Source: an uncultured Alphaproteobacteria bacterium (GTDB lineage Bacteria > Pseudomonadota > Alphaproteobacteria > UBA6615). From it: 64,000 nucleotides of DNA. Under the pieces are notes generated by a model. The model was not told where the DNA came from. It saw nothing but the letters and a program-made list of their open reading frames with translations, and made no database searches. Location: positions 62,001-126,000 of the forward strand of contig CALSNJ010000002.1 of assembly GCA_943787745.1 (NCBI GenBank). The letters run 5' to 3'. A program made the translations under genes and the position numbers. This document shows positions 1-64,000 of the stretch, one piece after another. Position 1 is the first letter of the stretch; each line of letters begins with the position of its first letter.

Positions 1-369
1 CTTTGAGATCAGCCCCTCATAGCCGATCTGGTCGCCGAACCCGGCCACCATGGCCGCGATCTGGGTGTCGAAGAGCGGCTGGGGTGTGACGCCGCCGAAA
101 TGGTGGAAAATCTCGATGTCCTGAGAGGCCGCGTGCATCACCTTGAGCACGTCCTCATTGGCGATCAGATCGTAGAGCGGCTGCAGGTCAATCCCGTCGG
201 CCAGCGGGTCGATAATGGCCTCGTCATCCGGTCCGGCCACCTGAATCAGGCACAGGATCGGCCAGAACGTGCTCTCGCGCATGAACTCGGTATCAACGGT
301 GATGTATTCGGCGCTGGACAGCGCCTCGCAGAACGCGGCGAGAGCGCCGGAATTGGTGATGACTTTCAT
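1..369 (-). CDS. rnd: Ribonuclease D, N-terminal part (cut by window edge)
   Basis: 3'-5' exoribonuclease of the DEDD family that trims tRNA 3' ends. The reverse strand from the ATG at 369 reads [13 protein letters not shown] and then [20 protein letters not shown]. That is the first catalytic motif (the D-x-E of DTEF) and the following beta strand of RNase D. A second block, [10 protein letters not shown], carries the Asp of motif II. About 123 residues are visible; the rest, including the HRDC region, lies before position 1. It diverges from aspS, with a small GIY-YIG gene in between. An rnd/aspS neighbourhood is common in alphaproteobacteria. Confidence 0.9.
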
Positions 370-452
370 GGGCCGCGTTTCTACAGGAAATCATTCGGGG
401 CGGGAAGGCATGTCCAAATGGCGGGGATCGCCAGAACAACATTTGTCTAATC

Positions 453-866
453 CGTCATGCCCGCACTTGTTGCGGACATCCACGTGTTCGACCATGCATG
501 ATGAAAACAGGAGACGCACGCAGCCCGAATGTCTGGCAGCTGGGTGTACATCATGACGAATAAGCCCAACGGCACGCTGTATGTCGGCGTGACGTCCGAT
601 ATTGCCCGTCGAGCATGGGAGCATCGTGAGAGCGTTGTCGAAGGGTTCACCAGGAAGTACGGCTTGAAACGACTGGTTTATGTCGAATCACATGACGATA
701 TTACTGCGGCCATCCAGCGGGAAAAGACCATTAAGCATTGGCCGCGTGCGTGGCGCGTAAATCTCATCCTCGAACGGAACCCGGATTGGAACGACCTCTA
801 CGACACGCTGATATAGAGGCGTGTCGCCAATACGACGTGGATGGCCGGAACAAGTCCGGCCATGAC
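453..866. repeat. Palindromic repeat element carrying a GIY-YIG gene (R1)
   Basis: The left arm at 453-486 begins CGTCATGCCCGCACTTGTTG and runs into CATCCACGTG. The right arm at about 817-866 contains GGCGTGTC, then ACGTGGATGGCCGG, and ends CCGGCCATGAC. The arms match the two ends of the 100-bp elements at 30835-30934 and 32571-32670 in the same order and orientation. Here the middle is expanded by about 310 bp that encode the GIY-YIG protein. The arms are imperfect inverted copies of each other, and each is itself a short palindrome. Confidence 0.75.
529..816 (+). CDS. Small GIY-YIG family nuclease
   Basis: A 95-residue single-domain GIY-YIG endonuclease. The signature is visible as WVYIMTNKPNGTLYVGVTSD (VYI ... 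YVG, the GIY and YIG equivalents). It is followed by ARRAWEH with the conserved Arg, then VEGFTRKYGLKRLVY and the late Glu in QREKTIKHWPR. There is no partner domain. No good Shine-Dalgarno sequence sits close to ATG 529; an AGGAG lies about 15 nt upstream. A later start would remove the GIY motif. The TAG stop is followed directly by the right arm of a palindromic repeat, and the left arm ends about 40 nt before the start. The substrate is unknown; involvement in movement of the repeat is inference only. Confidence 0.85.
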   Translation: MSGSWVYIMTNKPNGTLYVGVTSDIARRAWEHRESVVEGFTRKYGLKRLVYVESHDDITAAIQREKTIKHWPRAWRVNLILERNPDWNDLYDTLI

Positions 867-921
867 GGCTTTGGAGTAAATGTGTTGTTGCCGGTGTCGA
901 CACTGGTGATTTGCGGAAGCC

Positions 922-950
922 TTGACACACGCACGCGTTCCATGGCCATT
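922..950 (+). promoter_or_regulatory. Possible -35 element for aspS
   Basis: A consensus TTGACA lies at 922-927, 72 nt before the aspS start. The sequence at the expected -10 distance (GCCATT, 945-950) is poor, so only the -35 hexamer is convincing. Confidence 0.25.
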
Positions 951-998
951 GGCCAACGCTCCTTCATGTTGAAATTCCAATAGATTCCGAGACCGACC

Positions 999-2795
999 AT
1001 GCATCCGTATCGATCCCATAATTGCGGCGAATTGCGCGAAGACCACGCTGGCGAGACGGTGCGTCTCTCGGGCTGGGTTCATCGCAAACGCGACCACGGC
1101 AATCTGCTGTTTGTCGACCTGCGCGACCCGTTCGGAATCACCCAATGCGTGATCGACACCTCCAGCCCGCTGTTCAAGGCTGTTGAGGATGCCCGGGTGG
1201 AATCCGTCCTGACGATTTCCGGCCCGGTGGTGACCCGCTCAGCTGAAACCATCAATGACGCGATCCCGACCGGCCACATTGAGGTCCAGCTCGCCGAGGT
1301 GAACGTCGAATCTCCGGCAGACGTGCTGCCGCTGCAGGTCAATTCCGACGAAGATACCGGCGAGGATATCCGCCTGCGTTACCGCTATCTGGACCTGCGC
1401 CGTGAAAAAGTCGCGCGCAATATCCTGCTGCGCTCGGACGTCATTTCCTCGATCCGCCGCCGCATGATCGAGGGCGGGTTCCGGGAGTTCCAGACACCGA
1501 TCCTCACCGCGTCCTCACCTGAAGGCGCACGTGACTATCTGGTGCCCTCGCGTTTGCACCCGGGCAAGTTCTACGCGCTGCCCCAGGCCCCCCAGCAGTT
1601 CAAGCAGCTGCTCATGGTGGCCGGTGTCGACAAGTACTTCCAGATTGCGCCGTGTTTCCGCGATGAAGACGCCCGGGCCGATCGCTCGCCCGGTGAGTTT
1701 TACCAGCTCGATTTTGAGATGGCCTTTGCCACCCAGGACGACGTGTTCAATGCCATCGAGCCGGTGATTGCCGGTGTGTTCGAGGAGTTCGCCGGTTTCA
1801 ACCGCGAGACCCCGTGGCCGGTGACCTCGACCCCGTTCCCGCGCATTGCCTATGCGGACTCGATGCTGAAATACGGCAACGACAAACCCGATCTGCGCAA
1901 CCCGCTGATCATCGCCGATGTCGCCGATGTGTTTGACGGGTCGGACTTCAAGATTTTCGCCGGGCTGATCGCCAAGGGCGGCACGGTCCGCGCCATTCCC
2001 GCACCGGGCGGCGGCGCACAGCCGCGCAGCTGGTTCGACAAGCTCAACGACTGGGCCCGCGAAGAGGGTGCGCCGGGGCTGGGTTACATCATTCTCGAAG
2101 ACGGGGAGGGCAAGGGCCCGATCGCCAAATTCGTGACCGGGGAGCGCCTCGAAAAGCTCAAGGAACTGACCGGCGCCAAGGATGGTGACGCGGTGTTCTT
2201 CTCCGCAGGTGATGCCGGCACGGCCGCCGACCTCGCGGGCAAGGCCCGCACGCGCATCGGCGAGGATCTCGATCTGATCGCCCAGGGCCGCTACGACTTC
2301 TGCTGGGTCGTCGATTACCCGATGTTCGAAGCCGACAAGGACACCGGCAAGATCGAGTTCTCCCACAACCCGTTCTCCATGCCCCAGGGCGAGATGGAAG
2401 CCCTGGAGACCAAGGACCCGCTCGATATACTGGCCTATCAGTATGACATCATCTGCAACGGCATTGAGCTGTCATCCGGCGCGATCCGGAACCATCGTCC
2501 GGACATTATGCTCAAGGCCTTTGAGATTGCGGGCTATGATCGCGCGGTCGTGGAGACCGAGTTCGCCGGCATGTTCAACGCCTTCCGCTTCGGCGCCCCG
2601 CCCCATGGCGGCTCCGCCCCGGGTATCGACCGCATCGTCATGCTGCTCGCCGACGAGCCCAACATCCGGGAGGTCATTGCCTTCCCGATGAACCAGCGCG
2701 CCGAAGACCTGATGATGAACGCCCCCGCGGAAGTCCCCGATGAGCGTTTGCGCGAGCTGCACCTGCGCAAGGTGCTGCCGAAGGCGCAATCCTGA
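999..2795 (+). CDS. aspS: Aspartyl-tRNA synthetase (probably non-discriminating)
   Basis: Class II synthetase that charges tRNA-Asp, 598 residues, the usual bacterial length. An N-terminal OB-fold anticodon-binding domain ([19 protein letters not shown]) is followed by motif 2 ([19 protein letters not shown]), a bacterial GAD insertion near the middle, and motif 3 ([13 protein letters not shown]). GatCAB is encoded at 28.7-32.5 kb, and many alphaproteobacteria use a non-discriminating AspRS with GatCAB to make Asn-tRNA. That this enzyme also charges tRNA-Asn is therefore inference. The start at 999 gives the conserved [12 protein letters not shown] opening. Confidence 0.97.
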
Positions 2796-2871
2796 TCTGC
2801 ATTCGCAAGTCTGGACGTATCGACGGTCCGGCTGGCTATAATGCCGGTCAGACTTGCTGATGGAGGAAACG

Positions 2872-3429
2872 ATGCCCGCCACACCCACACCCAGACTGGC
2901 CCATATGGGGCTGTTCACCCGCGATATGACGCCCATGCTCGACTTCTACACCGGGCCCATGGGGCTGACGATCACCGACGAAGGCACCTATGGCGACCCG
3001 CCCTCGCGGATCGTCTTTATGTCGAACGATCCCCATGAGCATCACCAGTTTGTGCTGGTCCAGCCGGGCGAAGTGGCCCCGGATGAGGACAAGTTTATCG
3101 CCCAGCAAATCTCGTTTCTGGTGGACACGCTGGAAGACCTGCAGACGCTGTATGCGCGGATCACCGATGCCGGGCAGGAGGTGGGCCGGGCCATCACCCA
3201 TGGCAATGCCTGGTCGTTCTATTTCCACGATATCGATGGCAACCGGATCGAGTGCTACACCCACACGCCGTGGTACGTGCCCCAGCCTCATGCCCACAAC
3301 ATGGATCTGATGCAGCCGGCCGACGAAGTGCGTGCCCAGACCGAGGCCCATTGCCGGGCCATGGAAGGTTTCATGATGGCCGAAGACTGGCGCGCGAAAA
3401 TTTCGGCGAAGATGGCCGCGCGCGGCTAG
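2872..3429 (+). CDS. VOC-family (glyoxalase/dioxygenase-fold) protein
   Basis: 185 residues in the vicinal-oxygen-chelate fold. The protein opens LAHMGLFTRDMTPMLDFYTGPMG, the first beta-alpha-beta half. The second half ends FYFHDIDGNRIECYTHTPWYVPQPHAHN. The N-terminal His, a central HQF His and the Glu of IECY are candidate metal ligands. The start at ATG 2872 follows a clear GGAGGA at 2862-2867; an in-frame TTG at 2854 lies upstream of this site and is less likely. It is 69 nt upstream of an alpha/beta hydrolase in the same direction, so a small catabolic pair is possible. The substrate is unknown. Confidence 0.85.
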   Translation: MPATPTPRLAHMGLFTRDMTPMLDFYTGPMGLTITDEGTYGDPPSRIVFMSNDPHEHHQFVLVQPGEVAPDEDKFIAQQISFLVDTLEDLQTLYARITDAGQEVGRAITHGNAWSFYFHDIDGNRIECYTHTPWYVPQPHAHNMDLMQPADEVRAQTEAHCRAMEGFMMAEDWRAKISAKMAARG

Positions 3430-3497
3430 TCCTCGCGCCGTTGCACCGATAAAGTGCGGCCACGGTTTTTCACTAATTTCGGAACAGGGTTTGCGCG

Positions 3498-4298
3498 ATG
3501 AACATCGAACTGAACGGCATTAATTTTCGCTATGAGATCGATGGGCCCGAAGGCGCGCCATGGATCATGTTCTCGAACTCGCTGACCACGGACGTCACCA
3601 TGTGGGACACCGAGGTGGCGCAGTTGAAGGACCGCTACCGCATTCTGCGCTATGACACCCGTGGCCACGGCCAGACCGAGGCCTCACCTGCGCCCTATAG
3701 TTTCGAGGTGCTGGTCGGGGACGTGATTGCTCTGATGGATGCCGTGGGTGTCGACAAGGCGCACTACATCGGATTGTCGCTGGGCGGCATGACCGGGCTG
3801 GGGGTGGCCATCGAGTATGGTGATCGCCTGCTGAGTCTGGCGGCCTGCGATGCGCGCCCGTTTGCCAACCCGGAATGGGCGGCACCCTGGGTCGAGCGCA
3901 TTGCGATTGCCCGTGAAAAGGGCATGGAAGCGCTGGTCGAGCCAACCGTGGCCCGCTGGTTCACCGAAGATTTCCAGAAGGTCGCCGCCAATGCACCGGT
4001 ACTCGACCATGTCCGCAAAATGATCCGCGAGACATCCGTGGATGGATACACGGGTTGCGCGGGTGCTCTGCAGGGCCTGAACTATCTGCCCCGGCTGGGT
4101 GAGATCAAGGTGCCGAGCTTGTTCATGACCGGTGCCACCGATGGCAGCACGCCGCCGGAATGTTCCCGCCAGATGCAGGAAGGGGTTCCGGGGTCCCAAT
4201 GCGTGATCGTCGATCCGGCCTCACACATCTCGAACCTGGAAAACCCCGAACAGTTCGATGCGGCACTGTTTGCGCATCTCGAGCGGGCTTCTGCCTGA
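3498..4298 (+). CDS. Alpha/beta hydrolase, 3-oxoadipate enol-lactonase-like
   Basis: A 266-residue alpha/beta hydrolase close in length and motifs to PcaD, which opens 3-oxoadipate enol-lactone in the beta-ketoadipate pathway. The oxyanion region is FSNSLTTDVTMWD. YDTRGHGQTEA follows, then the nucleophile elbow GLSLGGMTG, an acid in MTGATDGSTPP, and the His in DPASHISNLENP. No other pca genes lie nearby, so true enol-lactonase activity is not established. The preceding VOC gene might be co-transcribed. Confidence 0.8.
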   Translation: MNIELNGINFRYEIDGPEGAPWIMFSNSLTTDVTMWDTEVAQLKDRYRILRYDTRGHGQTEASPAPYSFEVLVGDVIALMDAVGVDKAHYIGLSLGGMTGLGVAIEYGDRLLSLAACDARPFANPEWAAPWVERIAIAREKGMEALVEPTVARWFTEDFQKVAANAPVLDHVRKMIRETSVDGYTGCAGALQGLNYLPRLGEIKVPSLFMTGATDGSTPPECSRQMQEGVPGSQCVIVDPASHISNLENPEQFDAALFAHLERASA

Positions 4299-4428
4299 CG
4301 AAACCCTAAAACTCTTCCCATTGTTAACGCTCTCCTAAGCGTGTCTCCGCCATGGTGTTGGAATACCAAGGATTGCGCGTCGTCCAGCCTGTGATGCTGG
4401 TGCCATGCGCGGCAAGGGGAGAGGGTTT

Positions 4429-5661
4429 ATGTCCGGTTCTGAATCGGCAGCACGGGTGATTTTTACCGGCGCGGGGATCGCCGTTGCGGTGGTTGCGATG
4501 TTGCACGGCAGCGGCGCGTTTGCCCAGTCCACGGGCGTGCAACCCACGCCTGTTGTCTCCCAGACCACGATCACACCGGTCTACGACAATCAGATGCTGA
4601 CCGCCTTTGCCCGGGCGGCGCGCGATATCAGCGGCCTGCGCAACCGGTACATGCCCCGCATCACCGCAGCCAATATCGCCGAACGAACCGAACGCGCCGA
4701 AGCTCTGTTCGATGAGATGCGCGCGCGGATGCATGATGCGATCGACGCGGCCGGGCTGACGATCCCCGATTATGAGGGGATTTCGGCAGCTTCCGCACGC
4801 GATGCCGATTTGCGCAGCCGGATCGATACAATTCTGACCGGCGGGACACCCCGTCCTGCCGCTGCGCCGCGTACACCCGTTGTGGCGGGACCGGCCCGAC
4901 CTTCGGTCCAGACCGGCGGATCGATGGCGAGCGCCCAGCGTAACGTTGACGACGCGGCCGCCCGGCGAGAGATCGCTGATCTGAAGCGGCGCCTTTCGGC
5001 CGCCGAGAAACGCCTTCAGACCGAACGCCGACAGGCCCTGAGTGAGCGCACAGCGCTGATTGCCGACCATAAGTCCCGAATTGACGACATGGCAGTGCAG
5101 CTTGCCGCGCGTCCGTCTGTCGAAGACACCGCTGCCGCGAACCGCGCCTTGACCCACGCCATGATTGCCCAGACGCGCACCGATGCGGAACGGGTCTCGC
5201 TGCGGCGTGAGATCGCGCATCTGTCTCGCAGCCTGAAAAACTCCGTTGCGGGGCTGGCGGCTCTGGGCGACGAGCTGGCCAGTGGGGCTGCCAATGGCAT
5301 TGGTCAGCCGTTCTCGCGCCTTGATCCCGAGCCGGTGTTGTTTGCCGGGAGCGCGTCGGGGCTGTCACGTGGACTGGTGGCGGCTCAGCCAAATGTGGTG
5401 ATGCAGGCTCGCCTTGATGCCGCCCAGACACGTAATCTGACCTTGCAGGCCACCCACGCGGCCCAGCGCGCGGCTTTGCACCGAGAGATCGAGCGGATTT
5501 CCCATGACCTCTCGGTGACGCTTGTGTCGCTGACGATGCTGGATACAGCTCTGGTGGATTCGCAAACGGGTGACTTTGAAACCCACCCCTATATGTCTGT
5601 CGAACCACCTGTCGGGGCGGGTTTTAAACCCGCCCGCACTGCAGACGACGTTGCAGGTTAA
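4429..5661 (+). CDS. Exported coiled-coil protein of unknown function
   Basis: About 410 residues. The N-terminus has a signal-anchor or signal peptide (VIFTGAGIAVAVVAMLHGSGAFAQ, with a plausible AFA-Q cleavage). A Pro/Ala-rich stretch follows, then a long charged region with heptad character (REIADLKRRLSAAEKRLQTE and onward). The start at ATG 4429 sits after GGGGAGAGG; an upstream ATG at 4405 is possible. The last dozen codons (VGAGFKPARTADDVAG) are encoded by a GFKPA-type palindromic repeat, so the original C-terminus has probably been overwritten. I do not recognise a family. It precedes a DUF2937-like membrane protein, and an envelope role is inference. Confidence 0.6.
   Translation: MSGSESAARVIFTGAGIAVAVVAMLHGSGAFAQSTGVQPTPVVSQTTITPVYDNQMLTAFARAARDISGLRNRYMPRITAANIAERTERAEALFDEMRARMHDAIDAAGLTIPDYEGISAASARDADLRSRIDTILTGGTPRPAAAPRTPVVAGPARPSVQTGGSMASAQRNVDDAAARREIADLKRRLSAAEKRLQTERRQALSERTALIADHKSRIDDMAVQLAARPSVEDTAAANRALTHAMIAQTRTDAERVSLRREIAHLSRSLKNSVAGLAALGDELASGAANGIGQPFSRLDPEPVLFAGSASGLSRGLVAAQPNVVMQARLDAAQTRNLTLQATHAAQRAALHREIERISHDLSVTLVSLTMLDTALVDSQTGDFETHPYMSVEPPVGAGFKPARTADDVAG
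5614..5636. repeat. GFKPA-type palindromic repeat inside a coding end
   Basis: GGGCGGGTTTTAAACCCGCC is a near-perfect palindrome. The same family occurs at 34635-34655 and 34686-34708, where it also affects a gene end. Translated, it gives GAGFKPAR. Confidence 0.6.
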
Positions 5662-5714
5662 GCGACCGCGGGATTCTTCATATCCTCGCCGCAATTCCTG
5701 ACTAAAATTACTTC

Positions 5715-6197
5715 ATGCGATGGGCATGGGCGAAAATTCTGACATTGATTGGCGCGGCAATCGCCGCTGTGTTTGCCGCGGGCAGCGCGCAGGGCCCGGC
5801 ATTCGTGCAGGCTTACCTGCAACGTCTTGGTGGACATATCGACGAAGCACGCCGCACGGTTGAGGAACTGCGCAATGGCGCGGTGTCGCGCAGCGTGACC
5901 GATGATGGCTCCCGCGAGCGCCTTGTGGAGGCTTTTACCGCCCGATTGGCGGAGCTTGAAGCAAGCCGGGACGCCATTCTGAACGCCCATCCCTTATGGC
6001 AACCGCTGGCCATGGCGCGGCAGGCAGACCGGGATATTGCTTCGGCCACGGCGGATGCGTTCACACCGGCCATGCCGCTTGATCCCAACAGCCTGATCTA
6101 TGCGGTGATCGGCCTGGCGCTGGGCTGGGCGATCTGGGAATTGCTGCAATGGCCGGTCAAGGCCCGGGTTCGAAAGCGGCGCGCGCGACTGCGCTGA
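5715..6197 (+). CDS. DUF2937-like membrane protein
   Basis: 160 residues with an N-terminal membrane segment (ILTLIGAAIAAVFAAGSA). A central helical periplasmic or cytoplasmic stretch includes the motif YLQRLGGHIDEARRTVEEL. A second membrane segment (LIYAVIGLALGWAIWELL) is followed by a highly basic tail (KARVRKRRARLR). This arrangement resembles DUF2937 proteins, whose function is unknown. It lies 53 nt after the coiled-coil gene on the same strand and may be co-expressed. Confidence 0.6.
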   Translation: MRWAWAKILTLIGAAIAAVFAAGSAQGPAFVQAYLQRLGGHIDEARRTVEELRNGAVSRSVTDDGSRERLVEAFTARLAELEASRDAILNAHPLWQPLAMARQADRDIASATADAFTPAMPLDPNSLIYAVIGLALGWAIWELLQWPVKARVRKRRARLR

Positions 6198-6334
6198 CGC
6201 CACGAAACTCAGGAATCCGGCTCCTTTCGGGCAGGGCGAGATGTTCTGGATTTTGGAACCCTGCAGTGGTCATCTTTGAACGGTTGCCCTATATCTCGCG
6301 CAACACAAAAATATGAATACGGGGGGAGCATCCG

Positions 6335-7318
6335 ATGCGCGCAGCTTTTTATGACAAACTTGGTCCGGCCAATGAAGTTCTGACGATTGGCGAGCAGCCG
6401 ACGCCGGAACCCGCTCCGGGCGAGGTTCGTGTGAAACTCAAAACCTCAGGCGTGAACCCTTCGGACTGGAAAGCACGGCTGCGCGGCCGTGGAGGCAGCA
6501 TTCCGTTCCCGCTGATCATTCCCCAGAGCGATGGCGCGGGCGTGATTGATGCTGTGGGCGATGGCGTGGACGCCAGCCGGGTTGGCAAGCGTGTCTGGCT
6601 GATGAACGGCCAGTGGATGCGCCCCTTCGGAACCGCCGCAGAATACATCTGCACCGGCTCCAAATTCGTGATCGACCTGCCTGATGGTGTGGATATGGCT
6701 GAAGCTGCCTGTTTTGGCATTCCGTTCCTCACGGCGCATCGCGCGGTGATGTTCGATGGGCCCGTCGATGGCCAGACAATCCTCGTACAGGGTGGGGCTG
6801 GGGCCGTTGGTCATCATGCGATCCAGGTGGCCAAGGCCAATGGCGCGCGGGTCATCACCACCGTGAGCTCGGACGAGAAAGCTGAGTACACCAAAAACGC
6901 CGGTGCAGATGAGGTCGTGAACTATCGCACCGAAGATGTGCCCGAACGCATTCTTGCAATGACGGACGGCAAGGGTGCCGATCGTATTGTCGAGTTGAAT
7001 ATTTCGGCCAACGCGCCCCTGTACGGCCAGATTCTCGCACCCAATGGGACTGTGATCGTTTATGGCACCAATGACCTGATGGCCAGCGTTCCCGCGCAGG
7101 ACTTCATCGTCAAATGGGCGTCACTCAAGTGGTTCATTGTCTACACAATCAGTGACGAACAGCGTGACGAAGGCGTGGCGGCGCTGAACAAGATGCTTGC
7201 CGAGGGCACTCTGAAGACCACGATTGCCAAGCGCTTCTCTCTCGATGACGTCGTTGCGGCCCATCAGATGGTGGAAGAGGGACGCCATATCGGCAACGTC
7301 GTGCTCGATATCGCCTGA
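6335..7318 (+). CDS. Zinc-independent quinone oxidoreductase (MDR superfamily)
   Basis: 327 residues of the medium-chain dehydrogenase/reductase superfamily, quinone reductase branch. It has an N-terminal GroES-like domain (GEVRVKLKTSGVNPSDWKARL), the nucleotide-binding motif VQGGAGAVGHHAIQVAK, and a C-terminal half including DDVVAAHQMVEEGRHIGNVV. The Cys/His zinc ligands of alcohol dehydrogenases are absent, as expected for NADPH:quinone reductases. A rho-independent-type hairpin follows its stop and separates it from the channel gene. The exact substrate cannot be told. Confidence 0.85.
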   Translation: MRAAFYDKLGPANEVLTIGEQPTPEPAPGEVRVKLKTSGVNPSDWKARLRGRGGSIPFPLIIPQSDGAGVIDAVGDGVDASRVGKRVWLMNGQWMRPFGTAAEYICTGSKFVIDLPDGVDMAEAACFGIPFLTAHRAVMFDGPVDGQTILVQGGAGAVGHHAIQVAKANGARVITTVSSDEKAEYTKNAGADEVVNYRTEDVPERILAMTDGKGADRIVELNISANAPLYGQILAPNGTVIVYGTNDLMASVPAQDFIVKWASLKWFIVYTISDEQRDEGVAALNKMLAEGTLKTTIAKRFSLDDVVAAHQMVEEGRHIGNVVLDIA

Positions 7319-7339
7319 TCCTGTACACCCCAAATCTTG

Positions 7340-7389
7340 CCGGACAGCCGCACACACCCCATATACGCGGCTGTCCGGAGAGTTTTTTT
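7340..7389 (+). terminator. Strong hairpin plus T-run just before the channel start
   Basis: A perfect 12-bp stem (7340-7351 with 7367-7378, CCGGACAGCCGC) encloses a 15-nt loop and is followed by seven Ts at 7383-7389. It looks like a terminator for the upstream quinone reductase. The T-run ends only 2 nt before the channel ATG, and the channel's GGAG (7377-7380) overlaps the 3' arm, so it could also act on channel expression. Confidence 0.75.
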
Positions 7390-7391
7390 CA

Positions 7392-8237
7392 ATGTCTCAT
7401 TCTTCTGCCTCAAACCCGAGCGGCCACCGCGCGCGGCTTCGCGAGCTCGTTGAGAGTCCGCGGTTCCGTTATCCGATCCTGTTGCTGATCTTCATCAATG
7501 CGATTGCGCTGGGGCTGGAAACCTCCGACACGGTGATGAATGCCGCCGGAGATGTGCTCTACACCCTCGACCGGGCTATTCTCGTGGTGTTTGTCGCTGA
7601 GCTCGTATTGCGCATTTATGCGCACGGTCTGCGGTTCTTCCGCGACCCGTGGGGTTTGTTCGATTTCTTTGTGGTCACGATCGCGCTGATGCCGGCCAGC
7701 GGCGAATTCGCCGTCTTGCGCGCTCTGCGCGTGTTGCGCGCCCTTCGTTTGATTTCCGGTGTCCCGCGTTTGCGCCGCGTGGTGGAGGCGTTGCTGCGCT
7801 CACTGCCGGGTATCGGGGCGGTTGCTGCGCTCCTGCTGCTGATTTTCTATGTCTTCGCGGTGATGGGCACAAAGCTCTATGCCGAGAACTTCCCGCAGTG
7901 GTTCGGGACCATCGGTGAATCGATGTACTCCCTGTTCCAGATCATGACGCTGGAAAGCTGGTCGATGGGCATCGTGCGTCCGGTCATGGATGTCCACCCC
8001 TATGCCTGGGCGTTCTTTGTGCCTTTCGTGATTATCTCAAGTTTTGCGGTCCTGAACCTGTTCATCGCGATCATTGTTGATTCGATGCAGACCCTGCATG
8101 AGGAAGAGGACGCACGCGCCGCCGCTCTGGAGGCACTGGAGCCGCAACCCAAAGATCCCACCGCACGGGAGATCGCGGCCTTGCGGGACGAACTCCGCGA
8201 AATGCGAGCCTTACTCGAACGCGATGTAAACCACTGA
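7392..8237 (+). CDS. Bacterial voltage-gated sodium channel (NaChBac/NavAb type)
   Basis: 281-residue single-domain, six-helix channel that works as a homotetramer in the inner membrane. S1 is PILLLIFINAIALGLE. S4 carries regularly spaced arginines (LRALRVLRALRLISG), and the S4-S5 linker is RLRRVVEALLRS. The selectivity filter TLESWSMG is the sodium-selective signature of NavAb-like channels. S6 (VIISSFAVLNLFIAIIVDSM) leads into a C-terminal coiled coil ending EIAALRDELREMRALLE. The start at 7392 was chosen because the 56 codons upstream lie in the terminator and the previous gene. In alkaliphiles such channels serve sodium homeostasis and motility; the role here is inference. Confidence 0.93.
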   Translation: MSHSSASNPSGHRARLRELVESPRFRYPILLLIFINAIALGLETSDTVMNAAGDVLYTLDRAILVVFVAELVLRIYAHGLRFFRDPWGLFDFFVVTIALMPASGEFAVLRALRVLRALRLISGVPRLRRVVEALLRSLPGIGAVAALLLLIFYVFAVMGTKLYAENFPQWFGTIGESMYSLFQIMTLESWSMGIVRPVMDVHPYAWAFFVPFVIISSFAVLNLFIAIIVDSMQTLHEEEDARAAALEALEPQPKDPTAREIAALRDELREMRALLERDVNH

Positions 8238-8452
8238 AAACAATATATAAATTATATCGACATTGACTCTTGTTGAGAGCTTGTAACGCGCTGTAATTAA
8301 AGGAAAAAATATATAGGTCGAAACATTATGAGGTTTATCGGTTCCTAATGAATCAATGAATCTAATGTTTTATGGGCTTATCTTCATTTTTCTCTTCCCA
8401 AATCGAGTCGCACCCGTTCATTGTCGGTTTCTGGCGAGCGGGAGACATATTG

Positions 8453-9229
8453 ATGCGTAAATCCTTGGCAATGATCGGGTTACCGATACTTCTGGGCGGA
8501 TGCGGACTGCCACCGGCTTTGACTGCAGCGTCCTGGGCACTCGATGGTGTGAGCTATCTCGTGTCGGGCAAAAGCGTGACAGATCACGCGATCTCCGAAG
8601 TTGCCTCGCAGGATTGCGCCCTGTTCAGAATTGTTCAGGACCGCGAGATTTGCGAAGACTTTGAGGTGGATGGCAATGAAGGGATGGTTCTCGTCGCTTC
8701 TGTTGTTGTGCCCGAGCCCTTGTCTGAACCAGCTGATGGTTTGGCCTCTGTTGGCCCTTCCGATCCGCTTTTTGTTCCGCCCGAAATTGCGGCATTCGTT
8801 GAAGGATTCGGCCCGGGTACGGTCGAAGTTGAACAGGAAGCCACCATCGCGGCTTTCCAGCCCGCCACGCTGCACTGGCAGGAGGTTGGACCGTTGGAGG
8901 GTCGGTATCTTGCAGCGACGCCCAAGGCGCGCCCTGAGGCGCATTTTGCGGCACTCGATGCACTGCCGCGGCCGGATCAGCAGATCACGCCTGTCTGGCG
9001 CAGCGCGGTTATCGGAAGCTTTGCCAATCCCGACAATGCTGCCGGGCTGGCCGCCCGCCACAGCACGCTCAACGCCGAAGTCCAGATCGTGCGAACGAAC
9101 GGTAAAACCTGGCATCGTGTGGTTGTCGACGCTTCACTCGAAGATGTGCGGCGCGCGGGATATGCGGATGCCTGGATGTTGAAAGCGCCCGTTCGTATCA
9201 ATCATGTTCAACTTGCTGCGGCGAATTGA
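8453..9229 (+). CDS. Lipoprotein with a SPOR-like C-terminal domain
   Basis: 258 residues. MRKSLAMIGLPILLGGCG is a lipoprotein signal with lipobox LGGC. The C-terminal 70 residues (AVIGSFANPDNAAGLAARHS, then RTNGKTWHRVVVDA and VRRAGYADAWML) follow the pattern of a SPOR peptidoglycan-binding domain. The middle segment around DCALFRIVQDREICEDF resembles a family of alphaproteobacterial lipoproteins with two Cys in a C...C arrangement. The start at ATG 8453 follows GGGAGA; the ORF can be extended upstream to 8372, but without a signal peptide. The 215-nt gap before it (8238-8452) is A+T-rich and holds no gene. Confidence 0.65.
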   Translation: MRKSLAMIGLPILLGGCGLPPALTAASWALDGVSYLVSGKSVTDHAISEVASQDCALFRIVQDREICEDFEVDGNEGMVLVASVVVPEPLSEPADGLASVGPSDPLFVPPEIAAFVEGFGPGTVEVEQEATIAAFQPATLHWQEVGPLEGRYLAATPKARPEAHFAALDALPRPDQQITPVWRSAVIGSFANPDNAAGLAARHSTLNAEVQIVRTNGKTWHRVVVDASLEDVRRAGYADAWMLKAPVRINHVQLAAAN

Positions 9230-9273
9230 CGTTTGCCATGAAATCGCCCGGTTTTTCGGGTTAGGATGAAATC

Positions 9274-10116
9274 ATGATCATCCTTCGACGCATTTCGATT
9301 TTCGGCGCAATTCTTGCGGTTTCATTCGGCACTTCGGCCCTGGCCAATATGGCGCAGGCGGGGGTGACCCACGCATCGCACCGTGCGTTCTATGAAATCA
9401 GCATTGGTCGGGTAGACCCCAGTTCGACGATCATCGATGCGCGCGGCCGTATGGTCGCGGAATGGCGCGAAGCCTGTGAGGGCTGGACAACCACGCAACG
9501 GCTGCTCGTGAGCATGGCACCGGGCGAGGGCGAGCCCATCAATTCCGAAGTGAAGATGACGAGCTTCGAGCGTATTGACGGCACCGAATACACCTTCGAT
9601 TCCCAAACCATGATCGGCGGTGAAACCGTTGAAGCGGTGCAGGGCAAAGCCGAACGCCCGGGCCCCGGCCAAGCCGGAACCGCCACCTATCAGATTCCTC
9701 GTGGGACCGTTGTTGAGTTTCCGGCCGATACCGTGTTTCCCTTCGAGCATACGATTGCTGTTCTCGAAGCAGCAGAACGCGGCGAAAAACGCGCCTTCAG
9801 CTATTATTTTGACGGTTCCCAGCCGGATATCTCACCGATGGCATCAAACGCGCTCATTCTCGGTAAAACCCGCGCGGGTGGCGATGGCGACCAAAACCAG
9901 TTTGGCGCTTTGAGCGACCACAACTGGTGGTCGGTGCGGCTGGCGATGTTTGACGGTAGCCGTGCGTCATCGGGTAATGAAGAACCCGAATTCGAGATGA
10001 CGCAAATCCTCCAGGACAACGGTGTCGTGCGGAAATTCGAGTTTGATTATGGAGATTTCTCGCTGGTCGCCGCTCTGGTGGAAATAGAGGAAATCGAACG
10101 CCCCAAATGCGGATAG
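9274..10116 (+). CDS. eipB: EipB/DUF1849 periplasmic envelope-integrity protein
   Basis: 280 residues with a signal peptide (ISIFGAILAVSFGTSALANM). The body shows DUF1849 features: ATHASHRAFYEI-like opening (here VTHASHRAFYEISIG), GRMVAEWREACEGWTTTQRL, and the late DNGVVRKFEFDYGDFSL. In Brucella EipB, a beta-spiral periplasmic protein, one disulfide joins an early and a near-terminal Cys. The only matching pair here, Cys68 and Cys279, fits that exactly. It is convergent with dinB, separated by 10 nt. An envelope-stability role is by family. Confidence 0.88.
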   Translation: MIILRRISIFGAILAVSFGTSALANMAQAGVTHASHRAFYEISIGRVDPSSTIIDARGRMVAEWREACEGWTTTQRLLVSMAPGEGEPINSEVKMTSFERIDGTEYTFDSQTMIGGETVEAVQGKAERPGPGQAGTATYQIPRGTVVEFPADTVFPFEHTIAVLEAAERGEKRAFSYYFDGSQPDISPMASNALILGKTRAGGDGDQNQFGALSDHNWWSVRLAMFDGSRASSGNEEPEFEMTQILQDNGVVRKFEFDYGDFSLVAALVEIEEIERPKCG

Positions 10117-10126
10117 CCAGGGCGGA

Positions 10127-11443
10127 CTAGGAATTTGCGTTCCGTGTCCCCGGCTTCAGCCCCCGACCCTTTGAAATTGCGTCCGAGCCAAGTTTTCCGC
10201 GCACTTCATCCATGACCTGCTCAATCCGCTTGCGATGCGCGGCGTCAGGATCGGCAAGGTCGGGTGGGTCGGCCTCCTGCCCATCGCTCAGATTTGACAA
10301 CCCGACCCCGATCAAACGAAAGGCGCTCCCCTTGGGAGCACCATCGATGGCGCGGGTGACAAGAACTTCTGCCGTTCGAAACAGTGTTTCGGCGAGTTGG
10401 GTCGGATCGGGCAAAGCCTGCGAGCGGGTCAGGGTCTGAAACTTCGAGGTCTTGAGTTTCAGCGTGACGGTGCGTCCTGACAGGTCACGGGCCTTCATTC
10501 GACCCGAGACCTTCTCGCAAAGCGGCCACAATCGTCGCGACAACTCAGCCGGATCGGCAATATCTTCGAAGAATGTGGTTTCGTTGGAAACATTCTTGGG
10601 GAGCGAATGAGGGGTGACCTTTCGGGAGTCCTCACCGCGGCTGAAACGGGCCAGTCTGTTGCCCATGCTTCCGTAACGCGTGATCAGGCGCTTTTCGTCG
10701 ACGCTGCGGAGCTGGCCGATCGTATGGAGGCCGTCACTGGTGAGCTTGCGGCGCAGTGCTTTCCCCACGCCCCAAATCCGTGACACAGGCTGGCTGTCGA
10801 GAAATTCCAGCGCTTCGGCTTCTCCGATGATGGCAAAGCCGCGTGGTTTGTCGAGGTCCGAGGCAAGTTTGGCCAGAAACTTGTTGTAGCTGAGGCCGAC
10901 AGAGGCGGTAACGCCAATCTCCCTTTCGATGCGGTTGGTCAGGCGGATCAGAGCGACGGCCGGACTGGCGCGATGCAGGCGCTCGGTACCGCTCAGGTCG
11001 AGAAACGCCTCGTCGACCGACAATGGCTCGACGAGGGGCGAAACCTCACGCATGAGCTCGCGGATTTGTCGTCCGACCCGCACGTATTTGTCCATGTCTG
11101 GACGAATGACGGTGGCGTCGGGACACAGTTTGAGGGCCTTGAACATCGGCATGGCGGAATGCACACCCTTGATACGGGCGATGTAGCATGCTGCAGAAAC
11201 AACCCCGCGCCGGCCACCGCCAACGATTACGGGCTTGTCGCGCAGGCTTGGGTCATCCCGTTTTTCGACACTGGCGTAGAACGCATCGCAATCCAGATGG
11301 GCGATGGAGAGCGTCCGCAGTTCGGGATGAAAGATCGTGCGGGGAGAGCTGCAACTGTCACACCGTCGGGCGCGTGCAGGAATGTCTGCCCCGCAGTTTC
11401 GGCAAAGTCCATTCTCTGTCGTATTCGCGGCCTTCGTCGTCAT
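10127..11443 (-). CDS. dinB: DNA polymerase IV with N-terminal zinc ribbon
   Basis: Y-family translesion polymerase of 438 residues, about 85 longer than E. coli DinB. The N-terminus carries CRNCG and CDSCSS (Cys14, 17, 28, 31), a likely zinc ribbon. The catalytic core follows: LDCDAFYASVE (metal Asp), PLSVDEAFLDLSG (metal Asp-Glu), then thumb and little finger. The ATG at 11443 overlaps the mak stop by 4 nt (ATGA). This makes it the likely start, although an in-frame GTG-type start at 11464 exists. Co-transcription with mak seems likely. Confidence 0.93.
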   Translation of the reverse strand: MTTKAANTTENGLCRNCGADIPARARRCDSCSSPRTIFHPELRTLSIAHLDCDAFYASVEKRDDPSLRDKPVIVGGGRRGVVSAACYIARIKGVHSAMPMFKALKLCPDATVIRPDMDKYVRVGRQIRELMREVSPLVEPLSVDEAFLDLSGTERLHRASPAVALIRLTNRIEREIGVTASVGLSYNKFLAKLASDLDKPRGFAIIGEAEALEFLDSQPVSRIWGVGKALRRKLTSDGLHTIGQLRSVDEKRLITRYGSMGNRLARFSRGEDSRKVTPHSLPKNVSNETTFFEDIADPAELSRRLWPLCEKVSGRMKARDLSGRTVTLKLKTSKFQTLTRSQALPDPTQLAETLFRTAEVLVTRAIDGAPKGSAFRLIGVGLSNLSDGQEADPPDLADPDAAHRKRIEQVMDEVRGKLGSDAISKGRGLKPGTRNANS

Positions 11444-12348
11444 GTTTGATTTGGCCACAACCAAGCAGCGCCTCGAACGCCCCCGGAATCCCCGTGGATG
11501 GCAGGCAGGATGGGCGTCTTGATCTTGTCCGAGAAGGCATGAGCGGCTATCCGTGCCGGCAGATTTTCATAGAGACGAGCGATGTTGGAGAGCCCACCAC
11601 CAAGCACAATCACATCGGGGTCGATGATATTGATGAGGACCGTGAGGGCGCGGCCGAGCTGGTCTTCCAGTTGCGTCAAAGCAGCCTGTGCGGCGACGTC
11701 ACCGGCTTGCGCTGCCTGATCGATATCTTTTGCGGAGAGAGCTCGCCCAGTTGCGCTCTCGAATGCGGCCTCGAAAGCAGGGCCGGAGGCAAAGCTCTCG
11801 ATACATCCATGCCGTCCGCAATAACATGCCGGACCCGGATATTCGTCCGGTGTCATCCAGGGCAGAGGCGTGTGTCCCCATTCTCCGGCGATTGCGTTGC
11901 CGCCGGTGATGATCTTCCGGTCGATAATGAGGCCACCACCAACTCCGGTTCCGATGATGACACCGAACACGACATGTGCGTCGCGTCCCGCGCCATCGCT
12001 GGCTTCGGAAATGGCAAAACAATTGGCGTCGTTGGCCACCCGTACCGGGCGCTGCAATCGTTCGGAGAGATCCTGATCGAAGGGATGCCCGATCAGCCAG
12101 GTCGAGTTCGCGTTTTTCACAAGTCCTGTTGCGGGAGACACGGTCCCCGGGATTCCGATGCCGATCGGAGTGCGGTGCTCAGGGGCGGGATCGATCTCGA
12201 CAACCAGTTGGGCAATCGCTTCAAGAGTGGAGGTGTAGTTCCCTTGGGGCGAATTCATGCGCGCACGTGCGATTTCCACGCCATCGTCTGCGAGGACAAT
12301 GCCTTCGATCTTGGTTCCGCCGAGATCTATTCCTATTCGCATCATCAT
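11440..12348 (-). CDS. mak: ROK-family sugar kinase, fructokinase Mak-like
   Basis: 302-residue ATP-dependent sugar kinase. It has the ATP phosphate motif [12 protein letters not shown], catalytic [11 protein letters not shown], the ROK zinc motif [10 protein letters not shown] preceded by EWGHTPLPW, and a C-terminal [25 protein letters not shown] and the ending follow E. coli Mak (fructokinase) closely, more than GlcNAc or glucose kinases, so phosphorylation of fructose is the best guess. First gene of a mak-dinB pair; divergent from divK with a 146-nt gap. Confidence 0.85.
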
Positions 12349-12494
12349 GTCCCGTAGCGTCTATAGGTGGACATTTGTCCCATTATTATCCATTTTCAGT
12401 TCAGCGACACATTGGGGCCTTGGTGAACTGTTGCACAATCACGACAGCCACCAAATTCTCCCGCGAACATTCGAACTGTCAGGACCACCGCATA

Positions 12495-12860
12495 ATGGCG
12501 AAAACTGTTCTCATCGTCGAAGACAATGAGCTGAACATGAAGCTTTTTCACGATCTTCTTGAAGCGCAGGGCTACGATACGCTGCAGACCAAGGATGGTC
12601 GTGAAGCATTGCAACTCGCCAGGGAACATCGTCCCGATCTGGTCTTGATGGATATCCAGCTGCCGGAGGTATCGGGCCTCGAGGTGACCAAATGGATCAA
12701 AGAGGATGATGACCTCAAAATGATTCCGGTTATTGCTGTGACGGCATTTGCGATGAAGGGTGACGAAGAGAAAATTCGTCAGGGGGGCTGTGAGGCCTAT
12801 ATCGCCAAACCTATCTCCGTGACGCAGTTCCTTGAAACAGTGCGCGGATTTATTGGGTAG
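12495..12860 (+). CDS. divK: Single-domain response regulator DivK
   Basis: 121-residue receiver domain without an output domain. The sequence [20 protein letters not shown] and [17 protein letters not shown] is nearly that of Caulobacter DivK. The phospho-acceptor is Asp53, and the conserved Lys is in AKPIS. In Caulobacter, DivK is controlled by PleC and DivJ and feeds DivL-CckA-CtrA to set cell polarity and cell cycle. pleD, often its neighbour, is not in this window after it; instead a terminator and rpmG follow. Confidence 0.95.
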
Positions 12861-12891
12861 ATAGCCAAACTGCCCCTGTCGCGGGACAAAC

Positions 12892-12918
12892 AAAAGCCGC
12901 CCATTGGGCGGCTTTTTT
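12892..12918. terminator. Rho-independent terminator after divK
   Basis: AAAAGCCGCCC and GGGCGGCTTTT form a stem around a 3-nt ATT loop, ending in six Ts. The leading A-run means it can serve both divK (+) and the convergent rpmG (-). Confidence 0.9.
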
Positions 12919-12956
12919 CGTTGCGGATGCCTCAGTCTTGCCGAGGCAAAATTCCG

Positions 12957-13124
12957 CTACTTCATTTTGTCTTCTTTGAACGTGACATGCTTGCGCACGA
13001 CCGGATCATATTTGCGCATCTCAAGCTTTTCGGGCTTTTGACGCGGGTTCTTTTTTGCTGTGTAGAAATAGCCGGTATCGGCAGAACTCACGAGCTTCAC
13101 GAGAATGGTGCTTGGTTTGGCCAT
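12957..13124 (-). CDS. rpmG: 50S ribosomal protein L33
   Basis: 55 residues, reading [20 protein letters not shown], then [20 protein letters not shown] and [14 protein letters not shown]. This is the standard bacterial L33 of the large-subunit exit-site region. It lacks the four zinc-binding Cys of the C+ form, so it is the zinc-independent type. AGGAAAG lies before the start, and a plausible promoter lies upstream. It is monocistronic and convergent with divK. Confidence 0.96.
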
Positions 13125-13154
13125 TTGTCTTTCCTGAACCTGAATTTGACGGCG

Positions 13155-13182
13155 AAAATACCCTTCAGCGGCGGCAAGTCAA
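13155..13182 (-). promoter_or_regulatory. Probable sigma-70 promoter of rpmG
   Basis: On the minus strand TTGACT (13182-13177) and TATTTT (13160-13155) are separated by 16 nt, ending 30 nt before the rpmG start codon. Confidence 0.45.
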
Positions 13183-13250
13183 GTCACCAATACCGTGCTG
13201 GCGGAAAATAGCTCTGTGCCAAGTCCTGTATGATGTCTGCGTGACTGGTA

Positions 13251-14795
13251 TCAGCGCTCGGCCACGGTTGTTTCGGCTTCGCGCAAAAGTGAGCGATAAA
13301 GCACGCGATCGGCAATAATCGCCTTGGCAAGCGCCAGATCAACGTCCGGCATACCGCTGTCTGACGGGCAGATTTCGCGCAGGCGTTCCCTGTTGGCACC
13401 GTCAGCATTGCCAGTCGCGCGCCAGGCGTTCAGCCGGCCAGCCAGAACATCCTCGCCATGCTGAACAGCCGGGACGAGGGTGTCGGCGGACTTCGTGTCG
13501 CCACCGCCATGGGTGCATACGGAGGGCAAGACACCAAGTTCGTGCAGCCGATAACCGGATGGCGCGAGGAAGCGCGACCAGGTCAGAGTCATCTCACCCT
13601 TGTTGGGCAGTTGCAGTACAGACTGGACCGTGCCCTTACCGAATGAATTGGTGCCGATCACGATGGCCCGGCCGTTGTCCTGCAGCGCTGCGGTAACGAT
13701 TTCGGCGGCTGAGGCCGAGTTGCCGTTGATGAGCACCACGATGGGCAGACCTCGTGCAAGATCCCCGGGCGTTGCCGCGAACACCTGACGGCTGCCAGGG
13801 TGCCGGCCCCGGGTTGCCGTGATCGCACCACCATTGAGGAAGATGTCCGAAACCTTGATCGATACATCCAGGCGTCCGCCGGGATTGGATCGCAGGTCGA
13901 GAACGAAACCTTTGGGAGGGCCGTCGGCAGAATCCATCTGGCGTTTGACGAGTTTTTCGAGCTGACGCGCGGAATCAATATTGAAGCCGCTCAACCGGGC
14001 GACGGCAACGTCGTCCTCGCGAGAAATTTTTGCGGTCTCGGCAACAACATGCGCGCGCCGGAGCGCGATGGGGATGGGCTGTGCGGCATTCTCACGTTTG
14101 ACAGTGAAGTTGACCCGGGTGTCGAGGGGACCCCGTAACCGTTTCACAAGCTTGCTTTGGGACCAGCCCGCGATGGGTTCGCCCTCAACATGCGTGACCC
14201 GGTCCAGCGCTTTCACACCGGCACGGGCGGCGGGGCTGTTTTCGTTGACGCTTATGATCAGGGCGTCATCTTCCTCCATCCGGATGGTCACGCCAATGCC
14301 GCCAAAGCCGTCGCGAAATGCACGTTTCTCGGTTGCGGTCTCGGCGTCGTCATAGCGCGAAAAGCGATCGAGCGGCTGCATCACGCTATCGAAGACGGCC
14401 TTGAAGACCGTTTCTGCCTGAGCCTCGCCAATGGCTGGCGAAGCACGGCGCGCGAGAGAAATCGCAGCAACTGTCGCATTGCTCCAGGAATCCGGATTGC
14501 TGTTGTCCGGCTCAGGCACGCTGCCAACCGAGCGTCCGTTGTAGAGAACTTCGATGCGTCCCGCGGTGTCTTGGACATCGAGGTTGGAATCCAGCTGATG
14601 CAAACCTGAAAGCCCGTTCAGGCTGAGTTCGCGGAGGGAAACCGGTTTGATGTAGCGGTCGCTGATGAAACTGTAGCCGGTGTCGAACATGTTTCGGCTG
14701 TAGCCGTCGCTATATGCAGCATCCAGAGACGGCGCGGTCCTGCCGCAGGCCGTCAATAGGACCAGGGATGAAATGAAGAGTGTTCGTTTCAACAT
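13251..14795 (-). CDS. S41-family C-terminal processing peptidase, lipoprotein
   Basis: About 514 residues. MLKRTLFISSLVLLTACG is a lipoprotein signal with lipobox LTAC, so the protein is probably anchored in the periplasm. A PDZ domain (GVTIRMEEDDALIISV, SPAARAGVKALDRV) precedes the S41 core. The catalytic Ser lies in NGNSASAAEIVTAAL and the Lys in SFGKGTVQS. VLDLRSNPGGRLD is the typical strand before the Ser. An in-frame start 9 codons upstream (14822) is less likely because it pushes the signal peptide inwards. It probably degrades or processes envelope proteins. Confidence 0.88.
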   Translation of the reverse strand: MLKRTLFISSLVLLTACGRTAPSLDAAYSDGYSRNMFDTGYSFISDRYIKPVSLRELSLNGLSGLHQLDSNLDVQDTAGRIEVLYNGRSVGSVPEPDNSNPDSWSNATVAAISLARRASPAIGEAQAETVFKAVFDSVMQPLDRFSRYDDAETATEKRAFRDGFGGIGVTIRMEEDDALIISVNENSPAARAGVKALDRVTHVEGEPIAGWSQSKLVKRLRGPLDTRVNFTVKRENAAQPIPIALRRAHVVAETAKISREDDVAVARLSGFNIDSARQLEKLVKRQMDSADGPPKGFVLDLRSNPGGRLDVSIKVSDIFLNGGAITATRGRHPGSRQVFAATPGDLARGLPIVVLINGNSASAAEIVTAALQDNGRAIVIGTNSFGKGTVQSVLQLPNKGEMTLTWSRFLAPSGYRLHELGVLPSVCTHGGGDTKSADTLVPAVQHGEDVLAGRLNAWRATGNADGANRERLREICPSDSGMPDVDLALAKAIIADRVLYRSLLREAETTVAER

Positions 14796-14907
14796 TGTGG
14801 AATTTGATCTCAACAAGTTCATAATAAAGACATATCGCGCTGGACCTTCGCCGGTAAAGTTTGGCGCGTGCGTACCCGGTATTGTGACCTAAACAACTTC
14901 CATTTTC

Positions 14908-17139
14908 CTAACGACGCTTTTTTTGGCGTTTGTCAGGGCGTTTTCGGCCTGATTTGCGGCGTTTTTGTGGCCCTGCGGGGCGAGATGGCTGACCGGCATC
15001 CAACAGGTCGAAGATTGCAGAACCGCTCAGCCCGTCGGCCTCCGCGATTCGGACCTCGACAGAATCCCCCATTTTGTAAGCCCCCCCATGCTCCGTTTTC
15101 AGGACCCGCGATCGTGCATCGAAGCGCGGTCGTCCCCCGGGTAGACGCGAAGCGGGCACAAATCCTTCCGCGCCGTTGTCATCAATCGCGACAAACAGCC
15201 CCGCACGGTTGGTTCCCCGTATGGTGCCGGAGAAGCTCTGCCCCATATGCTTTTCCAGAAATGCCGCTGTGTATCTGTCATTGGCGTCGCGTTCAGCGGA
15301 GACCGCGCGGCGTTCTGTCTTGGAGATGTGTTCGCCAATTTCGGAAAAACGGCCAGCTTCAGATTCGTCCAACCCACCATCACCCAGTTTCAACCCGCTG
15401 ATAAGCGCCCGGTGGACCAGCAGATCGGCATACCGCCGGATCGGAGAGGTGAAATGCGCATAATCGCGCAGGCCCAGGCCGAAATGTCCGACATTATCTG
15501 GGTCGTATTGTGCCTGCATCTGGCTGCGCAAAATGATCTCGTTGACGGTGCGCTCGTGCGCTTCGCCGCGGACCCGCGAGAGAATGCCGTTAAAATCCTT
15601 CGGGCGCATGGCTTTGCCCCGTGTGAGTTTCACGCCAAAGCCTGCGAGCATGTCACGCAGATCTTCAAGCTTTTCGATCGATGGCTCGTCATGGATCCGG
15701 AACATGACGGGCTGTCGTAACCGTTTGAGTTCCCGCGCCGCAGCGACATTCGCTGCGATCATGAATTCCTCGATCAGTTTGTGGCTGTCGAAGCGTGAGA
15801 CCGGCACGATGTTTTCGACCTGCCCGTCTTCATCAAGCACGATGCGGCGTTCGGGGAGCTCGAGCTCAAGCGAACCGCGCGCTGTCCGTGCAGCAGAAAG
15901 ACATTCATAGGCTTTGTAGAGATTGTCGAGATGGCCGGGCGCAACAGGGTCTTCTCCGGCATCACGGGCAGACTGGACTTCTTCATAGGTGAGCCGTGCA
16001 ACAGAACGCATAAGGGCGCGACGAAAACGATGGCGCTTGAGTTGGCCGTCCTTGTCGATCCAAAGGTCTGCAGCAAGACAGGCCCGGTCTTCGTCCGGTC
16101 GCAGGGAGCACAATCCATTGGAAAGCGCCTCGGGCAGCATCGGCACGACGCGGTCCGGGAAATAAACCGAATTTCCACGCCGGAATGCTTCGCGATCCAG
16201 CGGGCTTCCGGGACGGACATACTCGGCCACATCTGCGATCGCGACCACCAGATGCCAGCCGCCCTTATTGTCAGGCTTTTCGTCGGGCTCTGCGAACACC
16301 GCGTCGTCAAAATCCCGGGCATCCGCGCCATCGATTGTCACCAAGGGGAGGTCGCGCAGATCGGTCCGTTTCCCAAGAGTCGGCGGTTTTGCCGCCTCGG
16401 CTTCGGAAATAACGACTTCGGGAAAAACCACAGGAATACCTGCGCGGTGGAGTGCAATCCGGCTGATCGCTCCCGGTGCATTGCCGGCACCGATGTTCTC
16501 GATGATGCGGGCCTGCGGCAGACCCAGACGCCGCGCGGGAAGCATTTCCACCACGACAAGGTCACCATCAGTGGCAGCCTCGTTTTCTCCGGCAGCGACC
16601 ATAAAGTCACCACGTCGGCCGCGTTCGAGCGGCGTGATACGACCGCCATCCTCGGTTGCCCGATAGCGGCCCACGACGCTTTCTGACTTGCTTTCCGTTG
16701 CGCGAAGAGGGGTTGCCACATACCGGTTTTCACCTTTGGGCGAGAGCCGTGCCACAAACCGGTCGCCAAGGCCGGGTGCGGGCATGCTGCGGGGGGCAGC
16801 GCGAACGTCAATCTGCGGTGCGGGGCCATCCGAGCTGTGATTTACGGGGCGAACCTTGAGATCGCCTTCGTCGTCGACGCCAATGACCTCGAGCACCGCG
16901 ACGGGCGGCAGCAACGCCGTCACACGCCAGCGTCGACCCTGCACGCGTTCAATGCTTCCGGCATCCTGAAGTTCGCGCAAGCGCTCACGCAGCGCTGTGC
17001 GCTGCGGGCCCTTGAGCGAATATATGCGCGCGATCTCGCGTGTGGGCAGCGCCTCATTGGACGACTTCAGGAGGCCCAGTATCGTATCGCTTGTGGGCAA
17101 ACCGTCTGGGCCCAGCCCGTCGATTTTGCGCTTTGCCAA
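14908..17139 (-). CDS. rnr: Ribonuclease R
   Basis: 743-residue RNB-family 3'-5' exoribonuclease that degrades structured RNA. An N-terminal winged-helix segment (SNEALPTREIARIYSLKGPQ) leads to cold-shock domains, then the RNB active site TIDGADARDFDDAVFAE with the metal-binding Asp cluster. A C-terminal S1 domain (SFSGTIRGTNRAGLFVAIDD) and a basic tail (RKSGRKRPDKRQKKRR) follow. It starts 9 nt after topA ends, so topA-rnr are likely co-transcribed, an arrangement familiar in this class. Confidence 0.96.
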   Translation of the reverse strand: MAKRKIDGLGPDGLPTSDTILGLLKSSNEALPTREIARIYSLKGPQRTALRERLRELQDAGSIERVQGRRWRVTALLPPVAVLEVIGVDDEGDLKVRPVNHSSDGPAPQIDVRAAPRSMPAPGLGDRFVARLSPKGENRYVATPLRATESKSESVVGRYRATEDGGRITPLERGRRGDFMVAAGENEAATDGDLVVVEMLPARRLGLPQARIIENIGAGNAPGAISRIALHRAGIPVVFPEVVISEAEAAKPPTLGKRTDLRDLPLVTIDGADARDFDDAVFAEPDEKPDNKGGWHLVVAIADVAEYVRPGSPLDREAFRRGNSVYFPDRVVPMLPEALSNGLCSLRPDEDRACLAADLWIDKDGQLKRHRFRRALMRSVARLTYEEVQSARDAGEDPVAPGHLDNLYKAYECLSAARTARGSLELELPERRIVLDEDGQVENIVPVSRFDSHKLIEEFMIAANVAAARELKRLRQPVMFRIHDEPSIEKLEDLRDMLAGFGVKLTRGKAMRPKDFNGILSRVRGEAHERTVNEIILRSQMQAQYDPDNVGHFGLGLRDYAHFTSPIRRYADLLVHRALISGLKLGDGGLDESEAGRFSEIGEHISKTERRAVSAERDANDRYTAAFLEKHMGQSFSGTIRGTNRAGLFVAIDDNGAEGFVPASRLPGGRPRFDARSRVLKTEHGGAYKMGDSVEVRIAEADGLSGSAIFDLLDAGQPSRPAGPQKRRKSGRKRPDKRQKKRR

Positions 17140-17148
17140 TTGGGACGC

Positions 17149-19854
17149 CTAGTCCGCGCTCTCAGCGGCAGGGGTGGCTTCTGCCGGTGTGTCCTCGGCC
17201 TTTTTCTTCTTGGTCGACGCTTTTTTCTTGGCGGGTGCCTTTTTCTTGGCCGTGGGTTTCTTTTTGGCTGCGGCCTTCTTCTTGGCGGGCGCTTTTTTCT
17301 TGGCGGGTGACTTGCCCGCGGCCTGCTTGGCAACGCGCGCGGCAATCAACTCGACAGCTTCGTCGAGTGTGACTTCCTGCGGGTCACGATCACGCGGGAT
17401 CGTGGCATTGGTCTTGCCGTGTTTCACGTAAGGACCGTATCGCCCATCATGAATGGTGATCGGCTTTTCATCTTCGGGATGCACGCCCAGATCCTTGAGC
17501 GGAGCTGCGCGCCCGCGGCGGTTCTTTCCTTTTTCTGCGAGCACTGTCACAGCGCGGTTCAGACCAACTGTGAGCACCTCACGGGGTTCGGGGAGCGAGG
17601 CATATGTGGTGCCGTGCTTCACGTAAGGTCCGAACCGGCCCAGTCCGGCCTGGATCATGACGCCATCTTCGGGATGGGAGCCGATATCGCGTGGCAGGGC
17701 CAGCAAGGACAATGCAAGCGCGAGGTCGATTTCATCGAGCGTAATACCGTCCGGAATGGAACTGCGTTTCGGCTTGGTCGCCGCTTTGCCTTCGCCTTCT
17801 GGTTCACCAAGCTGGACATAGACTCCATAAGGACCCTTGCGCAGGGTGACGTCCTTTTGGGATTCGGGGTCGACACCGAGTTCCTTGGGGCCGTTGGCGA
17901 GTTCGGCGGTTTCATCGTCGCCGCCATCGACAGCGAGCTTCCGCGTGTACTTGCATTCGGGATAATTCGAGCAACCCACAAATGGACCGTGACGGCCAAG
18001 CCGAAGGCCGAGACGCCCCTCGGTGCAGGCTGGGCAAAGTCGTGCATCGGTGCCGTCTTCCCGGGTCGGGAAGAAATGCGGGCCCAGTTCTTCGTCCAGC
18101 GCATCGAGCACCGAACGCACCCGGAGTTCGGCGGTGCCTTCGATGGCTTCCGAGAAGTCTTTCCAGAATTCCCGCAGAACTGTTTTCCAGTCGATCCGGC
18201 CGCCGGAGATGTCATCAAGGCGCTCTTCCATCTGCGCGGTGAAGTCGTACTGCACGTAGCGTTGGAAGTAATTGCTGAGAAAGCTGACGACAAGCCGACC
18301 CTGATCTTCGGGCACAAAGCGTTTGCGGTCGAGCTGGACGTATTTGCGGTCCTGCAGCACCTGAATGATCGAAGCATATGTTGAGGGTCGGCCAATGCCG
18401 AGCTCTTCCATGGACTTGACCAGACTGGCTTCGGTGTAGCGCGGTGGCGGCTGCGTGAAATGCTGTTCAGGCGAGACTTCGCGAACGCTCGTATTCTCGC
18501 CCTCTTCGAGCGGGGGCAGGCGGCGTTCGTCGTCATTTTCGTTGTCATCGCCTGAAGGGTCGTCCTGATCTTCTTTGTAGAGTTTCAGGAAGCCATCAAA
18601 CGCGACCGTCTGACCATTGGCACGCAATGCGAGTTTATCGTCTGAGGAGCGGATATCCACGGCCACGCGATCAATCTGTGCCTCAGCCATATTTGAGGCC
18701 AGTGTGCGGCGCCATATCAGTTCGTAAAGCCGGAACAGGTCGCCATCGAGAAGTGGCTTCAGGCTGGCGGGACGACGGAACAGGTCTGTCGGGCGGATGG
18801 CCTCATGGGCTTCCTGCGCATTCTTGGCGCGGGAGCGAAACACCCGCGGCTTTTCGGGCAGATACTCCTCGCCAAAATCTGTGTCGATCAAATTTCGACA
18901 TCCGGTGATGGCGTCCTGCGAAAGAGTCACGCTGTCGGTTCGCATATAGGTGATCAGGCCGACAGTCTCTCCATCGATCTCGATCCCTTCATAGAGCCGC
19001 TGGGCGACCCGCATGGTTTGGGATGTGCCAAACCCCAGCTTGCGCGCAGCTTCCTGCTGCAATGTTGAGGTCGTAAATGGCGGTTGCGGGTTCCGCTTTG
19101 TCCGTTTTTTCTCGACGGAGGCGATCCGGAAAGATGCGGCCTCCACATCACTCTTGGCGGCGTTGGCGGTGCCTTCATCAGCAATGTCAAAACGATCAAG
19201 TTTCTTGCCATCGCGTTCGACGAGGCGGGCGGCAAAACCATCGCCTTTGGCGCTGTTGAGGCCAACCTCGATCGACCAGTATTCCTGCGCTCTAAAGATC
19301 TCGATCTCGGCTTCGCGCTCGCAGATCAGACGCAGAGCAACCGATTGCACGCGTCCGGCAGAGCGCGAGCCGGGCAATTTCCGCCAGAGAACCGGGGACA
19401 GCTTGAACCCAACAAGGTAATCAAGCGCGCGGCGGGCCAGATAGGCCTCGACCAGCTCGCCATGAACTTCGCGGGGATGGTTGAAGGCTTCCTGAACTGC
19501 GCCTTTGGTGATTTCATGGAAGACGACGCGTTTTACGGTGATGTCGTCGAGCAGACCACGTTCACGCAGAAGCTCTTCGATATGCCACGAGATCGCTTCG
19601 CCTTCGCGGTCGGGATCAGTTGCGAGGAAAAGATTCTCGGCACCGTCGAGGGCATCGACAATCGCTTTGATGGGTTTCTCGGCACGGGAGTCCACCGACC
19701 AGTCCATCTCGAAATCTTCGTCAGGTCTTACAGACCCGTCCTTGGGCGGCAAATCGCGGATATGCCCATAGGAGGCGAGGACGGTGTAGTCCGCACCAAG
19801 ATACTTATTGATGGTCTTGGCCTTGGAAGGCGATTCGACGACGACAACGTTCAT
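17149..19854 (-). CDS. topA: DNA topoisomerase I
   Basis: 901-residue type IA topoisomerase that relaxes negative supercoils. The TOPRIM domain starts MNVVVVESPSKAKTINKYLG and has ATDPDREGEAISWHIEEL. The active-site Tyr303 lies in ITYMRTDS. A four-Cys zinc finger (LCPACTEGRLGLRLGRHGPF, GCSNYPECKYTR) is followed by repeated GRYGPYVKHGKT-type C-terminal modules. The tail is Lys/Ala-rich (AKKKAPAKKK repeats), usual for alphaproteobacterial TopA. The start at 19854 excludes a 40-codon upstream extension of unlikely composition. Confidence 0.97.
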   Translation of the reverse strand: MNVVVVESPSKAKTINKYLGADYTVLASYGHIRDLPPKDGSVRPDEDFEMDWSVDSRAEKPIKAIVDALDGAENLFLATDPDREGEAISWHIEELLRERGLLDDITVKRVVFHEITKGAVQEAFNHPREVHGELVEAYLARRALDYLVGFKLSPVLWRKLPGSRSAGRVQSVALRLICEREAEIEIFRAQEYWSIEVGLNSAKGDGFAARLVERDGKKLDRFDIADEGTANAAKSDVEAASFRIASVEKKRTKRNPQPPFTTSTLQQEAARKLGFGTSQTMRVAQRLYEGIEIDGETVGLITYMRTDSVTLSQDAITGCRNLIDTDFGEEYLPEKPRVFRSRAKNAQEAHEAIRPTDLFRRPASLKPLLDGDLFRLYELIWRRTLASNMAEAQIDRVAVDIRSSDDKLALRANGQTVAFDGFLKLYKEDQDDPSGDDNENDDERRLPPLEEGENTSVREVSPEQHFTQPPPRYTEASLVKSMEELGIGRPSTYASIIQVLQDRKYVQLDRKRFVPEDQGRLVVSFLSNYFQRYVQYDFTAQMEERLDDISGGRIDWKTVLREFWKDFSEAIEGTAELRVRSVLDALDEELGPHFFPTREDGTDARLCPACTEGRLGLRLGRHGPFVGCSNYPECKYTRKLAVDGGDDETAELANGPKELGVDPESQKDVTLRKGPYGVYVQLGEPEGEGKAATKPKRSSIPDGITLDEIDLALALSLLALPRDIGSHPEDGVMIQAGLGRFGPYVKHGTTYASLPEPREVLTVGLNRAVTVLAEKGKNRRGRAAPLKDLGVHPEDEKPITIHDGRYGPYVKHGKTNATIPRDRDPQEVTLDEAVELIAARVAKQAAGKSPAKKKAPAKKKAAAKKKPTAKKKAPAKKKASTKKKKAEDTPAEATPAAESAD

Positions 19855-19918
19855 GTAAACCGTGTTCGCTTTCGGTTTGGGGCCGCAACAAGGACGTGCG
19901 GGCGCGGAAAAGACAAGC

Positions 19919-21037
19919 CTAAAGAGCCGCAACCCGGTTGCCCGGATGCCGTTCGAGCCGACCTGCCAGTTCAAGTTCCAGCAAGATTGTTCGTACGACA
20001 GGGGCGGTTAATTGGCACCGCCGCACGATTTCGTCAACTGCGACGGGCTCGGGTGATAAACATTCCATGACGGCCTGTTGTGATTTCGGGCCATCGATTT
20101 CGAGTGCCAGACGCGGTTGCGCGGAACCTGGAAATGGTGGTTCGGGTGGTGCGGCCGGTACCCTGAGCATGGGGCGAATGACCTCCAGGACATCCTTTGC
20201 ATCGCGGACGAGGGTCGCACCTTCACGGATCAACCGATTGGCACCGTAAGCCCGTGGGTCGAGGGGCGAGCCCGGCACGGCAAGCACATCACGGCCTTGT
20301 TCTCCGGCCATGCGTGCTGTGATCAGAGACCCTGAGCGCTGCGCGGCTTCGACGACCACCACGCCCAGGGAAAGTCCGGAAACGATCCGGTTGCGTCTCG
20401 GAAAATGCCGGGCCAGCGGTTTCAGTCGTGGCGGCATTTCGCTGACCACAGCACCTGTTTGGGCAATACGGTGAAGGAGTGCTTCATTCTCGGGGGGGTA
20501 AACGACATCCACGCCCCCGGCCATCACAGCGATGGTCTTGCCGTTGGCGGCCAGCGCTCCATTATGTGCCGCGGTGTCGATGCCGCGCGCGAGGCCGGAA
20601 ACGATCACAATGTCAGATTCTGCGAGGTCTCGTGCGATGGTTTCGGCCAGCCGTTGCCCGTTGGCTGAGGCGTTGCGGGCGCCAACCATGCCGATACCTG
20701 CCTGGCTCAAAATTGTGATGTCACCCCGGACAGACAGAACCGGTGGCGCATCATCGATTTGAGAGAGCGAGAGCGGATAGTCAGCTTCGCCGAGTGTGAT
20801 CAGTTGCGCGTCGAGACGGACGATCTCTTCGAGTTCGCTCTCTGCGTGAGATGCGTCGGGAATGATGAACTTTCGTTTTCCGCCTTGTCCCGTCAGATCG
20901 GGCAGGCCCTCGATGGCATCGGATGCGGATCCGAAATGGGCCATGAGTTCGCGCCATGTGATCGGACCGATATGCTCGGTGCGGATCAGGCGCAGTCGGT
21001 CACGCCGCTCGGTCTGGGATATGGGTTCGGGTTTCAC
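19919..21037 (-). CDS. dprA: DNA-processing protein DprA (Smf)
   Basis: 372 residues. A degenerate N-terminal helix-hairpin/SAM-like segment is followed by the Rossmann-like DNA-binding domain: GMVGARNASANGQRLAETIA, VSGLARGIDTAAHNGAL, GGVDVVYPPEN and FPRRNRIVSGLS. A winged-helix DML1-like domain closes the protein (VDEIVRRCQLTAPVVRTILLELELAGRLER). DprA loads RecA on incoming single-stranded DNA in transformation. It sits between plsY and topA. Confidence 0.95.
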   Translation of the reverse strand: MKPEPISQTERRDRLRLIRTEHIGPITWRELMAHFGSASDAIEGLPDLTGQGGKRKFIIPDASHAESELEEIVRLDAQLITLGEADYPLSLSQIDDAPPVLSVRGDITILSQAGIGMVGARNASANGQRLAETIARDLAESDIVIVSGLARGIDTAAHNGALAANGKTIAVMAGGVDVVYPPENEALLHRIAQTGAVVSEMPPRLKPLARHFPRRNRIVSGLSLGVVVVEAAQRSGSLITARMAGEQGRDVLAVPGSPLDPRAYGANRLIREGATLVRDAKDVLEVIRPMLRVPAAPPEPPFPGSAQPRLALEIDGPKSQQAVMECLSPEPVAVDEIVRRCQLTAPVVRTILLELELAGRLERHPGNRVAAL

Positions 21038-21070
21038 GAGCGTCAGGATGGCCCCGGCGTAACCGGATGG

Positions 21071-21766
21071 TCAACTTGAACCGCCGGAGCCCTTTAGCCG
21101 GATGCGGGATTCCTCCCCGCGAAGCAGCCGTTTGATATTGGTTGCGTGCCGGATCCAGACCAGTACCGCGAGGAAGATCGCGATCCCGGCCACCTGAGGT
21201 CCGCCCAGATACCAGCCAAGTACGGGGGCTGCTGCAACGCCGATCAGCGCGGCGAGAGAGGAATAACGAAACACCAGGGCTACGGTGATCCAGGTGGCCA
21301 AGGTGGCCAGGCCGGTAAGCCATGAGAGGCCAAGCAGAACGCCCATGGTGGTGGCGACACCCTTTCCACCGCGAAATTTCAGCCAGACCGGAAACAGGTG
21401 GCCGAGGACCACGGCAAGACTGGTGAAGAATGTGATGTCCGGGCCGAAATAGATGAAGGGGATGAAGACGGCAAAAAAGCCTTTTGCCATGTCGAGGATC
21501 AGCGTGCCGGCACCCAGTGCCTTGCCGCCTGTGCGCAGGGCATTGGTGGCGCCGATATTGCCTGAGCCTGAAGCACGGAGGTCGCCCTTGCCCATGAGAC
21601 GGGCGAGAATCAAACCGAAGGGAATGCTGCCGAGGACATAGGCGGCCAAAATCATCGGCACGAAGATCTGCCAGCCGTAGATCACGTTCTTCCAATCCGG
21701 GATGGAGAACGTCGACTGGAACATGCTCCAGTAGAAAATGATCGGGCTTGCGCCGTCTTCCACCAT
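21071..21766 (-). CDS. plsY: Acyl-phosphate:glycerol-3-phosphate acyltransferase
   Basis: 231-residue integral membrane enzyme for the first acylation in phospholipid synthesis. The three PlsY motifs are present: GSIPFGLILARLMGKGDLRA with GSGNIGATNALRTGG, KFRGGKGVATTMGVLLG, and a late loop ATNIKRLLRGEESR. Several hydrophobic helices are visible. The start at 21766 has a weak GGA upstream. The first 35 residues before MILAAYVLG are longer than in most PlsY, so an internal start is possible. It lies 14 nt after pyrC. Confidence 0.93.
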   Translation of the reverse strand: MVEDGASPIIFYWSMFQSTFSIPDWKNVIYGWQIFVPMILAAYVLGSIPFGLILARLMGKGDLRASGSGNIGATNALRTGGKALGAGTLILDMAKGFFAVFIPFIYFGPDITFFTSLAVVLGHLFPVWLKFRGGKGVATTMGVLLGLSWLTGLATLATWITVALVFRYSSLAALIGVAAAPVLGWYLGGPQVAGIAIFLAVLVWIRHATNIKRLLRGEESRIRLKGSGGSS

Positions 21767-21780
21767 GGGGTCCTGAGGCT

Positions 21781-23082
21781 CTAGCTGTCGATCGTGTGGA
21801 TGGTACGTCCATCAACAACGGTGCGGATCACCCGTCCCTGCACCAGTCGCCCATCGAAGGGGGAGTTCTTGGATTTGGAGATAAAGGTATCTGGTTCAAT
21901 GCGCGTTGGGCGGTTCGGATCGAAGATCACGAGATCTGCGGCAGCCCCGGCGGCGAGCCGTCCGGTGGGCAGCTTGAGCAATTCGGAAGGGGCGGAGGTG
22001 ACCTTTGCCAGCGCATCAGGCAGGGACAAGTGGCCGTTGTGCACGAGCTCCAGCGTGAGCGCGAGCAGGCTTTCGAGCCCTGAGGAACCAAATTCTGCAA
22101 GTTCGAAGGGCAGGCGTTTGGATTCCTGATCCTGCGGGAAATGGTCTGATGCGATGCAGTCAATTGTGCCATCGGCCAGTCCCTCGACCACGGCCTGTCG
22201 ATCGTCTTCGCTGCGCAGTGGCGGGGAAAGCTTGGCAAAAGTTCGATATTCACCCACGGCCAGTTCGTTGAGCGCAAAATAGGGTGGGGCGGTGTCACAA
22301 GTAACACGCAGGCCCTCTGCTTTGGCGGCGCGAATGCGTGCCACGCCTTCGGCGGTCGAGACATGGGCGGCGTGGTAGCGACCGCCTGTCATCCGCACGA
22401 GTGAGATGTCGCGGTCGAGCATGATGGTTTCGGCTTCGCGCGGAATGCCGGGAAGGCCAAGGCGGGTCGACAACTCACCCGATTGCATGACGCCGCCAGC
22501 TGACAGGCTTGGCTCCTCGGCGTGCTGAACGATGAGCGTGTCGAAAGCGAGGGCGTATTTCAGTGCGCGGGACAGCGTCTTGGCGTTGGCGACCGAACGG
22601 CGGCCATCGGTGAACGCCACAGCACCAGCCTCTTTCAGCAGGCCCATCTCGACGATCTCATCGCTGTCACCGCCGCGGGTGACGGTGGCGTAGGCGAAGA
22701 CTTTCACGAGCTTTGCGTCGCGCGCGCGACGGGCGACGAATTCCAGAACCGAGGCGTCGTCGATCGGAGGCATGGTGTCGGGAAGCGTGACCACAGCGGT
22801 GACGCCACCTGCGGCGGCCGCGTGGCTGCCGCTTTGGATGTCTTCCTTGTGCTCATTGCCCGGCTCACAGAAATCGACCCGCATGTCGACAAGGCCCGGT
22901 GCCAGAACCGCGCCATCACAATCGACGATCTCGGCGTCATCCGGGCGGCCGCCGTTGAAAATATCCGGCCCCATCGCGATGATCTTGGTGCCGTCTGTCA
23001 GAACGCCACCTGATGTGCGCGCCGGATGGTCAACACCTGAAGCCGGATCGATCACGCGTGCATTGATATAGGCGACACTCAT
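21781..23082 (-). CDS. pyrC: Dihydroorotase-like protein, probably PyrC' type
   Basis: 433 residues, dihydroorotase/amidohydrolase fold, pyrimidine pathway. It overlaps pyrB by 4 nt (ATGA), and the two products probably form a complex. The usual metal motif of active enzymes, D-x-H-x-H-x-R-E-P-G, reads here [10 protein letters not shown]. Both metal-binding His and the substrate Arg are therefore replaced. Other landmarks remain: [15 protein letters not shown]-like [11 protein letters not shown] and IASDHFPQD. Such ATCase-associated, catalytically dead dihydroorotases (PyrC', PyrX) are known from Pseudomonas. If so, a second, active pyrC must exist elsewhere in the genome. Confidence 0.88.
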
Positions 23083-24077
23083 GACGTGGCCTCCTGATCA
23101 TCAAAGTCACGTTCGCGGGTCAGCACATCAAGGCAGGCCATGCGGACGGCCACGCCCATCTCAACCTGTTCGCGGATCAGGGACCGGTCGATATCGTCGG
23201 CGACATCGGAATCAATTTCCACACCCCGGTTCATGGGGCCGGGGTGCATGATCAGCGCGTCGGGCTTGGCGTGCTGCAGCTTGTCGTAATCCAGCCCGTA
23301 GAATTTGAAGTACTCATGAACCGACGGGACAAAAGAGCCCTCCATGCGTTCACGCTGCAGGCGCAACATCATGACGATGTCGCAGCCTTCGAGTCCGGCG
23401 CGCATGTCGTGGAAGACCTCGACCCCCAGACGCTCCATGGCGGGCGGGATGAGGGTTGGCGGGGCGATCACCCGCACCCGTGCGCCCATGGTCTGGAGCA
23501 GATAGATGTTCGAGCGCGCGACCCGGCTATGGGCGACATCGCCGCACAGCGCCACCAGCAGGCCCTGCAGGTGGCCTTTGCGCCGTCTGATGGTGAGCGC
23601 ATCGAGCAACGCTTGCGTGGGGTGCTCATGGCTTCCGTCGCCGCCATTGATCACCGCGCAATTGACCTTTTCCGAAAGCAGCTTGACCGCACCGGCGTTG
23701 GAGTGCCGCACGGCGAGCGCATCGGCGTGCATGGCGTTCAGGGTCATCGCGGTGTCGATGATCGTTTCGCCTTTTTTGATGGAGGAATTCGCAACCGCAA
23801 TGTTGATCACATCCGCGCCCAGTCGCATGCCCGCCAGTTCGAAGCTGGTGCGGGTACGGGTCGAGTCCTCGAAGAACAGGTTGATCAGCGTCTTGTTGCG
23901 CATCAGGTCGAGCTTGTCACCGCGTGCGCGGTTGTGCTCGGCATAGGCGTTGGACAGATCAAGCAAATAGCCGATCTCATCCGGAGAAAGATCCTGGATG
24001 CCCAATAGGTGACGATGGGGGAATGGGATTTCCGTCGGCAAGTTCGGGACGGAAGGGCCTGTTTTGGCGTTGGTCAT
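23079..24077 (-). CDS. pyrB: Aspartate carbamoyltransferase catalytic chain
   Basis: 332 residues. It condenses carbamoyl phosphate with aspartate. The carbamoyl-phosphate loop is [32 protein letters not shown] and [12 protein letters not shown] complete the active site, and [12 protein letters not shown] is the late conserved loop. The start MTNAKTG at 24077 was preferred over an in-frame start 13 codons upstream because the upstream codons look non-conserved. It is followed directly by pyrC'. No pyrI regulatory chain is seen. Confidence 0.96.
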
Positions 24078-24226
24078 TAAAGCGGGAATATAGGGACGAG
24101 ACTCTGGTGAATGCAAGCGCGGCCTGTTCTTGCAGAAATCCGGGCGTTTGCGGAGTTCTGGCGGCGCGCACGGCGCTCTGCTAGAAGGCTGAAACGATAT
24201 CAGGCGGCCAAACAGGGAGCCGAACC

Positions 24227-24997
24227 ATGAAAGCGGTGATTTTGGCAGGCGGGCGCGGCACGCGTCTTTCCGAGGAAACAGGTCTGCGACCCAAACCGAT
24301 GATCGAGATCGGCGGTTGGCCCATCCTGTGGCACATCATGAAGATATACGGCCATCACGGGGTTACCGAATTTGTGATCTGCCTTGGCTATCGCGGCTAC
24401 ATGATCAAGGAATATTTTGCCAACTACGTGCTGCACTCGGCTGACGTCACGATTGATCTCGCCAACAATGATATCGAGTATCACTCTGGCGCAGCAGAGC
24501 CCTGGAAAGTGACACTGGTGGACACTGGTGAAGACAGTCAGACCGGCGGCCGGATCGGTCGGGTGGCGGATCACCTTGATGGCGAACGTTTTTGCCTGAC
24601 CTATGGTGACGGTGTCGCGGATATCGATGTGAAGGCCAGTATCGCCTTTCATGAGGCGCAGGGCGCGCGGTGCACCATGACCGGTGTCAGTCCGCCGGGA
24701 CGCTTTGGTGCGATTGAAATGGACGGCGACCGTGTCTCACGCTTTGCCGAAAAGCCGCGCGGCGATGGGGCGACAATCAATGGCGGTTTTTTCATTTGTG
24801 AGAACAACGTTCTTGATCTGATCGACGGTGATGACTGCATCTGGGAACAGGCGCCGCTGACATCGATGGCAAAAGCTGGAGAACTGGCGGCCTATCGGCA
24901 TGACGGGTTCTGGCAACCGATGGACACCTTGCGCGAGAAAAACCAGCTCGAAGCGCTCTGGGATTCCGGGAATGCACCCTGGAAGGTTTGGAGCTAG
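24227..24997 (+). CDS. rfbF: Glucose-1-phosphate cytidylyltransferase
   Basis: 256-residue sugar nucleotidyltransferase making CDP-glucose for 3,6-dideoxyhexose or related surface sugars. It opens [20 protein letters not shown] with the signature [29 protein letters not shown], the family's metal/substrate site, and [18 protein letters not shown] follow. The downstream steps (rfbG/rfbH) are not adjacent, so the gene stands alone here. A single palindromic repeat lies just after it. Confidence 0.92.
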
Positions 24998-25028
24998 CAG
25001 CAGTCTGCACATGCTTTCTCGCCAAAAC

Positions 25029-25058
25029 GGCCATGCCCGGATCAAGTCCGGCCATGGC
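25029..25058. repeat. Single palindromic repeat unit
   Basis: One unit with core ATGCCCGGATCAAGTCCGGC, flanked by GGCC and GGCCATGGC. It is the same family as the paired elements at 453, 30835 and 32571, but without a partner arm. Confidence 0.75.
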
Positions 25059-25087
25059 AAAGAAGGCGGTGAGGTCGAGATCCGGTC

Positions 25088-25612
25088 CTACAGTTTCGGT
25101 CCGAATTCCGCGTGAGACTGCTGCAACAGCGCTTCGACTTCGGTCAGGTCGCGCTCAAGAAACCCCGGCGTGATATTCACCGAACCCTGCGCGATGAAAG
25201 ACATCATTTGAATCAGCCAGCGCCGCGGCACGGGCACGCGGTCGATGACGGTGTCCCGGTCCCGCAGCTCAATGGCGATATGGCGCACCATGTAGTTTTT
25301 CTTTTGTGCAATCGCCGTGATCTCATGCCAGTGGATGCCGCCAACCCCGGTGATCGAAGAATTGTCATACAGACCTTCGGCACTAACGATCAGCGATGGT
25401 GCCCGGACCGCCAGACGCCACAGGGCATAGAGTTCGAGAATACCGAAATAGACCACCACGACCGCACCGAGTATGCGCGGCATTGGTTCGGTCTCGGCCA
25501 CCAGAAGCAATCCGGTGAAGATGAACGCGCCATAGAGCACAACATTGACCAGCACCCGCCAGCGGGCCGGATAAATCATGGTGGTCAGCGATGTAGGTTC
25601 AGTTTTGGTCAT
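25088..25612 (-). CDS. Small membrane protein, PH-like (STM3941-type) candidate
   Basis: 174 residues. Two hydrophobic helices (RVLVNVVLYGAFIFTGLLLV and ILGAVVVVYFGILELYALW) are followed by a soluble stretch with APSLIVSAEGLYD, IHWHEITAIAQKK and IAIELRD. This two-helix plus beta-rich layout resembles STM3941/PH-like membrane proteins of unknown function. Start at ATG 25612 (MTKTEPTS). The gene downstream of ruvX, 14 nt away, shows the same layout, so the two may be diverged paralogs. Confidence 0.55.
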   Translation of the reverse strand: MTKTEPTSLTTMIYPARWRVLVNVVLYGAFIFTGLLLVAETEPMPRILGAVVVVYFGILELYALWRLAVRAPSLIVSAEGLYDNSSITGVGGIHWHEITAIAQKKNYMVRHIAIELRDRDTVIDRVPVPRRWLIQMMSFIAQGSVNITPGFLERDLTEVEALLQQSHAEFGPKL

Positions 25613-25626
25613 TGAGTTTGCCGAAG

Positions 25627-26334
25627 TCAGATCGCGGGGGCTTGTTTGTGGACGTTGTGCTGGGGAAAACTGTAACCCCATCGGTCAAACTGGTGAACGG
25701 GTTGTTCGACAGATTGTGAGACACTCTCTGGAAACGTTGCGGGATCACCAAATTCCCGATGAAACCGGTCGAGCAGATGCTTGATTTCTGGCCCCCTCAG
25801 GTTTGCGTAGGAGGTGGGAATTTTAATGACGCCTTTGACGGTTTGTTCGTGTTGCTTCCGATGACCTCCCACGATGACACCTGGCGAACGCGCACGATGT
25901 TCATAGTGAACAGCGATGCGAAACGGCAGAAATGCCGAAAGGGTAAGAGTCCGTCCCGAGGCTCGTGAATCACCAATAGAGGTGATGTCGTGCCATGCAA
26001 CTGACCGGGATCCGGCAAACACACCTCCCGAACGTGCCGTTAGTCCCTCCCGCGATAGTCTGGCGAGAGGCCGGCCTGTCACAAAGTCGAGAAACGCACG
26101 CGGGAACATGAACGCCCAGCCGAAAATGCCCAGCGGCAGTATGATCGCAAACCATAGGAGTTCGCCGTGATCGAGGATGTTCCGAAATTCATCAAGTCTC
26201 AGAATTTGCTGATAGGTATCAAGTGTCCAGATGGCCAGCAGCGCGCCGATACATAGAAGTACAACCACATACATCAGCGCGATTAAACGTACCGGTCGAA
26301 TTTCCAGCGGCTCGAATTTGTTGCGCGCGACCAT
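25627..26334 (-). CDS. Small membrane protein, PH-like, paralog-like neighbour
   Basis: 235 residues. Two membrane helices (LIALMYVVVLLCIGALLAIW and LLWFAIILPLGIFGWAFMF) precede a soluble part with RLSREGLTARSGG and VAWHDITSIGDSRASG. The latter parallels VSAEGLYD ... IHWHEITAIA in the next gene. Its ATG (26334) overlaps the ruvX stop by one base (TGATG read on the minus strand), indicating translational coupling. I do not know a function. Confidence 0.55.
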   Translation of the reverse strand: MVARNKFEPLEIRPVRLIALMYVVVLLCIGALLAIWTLDTYQQILRLDEFRNILDHGELLWFAIILPLGIFGWAFMFPRAFLDFVTGRPLARLSREGLTARSGGVFAGSRSVAWHDITSIGDSRASGRTLTLSAFLPFRIAVHYEHRARSPGVIVGGHRKQHEQTVKGVIKIPTSYANLRGPEIKHLLDRFHREFGDPATFPESVSQSVEQPVHQFDRWGYSFPQHNVHKQAPAI

Positions 26335-26801
26335 CAGCTGTTCCGCATGAAATCCATGAAGTTTTGCAGGATGATGGAGGCGGCCATCTTGTCGATGACC
26401 TCCCCGCGGCGCTTGCGGTTCATGTCGGCCTGATCGATCAGCACGCGCTCGGCTTCCGCCGTCGACAGGCGTTCGTCCCAGAAAGTGATTGGCAGATCGA
26501 CCTTTCCGGCCATGTTGTCGGCAAAGGCACGGGTTGACTGGGCGCGGGGGCCTTCTGAGCCGTCCATATTTCGTGGCAGGCCCATGACCAGTCCGCCGAC
26601 GCCTTTTTCCGAGATGATCTCGCGTAGTTTTTCGGCATCAGGTGTGAATTTGGTGCGGCGCAGGGTCTCCAGTGGGGAGGCCACCATGAACCCGGAATCC
26701 GAAACCGCCAGCCCGATGGTCTTGGTGCCAAGGTCAAAGCCCAGCAATCGCGCGCGGGGCGCAAGCGCGGCTCTCATTTCAATGGTTTCGATAATGGGCA
26801 T
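26334..26801 (-). CDS. ruvX: Putative pre-16S rRNA nuclease / Holliday junction resolvase-like YqgF
   Basis: 155 residues, RNase H-like fold. The acidic motif LLGFDLGTKTIGLAVSD at the N-terminus, GLPRNMDGSEGPRA in the middle, and FWDERLSTAEAERVL with a late DKMAASIIL segment are the YqgF signature. The family processes the 5' end of 16S rRNA. An in-frame start 9 codons upstream is possible; MPIIETIEM at 26801 is preferred. It heads a three-gene run with two membrane proteins. Confidence 0.93.
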   Translation of the reverse strand: MPIIETIEMRAALAPRARLLGFDLGTKTIGLAVSDSGFMVASPLETLRRTKFTPDAEKLREIISEKGVGGLVMGLPRNMDGSEGPRAQSTRAFADNMAGKVDLPITFWDERLSTAEAERVLIDQADMNRKRRGEVIDKMAASIILQNFMDFMRNS

Positions 26802-27053
26802 AGTTCGTTTTACGTGCCTGCAATGCATGCCGTCCAGCCGCCTGGACTGCCCTCAACCCCTACACAATAAGTCCGCACAAGCACACGGTAATTTAGGGCT
26901 TGTTAATAAATAGACCATATTGTTGTATGTATAAATATGAGCGGTCCCAAGCTAAATGGGCCGTTGGTGATGCAACGATCGCAGGTGCAAATCGATCGAG
27001 ACACGTGTCGGTCAGTTTCGGGGCGGTCGGGCCTTGATTGGGGTTTAGAGGGA

Positions 27054-28604
27054 ATGTTCGGCAATAACGTTGCGCAGAGCCTGTTGGGCGTTTTGGCGAG
27101 ATTGCCGATTTGCCGCAGCTGTACCATCCCCATCGCTTTTGCTGTCTTTGCACTGCCGGTTTTTGTCCTGATTGCCATGCATGTGGTTGGCACGGAACAG
27201 GAAAGTGCCACGCAAACACTTATTCAGGTTACAGAGACCCAGAATGAGAATATGGCGCGTACCCTTTCGAACACTTATCAGGAACCGGTCTCTTATTTGC
27301 TTGCATTTGATATCGGAGATGCGCCCGAACTGCTGCCGATTGCAATCAGTAGGTCGGGCCTTGAGGCAATCGTTCGCGATGCAATAGCGGGCACCAGTGT
27401 TGTCAACCTCAAGCTTTACGACAACAACGGTGTGACGTTGTTCTCGCTGGATGCGGACAATTTGGGGGAGAACGTCTCCGCTTGTGAATGCTTTGCCCAT
27501 GCGAGAGACGGGAAAACGGTCAGCGAACTTATTCGGGTCGGTGATGGGCACCATGATGGTGATAAAGTTGTTCACGCGAAACCCGCGGGGGATATTCTGT
27601 CAACAATGATCCCGTTTACGGTGCATTCGGAAGACCTTGTTGCCTCAGACGCCATTTTGGAAATCCAGTCCGATGTTTCCGGGCTGCTCGCAACGATTGA
27701 TGCGGCTACCCGGCGCACTGAGTATAGTATTGGTGTCCCGCTCGCCATTCTCTATGTGATGATGGTGTTCATCGTTTTTTCCATTCAGATGTCGAGGATG
27801 CGTACAAACCAGCGTTCGCTGATGTTGGCCTCGAAACTTGCTGAGACGGACGCGGCGAACAAAGCCAAGTCTGAGTTCCTCTCACTTATGAGCCACGAAT
27901 TGCGCACACCTTTGAACGCGATTATCGGGTTTTCCGAATTGATTGAGCAAAACGAACGTGACAACGAGGAATCCGAAACGGGAAATTATGCGCGCACGAT
28001 CCACGAAAGTGGCCACCATATGTTGCGCCAGATTGTTTCCATTCTCGATATGACCGCGATCGAACTCGGGGAACTGGATCTTGACGGTATTCCGGTCCAG
28101 CTGGTTGATGTCGCACATGACGCTGTCGGGAACGTTCAGTCGTCCTTTGATCGCAGTCTCGTCACGCTTGATGTCCATGACTCCAGGCCGCTTCCATTGG
28201 TGCATGGGGACCCGAGGAAACTTCGCGAAGTGGTTGAAAACCTTCTGAGCAATGCCGCGCGGTTCACACCGGCCGGCGGAACGGTTGATCTGGTCTTCGG
28301 CACCGAGCCAGGCGGCTGGGTCTGTCTGGCGATCAAGGACACAGGTGTGGGCATGACCCGCGAACAAATAGACCGGGCACGGCTGCCGTTTCAGCAGGAC
28401 TGGAATGGCTTTTCCCGCGAAGCCGATGGTGCGGGTCTCGGCCTGACGATCGCGGACAAGATCGTCACCCAACTCGGCGGTGAACTGGTCATTGAAAGCC
28501 TGAAGGATGTGGGGACGAAAATCATTATCCGTCTGCCTGAAGTTTCAGATTCAGGAATTTCGGCCGATCACGATGAAGTGCCGTCATTGATGGCTGCGGA
28601 GTAG
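27054..28604 (+). CDS. Membrane sensor histidine kinase
   Basis: About 516 residues. A transmembrane helix (IPIAFAVFALPVFVLIAMHV) is followed by a periplasmic sensor of roughly 150 residues and a second helix (VPLAILYVMMVFIVFSIQM). The phospho-acceptor His is in [18 protein letters not shown], with the N box VVENLLSNAARF and G boxes KDTGVGMTREQ and GAGLGLTIADK. The ATG at 27054 follows GAGGGA very closely; the ORF can be extended to 26937. No response regulator is adjacent, so it is an orphan. The signal is unknown. Confidence 0.9.
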   Translation: MFGNNVAQSLLGVLARLPICRSCTIPIAFAVFALPVFVLIAMHVVGTEQESATQTLIQVTETQNENMARTLSNTYQEPVSYLLAFDIGDAPELLPIAISRSGLEAIVRDAIAGTSVVNLKLYDNNGVTLFSLDADNLGENVSACECFAHARDGKTVSELIRVGDGHHDGDKVVHAKPAGDILSTMIPFTVHSEDLVASDAILEIQSDVSGLLATIDAATRRTEYSIGVPLAILYVMMVFIVFSIQMSRMRTNQRSLMLASKLAETDAANKAKSEFLSLMSHELRTPLNAIIGFSELIEQNERDNEESETGNYARTIHESGHHMLRQIVSILDMTAIELGELDLDGIPVQLVDVAHDAVGNVQSSFDRSLVTLDVHDSRPLPLVHGDPRKLREVVENLLSNAARFTPAGGTVDLVFGTEPGGWVCLAIKDTGVGMTREQIDRARLPFQQDWNGFSREADGAGLGLTIADKIVTQLGGELVIESLKDVGTKIIIRLPEVSDSGISADHDEVPSLMAAE

Positions 28605-28670
28605 TTGCCGCCTCTTCGTCGCGGTGATAGCTTCCGCGCCGAATTCAAAACCTCAACTTCCTGATCTTAT

Positions 28671-28958
28671 ATGGCGCTCGATACCGATACCGTAAGGCGT
28701 ATTGCCAAGCTTGCCCGCCTCCATGTTGAGGAGGACGCTTTGGCACCGCTGGCCGATGAACTGAACAATATTCTGGGCTGGGTTGAACAGCTTGATGAGG
28801 TCGACACCGAGGGTGCTGAGCCGATGACCAGTGTTGTCGAGATGGTTCAACGCCTGCGCGTCGATGTGGTGACTGACGGCCATGTGCAGGACAAGGTTCT
28901 GGCCAACGCACCGGCAGAGGCCGATGGCTTCTTCGTGGTGCCCAGGGTGATCGAATAA
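28671..28958 (+). CDS. gatC: Asp/Glu-tRNA amidotransferase subunit C
   Basis: 95 residues. It stabilises GatA on GatB in the complex that converts misacylated Asp-tRNA(Asn) or Glu-tRNA(Gln). Typical opening is [20 protein letters not shown], then [20 protein letters not shown] and the terminal [11 protein letters not shown]. The stop overlaps the gatA start (TAATG), so the two are translationally coupled. Confidence 0.96.
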
Positions 28959-30430
28959 TGGCCGCGCTGACGGACCTCACAATTGCTGAAGCCGGCGCGG
29001 CGCTGGAGAAGGGCGACTTCACCGCGCGGGAACTGACCGATGCGTATCTGTCTGCGATGGAAACTGCACGGGGCCTGAACGCCTATATCGAGGAGACACC
29101 CGAGCGCGCGCAGGCTATGGCCGATGCGTCGGACGCACGGCGTGCGGGCGGGAAAGCTGAAGGACCGCTCGACGGTATCCCGTTGGCGATCAAAGATCTG
29201 TTCTGCACGGAGGGCGCGCTGTCCACCGCCGGCAGCCATATTCTCGAAGGGTTCCGCCCGACATATGAATCCACTGTCACCCAAAATCTCTGGGATGCAG
29301 GTGCGGTCATGCTCGGCAAGGTGAACATGGACGAGTTCGCCATGGGCTCTGCCAACATCACCAGCCATTACGGGCCGACCCTCAATCCCTGGAAGGCCAG
29401 CAGTGGGGACAATGCGGGCAAGGACCTTGTTCCTGGCGGCTCGTCGGGCGGCTCTGCAGCCGCTGTTGCGGCGCGTATTGCGGCAGGTGCCACAGGCACA
29501 GACACGGGTGGTTCGATCCGCCAGCCGGGTGCCTTCTGCGGTATTGTTGGCCTCAAGCCAACTTACGGGCGTTGCTCGCGTTGGGGAGTCATCGCCTTTG
29601 CCAGCTCGCTCGATCAGGCCGGTCCGATTGCCCGCAGTGTGGAAGATTCCGCGATCATGCTCGGCGGCATGGCGGGCTTCGATCCCAAGGATTCCACAAG
29701 TGTCGATTTGCCGGTTCCCGATTATGCGGCCGCACTGACCGGTGACATTCGCGGTTTGCGCGTCGGTGTGCCTGCCGAGTACCGGATGGATGGCACCCCG
29801 CCCGAAATTGAAGCGCTCTGGCAGCAGGGCGTGGCGTGGCTGCGCGATGCGGGTGCCGAGATCGTCGATATCTCACTGCCCCACACGAAATACGCGCTTC
29901 CCGCCTATTACATCGTGGCCCCGGCAGAAGCTTCATCGAACCTCGCGCGTTATGACGGTATGCGTTACGGCCTGCGGGTCGAGGGCGAAGACCTGACCGA
30001 CACCTATGAGCGGACCCGCGCCGAAGGCTTCGGTCACGAGGTGCAACGCCGGGTGATGATCGGCACCTACGTTTTGTCCGCCGGTTACTACGACGCCTAC
30101 TACCTGAAGGCCCAACGGGTGCGCACGCGGATTGCCGACGACTTCAAGGCCGCCTGGGACAGTTGTGACGTCATCCTGACCCCGACCACGCCAAGCGCGG
30201 CCTTCGCGCTGGGCGAGAAGCAGGACGATCCGATTGCGATGTACCTCAATGATATTTTCACCGTACCGGCTTCGATGGCTGGACTGCCCGCGATCTCTGT
30301 CCCCGCAGGTCTCTCGGCGGATGGGTTGCCGCTCGGACTGCATCTGATCGCCCCGGCCTTTGGCGAAGAAACCCTGCTCCGCGCCGCCCATGTGCTGGAG
30401 GGCGCGGCTGGTTTCGACGTCCAGCCATGA
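28958..30430 (+). CDS. gatA: Asp/Glu-tRNA amidotransferase subunit A
   Basis: 490-residue amidase-signature glutaminase that supplies ammonia to GatB. The Ser-cisSer-Lys triad is Lys79 (LAIKDLF), Ser162 in the [13 protein letters not shown] loop, and Ser186 in [23 protein letters not shown] and the C-terminal [10 protein letters not shown] block are conserved. It is followed with a 4-nt ATGA overlap by a 127-residue ORF, an unusual insertion between gatA and gatB. Confidence 0.97.
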
Positions 30431-30810
30431 CGGCCCTGGTGCGCGACCTTGCGCCTGAGGTCTTCCGGCAACGACATCTGATTGAGGGACGGTTCTCGGT
30501 CGAGTTGGATGAAAACGCCGTGCGTGAATATTTGCTGGGTTTGGCTGCCGCGTTGGATATGACGCCTTATGGTGATCCGATCGTGTTTTCGCCGGATGCG
30601 ATGATTGAAAGTGGGACCGGGCGCAAAGAGAACGCCGGTTATGACGCGTTCCTGCCGTTGGTCGACAGCGGAATTTCCGCCTATTTCTGGACTGTGCCGA
30701 AATTCTTCTCGGTCGTAGTCTACACCTGCAGGGGTTTCGATGCGGCGGCAGGTTTGGGTTATACCCGTGCGGCGCTGGGTGCTGGCGAGATGGTGGAGGC
30801 AGGGTTTTGA
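30427..30810 (+). CDS. AdoMet-decarboxylase-like small protein (tentative)
   Basis: 127 residues, starting inside the gatA stop (ATGA). The layout recalls SpeH-type S-adenosylmethionine decarboxylases: an early RHLIEG, then a Ser in a strand-turn, here [12 protein letters not shown], where SpeH proenzymes have an E-S-H-x-S-I-H-T-W pattern, and a Cys in [11 protein letters not shown], where SpeH has DVFTCG. Length is right for that family (about 125). The His after the cleavage Ser is not conserved, so decarboxylase activity is doubtful. I base this on remembered motifs only. A role in the gat operon is unknown. Confidence 0.45.
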
Positions 30811-30834
30811 GCCTCGGGACGAAACACCCTTGTT

Positions 30835-30934
30835 CGTCATGCCCGGACTTGATCCGGGCATCCACGTCGAGCGACCCCACAAACGTCAGGCGTGTCACAA
30901 CCACGTGGATGGCCGGATCAAGTCCGGCCATGAC
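30835..30934. repeat. 100-bp paired palindromic repeat (R2)
   Basis: The left arm CGTCATGCCCGGACTTGATC and the right arm ending CCGGCCATGAC are inverted to each other around about 40 bp containing AGGCGTGTCACAACC. It is an 'empty' counterpart of the 453-866 element. It lies between the AdoMetDC-like gene and gatB, with no gene of its own. Confidence 0.85.
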
Positions 30935-30992
30935 AGTTGATTGGGAAGCAGATCAACTTGTCCGTGCAGCATTGAAGCGGTAGGAAAAACAC

Positions 30993-32541
30993 ATGACCGA
31001 CACGACAGACACCACGGCTGACGCCATCCCCGACCATCTGGTTGCGCATTTTACCTCGCGCATCGGCCACAACAGCGCCGACCTCATCGAGGGCGAGACC
31101 GGGTCCTGGGAGATCGTCATTGGCATGGAGGTGCATGCGCAGGTGACCTCGGAGTCCAAACTGTTTTCTGGCGCCCCCACGGACTTTGGCGGCGAGCCCA
31201 ACACCCATGTTAGCCTTGTCGATGCGGCGATGCCCGGCATGCTGCCGGTCCTCAATGAGGCGGCGATCCGACAGGCCGTGCGCACCGGGCTGGGCCTCGA
31301 AGCCCAGATCAATCTGCGTTCGGTGTTTGACCGGAAGAACTATTTCTATCCCGATTTGCCCCAGGGCTATCAGATCAGCCAGTTCTCCGATCCCATCGTG
31401 GGCGAGGGCCGGATCACGGTCGATCTGGAAGACGGTGAAAGCTTCGAAGTCGGGGTCGTGCGCATCCATCTCGAGCAGGATGCGGGCAAATCCGTTCATG
31501 ATCGTATTCCCGATCAAACCTGCATTGACCTGAACCGCTCTGGTGTGGCGCTGATGGAAATCGTTTCCAAACCGGATTTGCGTTCGGGTGTGGAGGCGGC
31601 GGCCTATCTGTCGAAATTGCGCTCTATCCTACGTTATCTGGGCACCTGTGATGGCAACATGCAGGAAGGCTCCATGCGCGCCGACGTGAACGTCTCCGTG
31701 CGTCGCCCGGGCGAAGATCTTGGCACGCGCTGCGAGATCAAGAATGTGAACTCGATCCGCTTTGTGCGGCAGGCCGTCGACTACGAAGCGCGCCGTCAGG
31801 TTGAAATCCTCGAAGAGGGTGGCGAGATCGATCAGGAGACGCGTCTTTTTGATCCGGATCGTGGCGAGACCCGGTCCATGCGCTCCAAGGAAGAGGCCCA
31901 CGACTACCGCTATTTCCCCGACCCCGACCTGCTGCCGGTGGTCATCGACCAAGCTTATGTGGACGAGATCGCCGCCAGCCTGCCCGAACTGCCCGACAAA
32001 AAGGCCGCGCGTTTCGTCGCTGAGTTTGGCCTGAGCGAATACGATGCGGGCGTGCTCGTCGCCGAACGGGAAACCGCCGAGTTCTATGAAGCGGTGGTGG
32101 ATGCCGGCGGTGCCAAACGCGACCCGAAGATCGCCGCGAACTGGATCACCGGTGATTTCTTCCGTCGCCTGAACGCCGACGATCTGGAGATTACCGCCAG
32201 CCCGGTCAGCGCTGCGCAGCTTGGCGGTCTGATCGATCTGATCGCCGACGGTACCATTTCCGGCAAGATCGCCAAGGACGTCTTCGACGAGATGTGGGAC
32301 AGCGGCAATGACGCCGATGCGAATCGTCGAGGAAAAGGGCCTCAAGCAGATCAGCGACAGCGGTGAAATTTCCGCCGTCATCGACCAGATCATCGCCGAC
32401 AACCCCGAACAGGCTGATCAGTACCGCAGCGGCAACACCAAGGTCGTGGGCTGGTTTACGGGACAGGCCATGAAGGCGACGCAGGGCAAGGCGAACCCGC
32501 AGATGGTCAACCAACTCCTCCAGGAAAAACTGGGTAGCTAG
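30993..32541 (+). CDS. gatB: Asp/Glu-tRNA amidotransferase subunit B, frameshifted near the 3' end
   Basis: The kinase-like amidotransferase subunit. [13 protein letters not shown] is a short N-terminal extension, then [20 protein letters not shown], the [19 protein letters not shown] block, and the YqeY-type tail domain. The reading frame from 30993 runs to 32366 and ends with unrelated residues after [14 protein letters not shown]. The expected continuation [14 protein letters not shown]...QLLQEKLGS is in the +1 frame and ends at 32541. Removing one A near 32322-32323 restores a 515-residue protein. TAGGAAAA precedes the start. GatB should be essential here, so a sequencing error is the simplest explanation. 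Confidence 0.93.
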
Positions 32542-32570
32542 GGTAGCTCCGAAATCCCACTTCTTCAGTT

Positions 32571-32670
32571 CGTCATGCCCGGACTTGATCCGGGCATCCA
32601 CGTCCATCGACCCGCTCGACATCCGGCGTGACCCGGCCACGTGGATGGCCGGATCAAGTCCGGGCATGAC
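32571..32670. repeat. 100-bp paired palindromic repeat (R3)
   Basis: Same structure and exactly the same length as the element at 30835-30934. The arms are CGTCATGCCCGGACTTGATC and the inverse ending CCGGGCATGAC. It lies between gatB and the AEC transporter. Translated in one frame it gives the familiar MPGLDPGIH peptide, which is not a real protein. Confidence 0.85.
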
Positions 32671-32691
32671 GATTATAGACTGGGCCGACCT

Positions 32692-33624
32692 GTGATCCCC
32701 GTTCTCTCCATCGTCCTGCCTGTCTTCGGGCTGATCGGGCTCGGCGTTGTCGGTGGGAAGTCGCGGCTGTTTCCTGAAGCCGCCGTCGTCGGTCTCAGCA
32801 ATTTTGTTCTTTATGTCGCCGTGCCCGCGCTGCTGTTCCGGACCATTGTGCGGTCGCGGCCGTTTGAGGCGCTGAACCTCGATATTGTCTATGCCTATTA
32901 CGTACCGTCTTTTGCGGTGCTGGTTGGGGCGTTGCTGCTGGGGCGGTTTGTCTTCGGGTTGTCCGGGGGTGAACGGGCGTCCTTTGCCATGGGGTCGATG
33001 TTCTCCAACACCACCTTGCTCGGCGTGCCACTGGTCTTTGCGACCTGGGGGGAAGCCGGACTGGTGCCGTTGATGGTGGTCATCACCCTGCATTCGCTGC
33101 TGTTCGCGACGATCTTCTTTGTGCTCCACGATATGGCGAAATCCGGTGCTGTCGGCTGGGCCAGCGCGGCACGGCTGGCGGCGCATTCGATTGTGACCAA
33201 CCCGGTGATCATCTCGATTGCGGCGGGGTTGGCTTGGGCGTTGTCTGGGTGGGGCCTGCCGGGATTTGTCTCGACGATGATTGATATTCTTGGCGATGCG
33301 ACGATCCCCGCCGCGTTGTTCGCGCTCGGCGCCTCGTTGGCCCAGTACAAGGTGGCCGGAAATGTCCAGCACGCCCTGTCCATGGCGGTGATCAAGCTGG
33401 TGGTGCATCCGCTGGCGGTGTTCGCCGCCGCCAACTGGTTGTTTGATCTGACTCCTTTGGAACTGGCGGTGATCACGGTGACGGCGGCACTGCCGGGTGG
33501 CCTGATGGTGTTCCTCGTCGCCCAGACCTATGGCGTTTATGTCGCCCGGGCCGGGAGTTCGGTGGTGTTGTCCACGGCCGGTGGTGTTCTGACCCTGTCG
33601 GTTCTGCTGTCCTGGCTGACATGA
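32692..33624 (+). CDS. AEC-family (auxin efflux carrier) transporter
   Basis: 310 residues with about ten hydrophobic helices in two inverted halves. The N-terminal half opens IPVLSIVLPVFGLIGLGVVGG and continues FVLYVAVPALLFRTI. MFSNTTLLGVPLVFATWGEAG is the first-half pore-like motif, and FALGASLAQYKVAG the second-half counterpart. GTG 32692 was chosen as start because codons upstream belong to the repeat element; the alternative upstream ATG (32641) would be read from the repeat. Members export or import small carboxylates; the substrate is unknown. Confidence 0.85.
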   Translation: MIPVLSIVLPVFGLIGLGVVGGKSRLFPEAAVVGLSNFVLYVAVPALLFRTIVRSRPFEALNLDIVYAYYVPSFAVLVGALLLGRFVFGLSGGERASFAMGSMFSNTTLLGVPLVFATWGEAGLVPLMVVITLHSLLFATIFFVLHDMAKSGAVGWASAARLAAHSIVTNPVIISIAAGLAWALSGWGLPGFVSTMIDILGDATIPAALFALGASLAQYKVAGNVQHALSMAVIKLVVHPLAVFAAANWLFDLTPLELAVITVTAALPGGLMVFLVAQTYGVYVARAGSSVVLSTAGGVLTLSVLLSWLT

Positions 33625-33749
33625 CTTATTTTTCTGCTGTCGCTTGACCCCACGAAGTCGTGACCTATTTGCTGTTCCATACGGAACCGTATGGATGCTA
33701 GGTTCGTGATCCGAACGGTGAGGCAAACGTCTAACAGGGGAAGAACATC

Positions 33750-34766
33750 ATGATTGGAATTATCGGTGCCACAGGCACAACAGGTCGCGGGCTTGTCGCG
33801 ACACTCAGGGAAAAGGGCGCGGAGTTTCGTTGCCTGGTACGTGATACGGCCAAGGCCGCAGAGACACTCGGCAGTGATGTCGAACTGGTGCAGGCAGATC
33901 TGAGCGATGCGGCGAGCGTTGAAGCCGGGCTTGCCGGTTGCGACAAGCTGTTCCTGCTTTCGGGCCACAGCCCGGTGATGGTCGAGCAGCAGCTCAACGC
34001 CGTAAAAGCAGCCAAAGCGGCTGGCGTGAAGCATATTGTCAAACTGTCGGGTGGCAGCTTCATCATTAAAGAAGACTCACCCGCGCTGATCGGTCAGGGC
34101 CACTGGCAGATCGAGCAGGGGATCCGCAACAGCGGTCTCGAATGGACCTTCCTGCGTCCGGGCTTCTTCATGCAGAATTTCCTGAACATGGCTGGAACCA
34201 TCAAGGGCATGGGCAAGGCGATGATGCCGGTGCCCGGTGATGTTGGACTTGGCATGATTGACGTGCGCGACACGGCCGATGCGGCAGCCGGGATCCTGAC
34301 CACCGACGGTCATGCGGGGCAGGTCTATGAGCTGTCCGGCCCGAACGTCACTCCGGCTGAAGCCATTGCGGCCATCGGGGACGCGATCGGCAAGGATGTC
34401 GCCTTCGTACAGGTGCCCATGGAAGGCGCCATCGGTGCCATGAAAGAACGCGGCATGCCGGACTGGCTGGTTGACCACCAAAGCACGCTGATGGGGATCG
34501 CGGCAGATGGCGATATGGCGAGCTACGGCAACAACCTGATCGAAACCCTGGCCGGGCACGCACCGCGCACACCAGCCGATTTCGCACGGGACCATGCGGG
34601 TGCCTTTCAAGGGGTAGCGTACCTCGCTCGCGCCGGCAGGCCTTTGAAACCTGCCCTACTAGCGAGAAAACACCAGAACAAATGTAGGGCGGGTTTCAAA
34701 CCCGCCCTTTCTCTGTTCGGACAGGTCTTATATAAGTGTCCCCGCACACAAAACCGGGAGACCACC
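33750..34766 (+). CDS. NmrA/SDR-type NAD(P)-binding protein, lacking its own stop codon
   Basis: About 290 residues of an atypical short-chain dehydrogenase (NmrA/QOR2-like). It has the Rossmann start MIGIIGATGTTGRGLVATL, LVRDTAKAAETLGSDVEL, the KHIVKLSGG strand and LEWTFLRPGFFMQN. The natural end should be near 34620 after DFARDHAGAF. Instead two GFKPA-type palindromes occupy 34635-34708, and the frame stays open through them into the next gene's ATG at 34767. A fused product or normal re-initiation at 34767 are both possible. Its own GGGGAAGAACATC precedes the start at 33750. Confidence 0.8.
34635..34655. repeat. GFKPA-type palindromic repeat, unit 1
   Basis: GGCAGGCCTTTGAAACCTGC is palindromic. 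CTCGCT and AGCGAG flank it as a further inverted pair. It is read through by the NmrA frame. Confidence 0.65.
34686..34708. repeat. GFKPA-type palindromic repeat, unit 2
   Basis: AGGGCGGGTTTCAAACCCGC continues to a perfect 23-bp palindrome. It is the same family as unit 1 and as 5614-5636. Confidence 0.7.
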
Positions 34767-35664
34767 ATGAGCGCCGTCGAAAAACTGCCAGAGACCGAGA
34801 CCTCGAAATACCGGTTCTTGCTGATTCCACCATTTCGCCTGCCGGGTGACACCCAGTGGGGGTACCAGACGCTGCATCTTGATGGCGGGCTGCCCAAGCT
34901 CGAACGCCTGATGAATGCCGACATGGTGCTGCCCTATCTCGACGGGATCGACTGGGATCTGCATCCCGGTGCCGAAGCGACCTATGGCGACTGGCCGGTC
35001 GAGACCCGTGAAGAATTCACTTATGCCGCCGATGCCCGCCTGAAGAACATCCGCATTGCCTGCGAGAGCGGCAAGTACAACGGCATCGTCTCTGCTGGGC
35101 GGTGGCGAGCCGGGCTTCCTGGAAGCCCGCGAGATGTGCCGCAACTACGACATCGTTTGCACCGCCAACGCCCATTCCCAGATGTATCTGGCAACGACCC
35201 TCGGCAACAAGTTCTCGGTGATCGATATCGCTGGCGTCCACAACGTCTACTACCGGGACCTGATCTATCAGCACCAGCTGCAGGACCGCTGTGCCTCGAT
35301 CCGCAATATCGGGATGCGCCTGCCGCGCCCGGGTGCCGAGGACGGCCCGCAGCTGCGCGCCGAACGTGAGAAGGCACTTGCCGGAGAGAAGTCACTCGCC
35401 GTGGACAATGCCGTCGATCAGGCCGAACAGGCGATCCTTGAAGATGGTGCCGAAGTCATCACCATGGGCTGCTCGGGCGTTTTCTGGCTCAAGCCGTTCA
35501 TCGAGAAGGGACTGGCCGAACGGGGCTGGGAGGTTCCCGTGCTCGAGGGCTACACGTCATCGATCATGCTGGCCAAGCTGATGATTGATCTTGGCGTGAA
35601 TGCGTCGGGCATCACCTATATGACCGACCATCCCAAGCGACTGCCGAACAAGATCGTCGTCTGA
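34767..35664 (+). CDS. Asp/Glu/hydantoin racemase-family protein, frameshifted
   Basis: Start at 34767 after GGGAG, MSAVEKLPETETSKYRFLLI. The N-terminal part runs to about 35090 (SGKYNGIV); the rest (LLGGGEPGFLEAREMCRNYD to the stop at 35664) is in another frame. Dropping one T of the CTCT at about 35091-35094 gives one 298-residue protein. The conserved Cys-containing motif VITMGCSGVFWLKP and an N-terminal Cys-less strand match the Asp/Glu racemase superfamily (hydantoin racemase or maleate isomerase-like). The substrate is unknown. Either a sequencing error or a recent pseudogene. Confidence 0.75.
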
Positions 35665-35665
35665 G

Positions 35666-36577
35666 CTAGGCGGGTGAGGCTCTGACGGTCCCGATTTCAG
35701 CGACGATGAAGTCGATGAAGGCGCGGGTCTTCAGGGCCAGTTCGCGCTGGCCGGGATACATCGCAAAGACGGCGGCTTCCTGACGTTCGAAGTCACACAG
35801 CAGGCGTACCAGCCGGCCGGATTCAATATCCGGCTGAGCGAAATGATAGGGGAAGCGGGCAATACCGAGCCCGGCGAGCGCCGCTTCACGCGCGACCATC
35901 AGGCTGGTGCTGCGAATGGGGCCATCCACACGGACGGAATAGCCCGCGTCATCGATATCGAAGGTCCATTCGGCGATGGTGGGCGCGGCTGTGGCGACCA
36001 GACAGTCATGATTGAGCAGCGCATCCGGATGCTCTGGCGCGCTGTGTCTCTCGATATAGGCCGGACTGGCGCAGACAATCGTCGGCGTTTCCATGATCTT
36101 GCGCGCGACGAGGGATGAATCCGGCATCACCGAAGCCCCCCGGATGACCAGATCAAAGCCGTCGGCAACCATGTCCACGTAGCCATCCGAAGACATCACA
36201 TCGAGGCGCACGTCCGGATAGCGTTCGATAAAACGCGGCAGCAGCGGCGCGATGAACATCTGGCCGAACATGACCGGCATCGCCAGACGCAGCAGACCAC
36301 GCGGGGCCGCCGTCACGGCGTTGACACGCTCGGCGCCTTCTTCAAGCGTGGCAAGAGCTGCCGAAACACTCGCGTGATAGGAATTGCCCGCCTCGGTTAA
36401 GGCGAGCTGGCGTGTGGTGCGGGCGATCAGGCGTGCACCGAGACGGGACTCAAGTTCTGTGATGGCCTTGCTCACCGCGGACGGCGAAACGTTCAGGCGC
36501 TCGGCCGCGGCACGGAAGCTCCCGGTCTCTGCGACCGCGTTGAACATCTCGAGGGCGCGTGTTGAAGGGTGGCTCAT
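35666..36577 (-). CDS. LysR-family transcriptional regulator
   Basis: 303 residues. The N-terminal winged helix is ALEMFNAVAETGSFRAAAER, then SPSAVSKAITELESRLGARL. The effector-binding half follows, with RLAMPVMFGQMFIAPLLPRF and a late LGIARFPYHF. It belongs to the CrgA-like branch in style. It is divergent from the VOC-OsmC-oxidoreductase cluster (92 nt between starts), the usual place for a LysR activator of the neighbouring operon; that link is inference. Confidence 0.92.
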   Translation of the reverse strand: MSHPSTRALEMFNAVAETGSFRAAAERLNVSPSAVSKAITELESRLGARLIARTTRQLALTEAGNSYHASVSAALATLEEGAERVNAVTAAPRGLLRLAMPVMFGQMFIAPLLPRFIERYPDVRLDVMSSDGYVDMVADGFDLVIRGASVMPDSSLVARKIMETPTIVCASPAYIERHSAPEHPDALLNHDCLVATAAPTIAEWTFDIDDAGYSVRVDGPIRSTSLMVAREAALAGLGIARFPYHFAQPDIESGRLVRLLCDFERQEAAVFAMYPGQRELALKTRAFIDFIVAEIGTVRASPA

Positions 36578-36669
36578 ACAATTGAAAATATCTCAGCAAA
36601 CACGTGATATCAATCTGATTGATGAATAATACAGAATGGTGAATGTTTGGGTTCGTAACGGAGAAATTC

Positions 36670-37188
36670 ATGGCAGAGCTGGCAACGCCCATCGCGCTTA
36701 ACCATATCGGGATCACCGTGCCCGATATCCATGCCGCGATTGACTGGTATGGAAAAGTCTTCGGGTTCCGCCGGATCATGGGGCCCCGGCGTCTCGAACC
36801 GAAACTCTCTGACACCGCAGAGTCAGGTCATATTCTGGGGCCAAGGTTCCGTAAGGCCCTGCAGGCACATCTGGTGACGGCCAACGGCATTGGACTGGAA
36901 CTGTTTCAGTTCCTCGAGCCGGAAACTGAGACACCCGAAGACAATCTTGAATACTGGAAGACGGGTGTCTGGCATCTATGTTTCACAGATCCCGACATTG
37001 AAGGACTGACAGACCGGATCGTGGCTGAAGGTGGCAAGAAACGCACGGAGGTCTGGGAATTTGTTCCCGGAACGGATCGCAAGCTTTGCTACTGCGAGGA
37101 CCCGTTCGGCAATGTCATCGAAATATTCTCACATTCCTACGAACAGACTTTTGCGAACTGGCCCAAAGAGGGCCGCGACGCGGACTAA
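36670..37188 (+). CDS. VOC-family protein
   Basis: 172 residues. ALNHIGITVPDIHAAIDWYG starts the first half, with a long insertion. VWHLCFTDPDIEGLTDRI starts the second, ending CYCEDPFGNVIEIFSHSYEQ, which has the glyoxalase-type Glu. The His of LNHIG, His of VWHLC and Glu of VIEIF are candidate metal ligands. Start MAELATP at 36670 follows GGAG; a 9-codon upstream extension lacks such a signal. First gene of the cluster opposite LysR. Confidence 0.85.
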   Translation: MAELATPIALNHIGITVPDIHAAIDWYGKVFGFRRIMGPRRLEPKLSDTAESGHILGPRFRKALQAHLVTANGIGLELFQFLEPETETPEDNLEYWKTGVWHLCFTDPDIEGLTDRIVAEGGKKRTEVWEFVPGTDRKLCYCEDPFGNVIEIFSHSYEQTFANWPKEGRDAD

Positions 37189-37218
37189 CACGCCGTCATG
37201 GCGAAACAGGAGATTACC

Positions 37219-37752
37219 ATGAGTGAAGAACTCGAAGTCACACGGACAATGGCCGAAGAGGGCAAGGTCAAAACCTTCAATGTCGTGTTCAATGTCGAGG
37301 GCAAGGCCGTCGGCAAGATGCGCAATGAGATTAAAGGACAGATGACCAGCCCGGTCGTTGATGAAGCTTTTGAGATGGCCACCGATGAGGGCGCCGCCCA
37401 TGGTGGTGACATGACCGCCCCGCCGCCGCTCGCCTATTTCTGCACCGGCTTCGTGGCCTGCCTGATGACTCAGATCCGTGCATTCTCAAAGCGGATGCGC
37501 GTCGAAATCGGTGAGCTGACGGTCAAGGCGCATATCGAATGGGAAGCCCGCGTCGAAGGGCGCGATCCCTATACCAGCCGTCCGGTTGCGTTCCGCCTGG
37601 ATGTTGATTTCGATTCCGATGCGTCCTTTGAAGACCAGAAGCGGTTGCTCGATGCGGCCCAGAAGGGTTGTTTTGTGGAGGCCACGCTCGCCAACCCGAT
37701 CCCGGTGAACCATCGCCTGATGATCGACGGCGACTTCAAGGACGCGGACTAA
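37219..37752 (+). CDS. OsmC-family protein
   Basis: 177 residues, OsmC/Ohr fold. PPPLAYFCTGFVACLMTQIRAFSKRM contains the first reactive-type Cys of the central helix. A second Cys is in QKGCFVEATLANPIPVNH, at the position of the second OsmC Cys. Members reduce organic hydroperoxides. Start at ATG 37219 after AGGAG; the in-frame start at 37198 would include the ribosome-binding site. It follows the VOC gene by 30 nt. Confidence 0.87.
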   Translation: MSEELEVTRTMAEEGKVKTFNVVFNVEGKAVGKMRNEIKGQMTSPVVDEAFEMATDEGAAHGGDMTAPPPLAYFCTGFVACLMTQIRAFSKRMRVEIGELTVKAHIEWEARVEGRDPYTSRPVAFRLDVDFDSDASFEDQKRLLDAAQKGCFVEATLANPIPVNHRLMIDGDFKDAD

Positions 37753-37860
37753 CCTGATCTGAGGTTGGTCTGAGTTGGCCACGGGCCGAAGACCTGCGTT
37801 AGAGTTCTGGAAAACCAGACCTCGCACATGTTGCGGGGCCGAAAGGTGCGGGAGAAAACA

Positions 37861-38865
37861 ATGCTGAATGCAGCCGTGGTTGGACTGGGTTGGTGGGGCA
37901 AGCAGATCGTGACCTGCCTGACGGACAGTGACACTATTGCCGTGCGTCGCGGGGTTGATGTGAATCTGGATGATGCGCGTGATTTCGCGGCGTCCCGAGG
38001 TTTCGATGTTGGCGACAGCTACGAAGACGTGCTGGCCGACCCGGATATTGATGCGGTGATTCTGGTGACACCCCATGCTTTGCATGAGGAACAGGTTCTC
38101 GCGGCTGCGGCTGCGGGAAAGCAGATCTTCTGTGAGAAGCCGTTTGCGCTTTCATCTGATGCGGCCAAGCGGATGTTGAGCGCTTGCGATGGTGCCGGTC
38201 TCAAGGCGGTGGGGATTGGTCATGAGCGTCGGTTCGAACCCGCGCTGGAAGCCATGAAGACCCATCTCGATAGTGGTGACTTCGGCACACTGGTGCATAT
38301 CGAATGCAACTGGTCTCACAACAACTTCACCAAGACCAGTACCTCCGCTTCGACCTGGCGCAAGGATGCCAAGCAGGCCCCGCTGGGAACCCTCACCGCG
38401 CTCGGGGTTCACATCACCGACTATTTCCAGTCGCTTGCCGGACCGGTTGCCAAAATTCGCGCCGTGGCCAACAGCCGGTCAGATTTGTTTCCCGGCAATG
38501 ATGTGGTGACCGTGCAGTTCATGTTTGAATCGGGTGTGACCGGGTTCATGTGCAACATCGCCACGACGCCATTCCACAGCGCCATCAAGGTGTTTGGCGA
38601 CAAGGGCTGGGGCGAAGCGCGTGAGAATTCCAATGTCGATATTCCCGAACCCGCGACCCTGACGACGCGCTGGCTGGACGAGGAACTGACCACGCAGACC
38701 TATGCGTCCCAGAACACCGTAAAGGCCAATCTGGAACAATGGGCCAAGGCTGCACAGGGCAATGGCGACTATCGATTCACGCCGGACCACCTGCTGCACA
38801 ATGTTGAAATTCTGCAGGCGATTGTGGCGTCGGCAGAGACCGGCGAAGAGGTCGAGGTACATTAG
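37861..38865 (+). CDS. Gfo/Idh/MocA-family oxidoreductase
   Basis: 334 residues. An N-terminal Rossmann domain (AAVVGLGWWGKQIVTCL) is followed by DAVILVTPHALHEEQVLAAA and the family signature KQIFCEKPFALSS. The C-terminal domain has IGHERRFEPALEAMK and GTLTALGVHITDYF. Such enzymes use NAD(P) on sugars, inositols or related alcohols. The start at ATG 37861 follows GGGAGAAA. Six nt separate it from the cupin gene. Confidence 0.9.
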   Translation: MLNAAVVGLGWWGKQIVTCLTDSDTIAVRRGVDVNLDDARDFAASRGFDVGDSYEDVLADPDIDAVILVTPHALHEEQVLAAAAAGKQIFCEKPFALSSDAAKRMLSACDGAGLKAVGIGHERRFEPALEAMKTHLDSGDFGTLVHIECNWSHNNFTKTSTSASTWRKDAKQAPLGTLTALGVHITDYFQSLAGPVAKIRAVANSRSDLFPGNDVVTVQFMFESGVTGFMCNIATTPFHSAIKVFGDKGWGEARENSNVDIPEPATLTTRWLDEELTTQTYASQNTVKANLEQWAKAAQGNGDYRFTPDHLLHNVEILQAIVASAETGEEVEVH

Positions 38866-38870
38866 TCCAA

Positions 38871-39218
38871 ATGGTTCGCGACACGCTTGAGTCGGGGCAG
38901 TTGCTGGTCGACTTGCCATCCGCTGCCCAGGGCGAGGTGCTTGAGACCCTGATGGCGCGTGACGGCATTCGGATCGAGCGGATCGTCTCGCACGGGCAGG
39001 CCACGCCCGAGGGCGAGTGGTACGATCAGGAGACCGATGAGTGGGTTGTCCTTCTCAGCGGGGCTGCAAAGCTGCTGCTCGAAGGGGAGGCCGCCCCGCG
39101 TAATCTTGGCCCTGGCGACTTTGTATTTCTCCCGAGCCATCGCCGCCATCGAGTTGTCTGGACATCGTCCGACAAACCGACGGTCTGGCTGGCCGTGCAT
39201 ATGGATGGGGGTTCCTGA
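38871..39218 (+). CDS. Small cupin-fold protein
   Basis: 115 residues, single cupin. The first motif is degenerate (EWYDQETDEWVVLLSGAAKL, with Glu but few His). The second, GPGDFVFLPSHRRHRVVWTS, has GDFVFLP and a His. It starts 6 nt after the oxidoreductase gene. It is related in style to small hypothetical cupins adjacent to metabolic operons; activity is unknown. Confidence 0.75.
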   Translation: MVRDTLESGQLLVDLPSAAQGEVLETLMARDGIRIERIVSHGQATPEGEWYDQETDEWVVLLSGAAKLLLEGEAAPRNLGPGDFVFLPSHRRHRVVWTSSDKPTVWLAVHMDGGS

Positions 39219-39291
39219 AGCTTGCCGAACACGTCGGGTAGCCTATCTTGCTGTCAACACACAGCTGCAATTCCTCGGGAAACCTAGATCC

Positions 39292-39924
39292 ATGATCCAT
39301 GCCTATTCCGCACCGACGCCGAACGGCCACAAGCTCCACATTATGCTGGAGGAGTGTGAGCTCGAATATGATCTGCACCGCATCAATTTCGGTGACAACG
39401 ACCAGTTCAAACCCGACTTTCTCAAGATCAGTCCGAACAACAAGATTCCCGCCATCCTTGACGAAGACGGGCCGGGCGGCGCGCCGGTCAGCGTGTTCGA
39501 ATCCGGTGCGATCCTGATTTATCTGGCAGACAAGCTTGGCAAGTTCATTCCCGATCCTCAGAAGGACCCGCGTGGCCGGATTGCCCTGAATGAATGGCTG
39601 ATGTGGCAGATGGGTGGTGTTGGCCCGATGCTGGGTCAAAACGGCCATTTCCGGAATTTCGCGCCTGAGAAAGTGCCCTATGGCATTCAGCGCTACGCCG
39701 AAGAAATGGATCGCATCTACAATGTCGCGGACCGTCGGCTTGGTGAGACCCGGTATCTTGTCGGTGATGACTACACGATTGCCGACATCGCCACCTATGG
39801 CTGGCTGCGCACCCACGAGTTTCAGGGACAAAGCCTTGATGGTCTGGATAATGTGAAACGCTGGCTCGATGAAGTCGGGGCCCGGCCCGCCGTTCAGCGC
39901 GGTATTGCGGTCTTTGACGGATAG
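39292..39924 (+). CDS. Nu-class glutathione transferase, YfcG-like (copy 1)
   Basis: 210 residues. The thioredoxin-fold half is PTPNGHKLHIMLEECELEYD, then ISPNNKIPAILDEDGPGG and SVFESGAILIYLADK. The helical half opens ALNEWLMWQMGGVGPMLGQN. These are hallmarks of E. coli YfcG/YghU, which bind two glutathiones and reduce disulfide bonds in small molecules. The active-site Asn/Thr of that class is at the PTPNG loop. A tandem paralog follows 48 nt later. Start ATG 39292. Confidence 0.9.
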   Translation: MIHAYSAPTPNGHKLHIMLEECELEYDLHRINFGDNDQFKPDFLKISPNNKIPAILDEDGPGGAPVSVFESGAILIYLADKLGKFIPDPQKDPRGRIALNEWLMWQMGGVGPMLGQNGHFRNFAPEKVPYGIQRYAEEMDRIYNVADRRLGETRYLVGDDYTIADIATYGWLRTHEFQGQSLDGLDNVKRWLDEVGARPAVQRGIAVFDG

Positions 39925-39971
39925 ACCGAATATGCAGAGGAACAACGTCTGACCTGACAAAGGCTGCACCG

Positions 39972-40676
39972 ATGATCCGCGCATATTCCTGGCCAACACC
40001 CAACGGCCACAAGGTTCACATCATGCTGCATGAGTGTGAGCTTGAGCATGAAGTCATTCCGGTGAATATCGGGGACGGTGCGCAGTTCGAGCCGGCGTTT
40101 CTGGCGATCAGCCCAAACAATCGCATTCCGGCCATTGTCGATACGGATGGTCCGGGCGGTCAGGAAATCTCGGTTTTTGAGACCGGCGCGATCCTTTATT
40201 ATCTTGCCCAGAAAACCGGCAAGTTCCTGCCCGATGCCGCAGCCGATCCGGCTGGTCATTTCGCGACGATGGAATGGTTGATGTGGCAGATGGGCGGCAT
40301 CGGTCCCATGATGGGGCAAGCCAATCATTTCCGGCGTTACGCGCCCGACAGAATTGAGTATGCCGTCGACCGCTATGCGAATGAAACGAAACGTCTGTTT
40401 GGCGTGGCCGACACGCGTCTGGGCAAAACCCGCTATCTTGCCGGGAATGATTACACGATTGCCGACATCGCGGCCTATCCGTGGATGCGCAACTGGAAGG
40501 GCCAGGAAGTTCCGCTGGATGATTACCCCAACACGAAACGTTGGCTCGAGGACGTCGGCGAGCGTCCGGCTGTCAAAAGCGGGCTGGAAGTGCTCATCGA
40601 GCATCGCAGTTCAGGCCCGCCGAAAGGCAAGGCGTGGGATGTCATGTTCGGCAAGGAACAGTTCAAGCGCCGCTAG
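39972..40676 (+). CDS. Nu-class glutathione transferase, YfcG-like (copy 2)
   Basis: 234 residues. It shares PTPNGHKVHIMLHECELEHE, ISPNNRIPAIVDTDGPGG and EWLMWQMGGIGPMMGQANHF with its tandem neighbour, and is longer at the C-terminus (SSGPPKGKAWDVMFGKEQFK). The two clearly arose by gene duplication but have drifted. The ATG at 39972 is preceded by no strong ribosome-binding site. It lies in a run with the alpha/beta hydrolase. Confidence 0.9.
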   Translation: MIRAYSWPTPNGHKVHIMLHECELEHEVIPVNIGDGAQFEPAFLAISPNNRIPAIVDTDGPGGQEISVFETGAILYYLAQKTGKFLPDAAADPAGHFATMEWLMWQMGGIGPMMGQANHFRRYAPDRIEYAVDRYANETKRLFGVADTRLGKTRYLAGNDYTIADIAAYPWMRNWKGQEVPLDDYPNTKRWLEDVGERPAVKSGLEVLIEHRSSGPPKGKAWDVMFGKEQFKRR

Positions 40677-40723
40677 CGATTAATAAGTAAGCTTACTCAA
40701 TCAAGCCAACTCCCGGGGGAACC

Positions 40724-41941
40724 ATGGCGATTAAGAAACTGCGCACCAAGCGCGACGACCAACAATGGATGCTCGACCTTGCGCTGAACATGCGCGGTCG
40801 GGTGCAGAACTTTGAGCGCGACGACGCCGAAACGCCGACACGCGCACACAATTACCGGATGCTGCCCAAGCAATGGGCCAAAAAGGGTGATCATGACGCA
40901 ATGCTCGCTCGAAAGGCGCAGGAGCAGGGATTCAATGCGACAGCGACCGATCACTATGACCACGCGATCGAAGCCTATCGAATGGCCCAGCACCCGATCT
41001 TCTATGATGACAACCCGGTGAAAATCGACCTCTACAACCGGCTTGCCGAGATGGTGGACCGGCGTTGCGAGACGGCGGCTTATCCGATCGAGCGGGTCGA
41101 AGTCCCATTTGATGACGGCAAGACGATTTCCTGTCTGCTGCATCTGCTGCCCGACCGCCGCAAGGCGCCCTGCGTGATTTATGTGCCGGGCATGGACCAG
41201 ACCAAGGAAGCCGTACCGAAGGCTGGCAAGAACCCGTTCATTGCGCGCGGGATGCATGTGATCTCGATTGACGGCCCGGGGCAGGGCAATTCGAACATGC
41301 AGAAGATCCGTGCAGTCGGTGACAACTACGAACGCGCCGGCGCGGCCGTGATGGACTATTTGCAAAAACGCGAGGAAATCGACAACGACAAGATCGGTGT
41401 TTATGGCGTGTCGATGGGCAGCTACTGGTCGTTGCGGCTTGCCAGCTACGATCACCGGCCGGCCGCACTGGTCAGCGCGGTGGCGTGCTTCAATCCGAAC
41501 AACACGATCTTCACGCAGTCATCGCCGCGCTTCAAACAGCAGTTCATGTATATGGCTGGCATGGAAGATGAAGACGAGTTTGATGCCATGGCGCGCGATA
41601 TGACCGTCAAAGGCTATGTTGAGAAAATCGAGTGTCCGACCTTGCTGGTGTCCGGCGAGTTTGACCCGCTGTGTCCGCTTGAGGATGCTATTGAAGTCTA
41701 TGGTGATATTACCGCCAACAAGGAGATGTGGGTGGTCGAGGATCAGTTCCATCCGCTTTGGGGGTTGCCCAATCTCGGCGGATTGGATTGTCACGACTAC
41801 GTCGCTGACTGGTGTGCTCGTGTCCTGATCAGCGGCAAGTCCGAGAAAGACCGGATTGCCTATGTCGAGGTGAAGGGTGATGGTCCGTTCGGTGATTGCG
41901 AGTGGACGCCGCCGGTTGGCCCCGATCAGGCCTATTTTTAG
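40724..41941 (+). CDS. Alpha/beta hydrolase with N-terminal helical cap (DHPON-hydrolase-like)
   Basis: 405 residues. About 130 residues of mainly helical N-terminal cap precede the hydrolase core: CVIYVPGMDQTKEA, ISIDGPGQGNSNMQ, the nucleophile elbow GVYGVSMGSYWSLRLA, an acid in VSGEFDPLCPLED and a His in EDQFHPLWGLPNL. This layout recalls 2,6-dihydroxypseudooxynicotine hydrolase and related C-C bond hydrolases, as well as FrsA-like esterases. AGCTTACT-type spacing upstream is unremarkable; GGGGGAACC precedes the ATG. The substrate is unknown. Confidence 0.8.
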   Translation: MAIKKLRTKRDDQQWMLDLALNMRGRVQNFERDDAETPTRAHNYRMLPKQWAKKGDHDAMLARKAQEQGFNATATDHYDHAIEAYRMAQHPIFYDDNPVKIDLYNRLAEMVDRRCETAAYPIERVEVPFDDGKTISCLLHLLPDRRKAPCVIYVPGMDQTKEAVPKAGKNPFIARGMHVISIDGPGQGNSNMQKIRAVGDNYERAGAAVMDYLQKREEIDNDKIGVYGVSMGSYWSLRLASYDHRPAALVSAVACFNPNNTIFTQSSPRFKQQFMYMAGMEDEDEFDAMARDMTVKGYVEKIECPTLLVSGEFDPLCPLEDAIEVYGDITANKEMWVVEDQFHPLWGLPNLGGLDCHDYVADWCARVLISGKSEKDRIAYVEVKGDGPFGDCEWTPPVGPDQAYF

Positions 41942-41996
41942 GCGCGTTGGCGAAATCACGGAGGGCGGGGCTGCATACTCCGCCCACATGATCTAG

Positions 41997-42710
41997 ATGC
42001 CATTGATCCCGCTTCATGACGCAAACCCGCGCGTCTATATCCGTGCCCACTTTGTAACGATCGGTCTGGTTGTTGCGAACTTTGCCGTCTTTTTGGCGGT
42101 GCAAGGGATGAGTGAGGCGCAGTTTTTTGATGCCATCATCGGCTATTCGGTGGTCCCGGCACGGATGTTCGAAGGCGTTCCGCTGCCGACGGACGCTCAG
42201 GGCGTCACGCCGTTGATGTCTTTGATCACCTATCAGTTCCTGCACGGTGGTTGGGCGCATGTGATCTTCAACATGCTGTTTCTTTGGGTCTTTGGGGACA
42301 ATATCGAAGACGCTATGGGGCATGCGCGGTTTCTTCTGTTTTTCCTCATTTGCGGCGCGATGGGGGCTTTGGTCCACGGGTTGATCGATACGACTTCCAC
42401 AACGCCTGTGATCGGGGCCAGCGGGTCGATATCAGGCGTATTGGGGGCCTATCTGATGCTGTACCCGCGAGCGCGATTGCTGGTTCTGGCGTTTGTGTTC
42501 ATCCCGCTGCGGCTTCCCGCAGTGATGGTGATCGGCACCTTCTTTGCGCAGGACCTGATCTGGGCTGCGACGAGTTCGTCGGCCGCGTTGGGAGTTGCAG
42601 TCTGGGCCCATATCGGCGGCTTTATCACCGGGGCGTTGCTTGTCATTTACATGCGCAACCCGCGTGTCCCACTGTTTCACAAGCCGCCCGAGCCATGGGG
42701 CAAGAAGTAG
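41997..42710 (+). CDS. Rhomboid-family intramembrane serine protease
   Basis: 237 residues with about six membrane helices. The catalytic Ser is in VIGASGSISGVLGAY; the His in VWAHIGGFITG. LHGGWAHVIFNMLFLWVFGD carries the HxxxN oxyanion motif. IGLVVANFAVFLAVQG is TM1. Rhomboids cut membrane proteins within or near the bilayer. Adjacent genes give no hint of a substrate. Confidence 0.93.
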   Translation: MPLIPLHDANPRVYIRAHFVTIGLVVANFAVFLAVQGMSEAQFFDAIIGYSVVPARMFEGVPLPTDAQGVTPLMSLITYQFLHGGWAHVIFNMLFLWVFGDNIEDAMGHARFLLFFLICGAMGALVHGLIDTTSTTPVIGASGSISGVLGAYLMLYPRARLLVLAFVFIPLRLPAVMVIGTFFAQDLIWAATSSSAALGVAVWAHIGGFITGALLVIYMRNPRVPLFHKPPEPWGKK

Positions 42711-42719
42711 ATGGGGCGC

Positions 42720-43316
42720 CTAAAGACCTTCGACGATAACGATGTTGGAGTCTGAGGCCGACTGACGGATCGGGATCAGGGACGCATAGGCATCGCCGTC
42801 GTAGAATGCGCGCAGATCGTCGGTGGTTTTGAATGCCACAATCACCATCCGGTCGAGGGTCATTTCGCCTTCGACGCTGCGCGACCTACCACCCCGGGCC
42901 ATGTAGGTCCCACCTGTGGCCGCGAGCGCAGCAGGCGCTTGTGCGGCGTAGGGCGCATATTTGTCAGGGTCCGTCATGTGGATGCTTCCAAGCAGGTACG
43001 CATGATTGCCGTCTGCGGTTTGTCCGGCGTCAGCGCCTTCGACAATCCAGATATGCGATGTGCCCGTGGAATGACGAATTGCAGCGACGGGCTCGTAGTC
43101 CGGATCATCGGCAAAGGCGTTGGCGCTATCCCAATCGGGAAACTCGAGCACGACAATCCGACCGTCCGGCCAACTGCCTTCCACAACATTGCGATCACCC
43201 CCACGAACAATGTAATGGCCACCGTGTTTTGCGATCAGGGCCGGGGCTGTCGACTTGTAGGTCTCGTATCCCTCGGGGTCATGAACGTCGATGGTCGCAA
43301 TCAGATACGCTGTCAT
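42720..43316 (-). CDS. Tandem DUF1330 protein
   Basis: 198 residues made of two DUF1330 (ferredoxin-like dimeric alpha/beta barrel) units. Unit 1 is AYLIATIDVHDPEGYETYKS with HYIVRGG; unit 2 is AYLLGSIHMTDPDKYAPYAA with TYMARGG. Each ends with a conserved strand (SHIWIVEG, SNIVIVEG). DUF1330 proteins are usually about 95 residues, so this one is an internal duplication or fusion. The ATG at 43316 (MTAYLIA) is the first with domain sense; 84 further codons upstream are non-conserved. The function is unknown. Confidence 0.85.
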   Translation of the reverse strand: MTAYLIATIDVHDPEGYETYKSTAPALIAKHGGHYIVRGGDRNVVEGSWPDGRIVVLEFPDWDSANAFADDPDYEPVAAIRHSTGTSHIWIVEGADAGQTADGNHAYLLGSIHMTDPDKYAPYAAQAPAALAATGGTYMARGGRSRSVEGEMTLDRMVIVAFKTTDDLRAFYDGDAYASLIPIRQSASDSNIVIVEGL

Positions 43317-43405
43317 GGCGGATGCTCTTGGTGAGGTTTTGATCAGATTGGAATATGCTAAGCATTCGTGAGGTACAATACACCCCCGGAAAACGGCAAC
43401 CCAGA

Positions 43406-44566
43406 ATGGCACGTGAGACAGACAAGTCCCTGAAACCCGCGACCCTGTCGGCGCAGGCCCTTGGCTGGCTCGATCCGGCGACGCGCGCTGTGGCGCCCCC
43501 GATCCATCCGTCGACGAATTATGCGCGGGATGAGAATTACGAGAAATTCGAGGGGCGCGGCTACACACGAGATGAAAATCCGACCTATGAGCAGCTCGAA
43601 GCCTTGCTGACAGCGCTCGAGAAAGGCGCGGATTCCATGGTGTTTGGCTCTGGCATGGCAGCCGCGACGACAGTGATGTTGGCGCTTGCCCCCGGAGATC
43701 ATGTCGTGGCGCCGACGGTCATGTATTTCGGGCTGCGCAACTGGTTGGTGAATGTGGGGCGGCATTGGGGTCTGGACGTGGATTTTGTGCCGCCGGGCGA
43801 TATCGCGGCACTTTCCCAAGCGGTCCGGCCCGGCAAAACCAAGCTGGTCTGGATTGAAACGCCGTGCAATCCGACATGGGATGTCACCGACATCGCAGAG
43901 GCCGCGCGTATTGCACATGACGCGGGTGCGTTCCTTGGCGTGGATTCAACCGTGGCGACGCCGGTTCTGACCAATCCCCTGCAGCTTGGTGCAGATGTTG
44001 TGATGCATTCCGGGACGAAATATCTGAACGGGCATGGCGATGTTCTTGCTGGTGCTCTGGTGACAGCTCGCAAGGATGCCATGTGGGAGCGGATGAACTA
44101 TCTGCGTTTCGAGAATGGCGGCATGCTGGGGGCATTCGAGGCGTGGTTATTGTTACGCGGCATGCGGACACTGCATCTGCGTGTTGAACGCGCGTCTCAG
44201 TCGGCGCAGCGTATCGCCGAACATTTCAGCGGTCATGACCGTGTGGCCGAAGTGCTCTATCCGGGATTGCCTGCACATAGCGGGCATGAGGTTGCCAAAC
44301 ACCAGATGACCGGTGGTTTCGGCGGTATGATGTCGATACGGGTGAAAGGCGGCGCGAGTGCTGCGCTGGCAACGGCCAGGGCGCTCAGACTGTTCGTCTC
44401 GGCGACATCACTCGGGGGCGTGGAAAGCCTTGTCGAGCATCGTGCGACAGTCGAAGGGGCCGATAGTCCGGTGCCCGACGATCTGTTGCGTTTGTCCGTC
44501 GGCGTCGAGGACAGCGGCGATTTGATTGCCGATCTGGAGCGTGCGCTCGCGGGATCGGCTCCCTAG
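43406..44566 (+). CDS. Cys/Met-metabolism PLP-dependent enzyme (cystathionine beta-lyase-like)
   Basis: 386 residues, fold type I PLP enzyme of the trans-sulfuration family. The PLP lysine is in VMHSGTKYLNGHGDVLAG. YTRDENPTYEQLEALL is the substrate/PLP loop, VWIETPCNPTWDVTDI the central strand, and LFVSATSLGGVESLVEH the late conserved block. Sequence alone does not separate cystathionine beta-lyase from gamma-synthase. An upstream in-frame start (43355) exists; ATG 43406 opens MARETDKSLKP. Divergent from DUF1330. Confidence 0.9.
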   Translation: MARETDKSLKPATLSAQALGWLDPATRAVAPPIHPSTNYARDENYEKFEGRGYTRDENPTYEQLEALLTALEKGADSMVFGSGMAAATTVMLALAPGDHVVAPTVMYFGLRNWLVNVGRHWGLDVDFVPPGDIAALSQAVRPGKTKLVWIETPCNPTWDVTDIAEAARIAHDAGAFLGVDSTVATPVLTNPLQLGADVVMHSGTKYLNGHGDVLAGALVTARKDAMWERMNYLRFENGGMLGAFEAWLLLRGMRTLHLRVERASQSAQRIAEHFSGHDRVAEVLYPGLPAHSGHEVAKHQMTGGFGGMMSIRVKGGASAALATARALRLFVSATSLGGVESLVEHRATVEGADSPVPDDLLRLSVGVEDSGDLIADLERALAGSAP

Positions 44567-44579
44567 AAAGACCGGCGTC

Positions 44580-44789
44580 CTAGCCAGCGGCGCGCTGAGC
44601 TTCTGCATCGGGAAACTGAACAATCGTATGCTGTGTCGGCGCGGGCAGAATTTCGCGAAGTTCGCGACGTGCCTGCTCGAGAGCCGCAAGTTCCTTGGCG
44701 TCATCGCGGTCGAAGACCTGAAGACAGGATAGCTTGATTTCTACAAGGTCGATCAGCGTCTCAACGGATCGTTTTGTCAGTGTTGCCAT
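44580..44789 (-). CDS. Small hypothetical protein (69 aa)
   Basis: MATLTKRSVETLIDLVEIKL, then SCLQVFDRDDAKELAALEQA and RRELREIL. It is predicted to be two amphipathic helices plus a flexible tail. Such short proteins are widespread among alphaproteobacteria, but I know no function. The ATG at 44789 follows GAAAGGA; an 11-codon upstream extension is possible. It converges with the PLP enzyme, 14 nt apart. Confidence 0.6.
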   Translation of the reverse strand: MATLTKRSVETLIDLVEIKLSCLQVFDRDDAKELAALEQARRELREILPAPTQHTIVQFPDAEAQRAAG

Positions 44790-44957
44790 AACCCGGGTCC
44801 TTTCTGGCTGTTTCTGACGCATACGATAGGGCGCATTTTATTTACATTTGGTGAAAGTTCGCGTGAATTTTCGCCATGCTTCGTTAACCATTCCGAAAGC
44901 CTCGGCTCCTATTGTCTCTCCACTTGCCGCAGCTGCGGCGTTGAGAAGGAGAGCGGC

Positions 44958-45344
44958 ATGACGAACACCACACATATTCATACCGCCGATGGTAACGACA
45001 ACCCCGACGCAATCGCCGCTGATATCGGTCTTCCGAAATACAATCGGCGTTTGAGCGATAAAATTCTTGCGGCTTTCAACCATGCTTATGCCGTCGGTGA
45101 GCTGGAGGTTGCAGCGAGCCTGCGCGAAGTTCTCGGTCGCCTCGACAAGGGCGCAGACTCCGATAATGAACGTCAGCGTCGTGACAGTACGATTGCCCTT
45201 AGTCAGGCCGATCTCTGGATTGAATTCGTCGAGGCGCGAAACGACTATCGCGCAGCCTGCGATACGCCGCAGTCTGATCCTATAGCGCTGGACTGCATGC
45301 TCGATGTCATGAAGTCAGCCTATGGACGCTGGAGTACCTTCTAG
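44958..45344 (+). CDS. Hypothetical protein (128 aa)
   Basis: A soluble, mostly helical protein. LSDKILAAFNHAYAVGELEVAASLREVLGRLD resembles a repeat-like helix-turn-helix pair. It ends WIEFVEARNDYRAACDTPQS and LDCMLDVMKSAYGRW. No family is recognised. GAGAAGGAGAG precedes the ATG. A TTAACCAT half-site like that used by CtrA lies at 44885-44892, 66 nt before the start; this is suggestive only. Confidence 0.6.
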   Translation: MTNTTHIHTADGNDNPDAIAADIGLPKYNRRLSDKILAAFNHAYAVGELEVAASLREVLGRLDKGADSDNERQRRDSTIALSQADLWIEFVEARNDYRAACDTPQSDPIALDCMLDVMKSAYGRWSTF

Positions 45345-45423
45345 AACCTCTGTCTGGTTGGCACGTTGCGGAACCTGCAACGTGAGGTGGCTGCTATCTG
45401 GCCTGGATGAGAGCTTTCTTTGA

Positions 45424-46548
45424 GTGAAAGCTTGGTACAATGGTATGTATCCGTCGACCTGTCTCGCCGATACGGTCGGCAAACTGGCTGCTTGGTTGAT
45501 GCTGCGACGTTTCAATATTTATAGATGGTGCCCGTTATTCGCGGTTATTGGTGGCGTTGCCATGGCAACGCTGGCCTACAATGTGATGGGACGTGCTGTC
45601 GGGTACGAGAATGTTCCGGTTGTTGCATTGCTGCCGGGTTTTCTGGTCGGCTTCGTATCGACGTTAACTGTTACCGCGCTCTTTGTGCGAAATCGCACGC
45701 TCCTACTTCAGAAGCTGGAGGTTGAAAGACAGGTTTCGGCACAGTTGCGGGTGGAGAACGAACAGCGGGAAAACATCGCCCGCGAACTGCTGGCAGCACG
45801 CGATGAAGCCGAGTTGGCCAGCCGCTCGAAATCCGAGTTTCTTGCGAATATGAGCCACGAGTTGAGAACGCCGCTGAACGCGATCATTGGCCTTTCTGAA
45901 ACGATAGAGGTCGAAACCTTCGGACCAATCGGAAACAAACACTATCGAGAATATGTTTCTCATATTCACGAAGCTGGTACGCACCTGCTTTCGATCATCA
46001 CTGATATTCTGGACATCTCAAAAATAGAGTCGGGGCGAACGGAACTGAGCGAAGCCTTCGTGGAGGTTCCTGACGTGATTGAAGCTTGTCTTCGATTGTT
46101 GCAATTCCGTGCTGAGGAAAAGAATCTGGACCTGAGTGTTGAGGTCGACGGTACATTGCGTGCGCTCTATGCCGACGAGCGTTTGCTCAAGCAGGTTTTG
46201 ATCAATCTGGTGTCCAACAGTATCAAGTTCACGCCCACAGGCGGCCGAGTGTTGCTGAAAACATGGCAATCTCCCGAGGATGGACATGTCTTCGAAGTGT
46301 CTGACACGGGTGTCGGTATTGCCCGTGAGGATATTGACGCGGTGTTCGAACCGTTCCGACAGGTCGACGGCAGTCTGAGCCGCCGCCATGAAGGAACGGG
46401 TCTCGGTTTGCCATTGAGCAAATCCCATGTGGAACTGCATGGCGGCGTAATGCACCTCTCAAGTGTGCCGGGCAAGGGTACAATCGTGCGTGTTAATCTA
46501 CCGGCATCGCGAATTGCACGCGATGCGCTGGATCGGTTCTCGGCCTGA
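45424..46548 (+). CDS. Membrane-anchored histidine kinase
   Basis: 374 residues from a GTG at 45424; ATG 45445 or 45499 are alternatives. Two N-terminal membrane helices ([20 protein letters not shown] and [20 protein letters not shown]) lead to a coiled coil ([20 protein letters not shown]). The phospho-acceptor His is in [21 protein letters not shown], with the N box [12 protein letters not shown] and G boxes [12 protein letters not shown] and [11 protein letters not shown]. The conserved KIESGR motif resembles PleC/DivJ-type kinases. There is no partner regulator beside it. Confidence 0.9.
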
Positions 46549-46687
46549 CGAAATGAGACGAAACTGATCAGCGTCGTACCGGCGGAGATGAAGTCTTAGT
46601 GCTTTGTTTTCAATCCGAAAGTTCGTCCTGTCGGGAGTAGTTTACCGGCGCGACGCAGACATCTTTAAGGGGAATGCATCGTGCCGA

Positions 46688-46716
46688 TTGACAGTCGGTC
46701 GCGGTCTTGGCACAAA
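46688..46716 (+). promoter_or_regulatory. Possible promoter of tRNA-Ser
   Basis: TTGACA at 46688-46693, 17 nt, then CACAAA at 46711-46716, which is a weak -10. The site is 37 nt before the tRNA 5' end. Confidence 0.3.
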
Positions 46717-46752
46717 CCCTCCCGCATACGTCGTGATAACCCACTCTCGTGC

Positions 46753-46844
46753 GGAGGGGTGGCCGAGTGGCTGAAGGCGACGGTTTGCTAAATCGTTATA
46801 CGGGTAACCCCGTATCGAGGGTTCGAATCCCTCTCCCTCCGCCA
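46753..46844 (+). tRNA. tRNA-Ser(GCT)
   Basis: 92 nt including an encoded CCA. The acceptor GGAGGGG pairs with TCCCTCC, followed by discriminator G and CCA. The anticodon stem ACGGT/ATCGT closes a TTGCTAA loop with anticodon GCT. A long class II variable arm (ATACGGGTAACCCCGTAT) and the TTCGAAT T-loop confirm a serine tRNA. It reads AGC and AGT codons. Foreign DNA starts directly after it. Confidence 0.96.
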
Positions 46845-47357
46845 ACATTATCATGCATTGCTAGATTCATCGCCGCGGCCAGCTGGCCATGCAGTTCGAG
46901 CTCGAACTTCCCGCGCTTCTGTGCGGGGTAGGCAACGATGCGGTCCACCAGCTCACGCAGGGCCGCGGAAGCTTCGTCCCGTACCATCGGTTCCGCATGC
47001 AGTGCTTCTGAGAGGTTCGCGATCTTCTCCTTGTAGAGCTGGGGTGCATTCGGGTGCCACTCGATCTTTTTGGGTTCCTCGTCATTGAACACCGCAAGGT
47101 CCGAGAGTCTTCCCTCGAGCTCGCGTAGTTTGTTTCCGACTGCCCCAAGGTCACTGGCTGTGCCTTCCGCGATCGCGTCGACCAGGCGCGCGATCTTCTG
47201 TTCCAGGTTCGCCTTTTCTTTGACGTGCGCGGTATGACGGCGGCGGGCATCCTTCTGCAGTCTCTGAAGCTCCGCGTGGTACTCATCCACGAAGGTCTGA
47301 ACGAGTTCGGGTTCCATCAGCTTGCCTTGTAGGCCGCCAAGGACCCGGTCTTCGATC
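46796..47357 (-). pseudogene. C-terminal remnant of a large serine recombinase
   Basis: The frame, read towards the tRNA, gives IEDRVLGGLQGKLMEPELVQ, then the coiled-coil region (KEKANLEQKIARLVDAIAEG) and GKFELELHGQLAAAMNLA. These are the last parts of phage- and ICE-type serine recombinases. The catalytic N-terminal domain and zinc ribbon are missing: the gene is cut at 47357 by the IS3 element, and the DNA beyond the IS does not continue it. The last residues run into the tRNA 3' end antisense. It marks a decayed integrative element at the tRNA. Confidence 0.8.
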
Positions 47358-47360
47358 TGT

Positions 47361-48179
47361 CTAGCCCCCAAGTTCTGGGCCATTCCTGATTAGAGTTTCT
47401 GGAACAGGAGGGCGCATGTTGAGGGCCTGATGTGGGCGGATGTGATTGTACTGTCTGAGCCACTGGTTGATGACGATCTGGGCCTGCTTTGTTGTGGTGA
47501 ACCATTCGGCGTTGAGCACCTCGCGGCGCAGAGTTCCGTTAAATCGTTCGTTGTATCCATTCTCCCAGGGTGACCCGGGATAGATCCGGATAGGCTTGAT
47601 CCCGACCCTTGCCAACCAGTCCTGCATCGCTTCCGCGACGAACTCGGGGCCATTGTCGGAACGGATATATTCTGGAGTGCCGTGGCGCAGGAGTAGCGGG
47701 TAGAGCGCCTCAAGGACATCCTCAGCTCCCATCCTGGTGCGAACCGCGACCGCTAGAGCCTGACGGGTGTACTCGTCGAGAACTGTCAGCATCTTGTAAC
47801 TCCGACCGCTGTCGAGCTTGTCGTGTACAAAGTCGATGCTCCAGACGTGGTTCGGATGAGTCGGCCGCAGCCGTATGATCGAAGCATCCTTGTGGTAGAG
47901 CCGTCGGCGCTTCTTGTGCCGTTGCGGCAGTTGAAGGCCTTCTTCGCGCCAGATCCGCTCAACCTTCTTGTGGTTCACCTTCCAACCTTCGATGCGCAGC
48001 AGTTCGGCTATCTTGCGATAGCCGTAGCGCCCGTATTGCTTGGCCAGCCGGATCAGGGCCAATCGCAGAGCATCATCATCTCGCCGGGCCGGTCGGTATT
48101 GCAGAGAACTGCGCGCCAGTCCGATCACCCGGCATGTCCGTCTCTCTGACGTCGCGAGCTTCTGACGCGTATGGATCAC
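47361..48179 (-). CDS. IS3-family transposase OrfB
   Basis: 272 residues. An HTH_21-type N-terminal part (LALIRLAKQYGRYGYRKIAE) is followed by an integrase core: WSIDFVHDKL (first Asp), YIRSDNGPEFVAEAMQDWL (second Asp) and GSPWENGYNERFNGTLRREV (Glu). The frame is open upstream of 48179 into the 3' end of orfA (GKLDPPKAQGLTTEQVRQAV). A programmed -1 frameshift in the AAGGAAAGC region could give OrfAB. The stop lies inside the left inverted repeat. Confidence 0.92.
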   Translation of the reverse strand: MIHTRQKLATSERRTCRVIGLARSSLQYRPARRDDDALRLALIRLAKQYGRYGYRKIAELLRIEGWKVNHKKVERIWREEGLQLPQRHKKRRRLYHKDASIIRLRPTHPNHVWSIDFVHDKLDSGRSYKMLTVLDEYTRQALAVAVRTRMGAEDVLEALYPLLLRHGTPEYIRSDNGPEFVAEAMQDWLARVGIKPIRIYPGSPWENGYNERFNGTLRREVLNAEWFTTTKQAQIVINQWLRQYNHIRPHQALNMRPPVPETLIRNGPELGG

Positions 48180-48202
48180 GGCCTGACGGACCTGCTCTGT
48201 CG

Positions 48203-48493
48203 TCAGGCCCTGGGCTTTAGGTGGGTCAAGCTTTCCTTGAGGATCAGCTTATCGAGTTCGAGTTCCGCGACAATCTTCTTTAGCCTGGCATTCTCCTTCT
48301 CCAGACTACGCAGCTCCGACAACTGCGACTTCCCCATCCCGCCAAACCGCTTGCGCCAGTTGTAGTAAGTGGCATCACTAATACCCACGCCACGACAGGC
48401 CGACGGCACGTCACTGCCAGTCGACAGCTTCACCTCAATCTCACGCAGCAGCTTGAGTATGTCCTCATCCGAATAGCGTTTCCGAGCCATCAC
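48203..48493 (-). CDS. IS3-family transposase OrfA
   Basis: 96 residues. A helix-turn-helix (SACRGVGISDATYYNWRKRF) is followed by a leucine-zipper-like coiled coil (LRSLEKENARLKKIVAELEL). This is the DNA-binding half of the IS3 transposase. It ends at 48203 in one frame, with orfB in the -1 frame. Confidence 0.92.
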   Translation of the reverse strand: MMARKRYSDEDILKLLREIEVKLSTGSDVPSACRGVGISDATYYNWRKRFGGMGKSQLSELRSLEKENARLKKIVAELELDKLILKESLTHLKPRA

Positions 48494-48547
48494 ATCCCCC
48501 TTCAGTCTCTAAAAATAGTGGCCCAGTTTTAGGGGGGAAGGACAATC

Positions 48548-48592
48548 ACTGCGTCAGGTCGAGGGTCTTCTGTTTGAGCGCGGTATCGATAG
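48548..48592. mobile_element. IS6-family transposase fragment (about 45 bp)
   Basis: CTGCGTCAGGTCGAGGGTCT and the following TCTGTTTGAGCGCGGTATCG match the 5' part of the IS6 transposase gene at 50840-50880 (CTGCGTCAGGTCGAAGATCT ...). It overlaps the 3' end of the photolyase-like gene, whose last residues it encodes. Confidence 0.7.
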
Positions 48593-49822
48593 ACTTATAC
48601 CAATGTTTACATTGGCGAGATCCTTGCCGGTCTTATTCCAGAACTTGAAAAAGCTGCCCTCGCATGCCGGCCATGCCAGTCGGTCCCAATCCCGTACAGG
48701 CATACGAACGCGAATTCCTGCTTGTTTCAGGGTGGGCCAGACAGCGGCCAGAGCATCCGCCGTTGGACCAACAGGAAGATAAGGTAAAACCACAACACTG
48801 AGCTTATGTCTCTGTGCCCATCCCTTGATCTGCGCCGCATAGTCCCGGGTCGGGATGTTCTCCTCTACTTCTGCGGTGCCGGACCGTGAAAGCGCATCCT
48901 CCAACGAACCTCGTGCAAAGCGGATTACATGAGGCGCAGTTGGCAAAATCGAACGGTTAGCTGTTGCCTGCACTGCCATTGCGGTCGAGAAGTGCCAGCC
49001 TCGTTCGCTGAGAAACTCCGGGTTCAGGTCCTCTTCGCAAAGCAAAAGACCGGCGTCTTCATTTGGGCGGTTTTGCGGTTCAAATTTAAGCGGCCGCAGC
49101 TGTGGAGGCGGGGGAGCCTGAATCGCAATTTCTTGCTGTGCGAGTCCAACCGGCGGCGCAAAGCGGTTGCCGGTATATCGCATGATGTTGTCGGGACGGG
49201 CGAGATACGTCTTGCCGCGTGTTTGAAGCCCGGCCACCCAACGCCAGGAAAGCGTATTGGAGGCGGCATCGCCATCGATCAGATGACGGAGGAAAAAGTC
49301 TGCGCCCAGTTCCCAGGGCAGTTTGAGCGTAAAGATCCAGATGCTTGCAAACCACATCCGGGCGTGGTTGTGCAGATATCCGGTATCGATCAGTTCTCGC
49401 GACCAGAAGTCGAAGCACTCTATTCCGGTGGAGCCGCTTGTCGCTGCTTCCAGCCTATGTGCGAGTTCGGGTGTGTTTGTGACCTCTTCGATGTGCTCTT
49501 CGAGAGCAGTGTTGTAGTCGCGCCAGACCGATGGGTGTTGTTCAAGCCAGCCTTTCCAATAGGTGCGCCAGCAGACTTCCTGGATGAACTTTTCAGCGCC
49601 ACGAGTTCCGTGAACCGAGACAGTGGCTGCAACCACTTCCTGCTCGTTGATCAGTCTATGACGTATCCACGGCGAAAGATTTGAGACCTGAGTGTTTTCG
49701 CGGGGACCGTAGTCGACATTACGAAGACGTGCGTAGTCGTTTCCTGCATACGGCAGGAACGCTGAGAGTTGAGACAAACCGGCTTCACGCGACGGCGTGG
49801 GAATATCGGTTTCTGATGTCAT
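48554..49822 (-). CDS. Photolyase/cryptochrome-type FAD protein, unusual domain order
   Basis: 422 residues. The N-terminal 230 residues are the helical FAD domain of the photolyase family: WRTYWKGWLEQHPSVWRDYN, then DTGYLHNHARMWFASIWIF, RHLIDGDAASNTLSWRWVAG and ARPDNIMRYTGNRFAPP. The usual N-terminal antenna (alpha/beta) domain is absent. The C-terminal 150 residues (LLLCEEDLNPEFL, LSVVVLPYLPVGPTADALAA, then WDRLAWPACEGSFFKFWNK) look like a degenerate alpha/beta domain. DNA repair or light sensing is inferred from the family. About 12 final residues come from an IS6 fragment. Confidence 0.75.
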   Translation of the reverse strand: MTSETDIPTPSREAGLSQLSAFLPYAGNDYARLRNVDYGPRENTQVSNLSPWIRHRLINEQEVVAATVSVHGTRGAEKFIQEVCWRTYWKGWLEQHPSVWRDYNTALEEHIEEVTNTPELAHRLEAATSGSTGIECFDFWSRELIDTGYLHNHARMWFASIWIFTLKLPWELGADFFLRHLIDGDAASNTLSWRWVAGLQTRGKTYLARPDNIMRYTGNRFAPPVGLAQQEIAIQAPPPPQLRPLKFEPQNRPNEDAGLLLCEEDLNPEFLSERGWHFSTAMAVQATANRSILPTAPHVIRFARGSLEDALSRSGTAEVEENIPTRDYAAQIKGWAQRHKLSVVVLPYLPVGPTADALAAVWPTLKQAGIRVRMPVRDWDRLAWPACEGSFFKFWNKTGKDLANVNIGISLSIPRSNRRPST

Positions 49823-50039
49823 AGGCGATGAGCTGTTTTGACTTCATTGATCTTTGCGTGAACTACTATTGCCCTACAAAGGTCTGGAACGACAGGCTCG
49901 ATGGAACACCATACGGCGGTCATGGGTGCCGATCGCATTGCGTGCTTGTGTTTGTGACCTTTGAATGACGCCGATGGACCCTCATTCAATGAATGTATCC
50001 TCGCTGAGCCCTGCCGCGATGCTGTTCAGGCCTACAGCC

Positions 50040-50336
50040 TCAGGAGGCCACAGTTTTGAGAAATTCGACCGTGTTTCCAAAGGGGTCTTTAACGTAAACA
50101 CTCGCCGTCCCATCGCGATGCGGGGTCAGCTTTCCGTATTTCTTTGCGTCCTGCGTTTCAAATGCCAGGTGTGGAGGATGCTGTGATGGCAACACGAGAG
50201 CGATTGACGTGTTTTCGATATCCAGAAGGGCCCAGGTCTCGTCTTGATAGGCAATGTTGGCATTGAGGTTCTGAACATACCAATCGACGGCTTGCCTGAT
50301 GTCAGAAACGCAGAGAGCGGCGTGATGCAATTTCAT
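50040..50336 (-). CDS. Small VOC-family protein
   Basis: 98 residues. LHHAALCVSDIRQAVDWYVQ is a glyoxalase-type first strand-helix, and it ends SVYVKDPFGNTVEFLKT, with the typical DPFGN-x-hydrophobic-E. It is half the size of a full two-module enzyme and would act as a dimer. It lies between non-coding stretches in the island. 49823-50039 (217 nt) holds nothing I can name. Confidence 0.8.
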   Translation of the reverse strand: MKLHHAALCVSDIRQAVDWYVQNLNANIAYQDETWALLDIENTSIALVLPSQHPPHLAFETQDAKKYGKLTPHRDGTASVYVKDPFGNTVEFLKTVAS

Positions 50337-50385
50337 TTGATTTTGCCTTTCTAGTGTTCACTGCGCCAAAATGACAGGCTACGAT

Positions 50386-50517
50386 CTTCAACCACTTGGA
50401 TCTCGACCGCCATCTCGACATCTGCCCCGACGCGCTGTCCGAGTGTTGCCAAACTGCGATGTTAGACCTGCATAATGCAGAATTTCGGAGGCTGATTCGC
50501 GTTAGCGTGATATCACC
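50386..50517. mobile_element. IS6-family 3'-end fragment
   Basis: CTTCAACCACTTGGATCTCG followed by ACCGCCATCTCGACA matches the transposase 3' region at 55376-55410. CTGATTCGCGTTAGCGTGAT then corresponds to the right terminal sequence CTGGTTCGCATTAGCCTGAC. The middle is diverged and partly deleted. Confidence 0.65.
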
Positions 50518-50608
50518 GTTGTTCGGTCAATGAATCAATTATCGAACATCAGCCCACTTTCGCAGAAGTCCAGATGCCAGCTCCCGAATTTACAACTTGG
50601 TCCGCTAG

Positions 50609-50696
50609 TTACTCGGCCGCCGCTTTTTCTGACGCGATTGCTGCATTGACACGAGGCATTACCTCTTCTGCCATCAGCTGTAGCGAACGTTTCGTA
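50609..50696 (-). pseudogene. C-terminal scrap of a luciferase-like flavin oxidoreductase
   Basis: The reverse strand reads TKRSLQLMAEEVMPRVNAAI and ASEKAAAE before a stop. This is the usual C-terminus of LLM-class flavin-dependent enzymes (SLxxFAxEVMP). It ends abruptly at the left terminus of an IS6 element at 50697, so the element (or recombination through it) removed the rest. Confidence 0.65.
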
Positions 50697-51504
50697 GGCA
50701 CTGTCAGACCAAATTGGCTTGAGGCTGGCGAGGCCGTTCCGTAGCCTCCGCGGATGAAAAATCCGTTCCGTTATTTCAACTCGTCGCCCGAGATCATCCG
50801 CCTGACGGTGATGATGTATGTTCGCTACCCGCTATCGCTGCGTCAGGTCGAAGATCTGCTGCTCGAACGGGGCATCGATATCTGCCACGAGACGGTTCGG
50901 TTCTGGTGGAACCGGTTCGGTCCGATGTTCGCCGCGGAGATCAGGAAACGCCGGGTTCATCATCAATCATATTCGAACTGGCGCTGGCATCTGGATGAGG
51001 TGTTTGTGCGGATCAACGGCGAGACGCATTACCTCTGGCGCGCCGTTGATCATGAGGGCGAGGTGCTCGAGGTCTTCGCCACGAAAGCGGCGGGATCGCC
51101 GGGCTGCGCTTCGGTTTTCTGAAGCGCGCGATGAAGCGGTACGGTCGGCCGAAGTCGATTGTGACGGACCGGCTTCGGTCTTACCGGGCAGCGATGAATG
51201 TGATTGGGAATGGCGCTGACCAGGAGTGCGGCCGCTGGCTGAACAATCGGGCGGAAAACTCACATCAGCCATTCAGGCGACGGGAAGGGGCGATGTCGAA
51301 ATTCAGGGACGTAAAGACCCTACAGAAATTCGCCGCCGTTCATGCTTCGACCTTCAACCATTTCAATGCCGACCGACATCTTAAAAGCCGCTCCGACTTC
51401 AAGCAGAACCGCTCCGCCGCGCTGGCCGAGTGGCGTGAGTTGGCGGCATAAAGACGGCGTCGCCGCCGATTTTGGAGACTGGTTCGCATTAGCCTGACAC
51501 CACC
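50697..51504 (+). mobile_element. IS6-family element, copy A (defective)
   Basis: The left terminus GGCACTGTCAGACCAAATTG equals that of copy B at 54724. The right end is CTGACACCACC at 51494-51504, also as in copy B. Both copies span 808 bp and point the same way. The transposase gene of this copy has two single-base insertions. No 8-bp target duplication is recognisable. Confidence 0.82.
50754..51451 (+). pseudogene. IS6 transposase, two frameshifts
   Basis: MKNPFRYFNSSPEIIRLTVM begins as in the intact copy B protein. After VEVFATK-like EVLEVFATK the frame reads AAGSPGCASVF and stops at 51122. From 51131 the original frame resumes (MKRYGRPKSIVTDRLRSYRA to NRSAALAEWRELAA, 51451). Comparison with copy B shows one extra base near 51086 and another near 51113. 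Confidence 0.85.
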
Positions 51505-51641
51505 ATCTCGACCGCCACCTCAACAGCCGCTCCGTCTTCAAACAGAACCGCTCCGCCGCGCTGGCCGAGTGGCGTCAGTTGGCGGCATGAAGATGGTGTC
51601 GTCGGCGATTTTGGAGACTGGTTCGCATTAGACTGACAGCG
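51505..51641 (+). mobile_element. Tandem partial duplicate of an IS6 3' end
   Basis: ATCTCGACCGCCACCTCAAC resumes the transposase 3' region a second time. It runs through CTGGCCGAGTGGCGTCAGTT to the terminus CTGACAGCGCC at 51641, whose complement GGCGCTGTCAG pairs almost perfectly with the left terminus. It looks like the scar of a second IS6 insertion or of recombination between two copies. Confidence 0.7.
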
Positions 51642-51673
51642 CCAAAAGCTGGTTAGATACAGGGCACCTGTAA

Positions 51674-53116
51674 TTATCTTACGGGACTTTTGTTTACGGT
51701 AACCAGGCAGTGATGGCTGGCGTGAGCGCGGTTGCTTGGCAGATGCGCTGTTGATGTCGATCGGAAGTGGAGTGTCTCAGAATGACCTACGGACCATTCA
51801 GCGTTAACCTGATTTTTAGTTGTCCGCTTGCCTAGGCCTGACAAAACACAGGCGCTTAGAACACTATTCCTGTCGACATAATAAGCTCTGTATCCCTCAA
51901 TAAAGTTCCGGCCGGGTTTCGGCGGAATGAAGCTCGTGCCCGGATTCTGTGTTGCACTGTTTTGTATGTGCATCAGTATTTGTTTCTGGGTGCTCTGTGA
52001 TGAGGAGGTTTGACCAACAGTAAGAGGCGCTCCGACAAAATGCGGGCTATATCCGGTATATGTCTGTTGTGGGCTTGCCGTGACGATTTGGTTTGGCACT
52101 AATTGTGGCTTGGCTTGCGGGCTTGGTTGCGGCGGCGCCACTTGCGTCATCGGCTGAGGTGTCTGCTGCGCGGGTGGGTTGGGCGGCACCGGGTACCCTG
52201 TCGCAGGGTCACGTTTGCCCTGCCAGGTCGGAAACTTCTGAAAGCCTGGCTTAAGCGCCGGAGCTGTGTTGCTGAACAGTTGCGGCGGCGCCACTTGCGT
52301 CATCGGCTGAGGTGTCTGCTGCGCGGGTGGGTTGGGCGGCACCGGGTACCCTGTCGCAGGGTCACGTTTGCCCTGCCAGGTCGGAAACTTCTGAAAGCCT
52401 GGCTTAAGCGCCGGAGCTGTGTTGCTGAACAGTTGCGGCGGCGCCACTTGCGTCATCGGCTGAGGTGTCTGCTGCGCGGGTGGGTTGGGCGGCACCGGGT
52501 ACCCTGTCGCAGGGTCACGTTTGCCCTGCCAGGTCGGAAACTTCTGAAAGCCTGGCTTAAGCGCCGGAGCTGTGTTGCTGAACAGTTGCGGCGGCGCCAC
52601 TTGCGTCATCGGCTGAGGTGTCTGCTGCGCGGGTGGGTTGGGCGGCACCGGGTACCCTGTCGCAGGGTCACGTTTGCCCTGCCAGGTCGGAAACTTCTGA
52701 AAGCCTGGCTTAAGCGCCGGAGCTGTGTTGCTGAACAGTTGCGGCGGCGCCACTTGCGTCATCGGCTGAGGTGTCTGCTGCGCGGGTGGGTCGGGAGGTA
52801 CGTAGTAAGGACTATGTCCGGTATATGTTTGTTGGGGGCTCGGTTTAACCACAACAGGCGCTTGGGGTTTTGGCGTGTTGCTAGTTAATCCGCCGCCGGA
52901 TTGAGTGGCCGCAGGGGTGACGACTATGGTCTGGACGTTCGTCGTTGGTTGTGGGGATGGCACAGTAACGTGGGTACTGCCGCCTCCCTGACAATTGGGA
53001 TTATGCGCAGCTGCGTTGGCATTTTGGCAACCGGGTGGGTTTCTTTTGGCATCCACGTCTGAAGCCATAGCGACAGCAGTCAGCAGAACTATCAGTCCGG
53101 CAACTGGTTTCATCAT
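51674..53116 (-). CDS. Exported proline-rich repeat protein of unknown function
   Basis: About 480 residues. MMKPVAGLIVLLTAVAMASD is a signal peptide, followed by a short Cys-containing stretch (PPGCQNANAAAHNPNCQGG) and a Pro/Thr/Gln-rich region. The core is four identical 51-residue repeats (PPNPPAQQTPQPMTQVAPPQ, then LFSNTAPALKPGFQKFPTWQ, GKRDPATGYPV) and a partial fifth, flanked by the motif SPQQTYTGxSPxxV on both sides. The C-terminal 100 residues are not repetitive. It starts 40 nt after the TpsB-like gene on the same strand, suggesting an operon and a secreted or surface product. It has no TPS-type beta-helix domain. An in-frame start at 53143 is possible. Confidence 0.65.
   Translation of the reverse strand: MMKPVAGLIVLLTAVAMASDVDAKRNPPGCQNANAAAHNPNCQGGGSTHVTVPSPQPTTNVQTIVVTPAATQSGGGLTSNTPKPQAPVVVKPSPQQTYTGHSPYYVPPDPPAQQTPQPMTQVAPPQLFSNTAPALKPGFQKFPTWQGKRDPATGYPVPPNPPAQQTPQPMTQVAPPQLFSNTAPALKPGFQKFPTWQGKRDPATGYPVPPNPPAQQTPQPMTQVAPPQLFSNTAPALKPGFQKFPTWQGKRDPATGYPVPPNPPAQQTPQPMTQVAPPQLFSNTAPALKPGFQKFPTWQGKRDPATGYPVPPNPPAQQTPQPMTQVAPPQPSPQAKPQLVPNQIVTASPQQTYTGYSPHFVGAPLTVGQTSSSQSTQKQILMHIQNSATQNPGTSFIPPKPGRNFIEGYRAYYVDRNSVLSACVLSGLGKRTTKNQVNAEWSVGHSETLHFRSTSTAHLPSNRAHASHHCLVTVNKSPVR
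52127..52791. repeat. Four identical 153-bp direct repeats plus a 53-bp partial copy
   Basis: Units start at 52127, 52280, 52433 and 52586 with TTGCGGCGGCGCCACTTGCG, and appear identical base for base. A fifth, starting at 52739, stays identical for 53 bp, then diverges. 153 is a multiple of 3, so copy number can change without breaking the reading frame. Confidence 0.93.
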
Positions 53117-53156
53117 TGATTGCTGCCAATCCTTGCAATTCATCGGGATCTGTCGG

Positions 53157-54647
53157 CTACCAGGCATACTGGGCCTGCATGTAGAATTCTGGAGTGTGGT
53201 CGCGGTCGCTGCGTGTTCCATCATGGACGGGTAATGCAAGCCAGCTATTGATTGAAAAACCACTCTCGAATGTGGCCCTAATTCCTATGCCTGTGCTTGC
53301 AAGCTCGGTGTTGTCTGGTCGACCTACTGATAACTCGCTATTCGAATTATTAAGATATGTAACATCCAAGAAGGCGAAAGGAGCAATCCCGATCAGGTTT
53401 AGCGCATTCGCATGAATAGTTTCGGCGATTTCAAGTGTTAGGTTCGTGCCGCTGCTGCCTGCATATTCAAACGGCGCAAAACCACGCTGTTTATCCTGTC
53501 CACCAAAGCTGAATAACTCAAAGGATGGTTGGTTCTTCGATCCCAGTTGTCCAGACAACTCCAGGAGGAATTCCGCATTATCGGATACCGATGGCAGTCC
53601 ATAGATCAACCCGACTCCTGCACGTAGTGAGCCAAAATTGTTTTCTGCGCCGGAAAACTCATGGCCCCCCGAAAACGTCAAACCATAGGACACGGTATCG
53701 CCCTGATCGGTGTCCAATTTGTAAAACCAGGAGGTGCGGAGAATCGCGTTTCTTCGATCCTCGGACAGATTATCTTTGTCTACCCGATAATCCATTTCTA
53801 TGAAGCCAGTTTTTGCCTCGTTGACAGTGCGCTTGAATCGATGTCCAAAAAGCACGGCGCCGGCGGTAGATTTTGATGCAAGAGTGTTCTGGTTTCGGAA
53901 ATTAAAATCTGACGCCGAATCAAAATGTGAGGCACGGGTTTCTGCAAAACTGCCGATACTATTTACCGGTACCTGATAAGAAACTTGCCCAAAATAAGAA
54001 CGTGTATTGGTTTTAGCCTGCGCGCCCGCGAGTTCGAGTTGAAGTATGTCTCCGCCTGCGACAAGAGAATAAAGCTCTTGGTGAAGTACGACTTCCTTGC
54101 CGGACAGGTCTTCTGTCGGTGTATTGTGAAATGAGATGCTGCCTGACTGAGAAACCCTGGATCCGACTAAAACAGCTTCATAGCCGGTGCCGTTCCCAAG
54201 GCGATTGAGCTGCAGGCTTGCGGTCAATCCTGGGATGTCGTTAATCAGTCCAGTGACATGATCGATTTGTTCGATGTGAGGCGTGGGCCCGACGAGCTGG
54301 TTGAGGTAGGCTCTGGCTAAGCTGCCTGTTCTTTCGTCCAGACCTAAGACTGAAACAGCTTCGATTTGGCCAAGATCGACCCGCAAGGTTTCACCTGCAA
54401 CTGAGACTGATGCAAGCACATAGCCCTGATTCTCGAGAAAATGAACAAGGTTATTTGCTGCTTCGGATACATCCGAATAAGTGTGAAGAGAAACCCCGCC
54501 CTTGAGTTCCGGTGGCAGCCCTTCCACTTGCAATGGTTGCGCACTTGCCGCCGAATGGATGGCTAGGCCTAGAACGATCGCGCAGCTGGCCATAGCGGTA
54601 TGTATTCGGATTCGCAGGATCTTAGCGTTCGTTAAAAGCTCAATCAT
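53157..54647 (-). CDS. TpsB/ShlB-type outer-membrane transporter
   Basis: 496 residues. The signal peptide (SCAIVLGLAIHSAASA) is followed by POTRA-like sequence (VSEAANNLVHFLENQGYVLA, VDLGQIEAVSVLGLDERTGS) and a beta-barrel of about 330 residues. The Omp85/TpsB motif 6 appears as FSFGGQDKQRGFAPF (family form F-x-x-GG-x-x-x-x-RG-F/Y), and the protein ends in aromatic Trp as outer-membrane barrels do. Visibly more A+T-rich than chromosomal genes on either side. It is followed by the proline-rich repeat gene; both are bracketed by IS6 copies A and B. Two-partner secretion by this protein is inferred. Confidence 0.82.
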   Translation of the reverse strand: MIELLTNAKILRIRIHTAMASCAIVLGLAIHSAASAQPLQVEGLPPELKGGVSLHTYSDVSEAANNLVHFLENQGYVLASVSVAGETLRVDLGQIEAVSVLGLDERTGSLARAYLNQLVGPTPHIEQIDHVTGLINDIPGLTASLQLNRLGNGTGYEAVLVGSRVSQSGSISFHNTPTEDLSGKEVVLHQELYSLVAGGDILQLELAGAQAKTNTRSYFGQVSYQVPVNSIGSFAETRASHFDSASDFNFRNQNTLASKSTAGAVLFGHRFKRTVNEAKTGFIEMDYRVDKDNLSEDRRNAILRTSWFYKLDTDQGDTVSYGLTFSGGHEFSGAENNFGSLRAGVGLIYGLPSVSDNAEFLLELSGQLGSKNQPSFELFSFGGQDKQRGFAPFEYAGSSGTNLTLEIAETIHANALNLIGIAPFAFLDVTYLNNSNSELSVGRPDNTELASTGIGIRATFESGFSINSWLALPVHDGTRSDRDHTPEFYMQAQYAW

Positions 54648-54723
54648 TTGAAGGTAATTTCTTATCGCGGGAAAATCTTTTGATGAGCCAAAATTGTAGT
54701 TTGTTTTGGAGAATATTTATAGC

Positions 54724-55531
54724 GGCACTGTCAGACCAAATTGGCTTGAGGCGAGTGGGCTCGTTCCGTAGCCTCCGCGGATGAGAAATCCGTTCCGCTA
54801 TTTCAACTCGTCGCCCGAGATCATCCGCCTCACGGTGATGATGTACATCCGCTACCCGCTGTCGCTGCGCCAGGTTGAGGACATGCTGTTCGAACGTGGC
54901 ATCGATATCTGCCACGAGACGGTACGTTTCTGGTGGAACCGGTTCGGCCCGATGTTCGCTGCGGAGATCCGGAAGCGGCGGGTTCATAATCGTTCGTATT
55001 CGAATTGGCGCTGGCACCTGGATGAGGTTTTTGTTCGGATCAACGGCGAGACGCATTACCTGTGGCGCGCGGTTGATCATGAAGGCGAGGTGCTCGAGGT
55101 TTTTGCGACAAAACGGCGAAATCGCGCGGCTGCACTCGCTTTTCTGAAGCGCGCGATGAAGCGGTATGGTCGGCCGAAGATGATCGTAACGGACCGACCA
55201 AAGTCTTACCGGGCAGCGATGAATGTGATCGGGAATGCCGCCGATCAGGAATGCGGCCGCTGGCTTAACAACCGGGCGGAAAACTCACATCAACCGTTTC
55301 GACGAAGGGAAGGGGCGATGTCGAAATTCAGGGACGTCAAGACGCTACAGAAGTTCGCCGCCGTTCATGCTTCAACCTTCAACCACTTCAATCTCGACCG
55401 CCATCTTAACAGCCGCTCCGTCTTCAAGCAGAACCGCTCCGCCGCGCTGGCCGAGTGGCGTCAACTGGCGGCATGAAGTTAGCCGTCGTCCGTCGATTTC
55501 GGAGACTGGTTCGCATTAGCCTGACACCACC
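54724..55531 (+). mobile_element. IS6-family element, copy B (intact)
   Basis: 808 bp from GGCACTGTCAGACC to CTGACACCACC, direct repeat of copy A. The first 8 nt outside the left and right ends (TTTATAGC-like and GCCAATAA) do not match, so no target duplication is seen. It contains one uninterrupted transposase gene. Confidence 0.88.
54781..55476 (+). CDS. IS6-family transposase
   Basis: 231 residues, the standard IS6/IS26 length. MRNPFRYFNSSPEIIRLTVM opens with the zinc-finger/HTH-like region (LSLRQVEDMLFERGIDICHE), then the DDE core: WHLDEVFVRINGETHYLWRA, KMIVTDRPKSYRAAMNVIGN, and the Glu in NNRAENSHQPFRRREGAMSK. The reading frame is intact, so it may still move copy A and the cargo between them. 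Confidence 0.93.
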   Translation: MRNPFRYFNSSPEIIRLTVMMYIRYPLSLRQVEDMLFERGIDICHETVRFWWNRFGPMFAAEIRKRRVHNRSYSNWRWHLDEVFVRINGETHYLWRAVDHEGEVLEVFATKRRNRAAALAFLKRAMKRYGRPKMIVTDRPKSYRAAMNVIGNAADQECGRWLNNRAENSHQPFRRREGAMSKFRDVKTLQKFAAVHASTFNHFNLDRHLNSRSVFKQNRSAALAEWRQLAA

Positions 55532-55626
55532 GCCAATAATTTCCTGCATTGCCTGATTGATATCTGCGGCCAGGTGGCCGTGCAGTTCGAGGGCAAAATT
55601 TCCGCGGCGGGTTCGCTCGAGACTCC
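55532..55626 (-). pseudogene. Second serine-recombinase C-terminal remnant
   Basis: The reverse strand reads ERTRRGNFALELHGHLAADI and NQAMQEIIGGG. It matches the tail of the remnant beside the tRNA (QKRGKFELELHGQLAAAMNL) but with clear differences, so it comes from a related, not identical, recombinase. It is cut by IS6 copy B at 55531. Confidence 0.7.
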
Positions 55627-55632
55627 GTCCAC

Positions 55633-56430
55633 CTAATTGGGCACGGCGAAGGTTAGGTTTGCCCAAAGCGTTTCCCAAACGGCATTTGTGTCTCTGTGGC
55701 GCTCATGCGGCTGTCGGAATATCACGGCATTCAACATGTACTCGGAGCCCGCCACGATGGGCAGGACAGCGATGCCATCGGCGTTGGTCTCATGAACCGA
55801 TGCTATCAGTTCGCCCGAAGCGGCCTTGGAATACATCTCGAGCTGAGAATCAGGACGTGGCGCGCCATTGAAGAAAAGCTGGACCCGAATATCAGTGGCA
55901 TCTTTCAGAAGGTAGGGGTTTTCCAGCGCGACCAGCTCGGCCTCAAGCCCTATTCGGCGGTCGGCACCTTGTGCATTCCCGACACTGACGAGCGCCTTTG
56001 AATACCGGGTATAAACTTCGGTAAATTTGCCAGAGGACAAGCCGCGCGCGAAATGCGTCTTTGCGATGTCATCCACGCCATGGTTGATGGCGAAATCTTT
56101 GAACTTCTCGAAACTGTCGTAGGAAATCGTTGTAGGTTTGGATTCGTAAACAATGATGTTTAACCCTGAACTCGGTGCCGCTTGATCAATTGCCGGTCGG
56201 TCGCCAATACGGCTCACCACCCCCACGGCCTGGTTTGCGCCAAGGATCACAAAATGTTCGAAGTCGCCGGGTAGATAGGAGAGTTGCGTTCCTTCAAAAT
56301 CTTCGCCGTTTTTGATTCCAGCAACGATATTGTCAAAGGATTGCACCTGATAATCTGCAGGTTCTATCCAAAGCTCGTGGGCGACCACAGGGGATGCCAG
56401 CATGCAAAAAAGCACAATGAGAATGCGCAT
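55633..56430 (-). CDS. DUF4198-like periplasmic protein
   Basis: 265 residues. A signal peptide (MRILIVLFCMLASPVVAHEL) ends with the characteristic AHELWIEP, as in DUF4198 proteins associated with nickel/cobalt uptake or metal-binding envelope functions. Later features are KTHFARGLSSGKFTEVYTRY and a C-terminal beta-rich domain with TNADGIAVLPI. Its ATG (56430) lies inside the divergent HupE-like gene's 5' end. Pairing with HupE suggests a metal-related transport function; that is inference. Confidence 0.75.
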   Translation of the reverse strand: MRILIVLFCMLASPVVAHELWIEPADYQVQSFDNIVAGIKNGEDFEGTQLSYLPGDFEHFVILGANQAVGVVSRIGDRPAIDQAAPSSGLNIIVYESKPTTISYDSFEKFKDFAINHGVDDIAKTHFARGLSSGKFTEVYTRYSKALVSVGNAQGADRRIGLEAELVALENPYLLKDATDIRVQLFFNGAPRPDSQLEMYSKAASGELIASVHETNADGIAVLPIVAGSEYMLNAVIFRQPHERHRDTNAVWETLWANLTFAVPN

Positions 56431-57568
56431 GAGTAAATTTCGCTCTTGGTTGGGGCCCGTCGTACAGGCACTGACAGTATGTCTCTGGCTGATCAGCACA
56501 AGTGCCAGCGCCCATGAGGTGTCGCCTTCGGTGGCAGATCTGTCACATCAAGATGGCATTGTGACAATGGACATTGAACTGGTCCTGGAAGGATTTCTGG
56601 CGAGCATTGATCTTTCTGCTGTTACAGATACCAATGAAGCCGAAGCTGCCGCAACCTACGATGTCTTCAGGGCACTCAATGGGCCGGAGCTTGAGGCTCA
56701 ATTCAGGTTGTTCTGGCCTTCGATGGCCCCACAACTTCAGTTTTCTGCGGACGGTGCTCGGTTATCTGTGGAACTCAACCATGTATCCGTGCCGGACGTC
56801 GGTAACATTGACCTGCCAAGGCTCTCAAAAATTCAGGTCACTGCGGTTTTGCCCGCTGGTGCTCAAAGTGTCGATATTGGCTGGGACCGGAAATTTGGCG
56901 CGCTGGTCCTTCGTCAAATGGATGTCGAAAATCCCTATGAGGCGTACATCGCAGCGGGGACGACCAGCGGCTCGTTTCCAATCGCGGGTGGAGGTCAGCG
57001 TGGCGGCTGGGAGACGTTTGCGGACTACATTGCCGTCGGCTTCGATCATATTGTTCCCAAGGGGCTCGACCACATCCTGTTCGTCCTGGCTCTCTTTTTC
57101 CTCTCTCCGACCCTTCGTTCTTTGCTTTGGCAGGTATCGGCTTTTACACTTGCCCACACGATCACACTTGCGGCCGGTGTGACGGGCCTTGTTTCCGTGC
57201 CCGGCGAGATCGTTGAGCCCATAATTGCGGCATCCATCGTATTTGTTGCTGTGGAAAATATCTTCACGTCGGGCTTGAGCCGATGGCGGCCGATTGTCGT
57301 GTTCGTGTTTGGATCGCTGCATGGACTTGGGTTTGCCAGCGTCCTCCAGGAGTTCGGACTTCCGGCAGATAAGCTTGTTCCAGCACTCATCGGTTTCAAT
57401 ATCGGTGTCGAGTTGGGTCAGCTTGCGGTCATCGCATGCGCATTCGCACTCGTTGGTTACTGGTTTCGGAGCAAGACCTGGTACCGCCCTGTCATTTCGA
57501 ACCCTGGCTCGCTGATCATCGCTCTGGTTGGCGCCTATTGGTTCATAGAGCGTGTTGGCATTGTTTGA
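56402..57568 (+). CDS. HupE/UreJ-family membrane protein
   Basis: 388 residues. A signal peptide (VVQALTVCLWLISTSASAHE) with the AHEV start is followed by a periplasmic beta domain. The C-terminal half has about six helices with DHIVPKGLDHILFVLALFFL, the His/Asp motif of HupE/UreJ_2 proteins, LAHTITLAAGVTGLV and FGSLHGLGFASVL. HupE/UreJ proteins take up nickel in hydrogenase and urease systems; no such enzymes are seen here. AGGGGAT precedes the ATG at 56402; ATGs at 56417, 56423 and 56429 are alternatives. The 5' end overlaps the DUF4198 gene by 29 nt. Confidence 0.85.
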   Translation: MQKSTMRMRMSKFRSWLGPVVQALTVCLWLISTSASAHEVSPSVADLSHQDGIVTMDIELVLEGFLASIDLSAVTDTNEAEAAATYDVFRALNGPELEAQFRLFWPSMAPQLQFSADGARLSVELNHVSVPDVGNIDLPRLSKIQVTAVLPAGAQSVDIGWDRKFGALVLRQMDVENPYEAYIAAGTTSGSFPIAGGGQRGGWETFADYIAVGFDHIVPKGLDHILFVLALFFLSPTLRSLLWQVSAFTLAHTITLAAGVTGLVSVPGEIVEPIIAASIVFVAVENIFTSGLSRWRPIVVFVFGSLHGLGFASVLQEFGLPADKLVPALIGFNIGVELGQLAVIACAFALVGYWFRSKTWYRPVISNPGSLIIALVGAYWFIERVGIV

Positions 57569-57602
57569 CGAGATGGTGTCGGGACGGCCCAAGGATTGAC
57601 CT

Positions 57603-57854
57603 GGCACAGTCAGAGCCAACCGTCTTGAGCGGGCCAGGTTCGTCCCTTGGCATTCTTGGATGAAAAGTCCATTCGGCTATTTCAATTTAACGCCCGAGAT
57701 CATTCAACTGACGGTGATGATGTACATCTGCTGTCGCTTCATCAGGTCGAAGACACCTTGTTCGAGCGCAGCGTCGATATCTGCCACGAGACGGTGCGGT
57801 TCTGGTGAAACCGCTCCGCCGCGCTAGCCGGGTGGAGTCAGCTTGCGACCTAAA
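57603..57854. mobile_element. IS6-derived remnant with internal deletion
   Basis: GGCACAGTCAGAGCC and CCGTCTTGAGCGGGCC match the left end of the IS6 copies. ATTTCAATTTAACGCCCGAG and the stretch to ATATCTGCCACGAGACGGTG follow the transposase 5' end. At GTTCTGGTGAAACC it jumps to the transposase 3' end (CGCTCCGCCGCGCTAGCCGG). About 550 bp are missing. The flanking 57855-57979 holds no recognisable gene. Confidence 0.75.
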
Positions 57855-57979
57855 CCGAAGTTCACGGACGCAAGGCAAGTTTCGCGAGATGTTCCTAATC
57901 CCTCGGGTGTGGCTGATTGTATCGGTGATCCAGTGCGAAGAACGGTTTCTATGGGGCCGAAACCATCCCCTGACTTTGA

Positions 57980-60349
57980 CTACAAGCCGACTGGCTCTTT
58001 CGTCAGGCCCCATAACGCCTGCGGGCTCATCGGGATCTGCAGAATGTTTGTCCCCCGCGCGGGCAGAGAGAGCGCGTCTTCCAGCGCCTGCGCGAAGAGC
58101 GGGCCGACCGGTATGGCGCCGGCCTCGCCGACGCCCTTCACGCCGAGTTCGTTGGTGGTCGAGGGTGTCAGTGTGTGGTCCAGGCGCATGCGCGGAATGT
58201 CGGGCGCCGTGGGCAGCAGGTAGTCCGCGAGTGTGCCGTTGAGAAGCTGTCCCTCATCATTGAACACCTGCTTCTCGAAAAACGCGTTCCCGATTCCCTG
58301 GGCGACGCCGCCATGGATCTGACCTTCGACAATCAGCGGGTTGATGATGGTGCCGCAGTCATGGACCACGACATAGTCGTGGATCACGATTTCGAAGGTT
58401 TCGGGGTCGACTTCGACAATCATGGCGTGGGCGCCGCTGGCGGTCGTCCCGATTTCCGGGCCGAAATAGCTGGTTGCCTGAAGCCCGGGTTCGGTGCCGG
58501 GTTCGACAGCACCGCGCATCGGGTTTGCCTGCCGCGCCAGATCACCAAGCGGGATGGCTTCGTTGGTACCGCGCCTGCGGACAATTCCATCCGCCAGGTC
58601 GATCTCTTCGCCTGCGCAGTTCATCAGTGTTGCGGCCAGCGCGATTGTTTTCTGCCTTACGTTGACCGCTGCTGCATGAATGGCATTGCCGGCGACAACC
58701 GCGCCACGGCTGGCAAAAGTGCCCGCGCCCCATTGGAACTGGTCCGTGTCGCCGGTGACCAGGTCGACATGGCCCGCATCGATCCCAAGCTGATCACCCA
58801 CGAGCTGCGCGAAGGCGGTGTAGTGTCCTTGTCCCTGGGTGCCCATACCCGTCGCGACGAACACCCGCCCATTGCCCTGAACCTGCACCCGCGCGCCCTC
58901 ATAGGGACCGATGCCGGTACCTTCGACATAGGCGACGACGCCGATGCCCACATGGCGGCCAGCCCGGCGCAGCTCGGGTTGCTCTTCGGCGATGAATTTC
59001 TCGTAGCCGATCATCTCGGCCACGCGGTCCAGCCCGGGTTGGTAATCGCCGGTGTCATAGGTCAGTTCTGTGAAATCCTGAAAAATAATTCCATGATTGA
59101 CGGGGAATTGCTCTGGTTTGAGGAAGTTGCGGCGGCGTATCTCGAGCCGGTCGAGGCCGAGTTCCTGTGCGGCAATGTCGATCATGCGTTCGACAACGAA
59201 GACACCCGGCTGCCGCCCTGCGCCGCGGTAGGGTGAGACGATCGGCAGGTTGGTGTAGACGGCGGTGAAGGTGCTGTCGAAATTGGCAATGTCGTAAGGG
59301 CCAAACAACGAGCACTGGCTGTTGATCGGAACGGTCAGCCCATAGGGGTTGTAGGCACCATTGTCGTGCAGGAAGTCACATTTCAGTCCAAGAATCCCTC
59401 CCTCGGCATCGAGTGCAATTTCCGCGTCATGGAGCTGTCCACGTTCCTGCACGGTGGCGAGAAAATGCTCGCCGCGATCCTCGACCCATTTCACGGACCC
59501 TGCGAGTTCGCGCGCCGCCCAGGGAATCAGAATTTCCTCTGGGTAATACATCAACACCTTGACACCGAAACCGCCGCCGACAAACGGCGCGACAACACGA
59601 AGATCGTGATCCCCGAGGCTCAGGCGTTCGGCCAGCGCTGTGCGCAGCGCGGCCGGTGCCTGGGTCGACGCCCAGACGGTCAGGTGCGCGGCCAGCGTAT
59701 CGTAGCGCGCCGCGACGCAGCGGGTTTCCATTGGGTGTGCCATGCCGTGTTCATAGGACAGCTGGCGTCGGATGATCTTGTGCGCATTGGCCGCCGCGGC
59801 CGCATAGTCGCCCTTGGTCTGGTGCGCGATCGCTGCAACATTGCCAACGATGTGGTCGTGCACGCGCGGGGCGTCCGGGGTCGCCGCGCGCTTGAGGTCC
59901 ACGACAACGGGAAGCGGCTCGTAGTCGACACTGATGTCTGCGAGTGCGTCCTCTGCCAGGTATCTGCTTTCGGCAATAATCATCGCGACGGGTTCGCCGG
60001 CATACCGGACTTTCCCGGTGGCCAGTGGCGTGTGCGTCGCCTCGTTGAAAACAAGGCCGGGAACCGGCGCTGCAGGTACGACGAGAGGTGAAGGTCGGCA
60101 GACCGGGCCCAAATCGGCCGCTGTATAGACGGCAATTACCCCGGGCCGTTCAAGCGCGGCAGAAACATCGATTGGGCCCAGCTTTGCGTGGGCATAGGGA
60201 GAGCGCAGAAAAGTTGCATGCAGTGCATCGGGTAACTCGACGTCGTCTACGAATTGCGCTGCGCCGCGCAGCAGGACCGGGTCCTCGTTACGGGTTAGGG
60301 GGGCGCCAAGAAGCTTGCGCGCAGTTATGGAGGGGCTGGTCGGGCTCAT
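57980..60349 (-). CDS. Molybdenum hydroxylase large subunit (CoxL/XdhB type)
   Basis: 789 residues. It binds the molybdenum cofactor and substrate. Motifs visible: GGGFGVKVLMYYPEE, RGEHFLATVQERGQ, the form-II-like active-site loop VSPYRGAGRQPG, GMGTQGQGHYTAFAQ, and the catalytic Glu in NELGVKGVGEAGAIP. The AYRCSFR motif of true aerobic CO dehydrogenase is absent, so an aldehyde or N-heterocycle substrate is more likely. ATG 60349 overlaps the small-subunit stop by 4 nt. Confidence 0.92.
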   Translation of the reverse strand: MSPTSPSITARKLLGAPLTRNEDPVLLRGAAQFVDDVELPDALHATFLRSPYAHAKLGPIDVSAALERPGVIAVYTAADLGPVCRPSPLVVPAAPVPGLVFNEATHTPLATGKVRYAGEPVAMIIAESRYLAEDALADISVDYEPLPVVVDLKRAATPDAPRVHDHIVGNVAAIAHQTKGDYAAAAANAHKIIRRQLSYEHGMAHPMETRCVAARYDTLAAHLTVWASTQAPAALRTALAERLSLGDHDLRVVAPFVGGGFGVKVLMYYPEEILIPWAARELAGSVKWVEDRGEHFLATVQERGQLHDAEIALDAEGGILGLKCDFLHDNGAYNPYGLTVPINSQCSLFGPYDIANFDSTFTAVYTNLPIVSPYRGAGRQPGVFVVERMIDIAAQELGLDRLEIRRRNFLKPEQFPVNHGIIFQDFTELTYDTGDYQPGLDRVAEMIGYEKFIAEEQPELRRAGRHVGIGVVAYVEGTGIGPYEGARVQVQGNGRVFVATGMGTQGQGHYTAFAQLVGDQLGIDAGHVDLVTGDTDQFQWGAGTFASRGAVVAGNAIHAAAVNVRQKTIALAATLMNCAGEEIDLADGIVRRRGTNEAIPLGDLARQANPMRGAVEPGTEPGLQATSYFGPEIGTTASGAHAMIVEVDPETFEIVIHDYVVVHDCGTIINPLIVEGQIHGGVAQGIGNAFFEKQVFNDEGQLLNGTLADYLLPTAPDIPRMRLDHTLTPSTTNELGVKGVGEAGAIPVGPLFAQALEDALSLPARGTNILQIPMSPQALWGLTKEPVGL

Positions 60350-60837
60350 GTTGTTCCCTTCGCTGTGATCTGGCCTGTGGCGATCAAAACCGCGTCGACG
60401 ATGTTCTGGTAGCCGGTGCACCGGCACAGATTGCCCGAAAGCGCATCACGAATTTCGGATTCGTCGGGTTTCGGGTTTTCCGCAAGAAACGGTGTCAGCG
60501 TCATCAGAATGCCCGGCGTGCAATAGCCGCATTGCAAGGCATGGGCCTGCCGAAAGGCCTGTTGCAGTGAATTCAGCGTGCCATCCGGGCCGGCCAGGTT
60601 CTCGACCGTTGTGATCTCGTGGCCTGCTGCCTGATGCGCGAAGGTGAGGCAACTGCGGACCGGTTCGCCGTCCAGCAGGACTGTACAGGCGCCGCACACG
60701 CCGTGTTCGCATCCGACATGGGTGCCTGTGAGGCGCAGCCGGTGACGCAGAAAATCACTGAGGAGAAGGCGTGGCTCAACTTCGTCGGTATGGTCACGGC
60801 CGTTGACGTGGAGCGTGATGGGACGGAGTTCGGTCAT
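60346..60837 (-). CDS. Molybdenum hydroxylase 2Fe-2S subunit (CoxS type)
   Basis: 163 residues with two iron-sulfur clusters. [21 protein letters not shown] is the plant-ferredoxin-type cluster; [10 protein letters not shown] and [10 protein letters not shown] hold the second. It transfers electrons from the molybdenum centre to the flavin subunit. ATGA overlaps on both sides (60834-60837 and 60346-60349) show tight coupling. Confidence 0.95.
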
Positions 60838-61727
60838 GCGGCTTGCCTCCGTTCGCCGGTCGCGCGGGCCCCGGCAATCGAAAGGGCCCTGCGTGTCAGT
60901 ACCTGCGCCAGATGACGCTGAAATTCAGCAGATGCGTGGACGGACCCGAGCGGTGCTATGTCCTGATCGACCAGGGCGGCTGCCGCTTCAAAGACAGGTT
61001 GATCGGGGACTTCGCCAATGAGGGCCGAGGCTGCGTTATGGGCGTTCATCGGCGTGTCGCCGGCGCTGCACAGGACGATGCGTGCGCTTTCGATCGTGCC
61101 CGTTTCGTGCAAGGCCATGCACACCGCGACACCCATCTGCGCGTAGTCGCCGGGCCGGCGCGCCATTTCCACGAAGGCGTAACCGGAGCGTGGTGGCGAT
61201 GCGGGCAGCACGACTTCGACAAGCATCTCGGTTTCTTCCAGCGCAGTCGTGTAGATGCCGAGGAAGAAATCCTTCGCCGCCAGTTCACGTTTGCCCGCAG
61301 TGGAGGCGACCCAGAATGTCGCATCGAGTGCCAGCATAACGGCCGGGAACTCGGAGGCCGGATCGGCATGTGCGAGGTTCCCGCAAAGTGTGCCGCGGTT
61401 TCGGATCTGGGCATGAGCCACCAAAGGTGCAGCTTCGGCGAGGAGCGGGGCGGTAGCTGCGATCTGCGGATCGAACTCGAGCTGCCGGTGACGGACCCGC
61501 GATCCGAGGTGGAGGGCGCCCGAAGCTGGATCAATCGTAATGGTCGCCTGATCGTCAAGCGCCCCGATATCAATCAGGACGGTCGGTTGTGCCATACGGA
61601 AATTCATCGCGGGCACAAGGCTTTGACCACCGGCCAGAAACATTGCGTCGTCGCCATGCTCTGCCTTGAGGGTCAGGGCTTCGTCGCGTGTTTGCGGGCG
61701 CAGGTAATCGAATGGGGCTGGTTTCAT
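60834..61727 (-). CDS. Molybdenum hydroxylase FAD subunit (CoxM type)
   Basis: 297 residues. FAD-binding motifs are FLAGGQSLVPAMNFRMAQP and RNRGTLCGNLAHADPASEFP. The C-terminal CO-dehydrogenase flavoprotein domain contains GDYAQMGVAVCMALHE. Order M-S-L on the minus strand. The ATG at 61727 (MKPAPFDYLRP) was chosen over a start 10 codons upstream. The first gene of the operon. Confidence 0.93.
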   Translation of the reverse strand: MKPAPFDYLRPQTRDEALTLKAEHGDDAMFLAGGQSLVPAMNFRMAQPTVLIDIGALDDQATITIDPASGALHLGSRVRHRQLEFDPQIAATAPLLAEAAPLVAHAQIRNRGTLCGNLAHADPASEFPAVMLALDATFWVASTAGKRELAAKDFFLGIYTTALEETEMLVEVVLPASPPRSGYAFVEMARRPGDYAQMGVAVCMALHETGTIESARIVLCSAGDTPMNAHNAASALIGEVPDQPVFEAAAALVDQDIAPLGSVHASAEFQRHLAQVLTRRALSIAGARATGERRQAA

Positions 61728-61982
61728 GACAGGCGAGACTCTCCACTTGCCGCGCAAGAATATTCATTCTTGGATGCGGGAAATGACGTTCCCAGCCCTG
61801 GGGTGCGCCTGCCTTGTTTTCTCAGCAGGTGCAGAAACCGATGTTAAACCCGGCATTGCTGTGAGTTAAGCACACCGGCGCGAGCAAAGAACACCAAAAC
61901 TTGTCGACGGAGATTTCGCGGGCATGGCAAGGGCGATTGATCTGATGGAAGGTTCGCCCGCTGCCTTTGCCATCATTTCCGG

Positions 61983-62471
61983 TCAGCCGGTGGGCGCACC
62001 CTTGTCCCAGGTATCCGGACGCAGGGCGAGTTTTGCGAGGCCTTCCATGTCTTCGGCTTCTTTTGCCGGGAAGTTGAGCTCGACGGTGATGCCGTTCGGG
62101 TCACGCACAAAAACCTGATAGAGGTCCTGCTTGCTGGCCTGCTGCTCCAGATAGGTGGTGCCATTGGCCTTCAGGCGATCGGTCATCTCTACACGGTTGT
62201 GCGCCCGGAAGGCGATGTGGTGGATCGGGCGGCTGCCCTCGGCGATATCTTCAGGCGTGGCATTGGGATCAGGCACGGACCGCGGCTCGTCATGTGGGCG
62301 TGGTGGGACGATATGGATGATGTCCCGGTCGCCCAGATACATCCACGTCACCTCGACCCCGAAGTCGGGATGCGGGCCAACTTCAAAACCCAGATTGTCG
62401 ATGTACCACTGGACCGTCGCCTCATAGTCCTGCGCAACGACGAGAAAATGTTCGAGGTGATCTATTGCCAT
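61983..62471 (-). CDS. VOC-family protein (glyoxalase/dioxygenase type)
   Basis: 162 residues. HLEHFLVVAQDYEATVQWYI begins module 1 and PIHHIAFRAHNRVEMTDRLK module 2. VFVRDPNGITVELNFPA is the final strand with the metal-binding Glu. The three ligands would be His in LEHFL, His in HHIAF and Glu in VELNF, as in extradiol dioxygenases and glyoxalase-like enzymes. It sits between the molybdenum hydroxylase and an amidohydrolase; a shared catabolic path is inference. The 255-nt gap 61728-61982 has no gene. Confidence 0.87.
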   Translation of the reverse strand: MAIDHLEHFLVVAQDYEATVQWYIDNLGFEVGPHPDFGVEVTWMYLGDRDIIHIVPPRPHDEPRSVPDPNATPEDIAEGSRPIHHIAFRAHNRVEMTDRLKANGTTYLEQQASKQDLYQVFVRDPNGITVELNFPAKEAEDMEGLAKLALRPDTWDKGAPTG

Positions 62472-62591
62472 GGCTTGGTTCTCTGCTGTGTTCCAAACGG
62501 GCCGGACATCGTCCCGTATACTGAAACCCCACTATATCCCGTCTCGGGGAGTGTTGGCCAAGTGTCGTGGCGCAAATCTCACAAGCTGAGT

Positions 62592-64000
62592 TTATTTTCC
62601 GCCGACGAACCGATTGACCGCGAAGTCCTGCGCGGCAAATCCGGCACAGAAGGGGCCGACATGAACGGCCAGTTTTTCCATCGTTTCGCGTGCGGCACCG
62701 CGGGCCGGGATTTGCCGCATGACAGAGGCCTCGACCTCTGCACGAAGTTTTTCCATGTCCACATTGGTCACCTGACCGTCTTTGACGACCATACGGCCAT
62801 CGACCATGACGTCGCGCACGCTCTCGCCGTTCTCGGCAAAGACGATCTGGTTCACTGCGTCGTTGAGGGGGACATATGTGATGCTATCGAGACCGAGCAT
62901 AACGATATCGGCCTTGTAACCGGGGGCGATGCGTCCGATCTGGCCTTCCCAGCCGAGTGCTTTGGCCCCAGCTTCGGTCGCCATCTTCAGGGCCTGTCCG
63001 CTTTCAAGCCATTCTTCGTAGTCCGGGCCCTGAACGCGTGAGAGCGTGCAGGCGAGACGGGTGGCTTCAAACATGTTCAACGCATCTGCGCAGGTGCAGG
63101 TGTCTGTGCCGATGGCCACATTGATCCCGGCCTCGCGCATGGCGACGCTCGCGGCGATCCCGGAGCCGAGCCGCAGATTGCTCATCGGGTTGTGGGAGAC
63201 CGATGCGCCGCGGTCCGCGAGCATCTTCATGTCGTCTGGGGTCAGCCAGACGGCATGAGCCGCGACGAAATCCGGTCCGAGAATGCCCTGTTGATCGAGA
63301 AAGGCGGTCAGGCTCATGCCGTAAAGCGGTTCGCTGGCCAGGGCCTGCACTTTTGATTCCGCCAGATGGGTCTGGATCAGAGTGTCGTATTCCCGCGCGA
63401 GGTCGCGGCAAGCGTGCCAGAACGGGATGTCGCAATGATGGGGGATGGCCGGGCCAAGGGCGAGCTTCACCTGGTCCCGGTCGTGGGGCCAGTTGTGCAA
63501 GGCATCGCGGCAAATATCGGCAGCTGCTTCGCCGGGGCCGGACTGCATGCCGTCGACCAGTTCCTGCAAAGGACGGGGCAAAGCATCATACAGGCCCGGA
63601 ATGGCCTGCCAGAGGCCGCGCGTGGACATCATGGGGGCGATCACCGCGCGCATGCCCACATCGGCATAGGCCTGACCGGCAGATTCCAGCCCGGTGCGGG
63701 AGGGCAACGGGAATTCTGCGAACATGTCGAGGCAGGCCGTGCATCCCCCGAGAACCATTTCGCAGGCCGCCAACTTGGCGGCGAGATATTTGTCCTCATG
63801 GGTGGACCCGGCCCCTGTGTAAGGGTGGGCATTTAGCAGGAGTTCGAGTGTCCACCTGTCGCCCATACCCTTGGCAAGGGTCGAATTGCCGTGGGTGTGG
63901 CCGTTGATCAGTCCTGGTATCAGCAGCCGGTCGCTGGCATCAAACTCGATTGCATCGTCAGGTGCCGGGAGACCCGGTGGGCCGATTTCCGAGATCATGT
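62592..64000 (-). CDS. Amidohydrolase (Atz/Trz/SAH-deaminase family), cut by window end
   Basis: At least 468 residues; the N-terminus lies beyond 64000. Metal ligands appear in order: LIPGLINGHTHGN (first HxH), THLAES, and IGTDTCTCAD (metal Asp). A catalytic-type His is in AHAVWLTPDDM, and SVSHNPMSNLRLGSG is the family loop. GRIAPGYKADIVML is the typical late strand. The family removes amino or chloro groups from purines, pterins and triazines. The visible Met at 63998 (MISEIGPP) is probably internal. Confidence 0.9.
   Translation of the reverse strand, partial: MISEIGPPGLPAPDDAIEFDASDRLLIPGLINGHTHGNSTLAKGMGDRWTLELLLNAHPYTGAGSTHEDKYLAAKLAACEMVLGGCTACLDMFAEFPLPSRTGLESAGQAYADVGMRAVIAPMMSTRGLWQAIPGLYDALPRPLQELVDGMQSGPGEAAADICRDALHNWPHDRDQVKLALGPAIPHHCDIPFWHACRDLAREYDTLIQTHLAESKVQALASEPLYGMSLTAFLDQQGILGPDFVAAHAVWLTPDDMKMLADRGASVSHNPMSNLRLGSGIAASVAMREAGINVAIGTDTCTCADALNMFEATRLACTLSRVQGPDYEEWLESGQALKMATEAGAKALGWEGQIGRIAPGYKADIVMLGLDSITYVPLNDAVNQIVFAENGESVRDVMVDGRMVVKDGQVTNVDMEKLRAEVEASVMRQIPARGAARETMEKLAVHVGPFCAGFAAQDFAVNRFVGGK

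Follow-up and report, generated by a model that had tools for sequence, protein, structure and literature searches.

The survey of Di Nocera et al. (2013; PMC3733652) described a REP superfamily whose members carry a terminal CGTC tag, or TGTC/CCTC, followed by an 8-9 bp stem in which A-T pairs come first, a loop of 4-5 nt and a CCA tail, and whose repeats are paired. These CGTC REPs are known from five phyla, mostly from Alphaproteobacteria, and the dRS3 repeats of Neisseria were equated with CGTC-1. The superfamily was said to "apparently lack a dedicated transposase"; no tyrosine transposase gene was flanked by CGTC units in the CGTC-positive species surveyed, and what mobilises these repeats was left open. 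Here we describe a GIY-YIG nuclease gene lying between two facing CGTC REPs in an uncultured alphaproteobacterium, within a 64,000-nucleotide stretch of contig CALSNJ010000002.1 that we refer to as the window. Our favoured reading, to which we assign a probability of roughly 0.6, is that this element of about 400 bp is a minimal autonomous CGTC REP pair mobilised by its own GIY-YIG enzyme, although mobilisation, recognition, cutting and copying are all inferred.

The window element consists of an inverted pair of hairpin arms with an intact GIY-YIG gene between them, and spans 453-867 when both tags are counted (CGTC at 453-456 and GACG at 864-867; Table 1). Its 37-nt inverted repeat (449-485 and 835-871) is 86% complementary, and the right arm reads CGTC-ATGGCCGGA-CTTGT-TCCGGCCAT-CCA. 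Because of the one mismatch in its stem, the left arm forms a weaker hairpin than the right (-6.7 versus -11.4 kcal/mol). The GIY-YIG ORF is the only recognised gene between the arms and nearly fills the space; no DDE or other known transposase was found there by inspection of the ORFs and by Pfam. Two nuclease-less arm pairs in the same window, starting at C30835/GTCAT 30836 and C32571/GTCAT 32572, have arms of the same kind and in the same orientation as those of the window element. As single strands, the window arms and the short pairs fold better than their own shuffles (z -2.8 to -11), and a 16-base arm core, with up to three mismatches allowed, has 10 matches in the window compared to a shuffled mean of 2.57, none of 100 shuffles reaching 10, with the caveat that some of these matches are weak single ones. 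The gatB gene that the short pairs flank (window about 31000-32540) has an open frame of 460 aa, compared to 492-522 in the 12 relatives found, and a frameshift or an assembly error near its 3' end is possible.

A first-pass annotation, made from the sequence alone, had proposed a 414-bp element at 453-866 with arms at 453-486 and about 817-866 that match the ends of two 100-bp repeats. The match held, with the arms now refined to 453-484 and 836-867, and the size held to within the last base of the right tag. The complete 95-aa GIY-YIG gene that it saw filling the middle was confirmed, while the motif that it described beside the right arm in both 100-bp repeats held only in part, since it is present as GGCGTGTC in 30835-30934 and replaced by GGCGTGAC in 32571-32671. 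Its nuclease-less relatives of 100 bp were likewise confirmed, but the genome also contains shorter pairs (72-73 and 84-86 bp, in addition to those of 99-100 bp).

Table 1. Features of the window element and of its nuclease-less relatives in the window.
Feature	Start	End	Strand	Basis
Left arm, CGTC-tagged hairpin (tag CGTC, stem, loop CTTGT, tail CCA; one stem mismatch)	453	484	+	sequence, folding
GIY-YIG nuclease gene, 95 aa, stop TAG at 814-816	529	816	+	ORF, Pfam, AlphaFold2
GGCGTGTC subterminal motif, common to the window element and the short repeat 30835-30934	818	825	+	sequence
Right arm, CGTC-tagged hairpin, inverted	836	867	-	sequence, folding
Nuclease-less arm pair (short relative), upstream of gatB	30835	30934		sequence
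Nuclease-less arm pair (short relative), downstream of gatB	32571	32671		sequence

The window arms belong to the CGTC-tagged REP superfamily, as their tag, stem, loop, tail and copy number all fit. The right arm meets the stem, loop and tail criterion and the left arm does so save for its one mismatch, while in 22 hand-picked arms of relatives 93.8% of the stem cells are paired. High copy number is met as well, since 56 single arms with at most one mismatch occur genome-wide, compared to none for the pattern read backwards. The superfamily is said to consist mostly of head-to-head dimers; facing inverted pairs are common here, and may or may not correspond to that arrangement in the convention of the paper.

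The 95-aa protein matches the Pfam GIY-YIG family (PF01541) over residues 5-77 (E 1.9e-14, 54 bits). Y18, R28, H32 and E65 are invariant in 68 homologous proteins, and Y7 and N84 are kept in at least 90% of them; all six residues have catalytic roles in GIY-YIG enzymes. The AlphaFold2 model is compact (mean pLDDT 93) and predicts that the protein leaves no room for a further DNA-binding domain. The closest solved relative by sequence is the UPF0213 protein 1zg2 (E 2.5e-10), which is also among the nearest solved folds (E 2.7e-4), as is Slx1, a branched-DNA nuclease whose fold the window protein resembles (E 0.017, TM 0.60 on the query). The chemistry of GIY-YIG enzymes is hydrolytic, and none is known to carry out strand transfer. 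The dN/dS ratio of the nuclease was 0.03-0.20 where it could be computed, with synonymous change near saturation, and from these values the gene is likely to be under purifying selection. In-frame stops were present in several nuclease copies among the relatives, and six loci with such stops (L036, L057, L058, L066, L079 and L083) were excluded from the protein sets.

The pairing of nuclease and arms is general across many bacteria and not unique to the window. Nuclease matches were present in 31 of 60 genomes, mostly of relatives, and 65 of the 68 relatives' loci could be scored for an inverted pair, 35 lying above the highest of 680 controls and 30 not. We also assembled a set of 80 named loci, mostly from Alphaproteobacteria, which is biased to close relatives because the best 80 of 584 confirmed candidates were taken (L131, L132, L134 and L155 are common to this set and those of the relatives). 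An inverted-pair score of at least 14 was reached by 53 of the 80 loci, compared to 7 of 1600 within-locus controls. Of the nuclease genes, 36 of 80 had facing arms on both sides, against 1 of 966 other ORFs (Fisher 3e-43) and 1 of 225 when only small other ORFs (up to 150 aa) were counted. Arm density was 6.34/kb within 150 bp of the gene and 0.13-0.22/kb beyond 300 bp, a difference of about 40-fold; the closest arm on the left was forward in 51 of 58 cases, and the closest on the right was reversed in 44 of 61. All 42 adjacent facing arm pairs that lie 150-700 bp apart in the 80 loci enclose a GIY-YIG gene: 38 surround the gene as called, three surround that gene although its called ORF overruns an arm, and the last contains a second GIY-YIG gene, which is intact. 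Since the loci were chosen for the gene, this result holds for nuclease-gene neighbourhoods and not for whole genomes.

The first-pass annotation had asked whether such genes lie between arms more often than chance, and these counts answer that they do. It had also stated that its reading would be refuted if homologues mostly lacked flanking arms, or if the arms lay at random distances from the gene. Neither was found: one or more arms lie within 160 bp of the gene at 73 of the 80 named loci, and the median gap between gene and arm is 29 nt before the gene and 15 nt after it.

The association is not complete, in that our finder did not detect strictly facing arms on both sides at 44 of the 80 genes, and the pair score was not passed at 27 of 80, 25 of 60 and 30 of 65 loci in the three sets. 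The second of these sets comprises a further 60 loci of the class, mostly the best-scoring matches from the 241-genome search described below that were not in the earlier sets; 35 of them score at least 14, without controls because their flanks were too short. Seven of the 80 named loci are outside Proteobacteria by title and only one of these, from Patescibacteria (L189), scores at least 14; the arm model does place arms beside some of the others, such as L171, which has them on both sides. From a viral collection, 40 of 48 loci (L211-L250) were scored, and 32 of the 38 with long enough flanks carry the gene and arms, the phage status of these contigs being unestablished. Because each arm is itself palindromic, flanking arms in direct orientation also score at least 14 in 30 of the 80 loci, and arm orientation was therefore judged from the tag. 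A separate, more distant GIY-YIG group (L064 and L095-L098), found just downstream of a gene that looks slyX-like from its sequence, has no inverted arms by score; its pair scores of 6 to 8 resemble those of controls, making it a natural negative control.

Arm sequence follows nuclease lineage. Within a locus the left and right arms match with a mean score of 21.7, compared to 10.1 when the flanks are re-paired, and the highest of 1000 permutation means was 12.2. A locus's own right flank was among the top 5% of partners of its left flank in 45 of 80 cases and the single best in only 27, because many loci share arm types. Protein distance was correlated with arm distance across 137 loci (Mantel rho 0.26, reached by none of 500 permutations), and loop type required 10 changes on the protein tree compared to a shuffled mean of 30.3, with none of 500 shuffles doing as well (108 labelled rows of 175; the repeat records L131, L132, L134 and L155 were left out). 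Many forks of this tree are unresolved owing to the few alignment columns. Host phylogeny partly confounds the distance correlation and the loop-type test, as well as the genome census presented below, and is a weaker confounder in a test made within genomes that carry several nucleases. Here, the arms of a locus were closer to those of its nearest relative elsewhere than to those of its own paralogue in 18 of 25 loci, less close in 6 and tied in 1 (12 genomes; Wilcoxon 0.006, sign test 0.02). Duplicates were removed from this test, namely L132, which is the same gene as L038, and L155 as the partner of L268, which is on the same contig.

These data bear on the possibility that small genes and REPs simply pile up by chance or hitch-hiking in shared intergenic hot spots. 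In its favour, repeats of several unrelated types are found in the aspS and gatB flanks of different species, and 149 of the 966 other ORFs from the 80 loci also have an arm within 160 bp on at least one side. Against it stand the excess of facing arms and of high pair scores at nuclease genes and the congruence of arms and proteins. Chance or a hot spot as a full account is ruled out by the within-locus controls, the re-paired flanks, the other ORFs and the arm density, and we regard this explanation as all but excluded.

In a complementary census, the same 241 Alphaproteobacteria (at least 90% complete) were searched for both genes and arms. A strong nuclease match (E <= 1e-25) was present in 72 of them, and five or more arms were found in 53 of these 72 genomes, compared to 22 of the 169 without the gene. 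The arm counts are lower bounds, since at most 30 candidates per genome were scored under stricter filters. Exceptions occurred in both directions: an R1 arm was not found in 13 of the 72 gene-bearing genomes, and a strong gene match was not found in 18 genomes with at least 10 arms. The repeats might outlive the enzyme, or the arms in these genomes might differ from our model. A single genome (G136) contained 11 nuclease matches.

The co-occurrence seen in the census could also be read as that of a host enzyme, which would remove or resolve REP cruciforms to the benefit of the host and be kept by its substrate, while the REPs spread by other means. The Slx1-like fold, the purifying selection and the genome-level co-occurrence are in line with this view. 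However, the gene is patchily present (72 of 241), several copies carry in-frame stops, and one genome has 11 matches; a housekeeping gene would not be expected between its own arms at different sites, and the GIY-YIG genes downstream of the slyX-like gene have no inverted arms. A host role as the whole explanation thus appears very improbable.

A further alternative is that a RAYT or another transposase mobilises the REPs, with the GIY-YIG gene as a mere passenger. GTAG REPs are presumed to be mobilised by RAYTs (PMC3733652), and among 14 arm-bearing genomes chosen for the search, three had a match to PF01797 (RAYT-type). The other 11, including the window's own genome, had no PF01797 match, and six of these 11 are listed as at least 99% complete; this search, together with the lack of CGTC-flanked tyrosine transposase genes in the 2013 survey, leaves RAYT mobilisation with very little support.

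Single sites show empty, nuclease-less and nuclease-bearing states among relatives, although movement itself was not observed. At the aspS upstream site, the element is full in the window's own genome (G000) and full with one TAG in G001; in G003 it is internally deleted with both arms kept, and in G004 only the left part is present. Other repeats occupy this site in G002 and G005, and it is empty in G021 and G022. In G009, G015, G019 and G023 (L109, L106, L108 and L105), it holds an unrelated inverted pair of the GGGCGGGTTTGAAACCCGCCCCTAC type without a GIY-YIG gene. The gatB 5' site (window 30835-30934) is empty in G001 and G002, and in G004, G013 and G023 it is occupied by a GIY-YIG gene from a more distant group (type C) that brings repeats of its own. 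At the gatB 3' site (window 32571-32671), the short pair is found in G000 and G001, a full nuclease-bearing element in G005, and a type-C nuclease gene with its repeats in G023, and the site is empty in G002 and G004. A third site carries a full element beside a further arm in G003 and a single arm in G000.

Similar differences were observed outside this group. In Azospirillum lipoferum 4B, sufB and sufC are separated by 617 bp that contain the gene and two arm pairs, whereas the gap in A. ramasamyi, A. oryzae, A. sp. B510 and A. thermophilum is 55-129 bp, with no gene and no such arms, that of A. sp. B510 containing a different palindrome. Empty-site orthologs in relatives, which the first-pass annotation had proposed to look for, were thus found at the aspS, gatB and sufBC sites. 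We also sought a target-site duplication at these sites, and none was readable because the intergenic flanks of filled and empty sites are too diverged. Rhizobium bangladeshense 1002 (L201, 2098-5086) carries two 395-bp nuclease-bearing pairs and three 122-123-bp nuclease-less pairs within 3 kb, whose arms differ by 0-3 mismatches and in which the short and long pairs share arm-adjacent sequence. A further repeat in this array, at 428-bp spacing, starts with an arm (4108, 4536 and 4964). Simple deletion was considered as the source of all short elements and rejected; it was seen once, in G003, and is not general because the short interiors in L201 were not found by eye in the long elements.

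The main rival to our reading is homing, in which a selfish nuclease would cut existing nuclease-less REP pairs that match its specificity and be copied into them by break repair without creating or moving any REPs. Homing is a classical role of GIY-YIG nucleases, each of the 42 long facing pairs in the 80 loci contains a GIY-YIG gene, and the gatB 3' site holds a short pair or a full element in different species; arm-matched specificity would also yield congruence of arms and proteins. On the other hand, full elements are also found where relatives are empty, and not only where relatives have short pairs; short and long elements have their ends in common, but removing the gene from a long element would not yield the interior of a short one; and the direction seen at the aspS site is that of an internal deletion. 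In addition, the compact 95-aa model has no room for a further DNA-binding domain. We consider homing unlikely.

Other GIY-YIG genes are found beside other palindromes. With the window protein as query, three such genes were identified in the window's genome, each beside a different palindrome. The second gene (L004, G000:C5:237570-237836; 48% identical) lies between GTCATTGCGAGG...GCAATCCAG palindromes and is followed by GCGTGTC, as in the window element, while the third (L005, G000:C2:726869-727093) is a distant GIY-YIG gene that another palindrome follows. The type-C group, whose loci include L005, L060, L085, L088, L091 and L092, is tied in most cases to the palindrome CTGAGC-TTGTCGA. Counted by an ad hoc pattern, the density of this repeat core was 5.31/kb within 150 bp of the gene and 0.03-0.16 beyond, and among 22 type-C genes the core was present on both sides of 9, on either side of 15 and on neither side of 7. 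Several type-C ORFs have their last codons and stop inside the repeat (..STGSG, ..STSSG). In Neisseria gonorrhoeae (L332, NZ_CP119142.1), a 48% homologue lies among GTCATTCCCGC...GCGGGAATCC palindromes, which we infer to be dRS3 from the equation of dRS3 with CGTC-1 in PMC3733652; this record is listed as a plasmid but, at 2.17 Mb, looks like a misfiled chromosome. In plasmid p1 of Planktothrix agardhii (L337), a GIY-YIG gene whose neighbours on either side are annotated as MmeI-type and DISARM is surrounded by GTCATTCTGAGTGAAACGAAGAATCTC repeats, possibly another palindrome family.

A bolder reading would be that there exists a class of autonomous elements of about 0.4 kb in which palindromic repeats are spread by one hydrolytic GIY-YIG nuclease about 95 residues long, several lineages each driving their own family and together accounting for many of the abundant short palindromes of bacteria. 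One such family would be the CGTC REPs (including the dRS3 type of Neisseria), another the GTCATTGCGAGG...GCAATCCAG palindromes, and a third the CTGAGC-TTGTCGA type, in which the nuclease gene takes its end from the arm. We judge this broader proposal as likely to fail as to hold.

Our data show that nuclease genes of this kind are enclosed by facing arms much more frequently than other genes, that arm sequence goes with nuclease lineage, and that the window's genome contains dispersed nuclease-less pairs with ends of the same kind. Taken together, the gene-arm pairing, the match of arms to lineage, the genome census, the absence of PF01797 and the states of single sites lead us to propose a REPtron-like element with a GIY-YIG enzyme in place of a RAYT, mobilisation by that enzyme being inferred. 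In this model, the nuclease would recognise its own arm type as a single-strand hairpin or a cruciform and would nick or cut at or near the CGTC-tagged base. Once freed or broken, the element would be copied or moved by host repair or replication to new sites, most of them intergenic, and nuclease-less pairs with matching arms may be carried in trans. No cutting or movement has been observed. The GIY-YIG enzyme is the best candidate found for the missing dedicated enzyme of the CGTC REPs. The first-pass annotation had drawn the parallel with REPs and RAYTs, which held, and had suggested an autonomous element whose nuclease-less relatives have spread, which is supported by the common arms, the subterminal sequence shared in the Rhizobium array and the presence and absence at the same sites; its proposal that the nuclease mobilises the repeat remains, as it was marked there, an inference.

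CGTC REPs and REPtrons were already known, and a REPtron-like element with a GIY-YIG enzyme is new as far as the searched literature goes. A link of bacterial GIY-YIG genes to REPs was not found in a partial search of the open-licence literature, and "GIY" is absent from the main texts of PMC12306157 and PMC6006769. The pairing provides a named, testable candidate mobiliser for CGTC REPs. If the proposal is true, it would account for the inverted pairing of CGTC repeats and place a GIY-YIG enzyme among the known means of repeat spread in bacteria, and if mobility is shown, the element would represent a new class and, in size, rank among the smallest autonomous mobile elements.

In comparison with known systems, the CGTC REP superfamily has the same tag, stem, loop, tail, pairing and mainly alphaproteobacterial hosts as the window arms, but the relevant parts of PMC3733652 name no dedicated enzyme for it, whereas here a GIY-YIG gene lies between the arms. 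The I-TevI-type homing endonucleases share the catalytic domain, with only a weak fold match to I-TevI (1mk0, E 2.1); unlike GIY-YIG homing endonucleases, the window nuclease has no separate DNA-binding domain or linker and is not in an intron. Furthermore, a homing endonuclease has one cognate allelic site, whereas the window nuclease lineage is hairpin-bounded and found at different sites in G000, G003 and G005. The small UPF0213 proteins 1zg2 and 1ywl, which are the closest solved relatives in sequence and among the closest folds, are 26% and 21% identical to the window protein by fold alignment. MITEs are short non-autonomous inverted-repeat elements with a longer coding relative, and bacterial MITEs likewise share this arrangement of short form and coding relative, but the product of the coding relative here is a hydrolytic nuclease, and both ends form hairpins of their own. 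The nearest parallel in organisation is the RAYT/REPtron, in which, as in the window element, inverted REPs flank a gene and are also found scattered without that gene. In RAYTs too, the repeat type matches the enzyme lineage. The difference lies in the enzyme and the tag: RAYTs combine an HUH/Y1 (IS200/IS605-like) enzyme with a GTAG tag, whereas the window element combines a GIY-YIG nuclease with a CGTC tag in a genome without a PF01797 match.

Follow-up and report, generated by a model that had tools for sequence, protein, structure and literature searches.

A TpsB-type outer-membrane barrel and a small exported partner, encoded side by side in the window (the whole 64,000-nucleotide stretch analysed here), form a real, conserved and apparently undescribed protein pair of Alphaproteobacteria. 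The two genes are coupled and their products diverge together; the partner carries a signal peptide, and the barrel has a TpsB-type fold. The reading we favor, with a probability of roughly 0.55, is that of a putative TPS-like (type Vb-like) surface-export pair, whose partner would stay anchored by a C-terminus closed with a disulfide, in the manner of HMW1 and HxuA.

The gene pair in the window

The pair and its parts lie on the reverse strand:

53157..54647 (-), gene for the TpsB/Omp85-type outer-membrane barrel, 496 aa (Pfam ShlB, AF2 and PDB fold matches)
53117..53156 (-), intergenic gap of 40 nt, with AAGGA upstream of ATGATG
51674..53116 (-), exported partner protein gene, 480 aa, cysteines 30, 42, 423 and 470
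53048..53116 (-), partner signal peptide, read from the sequence, likely cleaved after VDA
52976..53047 (-), partner N-terminal module KRNPPGCQNANAAAHNPNCQGG with Cys-x11-Cys, a spacing common to 12 of 13 members
52126..52795 (-), partner linker, expanded in tandem repeats of 153 nt: a partial unit and four full ones identical to each other (TRF, sequence)
51677..51934 (-), conserved C-terminal domain (CTD) whose two cysteines are 46 residues apart (alignments, genome searches)

The barrel matches the Pfam family ShlB/FhaC/HecB (E 3.9e-7, above the curated cut-off), and the partner frame opens with the ATGATG at 53116, 40 nt past the tpsB stop, and runs on the same strand to 51674. The sequence-only reading had described a TpsB-type barrel with an exported repeat protein 40 nt behind it, and in this it is confirmed by the Pfam match, the partner's reading frame and signal peptide, and the TRF result. 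It was also right that the hemagglutinin-type β-helix is missing: the domain search detects neither the TPS domain (PF05860) nor a β-helix in the window's partner, and found both in a control TpsA. The partners scanned match no Pfam or NCBIfam family. An antisense reading frame at 52103-52888 (+) was rejected as a gene, being the mirror of the repeats.

A compact TpsB-type barrel

The AF2 model of the window barrel, built from three sequences and of moderate confidence (mean pLDDT 65), begins with two POTRA-like modules, the first of which is without a helix, and continues with a barrel of 16 strands; FhaC and CdiB are among its best PDB matches in Foldseek, and the clade barrel profile matches CdiB by sequence. 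The lid-lock motifs of TpsB proteins, (V/I)RG(Y/F) and (F/G)xDxG (PMC4490367), are represented by R388, G389, F426 and D428, invariant in 8 of 8 aligned barrels, while the flanking letters deviate in the window barrel (QRGF, FLDVT). Pfam POTRA_2 is absent in this barrel and reaches E 0.012 in that of G176. As judged from both alignment and model, clade barrels have neither the H1 helix nor the linker behind it, and POTRA1 starts directly after the signal peptide; most TpsB proteins have an N-terminal H1 helix, and the linker before POTRA1 is required for the activity of FhaC (PMC5422565).

Distribution and coupling

A direct sequence search with the window partner among 190 related genomes gave one match, in G059, where a barrel adjoins the partner. 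Further loci came from a profile of the last 85 residues (the CTD), and a barrel profile added four more. Together they place the pair in 11 further alphaproteobacterial genomes: UBA7371, an uncultured Tara MAG of the Rhodospirillaceae (L078), Thalassospira lucentensis HF2 (L079), and eight genera of one large family (f23). All loci read share one layout, with the barrel gene followed by the partner on the same strand; in most, the genes overlap at stop and start or lie a few nucleotides apart, and the gap, 17 nt in the Tara MAG and 40 nt in the window, is at most 17 nt in the relatives. Co-occurrence in other genomes, on which the sequence-only reading had made its pairing depend, was checked and found: the pair recurs, and 12 of 12 barrels of the clade have a partner directly downstream. 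The CTD and barrel searches converge on the same loci. When 395 genomes of one family were searched with the barrel profile, eight matches had E<1e-140, all of them beside a partner; the next ones were at E 2e-34 or weaker, and the best of these adjoins a long TpsA-like gene.

In the other direction, 12 of 13 partner loci have a barrel. The exception, Thalassospira sp. HF15, encodes an intact partner (L077 5182-6243) and no clade barrel in a genome with a completeness figure of 100%, so that the partner may act without the barrel. Members are patchy among relatives, and five congeners of the window's genome are without the pair. A sparse sampling of the phylum outside Alphaproteobacteria yielded no convincing match. 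On plasmids, neither the window pair nor the partner from G611 had a match, and a search with a barrel of the second type returned distant TpsBs only (22-30% identity). CTD-profile matches at E 0.001-0.1 (G105, G030, G143 and others) were treated as chance; the one in G105 lies in unrelated genes. At the G611 locus, an ORF directly upstream of the barrel gene (L074 6640-7782) resembles, by eye, an ISAs1-type transposase.

In a quick tree without bootstrap, eight paired barrels group in a single clade (SH-aLRT 100), apart from 20 canonical TpsBs of Alphaproteobacteria. Pairwise identities of barrels and CTDs correlate with a Mantel r of 0.95 (p 5e-5), to which the shared ancestry of the genomes may contribute, although members are patchy. 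A PF05860 search covered nine genomes: the control G124, the partner-only HF15 and the pair-bearing genomes other than the Tara MAG and the last four found, seven in all. It was positive only in G124, whose TpsB has as its neighbor an ordinary TpsA carrying both the TPS domain and the β-helix; it found no such domain in the seven pair-bearing genomes, nor in HF15. In those seven, the neighboring partner is therefore the only evident client of the barrel and, to judge by this absence, its only evident substrate in the genomes tested.

Anatomy of the partner

What is constant in the partners, which range from about 280 to 480 aa, is a signal peptide, an N-terminal two-cysteine motif and a CTD of ~85 residues with two further cysteines; in each full-length partner the signal peptide is present and the mature protein has four cysteines, two near either end (those of UBA7371 were read from two contigs). 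The N-terminal pair is spaced C-x11-C in 12 of 13 partners and C-x8-C in HF2; the C-terminal pair is kept in all 13, 44-46 residues apart. The CTD is the best conserved region of the partner in alignments, and its conserved cysteine pair leads us to guess that it may be closed by a disulfide. Its AF2 model (pLDDT 41) is too poor for use. Matches of the profile to TREX1 among PDB sequences (E 0.012) were dismissed as chance, being eukaryotic and covering half of the profile only.

The linker between the cysteine pairs is itself free of cysteines, spans some 160-350 residues and, where measured, has a proline content of 4-22%. In the window it holds an array with a period of 153 nt, or 51 residues (4.4 copies, 99% match in TRF), whose four full units are identical in DNA (0 of 153 positions differ), so that the expansion is either very recent or kept uniform by conversion. 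Tandem repeats with long units (>=51 nt) occur in 4 of 13 partners, and their units differ (153 nt in the window, 108 nt in UBA7371, 186 nt in G1129, 51 nt in G1141); TRF finds none in the other nine, among which G455 has a weak 12-nt array only. The repeat, which was the first part of the protein to draw notice, is thus its changeable part: as a defining feature of the partner it had to be given up, since most members are without it and the constant parts are the cysteine-containing ends. A P-x-T-G-x-[SG]-type motif exceeds the level of shuffled linkers in the window, in UBA7371 and in three of four f23 members tested; it falls below significance in the linker of G455 (p 0.06) and is absent from those of HF15, Tara and HF2. 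Just downstream of the G1141 pair, a separate 108-nt tandem repeat is present in three copies at 97% (L104 4925-5244).

A putative export route and its alternatives

In the route we propose, barrel and partner would both reach the envelope by Sec, and the unfolded partner would be taken up by the short POTRA region and pass through the barrel with its N-terminal cysteine module or its linker first. The CTD would close its disulfide in the periplasm and so be unable to pass the pore, which would leave the partner anchored, with linker and N-terminus at the surface; the linker would then be a stalk, free to change in length and sequence, repeat expansion included. Adhesion, shielding and binding are candidate functions. 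The C-terminal anchor is modeled on HMW1 and HxuA, whose disulfide-closed C-termini are held to stay in the TpsB pore (PMC5422565). The sequence-only reading had considered a repeat-rich surface or adhesive protein secreted by a new two-partner route; the pair does recur, its partner has neither TPS domain nor β-helix, and such a route is plausible; it is the repeats as defining trait that fall away.

A more specific form of this proposal can be advanced tentatively, at somewhat less than even odds: the compact TpsB clade may recognize the short cysteine module in place of a 250-residue TPS domain, and display a disulfide-anchored, freely evolving, disordered stalk. Several points weigh against the favored route as a whole: the HF15 partner without a clade barrel, the missing linker before POTRA1 that FhaC needs (PMC5422565), the failure of Pfam to find a POTRA domain in the window barrel, and a CTD that could not be modeled usefully (pLDDT 41).

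The missing H1 helix and linker could also mean that the partner is a periplasmic subunit of the barrel, either a gate or plug in place of H1 or an assembly helper, and that the barrel serves other clients. Its small size, the cysteines at its ends and the tight 1:1 coupling would suit such a role; however, the linkers are of very different lengths and sequences and grow by repeat expansion, an uncommon trait for a fitted subunit; no client with a TPS domain turned up in the seven pair-bearing genomes searched, and HF15 has the partner without the barrel. We consider this reading unlikely.

The export route itself allows another outcome, in which the partner is released fully into the medium and the CTD is a folded extracellular domain instead of an anchor. 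Many classical TpsA proteins are released (PMC5422565), and no other part of the partner is as well conserved as the CTD; however, two cysteines ~45 residues apart within the last ~60 residues resemble the anchor of HMW1 and HxuA, and full release seems improbable to us.

Insertion sequences around the pair

Three IS6-family features surround the pair on the forward strand:

50697..51504 (+), left IS6-family copy with a frameshifted transposase, sharing 88% identity with its right counterpart
51505..51643 (+), fragment from the 3' end of another IS6 copy (sequence comparison)
54724..55531 (+), right IS6-family copy with an intact 231-aa transposase (PF13610, E 1.6e-40)

The sequence-only reading had noted two directly oriented IS6 copies around the pair, one with an intact transposase, and in this it was correct (PF13610; the left copy is frameshifted). 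It had further likened the arrangement to IS26-type mobile units. That the pair is such a unit, carrying a repeat adhesin with its transporter, is very improbable and largely refuted, despite the orientation of the copies and the intact transposase, an IS6-like transposase that adjoins the pair in one other genome (L073), and the five congeners without it: the two IS6/IS240-type copies agree at just 88% of 803 aligned bases and the left one is broken; no 8-bp duplication is shared in any combination of flanks beyond the letters of the IS ends; the surroundings contain further fragments of related IS6 copies, which occur at several sites of the genome and mostly on the same contig; the stretches read at the UBA7371, Tara and Thalassospira loci have no IS6 beside the pair; and neither the window pair nor the G611 partner has plasmid matches. 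Because the G+C content of the barrel gene is low (50%, against 58% for the window) and five congeners are without the pair, a gain from outside is suggested, but not as a young IS26-type unit.

To the left of the pair, positions 46753-48179 hold a tRNA-Ser, a recombinase-like C-terminal fragment overlapping the tRNA end and, beyond it, an IS3-type transposase ORF; with the IS6 remnants, these features make 46.7-58 kb an island-like stretch. At 50573-50696 (-), what by eye resembles the C-terminal end of a luciferase-like monooxygenase is cut off by the left IS6 copy, and to the right of the other copy, at 55633-57568, a DUF4198 protein and a HupE/UreJ-like membrane protein are encoded in divergent, overlapping orientation.

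Comparison with known systems

The literature searched, outside of which lie most subscription journals, yielded no description of the pair. A 2017 review ascribes to every TpsA an N-terminal TPS domain of ~250 residues, without which secretion fails (PMC5422565). Among 12,869 Omp85/TpsB proteins surveyed in another study, no TpsB subfamilies were recognized besides the FhaC and Hmw1B types (PMC4104836). If the proposed export is real, a TpsB clade whose sole evident partner is free of a TPS domain would show the minimal needs of the barrel, and such small, simple partners would be useful in experiments on the way TpsB pores select and retain their cargo.

Among known systems, IS26/IS6 translocatable units share with the window the directly oriented IS6 copies around a passenger; the window differs in its diverged copies, in the missing target-site duplication and in the occurrence of the pair elsewhere without IS6. 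The pair's closest likeness is to two-partner secretion (type Vb: FhaC/FhaB, ShlB/ShlA, CdiB/CdiA), with which it has in common the 16-stranded Omp85/TpsB barrel, the lid-lock Arg and Asp, and a predicted Sec-exported partner encoded beside the barrel. It differs in that window-type partners have about 280-480 aa and neither TPS domain nor β-helix, and in that the clade barrels are without H1 and linker; in the branch of the window, POTRA1 also appears to be reduced. Since a search for the TPS domain found none, the pair is best placed near TPS and not as a TPS system. HMW1B/HMW1 and HxuB/HxuA resemble it in the two cysteines near the partner's C-terminus, a candidate disulfide anchor; its partner differs from theirs by the missing TPS domain. 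The patatin Omp85 fusions of type Vd (PlpD) offer a further parallel, an Omp85-superfamily barrel that exports cargo other than a β-helix (export being putative for the pair); there, however, barrel and cargo are one protein, whereas here they are encoded by two genes and the barrel is of the TpsB type.
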